From a virus: a stretch of DNA of 23,359 nucleotides. Made by a program: the position numbers and the translations under genes. Below the pieces are notes generated by a model that ran no database searches, was not told where the DNA came from, and saw nothing but the letters and a program-made list of their open reading frames with translations. The stretch's first letter is position 1, and each line of letters starts with the position of its first letter. The stretch covers positions 1 to 23,359 of IMG/VR virus record IMGVR_UViG_3300047666_000648; one strand, given 5' to 3'. Shown here one piece after another: positions 1 through 23,359 of the stretch.

Positions 1-7
1 ATACAAA

Positions 8-328
8 ATGACCCAACGCCCATTTGGGATCGGATGCCAGCCAGAGGGTGCTCGACTTCTAGCAGAGGGGACGCGATCCAAAAACGGCTACCATGCTATA
101 ATTGAGTACGACGCGCCACTAACAGACGATGAGGTGTATTCCTTTGAGCTTACGCCATGCGCTGTGACCTCTTACGAGGTTCGAGACTATGTTAATACGA
201 GGGAAAGCGTATCTACATTGCCACGCGCGCGAGGGCTTGCAAAGCGACTGGCAAGCCAAACAGGGTTGCCGCAATACATTAGCAGAGTTGAGCGGCAAAA
301 GATCAGCGTATTCCACCCAGAAGACTAA
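8..328 (+). CDS. Hypothetical phage protein, 106 aa
   Basis: I do not recognise this protein. The frame is open from the left edge of the window, so the ATG at 8 is the likely but not certain start. The product is soluble-looking, with no membrane segment and no signal peptide. It has an acidic beta-rich middle (residues about 25-60) and a basic, Arg/Lys-rich C-terminal part containing 'RARGLAKRLASQTG', which could form a helix. It lies upstream of the HNH and terminase genes on the same strand, a position that often holds small late or regulatory phage genes. The next in-frame ATG (332) follows its stop codon by only three bases. Function is unknown; coding status is fairly secure because competing frames over the same bases give less protein-like products. 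Confidence 0.6.
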   Translation: MTQRPFGIGCQPEGARLLAEGTRSKNGYHAIIEYDAPLTDDEVYSFELTPCAVTSYEVRDYVNTRESVSTLPRARGLAKRLASQTGLPQYISRVERQKISVFHPED

Positions 329-331
329 CCC

Positions 332-418
332 ATGCCAAAGCAACATACAAACCGGGCCATCAGCGGACTTGCCCACCGCTTGAACTTAAAACATAAATTG
401 ATAGATGAATTACATTAA
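332..418 (+). CDS. Possible 28-aa mini-protein
   Basis: An ATG three bases after the preceding stop opens a 28-residue frame, starting MPKQHTNRAISG and ending KHKLIDELH, that overlaps the following gene by 14 bases. It is in the same frame as the upstream gene, so it could be a separate small basic protein, or the detached end of a formerly longer protein separated by a single stop codon. The composition (Lys/His-rich, then an amphipathic end) is protein-like, but the length is too short for certainty. No function can be assigned. Confidence 0.3.
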   Translation: MPKQHTNRAISGLAHRLNLKHKLIDELH

Positions 419-626
419 AAAAAACACCAAACTAAGCGATGCATTATACATATTGTTAGTTGCTTTTCTTTTTTGCGGATGTGGTGACTTTGAAGAGAAA
501 CGACAAATCAAGCAAGTAGAAAGGATTCAAATAATAGAGTTTGATGGCTGTGAGTACTTGGTTGGGTTTAGACAATTAGCCCACAAAGGGAACTGTAAAT
601 TCTGTATAGAACGTAGCAAGCAATAG
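405..626 (+). CDS. Small lipoprotein-like phage protein with C-terminal Cys/His motif
   Basis: A 73-residue product. Residues about 12-26 form a hydrophobic stretch, SDALYILLVAFLFCGCGD, preceded by lysines and followed by acidic residues. This resembles a lipoprotein signal with Cys at about 26, although the lipobox (F-C-G-C) is not canonical. The C-terminal part reads EFDGCEYLVGF followed by HKGNCKFCIER. From memory, this 'idG.EYl...HkgnCkfC.er' pattern occurs in many small proteins of Bacteroidota phages and prophages; its Cys and His spacing could bind a metal, but that is inference. It sits just upstream of the HNH gene, two bases before its start. The role is unknown; an envelope-located accessory protein is possible. 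Confidence 0.6.
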   Translation: MNYIKKNTKLSDALYILLVAFLFCGCGDFEEKRQIKQVERIQIIEFDGCEYLVGFRQLAHKGNCKFCIERSKQ

Positions 627-628
627 CT

Positions 629-1027
629 ATGCCAAGCCTACCCAAGCCCACACGTAAAGCCTACTTACCGGACAGGGTGCGCAAGCCAACAGGAGAACAG
701 AAGTTCTACAACAGCACAGCATGGCGCAAGACCACTAAGCTGTACAGGCAGCGCAACCCATTGTGTGAGGTGTGCAGCTACATGAGGCAGCTAGAGCCAG
801 CGACCCTAACCGACCACATCGTTGCGCGTCAGTTCGGAGGTGCTGACTACACTCCACGCAACCTAATGGCTATGTGCGCAAGCCATCATGATAGTAAGAG
901 CGCAAGAGAACGCACAGGACTGTTCATTGATGCAATAGATAGTCCTGATGGGTTAGTGCCTGCTGATCGAGTACAGGTGGTTGAAAGGATATTAAAACAA
1001 GATGAAACAACATCAAACAAGTTATAG
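629..1027 (+). CDS. HNH endonuclease next to the terminase
   Basis: A 132-residue HNH nuclease. The zinc knuckle is visible as C46-x2-C49 paired with C83-x2-H86. The catalytic core is D62-H63 (in LTDHIVARQFGG), N78 (PRNLMAMC) and H87 (CASHHDSK). The N-terminal part has the 'FYNSTAWRKTTKLYRQRNPLC' layout typical of phage HNH proteins (family HNH, PF01844). In HK97-like phages such a gene directly beside the terminase small subunit is known to be required for specific terminase cleavage at cos, so a role in DNA packaging is the best inference. A homing function is possible but less likely given the position and short size. The gene ends inside a 36-nt imperfect tandem duplication (1005-1076). 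Confidence 0.88.
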   Translation: MPSLPKPTRKAYLPDRVRKPTGEQKFYNSTAWRKTTKLYRQRNPLCEVCSYMRQLEPATLTDHIVARQFGGADYTPRNLMAMCASHHDSKSARERTGLFIDAIDSPDGLVPADRVQVVERILKQDETTSNKL

Positions 1028-1076
1028 TAGGTATAGCTTAAAACAACATCAAACAAGTTGTTTTAGGTTATGGACC
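1005..1076 (+). repeat. 36-nt imperfect tandem duplication at the 3' end of the HNH gene
   Basis: The 19-mer AAACAACATCAAACAAGTT occurs at 1005-1023, inside the last codons of the HNH gene, and again at 1041-1059, just after its stop. The offset of 36 bases continues as a weaker match (TAGGT in both copies). The second copy has diverged so that its right part pairs with its left part, making the hairpin annotated at 1037-1067. Confidence 0.75.
1037..1067 (+). terminator. Hairpin after the HNH gene, possible terminator
   Basis: TAAAACAAC (1039-1047) pairs perfectly with GTTGTTTTA (1057-1065) around a 9-nt loop, and the stem can be extended outwards by one G-U and one C-G pair. The right arm contains a short T run. 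It lies ten bases after the HNH stop codon and before the terminase promoter-leader region. It is weak in GC, so it may only attenuate transcription or protect the mRNA end. Confidence 0.45.
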
Positions 1077-1186
1077 GGGGGGAGGTCGTGAAGGTGGAGT
1101 TATAAGCCTCTTTATCCCCGGCCAAACACAGCTTGCATTTTTAACCATTTTTCAAGACCCCCCTTTTAAATTCAAAGTGCTTTAAC
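1068..1186 (+). other. Non-coding GC-rich structured stretch upstream of terS; candidate cos/packaging region
   Basis: This 119-base stretch holds no convincing gene. It contains a G-rich tract (1077-1085) within an inverted repeat, GGACCGGGG (1072-1080) against CCCCGGCC (1116-1123), with a bulged A. It then turns AT-rich (TTTTTAACCATTTTTC, C6 tract, TTTTAAATTC) up to the terS start. In cos phages the cohesive-end site commonly lies immediately upstream of terS and next to an HNH gene, as here. This is inference from position and composition only; a promoter or leader for the terminase operon is an equal possibility. Confidence 0.3.
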
Positions 1187-1609
1187 ATGCCACGAGCCAA
1201 AAAAGCAAAGCCGAAAGAGTTAGAGTTGGTGGCCACCCCATCCAGCAACCTACCCATGCCACCTGACTACCTAACCACAGCCGGGGAGGATATGTGGTTT
1301 AGGATTTGCGCTCAACTGATGGAGATGCAAATCCTAACGGATGCGGCTTACCCCCAAATAGCTGACTACTGTTTCAACTGGCAAATCTTTGTTTTCAATG
1401 CGGGCGAGGTAAAATCAGAAGACACACCTGGCGTTGAAATTTACAGCACAGGCAGCCGTGGGCTAAGTGCCAATTTTAAAGCAGCGACGGAGGCCCGAAA
1501 AAGCATGGTAACGTTTGAGCGGTACTGGGGACTTAATCCGATGTCTCTAGCAAAGATCAACCTGCCAGCAAAGATCAGCGACGAAGACGAAGAAGATTTC
1601 ATACTATGA
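1187..1609 (+). CDS. terS: Terminase small subunit, P27 family
   Basis: A 140-residue protein that would bind the packaging site and recruit the large subunit. It begins with a basic segment (MPRAKKAKPKELEL) and then has the P27-type pattern 'MPPDYLTTAGEDMWFRICAQLMEMQILTDAAYPQIADYCFNW' (residues about 24-65), followed by the 'SANFKAATEARKSMVTFERYWGLNPMSLAKINLP' region (about 93-126) and an acidic tail (DEDEEDF). These match the phage terminase small subunit P27 family (PF05119). The stop overlaps the terL start by four bases (ATGA), indicating translational coupling. The start has an AT-rich leader and no Shine-Dalgarno sequence. Confidence 0.88.
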   Translation: MPRAKKAKPKELELVATPSSNLPMPPDYLTTAGEDMWFRICAQLMEMQILTDAAYPQIADYCFNWQIFVFNAGEVKSEDTPGVEIYSTGSRGLSANFKAATEARKSMVTFERYWGLNPMSLAKINLPAKISDEDEEDFIL

Positions 1610-3234
1610 TCAGCAGTGTTGCAACCATAGACAAAAAGAAATACCGCTACGATCCAGAAGCGGCTGAGAAACCTATCCGCTTTTTTGAAAAGTATCTAAT
1701 CCACGTTCAGGGCGATAAAGCTGGCAAGCCTTTCATCTTGGAGGATTGGCAAAAGTTCCACATCCGGCAGGTGTTCGGCTGGATAAACAAGAAAACAGGC
1801 GACCGAAAGCACCGCTATTTTTACCTCGAAATACCAAAAGGTAACGGTAAATCTGCTTTTGTCTCCGGTCTGGCGCTGTACATGGCTGGGGTAGATGGCC
1901 CTAAAGCGTCCGAGACATACTGCGTAGCTGGCGACCGAGAACAGGCTCGAATTGTTTTCGATAGTTGCGTAGAACTAATAAACAATAACAGCAAGATAAA
2001 AGACAAATTCAAGCCCCTACGCTTCAGCATAACCCACAAGGCCAGCCGCAGTACCATCAAGGTTCTCAGTTCGGATGTTAGCGGAAAGCACGGTTTCCGG
2101 CCCTACTTCATTGCCTTTGACGAGATGCACGTGCAGCCTAATCGCGAGCTGTACGACGTTCTAACGAAGGGAATGATGAAAAGCCGCAACAGCCTTTGCG
2201 GAATGATTACCACGGCGGGCGAGATTGGTACGTTTGCCGAAGAGATTCACGACACGGCGGTAAGCATCGCAAAGGGATTAGTTCAGAACGAGTATTGGTA
2301 CGTGGCCATCTATTCAGCTTATGATGAAGAAGGCAACCAGCCCGACCCCCAGGACATATTTAACGAAGAGGTCATTGCCCAGGCCAACCCTGGCTATGGC
2401 GACAACTCTATCATTCGCCCTGCTGACTTCGACATCATCGTCCAAGACACGAAAGCTCAGAAGACCGGCATCGCGTCCTATCTTCAGCTACATCTAAACG
2501 TTTGGGTTGGCTCGCTAAACGCATACATAAACGTCAACGATTACCGACGCTGTAACGAAGGCCCGATTGATCTCGACTACCACCACAAGAATAATACCCG
2601 ATGTTACGGAGGTCTTGACCTTGCCAGTACGGAGGATTTAAGCGCCTACACCCTAGTTTTCTTTCCCTCTGGTGGTAAGCCTGAATTTGTTACTTGGTTT
2701 TGGTGTCCAGAAGATACCATTGCCAGCCGTTCAAAGAACCAAAACGTAAATTACCGATATTGGGTAGACGAAGGCTTCATCTTCACCACTCCCGGTAACG
2801 TTCAGGATAAGAACGCGATCAAATCCTTTATTGCGGAGACTTGCGAGCGGTTCAATGTTGCGGTAATCAATACCGACCCATCCTTCCACCGAGCGGTTTT
2901 GGGTAGCTGGATAGAAGAATTGGCCCTACCTATTGAGGCATTCAACCAGGGCATTACCAACTTTTCAGAACCGACCAAGAATCTAAAGATATTGGTTGCT
3001 AGTAATGCTATCAACGTTGGCGATAATCCTGTGATGGAATGGCAGATAGATAATACGATGGTTTACGAAGACACAACCGGCAAGGTTAAGCCAGTCAAGA
3101 CGATAGGCCGAGGGCGCGGCCGGGGTGCGCAGCGCAAAAAGATAGACGGCGTGGTATCATTAGTGATGGCACTAGCAGGAAGCCTACATGACGATTACAA
3201 AGAACCAGCAAGTTGGGATATAGTATGGAGATAA
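1606..3234 (+). CDS. terL: Terminase large subunit
   Basis: The 542-residue packaging motor ATPase and headful/cos nuclease. The N-terminal ATPase has a variant Walker A loop, PKGNGKS (residues 77-83), and a Walker B followed by the catalytic glutamate, FIAFDE (D172-E173). The C-terminal RNase-H-fold nuclease shows the expected acidic residues in YGGLDLAST (D338), INTDPSF (D424) and KKIDGVVSLVMALA (D514). Length and motif order agree with the HK97/lambda-like Terminase_1 group (PF03354). A basic GRGRGRG segment (about 501-507) precedes the last nuclease motif. The gene overlaps terS by four bases and its stop overlaps the next start by ten bases, so it is part of one translational unit. Confidence 0.96.
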   Translation: MISSVATIDKKKYRYDPEAAEKPIRFFEKYLIHVQGDKAGKPFILEDWQKFHIRQVFGWINKKTGDRKHRYFYLEIPKGNGKSAFVSGLALYMAGVDGPKASETYCVAGDREQARIVFDSCVELINNNSKIKDKFKPLRFSITHKASRSTIKVLSSDVSGKHGFRPYFIAFDEMHVQPNRELYDVLTKGMMKSRNSLCGMITTAGEIGTFAEEIHDTAVSIAKGLVQNEYWYVAIYSAYDEEGNQPDPQDIFNEEVIAQANPGYGDNSIIRPADFDIIVQDTKAQKTGIASYLQLHLNVWVGSLNAYINVNDYRRCNEGPIDLDYHHKNNTRCYGGLDLASTEDLSAYTLVFFPSGGKPEFVTWFWCPEDTIASRSKNQNVNYRYWVDEGFIFTTPGNVQDKNAIKSFIAETCERFNVAVINTDPSFHRAVLGSWIEELALPIEAFNQGITNFSEPTKNLKILVASNAINVGDNPVMEWQIDNTMVYEDTTGKVKPVKTIGRGRGRGAQRKKIDGVVSLVMALAGSLHDDYKEPASWDIVWR

Positions 3235-3494
3235 TTGCACCAAAAGACTTAACGAAGCGGGAACGTGCGGCGCTACGGTACGTTGTCGCAATGCTGAACA
3301 AAGATTACTACTTCGAGCAGTACTATCAGTTGGTCGGCGACCTTTCACCTGTTGCGGCATTTCAAGCTAACGAACGGGCGCTTTTTGACCTGTGCGGCGC
3401 TAATCGGTACGAAGACTTTGAGAGCTTCCGGCAGATGCGGCGGCGGTACGTCAAAAGGCTAGGTTATGCGGCAAAAAAATCTAATAATTTTTGA
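3225..3494 (+). CDS. Unrecognised 89-aa phage protein between terL and portal
   Basis: The ATG at 3225 overlaps the end of terL by ten bases and is preferred over an in-frame TTG at 3213. The product is helical-looking and charged, with many aromatic and Arg residues: it starts MEIIAPKDLTKRERAALRYV, then 'NKDYYFEQYYQLVGDLSPVAAFQANERALFDLCGANRYEDFESFRQMRRRYV'. It has no membrane segment and no motif I can name. Its position between terL and portal suggests a packaging or head-assembly accessory, but this is only context. Its last 31 bases overlap, on the opposite strand, the end of the minus-strand gene 3464-3658. Confidence 0.75.
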   Translation: MEIIAPKDLTKRERAALRYVVAMLNKDYYFEQYYQLVGDLSPVAAFQANERALFDLCGANRYEDFESFRQMRRRYVKRLGYAAKKSNNF

Positions 3495-3658
3495 GCGTCA
3501 TCTTTTGTGTACAAATGTTCACATCTTTCCCGGCTAGAGTAGATTAGTTTTAATGGAAAAACTTGGTTCTTTAGCGCCCAATCCTGAAATTTTTTCCTTA
3601 AATCATTGTCGGACCATGTGATATTTACTAGGGCTGTTTTTTTTATTTCTATTCGCAT
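3464..3658 (-). CDS. Candidate antisense small gene (moron-like), 64 aa
   Basis: This is the only minus-strand frame that occupies otherwise empty DNA. It runs opposite to the late genes, from the CAT at 3656-3658 down to a stop inside the 3' end of the upstream gene. The 64-residue product (starting MRIEIKKTALVNITW, with FQDWALKNQVFPLKL and EHLYTKDDAQKLLDFFAA) has balanced, globular composition. The segment is visibly more AT-rich than its neighbours, as in late-acquired 'moron' genes. A palindrome (3673-3692) lies just upstream of its start. I do not recognise the family. A non-coding AT-rich spacer remains possible. Confidence 0.5.
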   Translation of the reverse strand: MRIEIKKTALVNITWSDNDLRKKFQDWALKNQVFPLKLIYSSRERCEHLYTKDDAQKLLDFFAA

Positions 3659-3672
3659 ACTGCAAGATACAA

Positions 3673-3692
3673 AACGTAACCTAGTTTACGTT
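3673..3692. promoter_or_regulatory. 20-bp near-perfect palindrome, candidate operator
   Basis: AACGTAACCTAGTTTACGTT has 7-bp arms that match perfectly (AACGTAA at 3673-3679 and TTACGTT at 3686-3692). The centre, CTAG, is itself palindromic, so only one pair is mismatched over 20 bp. It lies 14 bases upstream of the minus-strand gene and 31 bases upstream of the portal start. On the minus strand it overlaps TACGTTTTG, which resembles the Bacteroidota -7 element TAnnTTTG with one extra T; no convincing -33 TTTG is seen. The symmetry suggests a dimeric regulator site; no regulator gene is visible in this window. Confidence 0.45.
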
Positions 3693-3723
3693 AAGATCCT
3701 GTTTGCGGGCGGTTCTTTACACC

Positions 3724-5007
3724 ATGACCGCACCAAACCTACCAGTAAAAGCCGTGAAAAGCCCTTCCTTTTGGAGATGGGCAACGGGCTGGATGGCAGG
3801 TGAAAAGCGGTATTCAGTCGAAACCGTAACAAGTTCGGACAAATTCAGCGCGTGGAAACAGCTTTTGGTAAGCTGGGGCGTGAATGATGATCTAATTTTA
3901 GACGAAAAAACGGCTCAATCCATCCCCGCATTTAACCGGGCAATAGAGATTATAGCCACGCAGATTGCAAGTCTACCAATTAGCATCTACCGAAGTGAGG
4001 ATAATGGAAACCGACAGGAGGCCAAAGACCACCCGTTGTATCAGTTGCTGAAATTTCGGCCACACCCTCTTTACAACTCAGGCGACTTCCGCGCAGCCAT
4101 CATCCGAATTTTGATTTTGCGCGGTAACTGCTTTGTTCGCGTGGTCGGTAGCGGGGGCGGTATTAAGATGCTCGAAATCATTGACGAACGCACGGCCGAC
4201 ATCGTGAAAGTAGGCACAAACTACTTCTACAAGTTTTCGGACATCAACGAAGCTCTGAGTGCTGACGAAGTGCTGCACTTCAAGATTAACAGCATGGATG
4301 GCATAAGCGGCCAGAGCACGTTGGACCTGTTCAAAGACTGTTTAGAACGCGCCCAGGCCGAGATACGGCTCGGCAAGATGTACTACACAAAAGGCGGCCA
4401 GGTTGGTGGCGTATTAGCTCCCGATCAACCGATGGACGTCAAGCAATTTGAGCAGGCCCGCGCCGCATGGAACCGCACCAACATCGGAATGGATAAAATG
4501 GGCCAGGTGGGTATGCTGCCTATTGGCGTGAAGTACGTAAAGCTAGGCGATAGTCTAAACGAAAACCAGCTAAACGAAAGCCGCGCTCGCACCACCGAGG
4601 ACATCAGCAATATGACTGGCGTTCACCCCATCCTTTTGGGAGCAATGGACAGCGCCACGTTTAGTAACGTGGAAGAACTGAACAGGGTATTTGTGCAATT
4701 CACCCTGCGCTCATTCATCAAGATAATTGAGGACGAGTTCAACACTAAAGCAATTAGCAAAAGCGAACGCGATACAGTTCGCGTCCGATTCAATACTGCT
4801 GGCCTCCTTCGTGGAGATACCAGCGCCCGCGCTGACTACTACATGAAAATGCGAACTACTCAGTCCATGTCTCCCAACGAGATCCGGGCGCTAGAAAATA
4901 TGAACAGCTACGAAGGTGGGGATAGGTACGACCTGCCCCTAGCTTCCAATATTAAGCCACAAGAGCCGCAATCGGACCAAAATAGCAACGAAGATGAGCA
5001 AGGTTAA
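3724..5007 (+). CDS. Portal protein, HK97 family
   Basis: The 427-residue portal forms the dodecameric ring at one capsid vertex through which DNA enters and leaves. Family features (PF04860) are visible: an N-terminal 'IPAFNRAIEIIATQIASLPISIYR' segment, 'DHPLYQLLKFRPHPLYNSGDFRAAIIRILILRGNCFVRVV', the 'DEVLHFKINSMDGISGQSTLDL' wing, 'EARTTEDISNMTGVHPILLG'-like stem region, and 'RTTQSMSPNEIRALENM' in the C-terminal crown. I chose the ATG at 3724; an in-frame TTG at 3703 would add seven residues. The end overlaps the protease start by 14 bases, giving the usual portal-protease-capsid cassette. Confidence 0.94.
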   Translation: MTAPNLPVKAVKSPSFWRWATGWMAGEKRYSVETVTSSDKFSAWKQLLVSWGVNDDLILDEKTAQSIPAFNRAIEIIATQIASLPISIYRSEDNGNRQEAKDHPLYQLLKFRPHPLYNSGDFRAAIIRILILRGNCFVRVVGSGGGIKMLEIIDERTADIVKVGTNYFYKFSDINEALSADEVLHFKINSMDGISGQSTLDLFKDCLERAQAEIRLGKMYYTKGGQVGGVLAPDQPMDVKQFEQARAAWNRTNIGMDKMGQVGMLPIGVKYVKLGDSLNENQLNESRARTTEDISNMTGVHPILLGAMDSATFSNVEELNRVFVQFTLRSFIKIIEDEFNTKAISKSERDTVRVRFNTAGLLRGDTSARADYYMKMRTTQSMSPNEIRALENMNSYEGGDRYDLPLASNIKPQEPQSDQNSNEDEQG

Positions 5008-5596
5008 GCACCACGAAAATATGGAGTTGCGCGCGCGAAGCATTGAGTTTCGTGCGGCTGACGGTGACGGACGGACGGTTGAGGGCTACGCGGCCCTGAC
5101 CGACAACGTTACCGACATGGGCGGGTACAACGAACGGGTGGCAAAAGGAGCGTTTGACGCGGCCAACATGACCGACGTTGTAGCTCTGTTCAACCATGAC
5201 TCTAATAAGGTTTTAGCCAGAACCCCCGGTACGCTAAAGCTGGATATTGATGATCGTGGTCTAAAATTCCGGTTTTCTCTGCCGAAGACTAACGACGGGA
5301 ACGACTTGGTGGAAATGATCAGCCGAGGCGATGTTTCTCAATGTTCATTCGCCTTTAGGGTAGCCGAGCAAGAGTGGGAAATGTCAAGGGATAACGGCCC
5401 AGACCTGCGCAGCATTACCAAGATAAGTGATGTGTACGATGTGTCTCTGGTCACTTACCCGGCCTACCCTGATACCAGCGTAGCTCTCCGATCCAAGCCA
5501 ACCAAAGAAACCCCCAAAGAAGAACAACCGCTATATAGTCCTGGCTTCCAGGAAGACGTAGCTTTTTTTAATCAACGGCTTTCTGCTGTTAAATAA
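4994..5596 (+). CDS. HK97-type prohead maturation protease
   Basis: A 200-residue serine protease (PF04586) that removes the capsid protein's N-terminal scaffold domain inside the prohead. It has the family start 'RSIEFRAADGDGRTVEGYAAL', the 'KGAFDAANMTDVVALFNHDSNKVLAR' block with the catalytic His (about 68), and 'EMISRGDVSQCSFAFRV' with the nucleophilic Ser (about 118, in the CSFAF position). It also has the conserved 'VYDVSLVTYPAYPDTSVALR' strand, in which an acidic residue (D149) stands where the third catalytic residue is expected. The start overlaps portal by 14 bases and the stop is three bases before the capsid gene. Its substrate would be the capsid protein that follows. Confidence 0.94.
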   Translation: MSKVKHHENMELRARSIEFRAADGDGRTVEGYAALTDNVTDMGGYNERVAKGAFDAANMTDVVALFNHDSNKVLARTPGTLKLDIDDRGLKFRFSLPKTNDGNDLVEMISRGDVSQCSFAFRVAEQEWEMSRDNGPDLRSITKISDVYDVSLVTYPAYPDTSVALRSKPTKETPKEEQPLYSPGFQEDVAFFNQRLSAVK

Positions 5597-5599
5597 CTA

Positions 5600-6952
5600 A
5601 TGAACGTGAAACAATCACAGGAATTGCGGCAGAAGATTGCCGAAAAGACCAAAGCGATGGGCGGCTTACTTGAAAAAGTGGCCACCGAATCCCGAGCCTA
5701 TTCTGAGGACGAGTCCAAGCAAAAGGAAACCTTGAAAAAGGAAATTCAAGACCTTGAAGCTCGCGCCGAAGACGCCGAGTTCATCGAATCTCGCGCCCAG
5801 GTGGACGCAGGTGCGGACACGGCCCAAAAGGTCGCAAGCGTAGCTGGTGGTAACCCCACAGGTGGCAGCGAACGCCGCGAACAATCCAAAATCGCCAGCG
5901 GCTTCCGATTGACGCGTGCCATTGGCCGCCAACTCCTCCAAAAGCCTTTGGAGGGCATGGAAGCAGAAGTCCACCAAGAAGCCGAAAAGGAGGCTCGCGC
6001 CTTCGGCAAGGCTATTGAGGGATTTGCCGTACCGTCCTGGGCAATGGCCCCCGAGCGCCGCGATGCGCTTGTCGGTACTGCTGCCAACGCTGGCGATACG
6101 GTAGGCACGAGCATGATCGGATTCATTGAAAGCCTCCGGCCTAACCCCACCGTTTTTAGCCTCGGCGCTGTGAACATGGACGGCTTGATGTCGAACATTG
6201 AGATCCCCCGCCAGACCGGTAACACGGTAGCTAGCTGGAAAACTGAACAAGCTGAAGCTGGAGTAACCGACGCAGCCTTTGATAAGGTGACGATGATCCC
6301 CAAGCGCCTAACGGCGGTAACGGAGGCCAGCCGTCAGCTCATGCTGCAAAGTACTGTTCCGGTTTCCTTCGAGAACCTCCTTCGTTCTGATCTTCGACGG
6401 TCTCACGAGCTGGCCCTCGACCTTGCGGCCATTAACGGCAGCGGCTCCGACCCTGTCCCTGAAGGTGTCCTAAACACCACGGGCATTGGCGCAGTTGCAC
6501 TCGGCACTAACGGCGCAGTTCTTACCCGCGCAGCCTTGATTGCCTTAATCCGCACGCTAGACGTTGAGAACGTGGACTTTGCCAATCTGTCATTCTTGGG
6601 TAATCCCCAGGTGCGTGCAGAGCTGATGAACACGCTTGTAGACGCAGGTAGCGGACGTTTCCTCATGGAGAATGCCAATAGTGGTATTCTAGGCTACAAC
6701 GCAGCGTTTACCACGCAAGTACCGAGCAACCTGACCAAGGGAACCGGAACAGCGCTGTCTGCTCTCATTTTCGGAAACTTCCGGGAAATGATGATCGGCA
6801 CATGGGGCGGTATGGACGTAATCGCAGACCCGTACAGCAAGGCCACGAGCGGCATGGTGCGATTGATTACCCACGGTTTCCACGACATCGCCATCCGTCA
6901 GCCAAAGGCATTTGCAGCCATTAAGGACATCAATACGTCCGCTACGGCTTAA
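5600..6952 (+). CDS. Major capsid protein, HK97 fold with N-terminal scaffold domain
   Basis: A 450-residue capsid subunit (PF05065). Residues about 1-75 are a Lys/Glu-rich coiled coil (QELRQKIAEKTKAMGGLLEK and the following charged heptads), typical of the delta/scaffold domain that the adjacent protease removes. Residues about 76-130 are a Gly/Ser-rich and charged linker in which cleavage probably occurs; the exact site cannot be read. The HK97-fold body follows, with the family blocks 'FSLGAVNMDGLMSNIEIPRQTGNTVASW', 'LTAVTEASRQLMLQS', 'LALDLAAINGSG' and the C-terminal 'FGNFREMMIGTWGGMDVIADPYS'. A strong hairpin follows the gene, so its transcript could end here or be preferentially stabilised. 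Confidence 0.96.
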   Translation: MNVKQSQELRQKIAEKTKAMGGLLEKVATESRAYSEDESKQKETLKKEIQDLEARAEDAEFIESRAQVDAGADTAQKVASVAGGNPTGGSERREQSKIASGFRLTRAIGRQLLQKPLEGMEAEVHQEAEKEARAFGKAIEGFAVPSWAMAPERRDALVGTAANAGDTVGTSMIGFIESLRPNPTVFSLGAVNMDGLMSNIEIPRQTGNTVASWKTEQAEAGVTDAAFDKVTMIPKRLTAVTEASRQLMLQSTVPVSFENLLRSDLRRSHELALDLAAINGSGSDPVPEGVLNTTGIGAVALGTNGAVLTRAALIALIRTLDVENVDFANLSFLGNPQVRAELMNTLVDAGSGRFLMENANSGILGYNAAFTTQVPSNLTKGTGTALSALIFGNFREMMIGTWGGMDVIADPYSKATSGMVRLITHGFHDIAIRQPKAFAAIKDINTSATA

Positions 6953-6972
6953 CGATTCACTGACTGAATGAC

Positions 6973-7007
6973 AACCGAGGGGCGGAATAAAACCTGCCCC
7001 TCGGTTT
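6973..7007 (+). terminator. Strong hairpin after the capsid gene
   Basis: AACCGAGGGGC (6973-6983) pairs perfectly with GCCCCTCGGTT (6996-7006) around a 12-nt loop, and two more inner pairs are possible if one G-U is allowed. Only three T residues follow, so termination may be partial. The site would raise capsid expression relative to the connector and tail genes, or shield the 3' end of the capsid mRNA from decay. Confidence 0.75.
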
Positions 7008-7020
7008 CAAAACCAACGCA

Positions 7021-7248
7021 ATGAAAAAAGTACTATTCACCCGAAGCCCGACCGGAGAGCCATTTAAGTTGGCTTACAACATTGACGATACGGCAGAGGT
7101 ATTCGACGAGTTAGCCCAACAGCTAATCACCGAAGGCTTTGCGGTTGAGTTGAAGCGTTCGGTACAGGAGACAAAAGAACCAGCCGCGCCAAAGTCTGAA
7201 AAGGCAACTCGGCGAATTAGCAAGAAAGAAACCGCAACTAAAAAATGA
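7021..7248 (+). CDS. Small post-capsid protein, 75 aa
   Basis: A 75-residue protein starting MKKVLFTRSPTGEPFKLAYN. Residues 1-50 have a compact pattern (KVLFTRSPTG...KLAYNIDDTAEV...LAQQLITEGFAVEL) like the short proteins often found directly after the capsid gene in Bacteroidota phages. The last 25 residues are a Lys/Glu/Ala-rich, probably disordered tail (KSEKATRRISKKETATKK). The stop overlaps the next start by four bases (ATGA). A head-completion or accessory role is suggested only by position; I cannot name a function. Confidence 0.7.
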   Translation: MKKVLFTRSPTGEPFKLAYNIDDTAEVFDELAQQLITEGFAVELKRSVQETKEPAAPKSEKATRRISKKETATKK

Positions 7249-7754
7249 GAATAACAACTCCCCCCATCATTGAGCCGGTCAGCATAACCGATGCCAAAAA
7301 CTGGCTTCGCGTGGACTACGACGGTGAAGATGTGCTGATTGAAACGTTAATCAGCGCAGCGCGGGAGAAGTGCGAACAGTACACCAACCGGGCTTTCATC
7401 AGCCAGGGCATTACCGAAAGTTACGGCATAAACGATGATATTATCCTTTCACGAGGTGAGGTTATCAGCGTTGACAGCGTAACGGTTGGCGAGGTTTTAT
7501 TGTCTGCCACTGACTACACCACAGACGATGGAGTAGACGGCTTTTTCATCACCCTTAAGAACTTGCCTGACGACCGAGTAACGGTCGTCTATACGGCTGG
7601 ATATGGGGAGAACGCAAGCGACGTACCTAGAACTATTGTTGCCGCGATTTGGCTCATGGTTGGCGATATGGAGGCCAATCGTAGTGATAAGGTCAGGAGA
7701 TTACCGACAGCATCCGAAAACCTACTAAATACGGTCCGCAGATGGGTAACGTAA
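7245..7754 (+). CDS. Head-tail connector, HK97 gp6-like
   Basis: A 169-residue adaptor that would form a ring under the portal. It matches the gp6/phiE125 gp8-like connector family: 'EPVSITDAKNWLRVDYDGEDVLIETLISAAREKCEQYTNRAFI' at the N-terminus (the 'vtlaeaK.hLRvd..deD..i..li.aA...ve..tgr' signature), a beta-rich middle, then 'DRVTVVYTAGYGENASDVPRTIVAAIWLMVGDMEANR' and a C-terminal 'ASENLLNTVRRWV'. The start overlaps the preceding gene by four bases (ATGA), and its stop codon overlaps the next start in a TAATG junction. Confidence 0.88.
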   Translation: MRITTPPIIEPVSITDAKNWLRVDYDGEDVLIETLISAAREKCEQYTNRAFISQGITESYGINDDIILSRGEVISVDSVTVGEVLLSATDYTTDDGVDGFFITLKNLPDDRVTVVYTAGYGENASDVPRTIVAAIWLMVGDMEANRSDKVRRLPTASENLLNTVRRWVT

Positions 7755-8101
7755 TGGACATGATCGGGTCGATGCGCGGCCGAATAACAGTACAGGCGCT
7801 TACCTCCACTCGTGATAACATGGGCGGGACGGTAGACACCTGGGCCGACAAGTTTACGACATGGGCTTCGGCTAAATTCTTGACAGTAGGCAGTGACGAA
7901 AAGTACCAGGTAGGTCAACTTACAAACAGGACTGCAGTACAATTCACGATTCGCAAAAAGTCAGGGGTAGTAAGTGCAGCCGACAGGGTAGTTTTTGACA
8001 GCCTTATTTACGAAGTTGACGCGGTAGTTCCAACGGGCGATTACCTCGAATTTCAAATAATAGAGTGCTACCAAATGGGGGAGCACAAAACAGATACTTA
8101 A
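7754..8101 (+). CDS. Head closure / head-tail joining protein
   Basis: A 115-residue protein of the phage head-tail joining family (PF05521, HK97 gp7 / SPP1 gp16-like), which plugs the connector after packaging. The family layout is visible: 'IGSMRGRITVQALTSTRDNMGGTVDTWADKFTTWASAKFLTVGSDEKYQVGQLTNRTAVQFTIRKKSGVVSAADRVVFDSLIYEVDAV', ending in 'YLEFQIIECYQM'. I chose the ATG at 7754 in the TAATG junction because the family normally begins only a few residues before 'IG.(M/L)R.RI'; an in-frame ATG at 7742 would add four residues. Confidence 0.85.
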   Translation: MDMIGSMRGRITVQALTSTRDNMGGTVDTWADKFTTWASAKFLTVGSDEKYQVGQLTNRTAVQFTIRKKSGVVSAADRVVFDSLIYEVDAVVPTGDYLEFQIIECYQMGEHKTDT

Positions 8102-8598
8102 TGCCAATCGGTAATGCCGCATCGCTGAATAAAGAGATTGAGGCTTGGATCGCTAAGGTTGAAAGTACCGTAAAGGATTTCAACAAGAAGGATCGAAGGC
8201 GAATACTTATAAGGGCATCACGGCCAGTTGTTAAAGCGGTTCGGGACAAAACGCCAAAAGGAGCGGCGGTTCATTACCGGTATGCCAACGGGAAGCGGAT
8301 CAAGTACAACCCTGGCAATCTCCGCAGGTCCGCTGGTAGGTTGATTTTAAGAAAAACGCGAGACGCATTTGTAGGCCCGCGCTTTGCGAAAAATAGAGTT
8401 GCGGAATACGGCGGCGTAGGACAGCCGACGGATGGATACTACGCTCGGATGCTTTTCGGATCAGCAGCCGCATTTAACCGCAGAGTATTGCAGCCAGCTA
8501 TCTCTGAAACCGCTACGCAAGTAAGATCTGAAGTTGCAAAAGAATCACTAAGAATCATAAAGAATAGAGCCGCTTCGCGTGGCATAAAAACAAGATAA
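8101..8598 (+). CDS. HK97 gp10-like tail completion protein
   Basis: A 165-residue basic protein in the position of HK97 gp10. It begins with a helical charged segment (residues 8-40), followed by 'RASRPVVKAVRDKTPKG', the 'GNLRRSAGRLILRKTRDAFVGPRF' block that is characteristic of gp10-like proteins, a 'VAEYGGVGQPTDGYYARML' loop and a C-terminal helix rich in Arg and Lys. The ATG at 8101 overlaps the previous stop (TAATG) and is preferred to an in-frame GTG at 8065 that would overlap the upstream gene by 37 bases. It probably helps finish the tail's head-proximal end. Confidence 0.8.
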   Translation: MPIGNAASLNKEIEAWIAKVESTVKDFNKKDRRRILIRASRPVVKAVRDKTPKGAAVHYRYANGKRIKYNPGNLRRSAGRLILRKTRDAFVGPRFAKNRVAEYGGVGQPTDGYYARMLFGSAAAFNRRVLQPAISETATQVRSEVAKESLRIIKNRAASRGIKTR

Positions 8599-8984
8599 TG
8601 AACCCTGAAACCGGAGTGTACGAATTGCTTTCAACCAACGCTGCGCTAGTGGCAGAGGTAGGGGCGAAGATATACCCAGGAAATGCACCGCAAAACGTTG
8701 CGGCCCCATTCATCGTCTACACGCAATTAGACGAGAAGGAGCAGTTTACGCAAGATGGCCCGGTGTCAGATGGCTGGTCTTTTCAGGTATCAATTATCGC
8801 AACAAATAACCTTCAGGCGCGGGTAGTTTCCCGGCTTGTAAAAACGGCGTTAAACTGGGAAACGGTTGTACTGGATTCCGGCGAAACGATAAGAACGCGC
8901 TTCGATGACGAAAGCGACGCATCCTTCCAGGAGGAACAAAAATACTTTCAGATTGTGCAGGACTTTCTTGCGCGTAAAACTTAA
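8598..8984 (+). CDS. Tail terminator, DUF3168 / gp17-like
   Basis: A 128-residue protein with the DUF3168 (PF11367) pattern: 'GVYELLSTNAALVAEVGAKIYPGNAPQNVAAPFIVYTQLDE' at the N-terminus, 'GWSFQVSIIATNNLQARVVSRLVKTAL' in the middle and a C-terminal 'SFQEEQKYFQIVQDFLARK' strand. This family forms a hexamer that caps the tail tube and makes the joint with the head. The start overlaps the stop of the gp10-like gene by one base, and a 12-base gap separates it from the tube gene. Confidence 0.88.
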   Translation: MNPETGVYELLSTNAALVAEVGAKIYPGNAPQNVAAPFIVYTQLDEKEQFTQDGPVSDGWSFQVSIIATNNLQARVVSRLVKTALNWETVVLDSGETIRTRFDDESDASFQEEQKYFQIVQDFLARKT

Positions 8985-8996
8985 AAATATCAAGTT

Positions 8997-9428
8997 ATGC
9001 CTACTTCAGGAGTAATTAACGGCACGAATCTTCGGGTTTACGTTGCTGGAAATGTAGTTGGACACGCTACAAGCTGTACCATGTCCCTTTCAATGGAAAT
9101 CCGGGAAACCCTGGACAAAGACAGCGTTAGCGGCTACGCTGGCGGTGAGGCTGGCCAACGCTCAGGCAGCTTGTCTTTTGAAGGGCTAGCTTCCGAAGAC
9201 GTGACCCTCAACACTGCCACGGTTGGGAGTATGACCACCTTACTAACCCAGTTCAGCAGCAATACGGCGTTCGCGTGGCGATTCACTACCGATGCTACTG
9301 GCGACGTTGAAGTGTCCGGCAACGGGCTTATTTCTGACATCAGCATCAGCGCAGCAGTAGAGGAAAACTCTACCCTTTCCGGCACCATCACCATGATCGG
9401 AGCGCCCACCTTCGGTACTATTAGCTAA
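8997..9428 (+). CDS. Major tail tube protein
   Basis: A 143-residue protein in the standard tube position between the tail terminator and the tail chaperones. It is beta-rich with the TP901-1/HK97-like tube pattern: 'NLRVYVAGNVVGHATSCTMSLSMEIRETLDKDSVSGYAGGEAGQRSGSLSFEGL' (residues about 11-64), then 'FAWRFTTDATGDVEVSGNGLISDISISAAVEENSTLSGTITMIGAPT'. The 'm.....sC.mslsme....t.kds.g' opening is common in tube proteins of Bacteroidota siphophages. Many copies would stack as hexamers around the tape measure. The leader (AAAAATATCAAGTT) has no Shine-Dalgarno sequence. Confidence 0.9.
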   Translation: MPTSGVINGTNLRVYVAGNVVGHATSCTMSLSMEIRETLDKDSVSGYAGGEAGQRSGSLSFEGLASEDVTLNTATVGSMTTLLTQFSSNTAFAWRFTTDATGDVEVSGNGLISDISISAAVEENSTLSGTITMIGAPTFGTIS

Positions 9429-9449
9429 CCAATACCAAAACCAAAACCC

Positions 9450-9818
9450 ATGAGTACCGTAAAGTTCAAAGACGAAGAATATCCAGTACGCTTCGATTTT
9501 TCGGCCATCAAACGCACCCTTCCGCTTTTCGGCCTCCGCTTTATGACGGAGGTTGAAAAGCTGGAAGAAAAGATGGCTAAAGAGTTCCCGGCTGATGCTA
9601 TTTGTCCGTTCATCCACAATATTGTACGCTCCGGCATGCGGTACACTGGCGATGAGCGCGAAGTACCGACGCTGGATGATATTGAACGCGCAGTAGACGA
9701 TGATATGACCCTGATTGGTCGTGCTGTTGAAGCCATCGCAGACAAGCAATCAGCACCAGACGTAGGCACTGCAAAAGCCGTTAAGGTAAAAAAGAAAGCG
9801 CCGACCTCCAAGCCTTAG
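9450..9818 (+). CDS. Tail assembly chaperone G (zero-frame product)
   Basis: A 122-residue protein that ends at the TAG 9816-9818. By position it is the analogue of lambda gpG: between tube and tape measure, and followed by an overlapping second frame. It has 'VRFDFSAIKRTLPLFGLRFMTEVEKLEEKMAKEFPADAICPFIHNIVRSGMRY' and a helical 'TLDDIERAVDDDMTLIGRAVEAIADK' segment, then a Lys-rich tail (KAVKVKKKAPTSKP). That tail contains the slippery heptamer A AAA AAG at codons GTA-AAA-AAG. Most ribosomes would make this short form; a fraction would shift by -1 to make the longer GT protein. Chaperones of this type bind the tape measure before tube assembly. Confidence 0.88.
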   Translation: MSTVKFKDEEYPVRFDFSAIKRTLPLFGLRFMTEVEKLEEKMAKEFPADAICPFIHNIVRSGMRYTGDEREVPTLDDIERAVDDDMTLIGRAVEAIADKQSAPDVGTAKAVKVKKKAPTSKP

Positions 9819-9827
9819 CGCTTGGGG
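9788..9827 (+). promoter_or_regulatory. Programmed -1 ribosomal frameshift site with downstream hairpin
   Basis: The heptamer A AAA AAG (9788-9794) is exactly in phase with gene G (GTA AAA AAG). After a slip the next codon is GAA at 9794, and the -1 frame is open to 10135. Downstream, CCAAGC (9808-9813) pairs perfectly with GCTTGG (9820-9825), extendable by one U-G and one C-G pair to 9806-9827. The zero-frame TAG lies in the 6-nt loop. The spacer to the stem is about 11-13 nt, slightly long for a classical stimulatory hairpin. The combination of site, open frame and gene position is the classic G-GT arrangement. Confidence 0.88.
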
Positions 9828-10135
9828 TACTCGGCATTTCTTTGCCGGACTTTTTCGACCTAACCCCTGCTGAATTGATAGCCGCACTTTCGGCTTTCAG
9901 GAAACAGGAACGGGTGGGATGGAAACAAACCCAACTGCTGATGTTCGCGGCCATGCGACCGCACTATAAAAAGCTATCTCCGAGCGATTGCATTGACCTT
10001 AAAGACGAGGATGAGGCCGCACCAAAGCAGCTAAACGACGAAGAAAGGGAGACGCGACGCAAACGAAATGAATCAGCCGACAGGCGAGCAAAACAGGCAT
10101 ACTTAGAAAGTATTGCTATTAAAAACCCTAACTAA
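9794..10135 (+). CDS. T part of tail assembly chaperone GT (made by -1 frameshift)
   Basis: This frame has no ATG of its own at a sensible place. It continues gene G after the slip and adds 113 residues, giving a fusion of about 228 residues. The junction reads ...KVKK-ESADLQALALGVLGISLPDFFDLTPAELIAALSAF. The 'ALGVLG(L/I)s..dFw.LTPaEl..a' pattern is typical of the second half of phage tail assembly chaperones. The rest is a charged helix (QLNDEERETRRKRNESADRR). The stop TAA shares its last base with the tape measure ATG at 10135. In lambda, GT recruits tube subunits to the tape measure; the same role is inferred here. Confidence 0.85.
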   Translation, partial: ESADLQALALGVLGISLPDFFDLTPAELIAALSAFRKQERVGWKQTQLLMFAAMRPHYKKLSPSDCIDLKDEDEAAPKQLNDEERETRRKRNESADRRAKQAYLESIAIKNPN

Positions 10136-12831
10136 TGGCTAGAAGCGATTTAAGCATTCGGATAGGCGCAGACCTTAGTGGCCTAAATAGTCAGCTAGGG
10201 GGTGCGCTTAAAGGCTTGAAGCGCTTTGGGTTCAAGGCCGAAAGCATTGGCCGTGACTTGACCACTCGCATATCTTTACCTTTGATCGCCCTGGGTGGCG
10301 TTGCTGTCAAGACGTTTGCCGAGTTTGATCGATTAGAAAAGGGTTTGGGCGCTTTAAGCGGATCAGCCCAGGGCGGTGCGGATGCCTTCAATAGGCTGAA
10401 CAAGATCGTTCTTGATACCAGGACGACCCTTGATCTAAAAACGGCTGCGCTCGGTGAGCAACGGTTGGTTGGCGCTGGATTGGCGGCTGCGGAAGCGGAA
10501 CGGACCATCAAGCAATTAGGTATTGCCGCTACCGTTTCAGGATCATCCATTGACGACGTTGGCGGCGTAATCCGTCAGTTTACACAAATTGTCGGTAAAG
10601 GCAAGATAGAACAAGAAGACCTTAATACGATCCTTGATCGGATGCCAGCGTTAGGCGCGGTTATAAAACAGGAGTTTGGAGCCAGCACCGCCGAAGGGAT
10701 CCGAGATACGGGTATTGAGATGGAAACGTTTGTTTCCCGGCTCACTACGGCCATAGAGCAAAACGAATCATTCCAGAGCGTTCAGGGCGGTTTAGCAAAA
10801 TCCTTTGAGTCGTTCGCAAACGCCGTCCAAGTAGGCATCCGTCCACTAGGTGAGGCAATCGCCAAATCGCTGAACTTAGAAAAGAATTTACAGCGGCTGG
10901 GAGACTTTGTAGGCAGGGCGTCGCAAGCCTTTGCTGATCTAAACCCCAACGTTCAAAAGTTCATCATCTTCACAGGGTTGGCCGTTGCTGCGGTTGGTCC
11001 GCTCACGTTTGGGCTGGGCGCGGCTGCCAAGTCTTTACCCCTGCTTATTTCTGGGTTTAAATTGCTTGGTGGGCCATTGTCTGCGGTCACAGGCGGTTTT
11101 AAAGTATTCAGCGGATTAGCGGGCATACTTATACCTGGCGGCGGCATTACTAGGGTGGTCAGCTTTTCGGCTGCGCTCAGTAAGTTATCGTCTGCATTTG
11201 CGGTGCTAACTGGGCCAATTGGCTTGACAATCGCGGCTATTGTTATCATAGGCATTGCCATCACAAAAGCCTATAAAAATAGCGAGTTTTTTAGGAATCA
11301 GATAGGTAGGTTAGGTGAGGCATTTTCTAGCATTTTCAGCCCTATAAAAGACCTAATTGTAAGCATTTTTCCATCCCTAGAAGATTCCTTTGATTCCGTA
11401 GGTGATGTGTTTAATTTTGTATTCTCTGTAATAGCGGCTACCATATCGGCTACAATCGAAAAGTTCCTCACAATCATTGACACCATCAAGGCCGTTGTAG
11501 GGGCAATTTCATCTTTAGTAAAGGGTGATTTATCAGGCGCGCTCGACAGCGCTAAAGAAGCCTTTGATCTGACTCTTGGAGGTGGCGCGGGCAAGCGAGT
11601 GGCAAACGCATTTGGCACTACATTTTCCCAAACGTTAAAAGGTGAATTAAAGAAGATTACAGCCAGCAAGGAGGTTGAGGATTTCGCTAGAAAAACTTTT
11701 GGACTTTCAGTTGCGCCTGAGTTGCCGCAAGGTATTAGAGCGCCAGGTGATCCGATTGTTAAGAAGCCGACGAAGCCCCCAGGACCAGACCCCACCACAA
11801 GGGGAACCCCAGACGCAATACAAGAACTGAACAACGCGGCAGCAACCTTATCCGACAAAGGCGCTAAAAAGATAAGCGAGTTTTTTAACGAATTTGTGAT
11901 TGGATCGTTAATCGTTGACGGATTCCAAAGCCGTCTAGCTGGCTTAGAGGTCAAGCCTATCAAAGGCTTAGATCGGGTAGCAAGAATGCAAGAGGTATTT
12001 GAGGAATTGGGAAAAGAATTGACGGACGGTCTAGGCGCAGCATTTCTAGAAGTAAATAAAAAAGCAGCCTTCTTTGGCAAGGGGTTTGACCCGCTAAGGG
12101 AGAAGATCGACCTTACCAATGAAGCTTTGGCTCGCGCCTATGACGAAAACTTGCCAGCAACAGGCGAGGCGGTTTTAGCCCTGAAAAAAAATCTGGCAGC
12201 TCTTACCGACCAGCAGAACACGCAAGCAGAAGCGCAAGAAGCGTCAAATGCCAGCCTTAGCGCAACAAGGGCTTTTTATGAGTCGCTAGGCTTAACGTTC
12301 AATACTGTTTTTGAGAACCTTGATAAAGGACAAAAGGCAATGGCCGCTGGCGCTGCTCTTGTTTCAGGGGTTCTTAGTAGTGTTTTCTCAGACATGGCTA
12401 ACGGCGCAATAAGCTTTGGCGCTGCACTCGCTAAGGCCACCAGAAGTATTGTTGGCAGCTTCATCAAGCAGGGCGTTGCGGCCGTCGTTGCCTCTGCGCT
12501 TACTAAGGCTTCTTTTCTAGGCCCATTGGTGGTTCCTGTTGCTGCTGCTGCTGGCGCGAGTGCAAACGCAATGTTTCAAGGACTCCTAAGCGCTCTAAAC
12601 ATTCCAGCCCTGGCAGACGGAGGTATAACAACCGGGGCACAACTTGCCCTGATTGGTGAGGCTGGGCCAGAAGCCGTTGTACCACTTCCGACCCTTGACG
12701 CGCTGATCCGGCAGGCAGGAGGCGGCGGGAATAGTGGAAGCTTTGGCGGTAATGTAGAATTTGTAATCAGAGGCGAAGATCTCGTGGGGGTTATTTCCCG
12801 CGCCGAATCGTCTTACAAACGCTCATTCTAA
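10135..12831 (+). CDS. Tail tape measure protein
   Basis: The 898-residue protein fixes tail length and is ejected ahead of the DNA. The N-terminus (residues 1-60, 'SIRIGADLSGLNSQLGGALKGLKRFG') is the usual helical tape measure start. Residues about 60-240 form the conserved 'TFAEFDRLEKGLGALSGSAQGGADAFNRLNKI' TP901-type domain. Hydrophobic segments lie near 276-300 and 361-380 (PIGLTIAAIVIIGIAITKAY), plausible for membrane insertion. A Pro-rich linker (about 540-565) precedes a helical second half. The C-terminus has the very typical 'ALADGGITTGAQLALIGEAGPEAVVPLP' motif (about 827-853). It starts in a TAATG junction with the chaperone frame and ends in another with the next gene. Confidence 0.95.
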   Translation: MARSDLSIRIGADLSGLNSQLGGALKGLKRFGFKAESIGRDLTTRISLPLIALGGVAVKTFAEFDRLEKGLGALSGSAQGGADAFNRLNKIVLDTRTTLDLKTAALGEQRLVGAGLAAAEAERTIKQLGIAATVSGSSIDDVGGVIRQFTQIVGKGKIEQEDLNTILDRMPALGAVIKQEFGASTAEGIRDTGIEMETFVSRLTTAIEQNESFQSVQGGLAKSFESFANAVQVGIRPLGEAIAKSLNLEKNLQRLGDFVGRASQAFADLNPNVQKFIIFTGLAVAAVGPLTFGLGAAAKSLPLLISGFKLLGGPLSAVTGGFKVFSGLAGILIPGGGITRVVSFSAALSKLSSAFAVLTGPIGLTIAAIVIIGIAITKAYKNSEFFRNQIGRLGEAFSSIFSPIKDLIVSIFPSLEDSFDSVGDVFNFVFSVIAATISATIEKFLTIIDTIKAVVGAISSLVKGDLSGALDSAKEAFDLTLGGGAGKRVANAFGTTFSQTLKGELKKITASKEVEDFARKTFGLSVAPELPQGIRAPGDPIVKKPTKPPGPDPTTRGTPDAIQELNNAAATLSDKGAKKISEFFNEFVIGSLIVDGFQSRLAGLEVKPIKGLDRVARMQEVFEELGKELTDGLGAAFLEVNKKAAFFGKGFDPLREKIDLTNEALARAYDENLPATGEAVLALKKNLAALTDQQNTQAEAQEASNASLSATRAFYESLGLTFNTVFENLDKGQKAMAAGAALVSGVLSSVFSDMANGAISFGAALAKATRSIVGSFIKQGVAAVVASALTKASFLGPLVVPVAAAAGASANAMFQGLLSALNIPALADGGITTGAQLALIGEAGPEAVVPLPTLDALIRQAGGGGNSGSFGGNVEFVIRGEDLVGVISRAESSYKRSF

Positions 12832-15554
12832 TGGCCACAGTAGCAAAAGGGAAAATAACAAGCTTAGGCCGAAATAGTACGTCGGGAACAGTCTACGACA
12901 TATACCTCGACAATGGAGCGCCAACAAGCGCGGGGACCGACCTTAATATATTAAGCGCTAAGCTCGCGTACAAGTCAGAGAAAGAAGATATAGATGCGCA
13001 CCTTCTAACCTCGAAGGCAACTGTGCAGTTTAGTGTTGTGAACAGCACGCAGGCTAGTATTTTTCGGACAATGGTACAGGCAAATGAATTGCAGTACCGG
13101 TTGCGGATTGAAAAAGATGGGGAATTGTGGTGGGTTGGTTTTATGCTGGTAGATTTAGTAACAGAATCATTTTCCGGATACCCTAAGCAGTTCACAATTG
13201 TTGCTACTGATGGTATTAGCAGGCTTAAAAATCTTGATTACGCGCAGAATGGATTAAACGAGTTTACGACGGTTTCCGGGCACTTATTTAACGTTCTTTC
13301 CTACGTGCCACTAGGCGATTATTTCGCCACAGGCGCGGAATACTTGCGCGCCCATTCGACAATGGTTCCACAAGGAATGACGGGGGGCGTTAATGTGTTT
13401 GAAAAGCTACGCTTGAGTTTCAAGGCTTTGCGAACGGTCGATAAAAAAGGTGAGGTTACGTTTCAAACTGTCTACGACTCTCTGATCGAAATACTAAAAG
13501 CGTTCAACCTTCGCTTAATATTCAATAATGGAAGGTACGTCGTTTCTGAGATAGGAGATTATTCGCGGCAGTCAGAAGACGTTACGTTTTACAGGTACGA
13601 TAAGGCAGGAACGGAACTGACAGCGGAAACATTAGCGAGCTGGGCGGGGCAAGTCGAGCAGGTGGGCGCAGATTTATCTACCTCCGACAGCGTAGCCAGG
13701 GTTGGCGGTGAAATCGCTTTTTTAGCGCCACTAAAAGGGGTTGACCTTACCTACAAGCACTACTCTAGGCAGAACCTTTTACCCGGCTATATCTGGACAC
13801 AAAGCTTTACGCCGTCTGCCAGGGTAGAGAACTTTAGAAGCAACGGCGGCGCAGGTCGGCTATTACTTACGTCTTTGTTGGAGTTTTTAATTACACCTAA
13901 CGGAACACCTCGGATAGTTTCGGGAGCTATTTATCTAGTGATCGGCGTAAGCATCTATATTAGAGACGATAATGACGCCACAATCAAATCCCTAAAACGG
14001 GATGCCATTATTACACCTTCTGGCGTCAGCTATACAGAGCCGGTATGGACCGCAGGCAACAACTCATACGAGGTGGCTATACCTGCGCCACCGCCACAGG
14101 CAGAGCGGCAAATGTCTCAGCCTTTTTCTATCACGACTCCAGTGATTCCAGACGAGGGTGATCTTGTTTTAGATTTTTCTGTGATTAAGTACGTTGATTC
14201 GCTGAACGCTTCGATTACAGACGTAAGTATCAATTACAGCTTATCGAATGTTTTTTTAGAATCGCTACTAAGTGGATCTATTACAGACCAATATAACTAC
14301 ACCTACTTCAATCCGTTGACGGCTGCGGCTGGCGATAATTCGGTAGAGCTAGAACGTGAATTGCTATTTGGTGATGGACCTGACGAAAATACTTTTGGCA
14401 GGATTGAGTTTACGGAAAATGGAACTACTTGGGAGCCTACTTCCGGTTGGCGAAGATGGGAGGACGGCGGCTACCTTAACGCCACTACAATGGCCCACGG
14501 TGGGCTATTGGCTCAAATGACATTGGCCCTCCAAGATTCAGAGCGCGAACGCCTCGACATCACAGTAATTGCCCCAGATTATGAGGCTGATTATATGTTC
14601 GGTAGTGGGACGAGGCTTTACCTGATGCAATCAGGAACTATAAGTCTTAATAGCGATGAGTGGCGAGGTAGTTGGGTAGAAATAGCTGCCAACTTCATAG
14701 ACACTTCCCCCACAGCAACAGAGACAAACGTGCCGCCTATTGGAGATACAGGGGAGGGAACTGGTAGTACCCCCGACTTACCTGGCACAAATCCCGGCGT
14801 AGTAACCGGCCCAAGCGGAACCGGGGCGACGCCTGGACTTAGTGCTCCTGGCATCAATACAGTACTTTCTGCCACTGATGGCGGGATTGTACCAGACGTT
14901 GAGATCGGCGGGCTGACTGTGCCAAACCTAGCGGACACGCCATTGTTTGCGGGTGACATCATCACCATGATAAACCCTGACACGGGCGAGACGCAAAACG
15001 TAGAAGTAAGCCACGATTCAGGCTTCATCCCTGGCCTTCAAACAGACACGGGCGCGGTTGAATATTTCGGCGCGGACGGTGTGGAATGGCTAGTACCATC
15101 CACAACAGAGGTCGCAATTGTCCTAGTAACTCCAACTACTAGCTTCCCAGAAGGCAGCTACCTACAACCAGATCCTCAGTTCACAGCACAGCTCCAGGAG
15201 CTACTACGAAAAGATTACTACGACTTCCACCTATTCGGGTTTGACGACTCGCTAACGACTGGCTTTGTCGGCGCGTTCTGGCGACCAAATAGACGGATAG
15301 GGTGGCACATACGTAAGGTGCATTTTGCGTTCGCTCAAGACATGACGGGTAGCGCAAAAATAAACCTGAAATACTACGACGCAACAGGCTACCGATACAC
15401 GGTTGCCACCTACGATGGTGGCGGCCTTGGAGGGGTAATAGATGCCTTCGCGGACGTATTGGAAGGGTATTACAGAGTACAGGTAGAAACAACCACAGGC
15501 ACAGCGCCTAAAGGCTTAACCGTAACATCAGAACTTATAAAAATCAACACTTAA
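12831..15554 (+). CDS. Large tail-tip / baseplate-like protein, 907 aa
   Basis: This lies directly after the tape measure, where siphophages encode the distal-tail and hub proteins. Residues 1-160 look like a beta-rich distal-tail module, including 'YKSEKEDIDAHLLTSKATVQFSVVNSTQASIFRTM' and 'ELWWVGFMLVDLVTESFSGYPKQFTIVATDGISRLKNL'. Residues about 190-300 contain a helical part (QTVYDSLIEILKAFNLRLIF) as seen in hub proteins of this type. Residues about 625-680 are a Gly/Pro/Thr-rich linker. The end (about 780-907) is a separate beta-rich domain with many Tyr and Trp. I do not see peptidase or lysozyme motifs. It begins and ends in TAATG junctions. The hub role is from context. Confidence 0.75.
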   Translation: MATVAKGKITSLGRNSTSGTVYDIYLDNGAPTSAGTDLNILSAKLAYKSEKEDIDAHLLTSKATVQFSVVNSTQASIFRTMVQANELQYRLRIEKDGELWWVGFMLVDLVTESFSGYPKQFTIVATDGISRLKNLDYAQNGLNEFTTVSGHLFNVLSYVPLGDYFATGAEYLRAHSTMVPQGMTGGVNVFEKLRLSFKALRTVDKKGEVTFQTVYDSLIEILKAFNLRLIFNNGRYVVSEIGDYSRQSEDVTFYRYDKAGTELTAETLASWAGQVEQVGADLSTSDSVARVGGEIAFLAPLKGVDLTYKHYSRQNLLPGYIWTQSFTPSARVENFRSNGGAGRLLLTSLLEFLITPNGTPRIVSGAIYLVIGVSIYIRDDNDATIKSLKRDAIITPSGVSYTEPVWTAGNNSYEVAIPAPPPQAERQMSQPFSITTPVIPDEGDLVLDFSVIKYVDSLNASITDVSINYSLSNVFLESLLSGSITDQYNYTYFNPLTAAAGDNSVELERELLFGDGPDENTFGRIEFTENGTTWEPTSGWRRWEDGGYLNATTMAHGGLLAQMTLALQDSERERLDITVIAPDYEADYMFGSGTRLYLMQSGTISLNSDEWRGSWVEIAANFIDTSPTATETNVPPIGDTGEGTGSTPDLPGTNPGVVTGPSGTGATPGLSAPGINTVLSATDGGIVPDVEIGGLTVPNLADTPLFAGDIITMINPDTGETQNVEVSHDSGFIPGLQTDTGAVEYFGADGVEWLVPSTTEVAIVLVTPTTSFPEGSYLQPDPQFTAQLQELLRKDYYDFHLFGFDDSLTTGFVGAFWRPNRRIGWHIRKVHFAFAQDMTGSAKINLKYYDATGYRYTVATYDGGGLGGVIDAFADVLEGYYRVQVETTTGTAPKGLTVTSELIKINT

Positions 15555-18500
15555 TGAGGCTTATTACTTTGCTCTTCTTGACCCTTGCCTGCACCTGCGT
15601 TCGCGCCCAAGTGATCAACACGCTGCCTACTATTGACGATCCGAGAGACACCGACAGAACAGGCACTTATACAAGGGGATTTGCGGCTGCTTTTCGCCTC
15701 GACACACTACGCAAATACTTTGCTGCAAACATAGTAGAAGGTATTGCCGTAAATCCTAACGTTTCCATTCCTGACAGCTTGCGCGGTCGGTTCTTTAAAT
15801 CTACATTGGATAGTATCTATTACGTAGATTATTTTGGAGGGTTTGTAAATCTTAAGGGGGAAGCCCCAAATTGGAACGCAATACCGAACATTCCTGACAG
15901 TGTAGTCTATTCTGGTGAGTTGGCGACAGCGCAACTAGCCGCAAATGGATATGCCGACCTAAAAGAACAAAGAGCTTCAAGGGGAAGCATTAGCCAAGGG
16001 GCAAACATGGCCTACAAGATAGGAGTAGACACATTCCAGCAGCCTAACATTTGGCTAGTTGGCGACAGTAAGCTAAACGCCGTACACACTATCAGTAAAA
16101 TACAAGCCAACTACGGCGCGGCCTATGGCTTTGCAGGAACTGGATATATGTCCATAAGCACAAAAAATAACGGGCGGTTAGGATTAATACCAAGGGCCAC
16201 ATCGTCTACTCCGGTAGAATACCCAGGAACGGTTTTCGCAAAATATTCTCTCGATGGTCAGGCACAAGAACTAACAGGAACGGGGGAAGTAAGGATAGAG
16301 TTAAATACCAATTACACAACCTACACAGATGATCTAACTTCTACCTATTGGGACTACGCAAAGATTAGCTATCTACGCCACCCATCAGGGGGCGACATAT
16401 CTATTATTGTGGACGGGGTAGCCATAGATACAGTGAATGCTAATGGCGTAGAGGCAAAAATAGTATATGGAATAACAGGCATCGCGGACACTTCGCATAC
16501 GCTTACGCTTAAAAACATTTCAGGAACAAATTACACCTTAGATGGGTATTTTTTGAGGACTAACGCTAAAGGAATTATCGTGAACTGTTTGTCCAATTCG
16601 GGGTATGACGCTGAACTGTTTAATACTTTGCTGGACTTTCCGAACAAGGAAATGATTTCTAGTTACCCTCCTGACGCGGTGGTCGTAAGATTAGGAACAA
16701 ACGACAGTAATAGGGACTTTACGCCTACCGCATTTTCCGAAAATGTAGAACGAATAGTAGACACATTACAAAATTACGGGACAAGTTCGGATGTTTTACT
16801 GGTTGGTATTGAAGGAATGTCACTAGGAACTATCTATACAGATGCTGAGTACAATGCAGAATTAAAGAGTTCGGCAGATGCTAGATATTGGCGGTTTGCA
16901 AATCTGTACGACATCGTTCCAAACGCGGCAACTTTCCAAAGCCGGGGTTTCTCAACGGATGCGGTACATGAAAGTAGGGAAGGTTCGCACCTGATTGGTA
17001 ATTTTATCTTTAGTGCCATTCAGAACAATGTCGGGGCCAGCAGTCTACCGCAAGACCTCCAAGCAGTTACGGATGTAGGGGCAACGACAAACAACCCAAT
17101 TACAATAAACGCAAATCTGAACCTGCAAGACGCGAACGGAAATCTTAGGATCGGACTACAAGCGGGGGAAGATCTTACAACAGGTACGTTCAATATAATG
17201 CGTGGCTACCAATCCGGGCTCAACACCACGACCGGCGGCTACAACGTCTTTGACGGCTACCAAGTAGCTTTTAGAAACACCACAGGAGAAAAAAATGTAG
17301 TCATAGGATCGCAATCTCTTTTCAACAACAAAACAGGGTCGCAAAACTTTGCGCTCGGCGCGCAAGCCGGGCAGTTCGCTACCGGTAGTGTGCCTCTATT
17401 TACGGCTAATCAGTCCATGTACGTTGGCCCTATGACTGAGGCAGCGTATGACAACCCTATAAATGAAAACGTTTTTGGGTTTGACGCAATAGGAAACGGA
17501 TCAAATAGTTTCACTTTTGGAAACGATAACACGGATTCAACTTTCCTAAAGGGGACTGTTCATTTTAACGCTGCGCCTGACCTAAATAGCAATTATTTAG
17601 GTGGTCTTTTAGACCCAGTAAGTAACCAACAAGGGGCGACTAAAGGATATGTAGACGCGCAAACATCCGCAATTGCGTCGCAATGGACGACAACGGGAAG
17701 TGACATTTACTACAATACGGGAAACGTAGGTATAGGCACATCAACGCCTACTACAAATTTTCATATATCAGAACCTACACTAAACGCACAGCTACGACTA
17801 GACGCTGCACAGTTTGCCACTTTCGTAATTAGTTCTGACCGATCCAGCACATCGAACCGTGACCCGTCTTTTCGTTTTGAAACGCAGGGTACTGAACGTT
17901 GGCGAGTAGGCGTTGACGATAGCGATAGCGACGCCTTTGTAATAAGCCCCAGCGTTTTAAGTTCCACCGCCGCCGCCATCTTCATAAAAAAAGACAATAA
18001 GTACGTAGGATTCGGGACGGATCCAACGCAACAGATAGACGTTGCCGGGAGCATTAGGGCCAGGGGCATCGGAACTGGAACACCTACAACGGGACTGGGA
18101 ACTACTTCAAACGGCACGTTCGCACAAACCGACCTATTTGTAAATTCCACAATCCAAACGGACATAAACCAAGCGCAGACGGATGCAGAAGCGTATGCGG
18201 ATGCTAACGACGCAAATACGGTTTACGACGACACGGTGATATTTGATTCGTTAGCGGTTCACAGATTAGCTATTGATACGCTTGCTACCAGCACCGATGT
18301 TGCTGCTGCACAATCGGCTGCGGAAGCTTATGCAGATGCTAATAATGTTTGGACAACAACGGGAAGTGATATTTATTACAATGCTGGAAACGTAGGTATA
18401 GGCACATCAACACCTACTACAAATTTCCATATATCAGAACCAACGCTAAACGCATCGCTACGACTAGACGCTGCACAGTTTGCCACTTTTATAATCAGCT

Positions 18501-19495
18501 CTGACCTATCCAGCACATCGGACCGTGACCCATCTTTTCGTTTTGAAACGCAGGGTACTGAACGTTGGCGAGTAGGCGTTGACGATAGCGATAGCGACGC
18601 TTTTCTGATAAGTCCGAGCGTTTTAAGTTCCACCGCCGCCGCCATCTTCATAAAAAAAGATAATAAGTACGTAGGATTCGGGACGGATCCAACGCAACAG
18701 ATAGACGTTGCCGGGAGCATTAGGGCCAGAGGTATCGGAACAGGAACACCCACAACGGGGATAGGAACTACGTCAAACGGCACGTTCGCACAAACCGACT
18801 TGTTCGTAAATTCCACAATCCAAACGGACATAAACCAAGCGCAGACGGATGCAGAAGCGTATGCGGATGCTAACGACGCGAATACGCAGCTAAGCGAGTC
18901 GCAAGTTGATGCATTTGCAAACGATAACGGATACCTAACTGCTGAGGTGGATGGAAGTATTACGAACGAGATACAAACCATTGATGTCGCCACTTTCACA
19001 GGGACGGACTTAAACATTTCGTTATCGGGCGACGGTGAAGCAACCAAAGTAATAGACCTTTCGAGCCTAAAAGACGGCCCAACAAGAGTAACCAGAACGT
19101 CAAACCTTACCAGGACTTCAGCAAGTGTTGCTACTGATGCTTCGCTAACAACCGCATCGCTTGTAGCAGGACTCTATAAGTTCAAGGCTGTACTAGTGTA
19201 CCGAGGCAGTGACGTTGACACCGATTTAGAATATGAGGTTGAAAGAACATTTGCGCTTAATGATTTCAGCATGAGCAGGTCCAATGACGCAACATCTGTA
19301 AGGGGGCTACAAGGGTGGCCTTATGTTGCAGACGTCGCTACCACATCAAGCACCGCCACGCACATAGTAATTATCGAAGGCACCTTTTACAATAGCCTAG
19401 GCAACGCGATTAAAATCGATTGGGGCGGGACTGACGCGGTAGGCTCAATTACGATGATCCGAGGGTCATACCTAGAAACCCAAAAAATAGACTAA
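15554..19495 (+). CDS. Signal-peptide-bearing tail fibre / spike with SGNH hydrolase domain and duplicated modules
   Basis: A 1313-residue multidomain protein. Residues 1-19 (MRLITLLFLTLACTCVRAQ) form a Sec signal peptide, with cleavage expected after RA, leaving Gln. An SGNH/GDSL esterase domain spans about 160-490: GDS (170-172, nucleophile S172), GFAGTG (G195), GTND (381-384, N383) and D469-x2-H472 (TDAVH). A beta-rich insertion (about 220-340) lies between the second and third blocks. Residues about 535-610 hold four 'NTTG..N..IG' turns, a YadA-head-like beta-roll. ATKGYVDAQ (695-703) is a common fibre hinge. Modules 711-889 and 933-1111 are near-identical duplicates; a beta-rich end domain follows. 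It would bind and probably deacylate a surface glycan. The signal peptide is unusual for a virion protein. Confidence 0.85.
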   Translation: MRLITLLFLTLACTCVRAQVINTLPTIDDPRDTDRTGTYTRGFAAAFRLDTLRKYFAANIVEGIAVNPNVSIPDSLRGRFFKSTLDSIYYVDYFGGFVNLKGEAPNWNAIPNIPDSVVYSGELATAQLAANGYADLKEQRASRGSISQGANMAYKIGVDTFQQPNIWLVGDSKLNAVHTISKIQANYGAAYGFAGTGYMSISTKNNGRLGLIPRATSSTPVEYPGTVFAKYSLDGQAQELTGTGEVRIELNTNYTTYTDDLTSTYWDYAKISYLRHPSGGDISIIVDGVAIDTVNANGVEAKIVYGITGIADTSHTLTLKNISGTNYTLDGYFLRTNAKGIIVNCLSNSGYDAELFNTLLDFPNKEMISSYPPDAVVVRLGTNDSNRDFTPTAFSENVERIVDTLQNYGTSSDVLLVGIEGMSLGTIYTDAEYNAELKSSADARYWRFANLYDIVPNAATFQSRGFSTDAVHESREGSHLIGNFIFSAIQNNVGASSLPQDLQAVTDVGATTNNPITINANLNLQDANGNLRIGLQAGEDLTTGTFNIMRGYQSGLNTTTGGYNVFDGYQVAFRNTTGEKNVVIGSQSLFNNKTGSQNFALGAQAGQFATGSVPLFTANQSMYVGPMTEAAYDNPINENVFGFDAIGNGSNSFTFGNDNTDSTFLKGTVHFNAAPDLNSNYLGGLLDPVSNQQGATKGYVDAQTSAIASQWTTTGSDIYYNTGNVGIGTSTPTTNFHISEPTLNAQLRLDAAQFATFVISSDRSSTSNRDPSFRFETQGTERWRVGVDDSDSDAFVISPSVLSSTAAAIFIKKDNKYVGFGTDPTQQIDVAGSIRARGIGTGTPTTGLGTTSNGTFAQTDLFVNSTIQTDINQAQTDAEAYADANDANTVYDDTVIFDSLAVHRLAIDTLATSTDVAAAQSAAEAYADANNVWTTTGSDIYYNAGNVGIGTSTPTTNFHISEPTLNASLRLDAAQFATFIISSDLSSTSDRDPSFRFETQGTERWRVGVDDSDSDAFLISPSVLSSTAAAIFIKKDNKYVGFGTDPTQQIDVAGSIRARGIGTGTPTTGIGTTSNGTFAQTDLFVNSTIQTDINQAQTDAEAYADANDANTQLSESQVDAFANDNGYLTAEVDGSITNEIQTIDVATFTGTDLNISLSGDGEATKVIDLSSLKDGPTRVTRTSNLTRTSASVATDASLTTASLVAGLYKFKAVLVYRGSDVDTDLEYEVERTFALNDFSMSRSNDATSVRGLQGWPYVADVATTSSTATHIVIIEGTFYNSLGNAIKIDWGGTDAVGSITMIRGSYLETQKID
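17684..18220 (+). repeat. Internal fibre repeat, copy 1 (537 bp)
   Basis: The first copy of a direct, in-frame repeat in the fibre gene; the second starts 666 bases (222 codons) downstream. It encodes 179 residues, from WTTTGSDIYYNTGNVGIGTS to AEAYADANDANT. By hand alignment about 36 of 537 bases and 7 of 179 residues differ between the copies, so most changes are silent. Confidence 0.93.
18350..18886 (+). repeat. Internal fibre repeat, copy 2 (537 bp)
   Basis: The second copy of the fibre module, separated from the first by 129 bases. That spacer encodes a unique segment and a shorter relative of the helical linker (AAAQSAAEAYADANN against INQAQTDAEAYADANDANT). Residue differences from copy 1 are T to A, Q to S, V to I, R to L, N to D, V to L and L to I. 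Both copies keep an open frame. Confidence 0.93.
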
Positions 19496-19965
19496 TGACC
19501 AATCTACTAACCCATGCCTTAGCCTACGCAGGACATCAAGAGGTAAAAGGGCCGCGCTCAAACCCTATCATCCTTGACATGATCCGAGACATCTTCCCTA
19601 CATGGGGCGATGATAGCACCCTAGCATGGTGCAGTTGTTTCATCAATACCTGTGCAGTCTCCATGTGCTACGAGGATATAATGCACTTGCGCCACCCTGG
19701 CCTAGCGCGTGGCTGGCTCAATGTAGGTATCGCCATTGAACGTAAGGATTTGAAGGTAGGCGACCTGGTTATCTTCGACAGAGGCGCAGGTAAAGGCCAT
19801 GTAGGGTTTTTTCTTTGCGATCATGGAACGGCCGGGATAGAAGTATTTGGAGGCAACCAGGGCAATGCCATCACCATGAGCCGCTACAAAATGCCCTTAA
19901 TCGGTGGCCGGCGGCTACGTCCCATCGAAGAAGTAGAAACCGACTATGCCACCATAACCGCCTAA
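19495..19965 (+). CDS. Endolysin, CHAP/NlpC-P60-like (TIGR02594 type)
   Basis: A 156-residue cysteine peptidase/amidase-like enzyme that would cut peptidoglycan for lysis. The catalytic Cys is in 'STLAWCSCFINTCA' (C46), the His in 'GAGKGHVGFFLC' (H102), and a polar third residue follows in 'EVFGGNQGNAITMSRY' (N121 or Q122). This order and the 'ALAYAGHQEVKGPRSNPIILDM' opening and 'KVGDLVIFDRG' strand fit the TIGR02594 family common in phages. There is no signal peptide, so release to the periplasm would rely on the holin at 22137. The start overlaps the fibre stop in a TAATG junction. A tail-associated lysin is a less likely alternative. Confidence 0.88.
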   Translation: MTNLLTHALAYAGHQEVKGPRSNPIILDMIRDIFPTWGDDSTLAWCSCFINTCAVSMCYEDIMHLRHPGLARGWLNVGIAIERKDLKVGDLVIFDRGAGKGHVGFFLCDHGTAGIEVFGGNQGNAITMSRYKMPLIGGRRLRPIEEVETDYATITA

Positions 19966-19977
19966 CCCCACCCTAGC

Positions 19978-20229
19978 ATGAACAGACTCGAAGCACTACG
20001 TGAAATGATGGTTTTTTTATCCTTTGTTGTTGGGGCTTTCAAGTCTACGCCAGAAGGCAGAAACAGACGCGATGCGCTCAGACTGCAACGAGATATAGAG
20101 CGCTGGAATAAAGACCGCTACAAGTTCTTAAAAGACCTTCGTAGAGACGAAAAAAAAGACAGAATAACCGAATCAGAACTCACCGAAAAACTCACCGATT
20201 GGGATTTACATAATCCTGAGCCTAAATAA
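19978..20229 (+). CDS. Unrecognised 83-aa charged protein after the endolysin
   Basis: An 83-residue product with a short hydrophobic stretch near the N-terminus (residues about 10-20, MMVFLSFVVGAF), followed by a long charged helix (NRRDALRLQRDIERWNKDRYKFLKDLRRDEKKD). The shape, one hydrophobic segment then a basic coiled coil, recalls small lysis accessory proteins such as spanin-like or i-spanin subunits. No sequence motif proves this, and the hydrophobic stretch is short for a membrane anchor. It is followed after six bases by the next gene. The function is unknown. Confidence 0.65.
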   Translation: MNRLEALREMMVFLSFVVGAFKSTPEGRNRRDALRLQRDIERWNKDRYKFLKDLRRDEKKDRITESELTEKLTDWDLHNPEPK

Positions 20230-20235
20230 AAAAAC

Positions 20236-20565
20236 ATGGTTTACTCTCCCTTTCATGAACCCACCGATTTTGGAACTTTCGACCTATCCACTAGTCAAGT
20301 AGGTAAGGTTTTTAGCTTCAATTGGGACGCTGATGTAATTGCTAATGCGAAGGTCGTGGCAGTGCATAACAATAGAGCAATGAAAACCTACACCGTAGGG
20401 GATGGGCTGGTAATCAGCGAGGCCAATAGGACCATAAGCATCACTATTGATGGTTCTGACTACACAAATCTAACGGGCCGTGCGTTGGTTTTCAATTGCA
20501 ATTTCTTTGTTCTTGGGGATATAGAAGTAACGTTTAAGCTGAACATAATAAAAAGCCAATTATGA
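20236..20565 (+). CDS. Small beta-rich fibre-associated protein, 109 aa
   Basis: A 109-residue protein beginning MVYSPFHEPTDFGTFDLS. Alternating polar and hydrophobic strands dominate: 'SQVGKVFSFNWDADVIANAKVVAVHNN', 'KTYTVGDGLVISEANRTISITIDGSDYTNLTGRALVFNCNFFVLGDIEVTFKLNI'. The 'G.GL.is..n.tisi.id......l.G..lvf.c.f...g....' layout resembles beta-sandwich adaptor domains that precede or anchor phage fibres. It overlaps the next fibre gene by four bases (ATGA), so the two are probably made together and may form a complex. I do not recognise a family. Confidence 0.65.
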   Translation: MVYSPFHEPTDFGTFDLSTSQVGKVFSFNWDADVIANAKVVAVHNNRAMKTYTVGDGLVISEANRTISITIDGSDYTNLTGRALVFNCNFFVLGDIEVTFKLNIIKSQL

Positions 20566-22124
20566 ACATCACAGGAACTCTATCAGTAGATGAAACCGTC
20601 GTAACCGGCACGCTAAATATTACCGCAGGGCCGCAAGGACCGGCCGCAACCATAGCAGCAGGCACGACAACGACAGGCGCGGCCGGTACTTCTGCTGCGG
20701 TAAATAATAGTGGCACTTCTTCGGCTGCTGTATTTGATTTTACGATACCTGAAGGGCAAGACGGGAATGGAATCGTTTCAGCTTCTTACGATCCTGCTAC
20801 CGGAATATTAATCTTGACTTTTAGCGACGCAACAACATTCAGCACAGGCGACCTAAGAGGCGATGATGCTGACGCTGCGCAGGGCGTAGTTGTGGGGGGA
20901 GCAACTGGGCAGGTTTTAGCTAAGGCCAGTGCAACTAATTACGATACAGAATGGGTAGACCAATCTGGCGGTAGTGAGTTTGCAGCAGGTACAGGCGTAG
21001 CAACCACCTACGTTTCTTCTGTGGTAGTTGGAAGCACTACTTTTGATCAGGGCGCAGTTGATGGGGAAATAAATTCAGACCAAGGATATTTTTCTATTGT
21101 TTACGCTGGGGCAACGGGTATCACAATTGCAACAACCTCAGCGCCTTCTACCTACGTCTACCTCGACAACGCAGGCGCTTTGCAGCAGCAGACGTCTACG
21201 CCAACTCGCCAAGATTGGACTAGAAAAATGTTCACGATGCGCGTAGCGATGGACGTTTCCACGCAGACAATAGTTGGTTTCGAGTACCTAAACAACCCCA
21301 TAGGCCACTATGCGAACAGTATAAGGGATCTTTACTCCTTCCTGCTTGCACAGGGCATCCCTTTCAAGAAAGACCAATTAGTAACCGGCAGAAGTACGGA
21401 CTTAGGGTTCGATATTTCGGCTGGTAGCCTGTTAAGGTTTGGAGGCACAGGAGATATTTACAACGCTAATATTAAGGATTTTGCCATCGTTTCAAACGCT
21501 TCATTTTTTCTAGCAAAAAGAACCTCTTTCGACGCTGGCGGCAACACAAACCTGCCTAAGTTTTGGGACAATGCTGATACGTTAACTGCGCTCGGATCGA
21601 CCACTTGGGTAGGTCATAGGCTGTACCGATTCTCTAACGGAAACATAGTGATGCAGTACGGACAAGGAAATTACGCAAATCTCGCCCTTGCGAGATCAGG
21701 GGCGGTACTAGAAGACTTTGTATTAAATCCAATCCTGAAAAACGCTATCTTTTTCGGTTGGTGGTTCATTGATTCTACCGCTACCAACACAGGAAACACA
21801 GGCGCAACGGTGACAAGTTACTTCTCAGATTATACAATCGGAATACAAGGCGGTAGCTCTTCGGGGCTTTCTGGCTGTTTGCTGAAGGGCAATAACCTTT
21901 CTGATTTATTAGACTTCCCAGCGGCAAGGGCTAATCTAGGGGTGACTTCCTTGGACGCACAAAACGTCAAAATCACTGGCAACCAGACTATTTCAGGAGA
22001 AAAGACATTCACCAATACAATAAAAGCTACATCAATGAATTTTGTTGGGTTGGCGACGTCTTCAGCAGGATTGAGCACTGGCGATGTTTGGAACGATTCA
22101 GGCACGTTAAGAATAATACAATAA
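20562..22124 (+). CDS. Tail fibre with collagen-like segment
   Basis: A 520-residue fibre. The N-terminus has a short collagen-like run (GPQGPAATIAAG, residues about 23-34) followed by 'TTTTGAAGTSAAVNNSGTSSAAVFDFTIPEG' (about 36-66), a module widespread in fibres of marine and environmental phages. 'GGATGQVLAKASATNYDTEWVD' (about 112-133) is another recurrent fibre motif. Residues about 225-420 form a unique receptor-binding-like region rich in Trp, Tyr and Phe. The C-terminus has 'NNLSDLLDFPAARANLGV' and 'VKITGNQTISGEKTFTNTIKA', both typical of distal fibre parts, and ends GDVWNDSGTLRIIQ. It probably makes a trimeric fibre for host recognition. Confidence 0.85.
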   Translation: MNITGTLSVDETVVTGTLNITAGPQGPAATIAAGTTTTGAAGTSAAVNNSGTSSAAVFDFTIPEGQDGNGIVSASYDPATGILILTFSDATTFSTGDLRGDDADAAQGVVVGGATGQVLAKASATNYDTEWVDQSGGSEFAAGTGVATTYVSSVVVGSTTFDQGAVDGEINSDQGYFSIVYAGATGITIATTSAPSTYVYLDNAGALQQQTSTPTRQDWTRKMFTMRVAMDVSTQTIVGFEYLNNPIGHYANSIRDLYSFLLAQGIPFKKDQLVTGRSTDLGFDISAGSLLRFGGTGDIYNANIKDFAIVSNASFFLAKRTSFDAGGNTNLPKFWDNADTLTALGSTTWVGHRLYRFSNGNIVMQYGQGNYANLALARSGAVLEDFVLNPILKNAIFFGWWFIDSTATNTGNTGATVTSYFSDYTIGIQGGSSSGLSGCLLKGNNLSDLLDFPAARANLGVTSLDAQNVKITGNQTISGEKTFTNTIKATSMNFVGLATSSAGLSTGDVWNDSGTLRIIQ

Positions 22125-22136
22125 TAAAATGATAAA

Positions 22137-22574
22137 ATGATTCATTATTACCTAAATGTGCTTGGGAAATATGCTAGTTCACAATACTGGCAAGGGTTCG
22201 CCGCCGCAGCGCTCGCTGTTTTCCTTTCATTTATGGCCCCCATTTGGCCGTTCGTGTTCCTGGCTTTTGTTCTTGTGTTAGGTGATTTATTTTCAGGAAT
22301 ACAGGCAGCGAAAAAAAGAGGCCAAAAGATCAACAGTCGAGGGCTTTTCCGATCATTGGAAAAGTTCGCCCTTTACTTCGTTGTGATTACCGTTGCAGAG
22401 CACATGAGGGTTATATTCTTTCCAACTATACCTATCACGCAAGTAGTCTCCTTTGGTATTTGTGTGACGGAGTTTTTCAGCTTGGTAGAAAACGTGGAGA
22501 CAGTCACAGGTGTGAACATTATCCGAAGACTTAAACAAATTATTCCCGGCTTAACGTCAAAAGAAAAAGATTAA
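22137..22574 (+). CDS. Phage holin family protein
   Basis: A 145-residue membrane protein with the toxin-secretion/phage-lysis holin layout (PF05105-type). There are hydrophobic segments at about 20-35 and 37-53 (MAPIWPFVFLAFVLVLGDLFSGI), the characteristic 'GDLFSGIQAAKKRGQKINSRGLFRSLEKFALYFVV' stretch (about 49-83), two further membrane segments up to about 120, and a cytoplasmic-type 'VENVETVTGVNIIRRLKQIIP' helix. It would form lesions in the inner membrane that let the endolysin at 19495 reach the wall. An upstream ATG at 22129 reads into a stop after three codons, so 22137 is the start. Confidence 0.88.
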   Translation: MIHYYLNVLGKYASSQYWQGFAAAALAVFLSFMAPIWPFVFLAFVLVLGDLFSGIQAAKKRGQKINSRGLFRSLEKFALYFVVITVAEHMRVIFFPTIPITQVVSFGICVTEFFSLVENVETVTGVNIIRRLKQIIPGLTSKEKD

Positions 22575-22579
22575 ACTGG

Positions 22580-22595
22580 CTCGGCAGATTCCGAG
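22580..22595 (+). other. Small hairpin between the two membrane protein genes
   Basis: CTCGG (22580-22584) and CCGAG (22591-22595) make a perfect 5-bp stem with a 6-nt loop in the 43-base gap after the holin. There is no T run, so it is not a clear terminator; it may modulate translation or decay between the two genes. Confidence 0.35.
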
Positions 22596-22617
22596 AAACC
22601 TTAAATACCTTTCCATT

Positions 22618-23028
22618 ATGAGTAATTCAATCACAGCCCCGCAAGGCTTTAAATTCGCCTCCACAAATGGCATTGGCAACATTGTCGTTTTCGTCCTGCT
22701 GGCAATCGGCGCGGCCTTCGGCATCGGTGAGGATGCCATCACCGCACTAATCACTGCCGCAGTTCCAATCGGTTTAGCCATCCGGGAGATCCTTCAGGGC
22801 ATCCGCAAGCCGCGCTGGGCAGGAAACATCGTAACCTACCTTATATCCGCGATCCTGCTTATAGCTCCATGGCTTGACGGGCTGCTGGACTCTGTTAGCC
22901 CCATCGCTGACGCGCTCGTGAACGGCAATTTTGACGCTATTTGGATCATGCTGATCCCGGTAGTGAACTCCGTTCTTTTGCTCTTCAAAACCAAGCCTTG
23001 GCAAAACGATGCCACCCCTGCCGACTAA
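22618..23028 (+). CDS. Small multi-pass membrane protein, possible lysis partner
   Basis: A 136-residue hydrophobic protein. Membrane segments are visible at about 19-36 (IGNIVVFVLLAIGAAFGI), 41-56 (AITALITAAVPIGLAI), 70-88 (IVTYLISAILLIAPWLDGLL) and 108-123 (AIWIMLIPVVNSVLLLF), with a basic loop 'REILQGIRKPRW' in between. I do not recognise the family. Following the holin on the same strand and ending before a strong hairpin, it could be a second holin, an antiholin or an immunity-type membrane protein; nothing in the sequence chooses between these. Confidence 0.75.
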   Translation: MSNSITAPQGFKFASTNGIGNIVVFVLLAIGAAFGIGEDAITALITAAVPIGLAIREILQGIRKPRWAGNIVTYLISAILLIAPWLDGLLDSVSPIADALVNGNFDAIWIMLIPVVNSVLLLFKTKPWQNDATPAD

Positions 23029-23035
23029 GATAATG

Positions 23036-23098
23036 GGTTTTTGGTTTCCCCACCCCGGTTGGCTGTAATGGCTGGCCGGGGTTTTGGGGGCAAAAACC
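23036..23098 (+). terminator. Large stem-loop / terminator between membrane protein and methyltransferase
   Basis: The inner stem ACCCCGG (23052-23058) pairs with CCGGGGT (23076-23082), followed by TTTT. Outside it, CCCC (23048-23051 region) can pair with the G run 23086-23090, and GGTTTTTG (23036-23043) pairs perfectly with CAAAAACC (23091-23098). The nested arms make an extended, imperfect hairpin that starts eight bases after the stop codon. It probably closes the late operon; with T runs on one arm and A runs on the other it could act in both directions. Confidence 0.7.
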
Positions 23099-23103
23099 AA
23101 CCC

Positions 23104-23359
23104 ATGATTAACCCTAAAACAAGTTCCATCCATAAAGGCGATTGCTTGGAACTGATGAAAGAAATACCAGACGGAAGTATTGATATGATACTTTGCGATT
23201 TGCCTTATGGTACGACCGCTTGCAAGTGGGATACCATAATACCTTTTGATCCGCTTTGGGCGCAGTACAAGCGGATCATTAAGGATAACGGGGCTGTTGT
23301 CCTGACTGCCAGCCAGCCGTTCACTAGCGCGCTTTTGATGAGCAACCCTAATATGTTTA
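23104..23359 (+). CDS. DNA methyltransferase, N6-adenine/N4-cytosine type (truncated by the window end)
   Basis: Only the first 85 residues are present; the frame is open to the right edge. The start '[37 protein letters not shown]' contains the catalytic motif IV as DLPY (residues 32-35), typical of the N6_N4_Mtase family (PF01555). Motif IV close to the N-terminus indicates a class with the SAM-binding motif near the C-terminus (beta-like order). '[21 protein letters not shown]' (about 58-78) is the following strand-helix. No restriction gene is visible, so it is probably an orphan phage methyltransferase protecting or marking phage DNA. Its specificity cannot be read. Confidence 0.92.

Follow-up and report, generated by a model that had tools for sequence, protein, structure and literature searches.

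A small inverted open reading frame in an AT-rich island between a terL-linked gene and the portal gene of a phage

Layout and composition of the locus

The window, a virus record of 23,359 bases analysed over its whole length, carries on its plus strand, in this order, terS, terL, the small gene orf88, an AT-rich island, portal, protease and major capsid, the protease and capsid genes being named by position and by capsid matches. The upstream landmark of the locus was terL (1606–3234, plus strand), encoding the terminase large subunit, which was identified with Pfam (TerL_ATPase, 3.2e-24; TerL_nuclease, 9.5e-20) and PHROGs (terL, 5.7e-123). Directly after terL begins orf88 (3228–3494, plus strand), a small conserved terL-linked gene that could be aligned with four relatives over its length, with conservation of GANRY..D...FR.MRRRYV. 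The downstream landmark was the portal gene (3724–5007, plus strand; Pfam Phage_portal, 8.9e-78). The two closest relatives of the locus were the contigs L087 (portal 51%, capsid 46% and orf88 40% identical) and L180 (55%, 49% and 41%).

The island is the orf88–portal spacer of 229 nt (3495–3723, GC 0.376). A minus-strand open reading frame (ORF) of 64 codons, a candidate accessory gene for a protein here called P0001, extends from an ATG at 3658 to a stop at 3464 and is free of internal stops; at its 3′ end it shares 31 nt (3464–3494) with the convergent orf88, and its start lies 65 nt from that of portal. The intact frame and its overlap were as described in the original prediction, and its statement that all other genes lie on the plus strand holds for every gene placed in the window. 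The span given there, 3464–3700, is correct for the ORF at 3464–3658; its upper boundary takes in spacer beyond the ORF start.

The AT-richness first reported between the terL-linked gene and portal was also found. The 195-nt P0001 ORF has a GC content of 0.333, compared with 0.485 for the whole window, and on the 195-nt scale only two segments of the window were equally AT-rich (369–588 and 3459–3674). A base composition differing from that of the neighbours, a trait of morons, was therefore present in the P0001 ORF; the minus-strand ORF is, however, not peculiar in its AT-richness, because the second segment covers most of a plus-strand gene (405–626, GC 0.347). The latter gene encodes a 73-residue, lipoprotein-like protein related to PHROG 19356 (phrog_19356), with a homologue in the Cellulophaga phages Nekkels_1 and Nekkels_2 (E 2e-3).

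The orf88–portal junction in relatives

The junction was compared among 16 distinct contigs that hold both an orf88 homologue and portal; L087, L180 and other structural relatives were found by portal, orf88 and capsid scans. An orf88-like match together with portal was initially found in 18 relatives, from which L037, L042 and L043, AT-rich phages with weak orf88 matches, were dropped (spacers of 54 or 177 nt in L037 and L043, depending on the start chosen, and 451 nt in L042) and to which L180 was added. The orf88–portal spacer measured 47–123 nt in the 16 relatives versus 229 nt in the window, and neither the minus-strand frame nor the extra DNA was present in any of them, L087 and L180 included. 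The clean absence from relatives envisaged in the original prediction was thus observed in 16 of 16, as was the moron trait of absence from close relatives at the same locus, the closest of these sharing only 51–55% portal identity. The length of the island exceeds chance. Since none of the 16 relatives has it, the island is taken to be an addition in the lineage of the window, the alternative of parallel loss in all others being unlikely. As orf88 aligns almost to its end, the extra DNA starts at or just inside the last orf88 codons.

The genes flanking this junction have different sets of relatives. The terL of the window is 72–82% identical to that of L002, L006–L010 and L014, whereas portal, where visible among these (L002 and L008–L010), is only 24–28% identical and other genes fill the terL–portal gap; conversely, the best portal relatives (51–55%) have terL at only 25–27%. 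The stretch 1606–5007 is read as a mosaic junction. In the gap of one close terL relative (L009, the same contig as L004) lies a plus-strand gene for a 200-residue protein (L009 3647–4249), which we take to resemble a proteasome-type (HslV-like) hydrolase.

A terminator-like hairpin lies between orf88 and the portal promoter in 13 of the 16 relatives, that of L087 being weak; in the window no terminator hairpin was found on either strand. One explanation of the island is suggested by this difference, namely that an antisense RNA convergent with orf88, rather than a protein, matters, replacing the missing terminator by transcription interference and so separating the terL and portal units. The extension of the P0001 ORF 31 nt into orf88 is in keeping with such a role, but no promoter was recognised for the RNA, positions 3200–4000 gave no match in Rfam, and the three relatives that lack the hairpin, L180 among them, have no island either. 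We regard this explanation as improbable.

Upstream of portal, the relatives share a conserved element. In 13 of the 16 (L013 at 2400, L050 at 2372, L011 at 2446 and 10 others), the doublet GTTTACNNNGTT(A/T)AC was found at a distance of exactly 49 nt upstream of portal, and it was present nowhere else, on either strand, in the 120.6 kb of the relatives' loci and the window; the portal starts were picked among candidates, and many of the 13 relatives are close to each other. GTTTAC or GTTAAC was present at -40 in 14 of 16 relatives (the 13 with the doublet, in which it forms a part, and L102). The motif is not universal, as L087 has GTTTAC at -15 instead and L180 has none. In the window, GTTTAC (3684–3689) occupies the place of the right half-site, at -40 relative to portal, and the left half-site is replaced by an inverted copy, which yields an imperfect inverted repeat (3673–3692) with GTTTAC as the right half-site of a putative portal operator or promoter. 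About 22 nt past the doublet, just before the start codon, the relatives carry a sequence such as CACCTTTG or CAATTTTG, of which GTTCTTTA in the window (3712–3719, plus strand), 22 nt past GTTTAC, appears to be a degenerate counterpart.

In the available text of PMC6847099, the Bacteroidota promoter consensus is given as TTTG at -33 and TANNTTTG at -7, and the relatives' CACCTTTG and CAATTTTG appear close to this -7 element. The doublet matched none of the Bacteroidota LexA operators given in the available text of PMC8565304. It may serve as an operator or activator site in a late promoter and could be bound by a regulator of host or phage origin. The GTTTAC doublet would mark a regulated late promoter in this phage group, probably of Bacteroidota, a promoter for which no description was found in the portions of the literature covered by our search. 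The host of the window phage may itself be a member of the Bacteroidota, as suggested by the TTTG-type promoter of the relatives and by the 73-residue gene described above, which has a counterpart in Cellulophaga phages.

Part of the island is accordingly predicted by its sequence to be regulatory, as it holds the conserved portal half-site. This bears on a second explanation of the island, in which the spacer grew as regulatory or neutral AT-rich DNA and the minus-strand frame is meaningless; a partly regulatory spacer is what that explanation would lead one to expect, but the relatives need only their 47–123 nt for the same junction. A promoter for the minus-strand ORF was not recognised: the sigma-70 scan gave none, and the Bacteroidota-type scan, which allowed at most one mismatch in the -7 element, gave 46 sites in the window, none of them at the minus-strand start or the portal start. 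Scans of this kind, which look for consensus promoters and terminators, leave room for an own promoter of the ORF.

An exact 9-nt direct repeat, GGTTCTTTA, occurs at 3565–3573 and 3711–3719, 146 nt apart, the latter copy overlapping the degenerate portal -7 element. An insertion with a 9-nt target duplication was considered and rejected, as the repeat fails to bracket the ORF, and the repeat is probably due to chance.

Coding potential and relatives of P0001

Length by itself is weak evidence that the P0001 ORF is coding. An ATG-initiated ORF of at least 64 codons arose in 117 of 2000 (5.9%) dinucleotide shuffles of the 229-nt spacer, a frequency that favours a meaningless frame, and with ATG, GTG and TTG starts an ORF this long was obtained in 226 of 2000. 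The frames could not be told apart by amino-acid log-odds computed for each.

Composition was assessed with a classifier, a logistic model on amino-acid fractions in which 589 GC-matched pieces of 63 residues from long phage ORFs were set against random ORFs from shuffled island DNA, with five seeds. Real pieces and random ORFs were separated with an AUC of 0.988–0.994 across the seeds, and P0001 scored 0.64–0.66 at equal priors. Scores at least as high were reached by 1.9–3.7% of random ORFs and by about 91–93% of real pieces, which places P0001 at the 8th–9th percentile of real phage pieces. The content of aspartate plus glutamate was 14.3% in P0001, 14.5% in real pieces and 4.5% in random ORFs. 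A first version of the classifier, made without GC matching and with the start methionine kept, had scored P0001 at 0.79–0.85; because it scored a GC-rich antisense control at 0.71–0.85 as well, the second version was relied on.

AlphaFold without an alignment modelled P0001 as strand-strand-helix-strand-strand-helix with a pLDDT of 80.7, a pTM of 0.57 and nothing below 50, the five models ranging in pLDDT from 80.7 to 49.3; the single antisense control, an ORF of equal length, reached 69.1. The protein-like composition and the compact single-sequence model argue against a chance ORF, and on balance we lean towards P0001 being a translated gene. That the frame arose by chance is a real but lesser possibility, to which the lack of a homologue and of a recognised promoter or terminator lends support.

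The original prediction did not recognise the protein, and indeed no family was matched in Pfam, PHROGs, NCBIfam or PADLOC at E values up to 10. P0001 had no match in the viral or genome contig collections, in scans that need exact 8-residue words and thus miss distant relatives, and nothing was found in 15 + 9 related viral records. With tblastn, phages and plasmids gave only partial matches (E 9 and E 2–7) and the relatives' loci a best E of 0.41; blastn of the island against phages gave short matches only, at E 0.8 or worse; and the best match among PDB sequences had an E of 0.1 over a 23-residue stretch. The predicted protein P0001 is an orphan, with no relative in any collection searched, and since it has no detectable relative, selection on its frame cannot be shown.

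Searches with the P0001 model by Foldseek and VIA-align returned common alpha/beta arrangements only. With Foldseek, LAGLIDADG endonucleases headed the PDB matches (2dch first, with E 0.11 and a query TM of 0.66), and among viral proteins the best match was a homing-endonuclease-domain protein (E 0.035). Together with the two copies of GGTTCTTTA at 3565 and 3711, this could point to a decayed mobile gene, a minus-strand fragment of a homing endonuclease of the LAGLIDADG or a similar type. No Foldseek match fell below E 0.001, though, and Pfam gave none at E up to 10; no LAGLIDADG motif was seen in P0001; the best VIA-align rows were ACT-domain aspartokinases with Z at most 7.5, a common arrangement; and a unit defined by the repeat, besides not bracketing the ORF, would take the conserved half-site along. 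A homing-endonuclease remnant, which we consider very improbable, was dropped as a candidate, there being no match at E <0.001 and a different common fold being ranked first by VIA-align.

Inverted cargo in the terL–portal slot and known antisense genes

Distant relatives were examined for the content of the same slot. Over 119 junctions, among them that of the window and those of some near-duplicate contigs, the gap between the terL stop and the beginning of the match to portal ranged from 10 to 3,681 nt, and because of this range the slot is seen as a site of gene gain and loss. The cargo of the 119 slots was mostly on the plus strand. Inverted genes of assignable family were found in two slots: L134 carries a BrnT/BrnA toxin–antitoxin pair (2219–2831, minus strand; Pfam 4.7e-22 and 8.4e-07) and L115 a NUDIX gene (1.3e-14). 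Two further slots hold inverted genes without a family match, for a 107-residue protein in L118 and a 266-residue protein in L133, and all four belong to more distant phages. Left out of this count were L117, which has the same 107-residue gene as L118; L116, in whose stretch no terL was found; and further inverted frames of at least 45 codons (e.g. in L132, L106 and L028), which on visual inspection were classed as antisense shadows or as unproven. In L116 an inverted toxin–antitoxin pair (1177–1843, minus strand), ParE accompanied by a sub-threshold match to Phd/YefM, lies upstream of portal.

An inverted accessory gene in the terL–portal slot is, on this survey, a known occurrence, uncommon and not seen in the nearest kin of the window. 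No description of inverted cargo at this junction came up in the portions of the literature covered by our search. The BrnT/BrnA pair of L134 and the NUDIX gene of L115 are like the P0001 ORF in slot, orientation and type of accessory gene, but unlike P0001 they belong to known families, and they have no detectable relation to it; in L115, moreover, an HNH gene (PHROG 1.7e-34) follows terL where the window has orf88. The records of L133 and L118 carry tyrosine integrase and resolvase-type recombinase, so that two of the four records with inverted cargo have an integrase or resolvase; neither was found in the window or in the other six records searched.

The P0001 ORF resembles a moron by position and composition, and the moron-like insertion first proposed was supported in part. 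The island is AT-rich and lineage-specific, and inverted genes occupy the same slot in distant relatives; against this, no promoter or terminator was recognised, and the 23-kb record, possibly a fragment, yielded no integrase or resolvase. None of the moron traits examined was contradicted. The best reading, to which we give an even chance, is a lineage-specific, inverted, small accessory gene of the moron-like kind. Such a gene is plausible in view of the inverted cargo of distant relatives at this place and of the nearly identical layout of tab in phage JBD26, described below. The kind of accessory gene is already known; the P0001 protein itself is an orphan.

Under this moron-like reading, the island would have been inserted in this lineage, after the stop of orf88 and ahead of the portal promoter, and would carry one small inverted accessory gene, whose frame would be translated into a compact small protein. 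Expression of the ORF would start from the spacer that it and the portal promoter share in divergent orientation and would not depend on the late genes, and P0001 might act in phage–phage or phage–host conflict, for instance by protecting the lysogen or the infected cell, as Tab does; this function is a guess from position only. A broader proposal seems rather unlikely to us: that throughout this wide phage group the terL–portal junction, lying just ahead of a dedicated late promoter with the GTTTAC doublet as its mark, generally takes up inverted cargo of the defence type, and that P0001 founds a new family of very small phage-encoded defence or counter-defence proteins, working in divergent arrangement with the portal promoter. 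If one junction does repeatedly receive inverted cargo, reading the backward genes between the terL-linked gene and portal would yield more defence candidates.

According to the available text of PMC7067206, accessory loci, among them STMMW_20121 of prophage ST64B, characteristically lie antisense to the lytic genes; transcription of STMMW_20121 from its own promoter was measured by RNA-seq (PMC7067206). STMMW_20121 and the P0001 ORF are both antisense to lytic genes, P0001 being known here from its sequence.

Tab, the product of gene 31 of Pseudomonas phage JBD26, is according to the available text of PMC10884400 a protein of 83 residues encoded on the minus strand from its own promoter. The gene is located in the late region, with terS on one side and terL on the other, Tab blocks tail assembly of invading phages, and its convergent neighbour is a dedicated antidote always found with tab (PMC10884400). 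In the JBD26 record, tab shares 47 nt with the convergent gene 30 and lies 30 nt before the next plus-strand gene, which is terL by the gene order in the available text of PMC10884400. A corresponding pairing of P0001 with orf88 as its antidote was rejected, since the 16 relatives that lack the island have orf88 all the same, and BLASTP of P0001 against Tab gave no similarity (E 0.68 over 14 residues). The two loci differ in position, the P0001 ORF lying between the terL-linked gene and portal, and in that promoter and activity have been demonstrated for Tab. In architecture they are alike: in each, a small orphan frame on the minus strand is set among late packaging genes of the plus strand, runs into the convergent gene upstream (by 47 nt for tab and 31 nt for the P0001 ORF) and lies just ahead of the next late gene. 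Tab, a small inverted gene product of a phage late operon that proved to be a defence factor, is the best architectural match to the P0001 locus.
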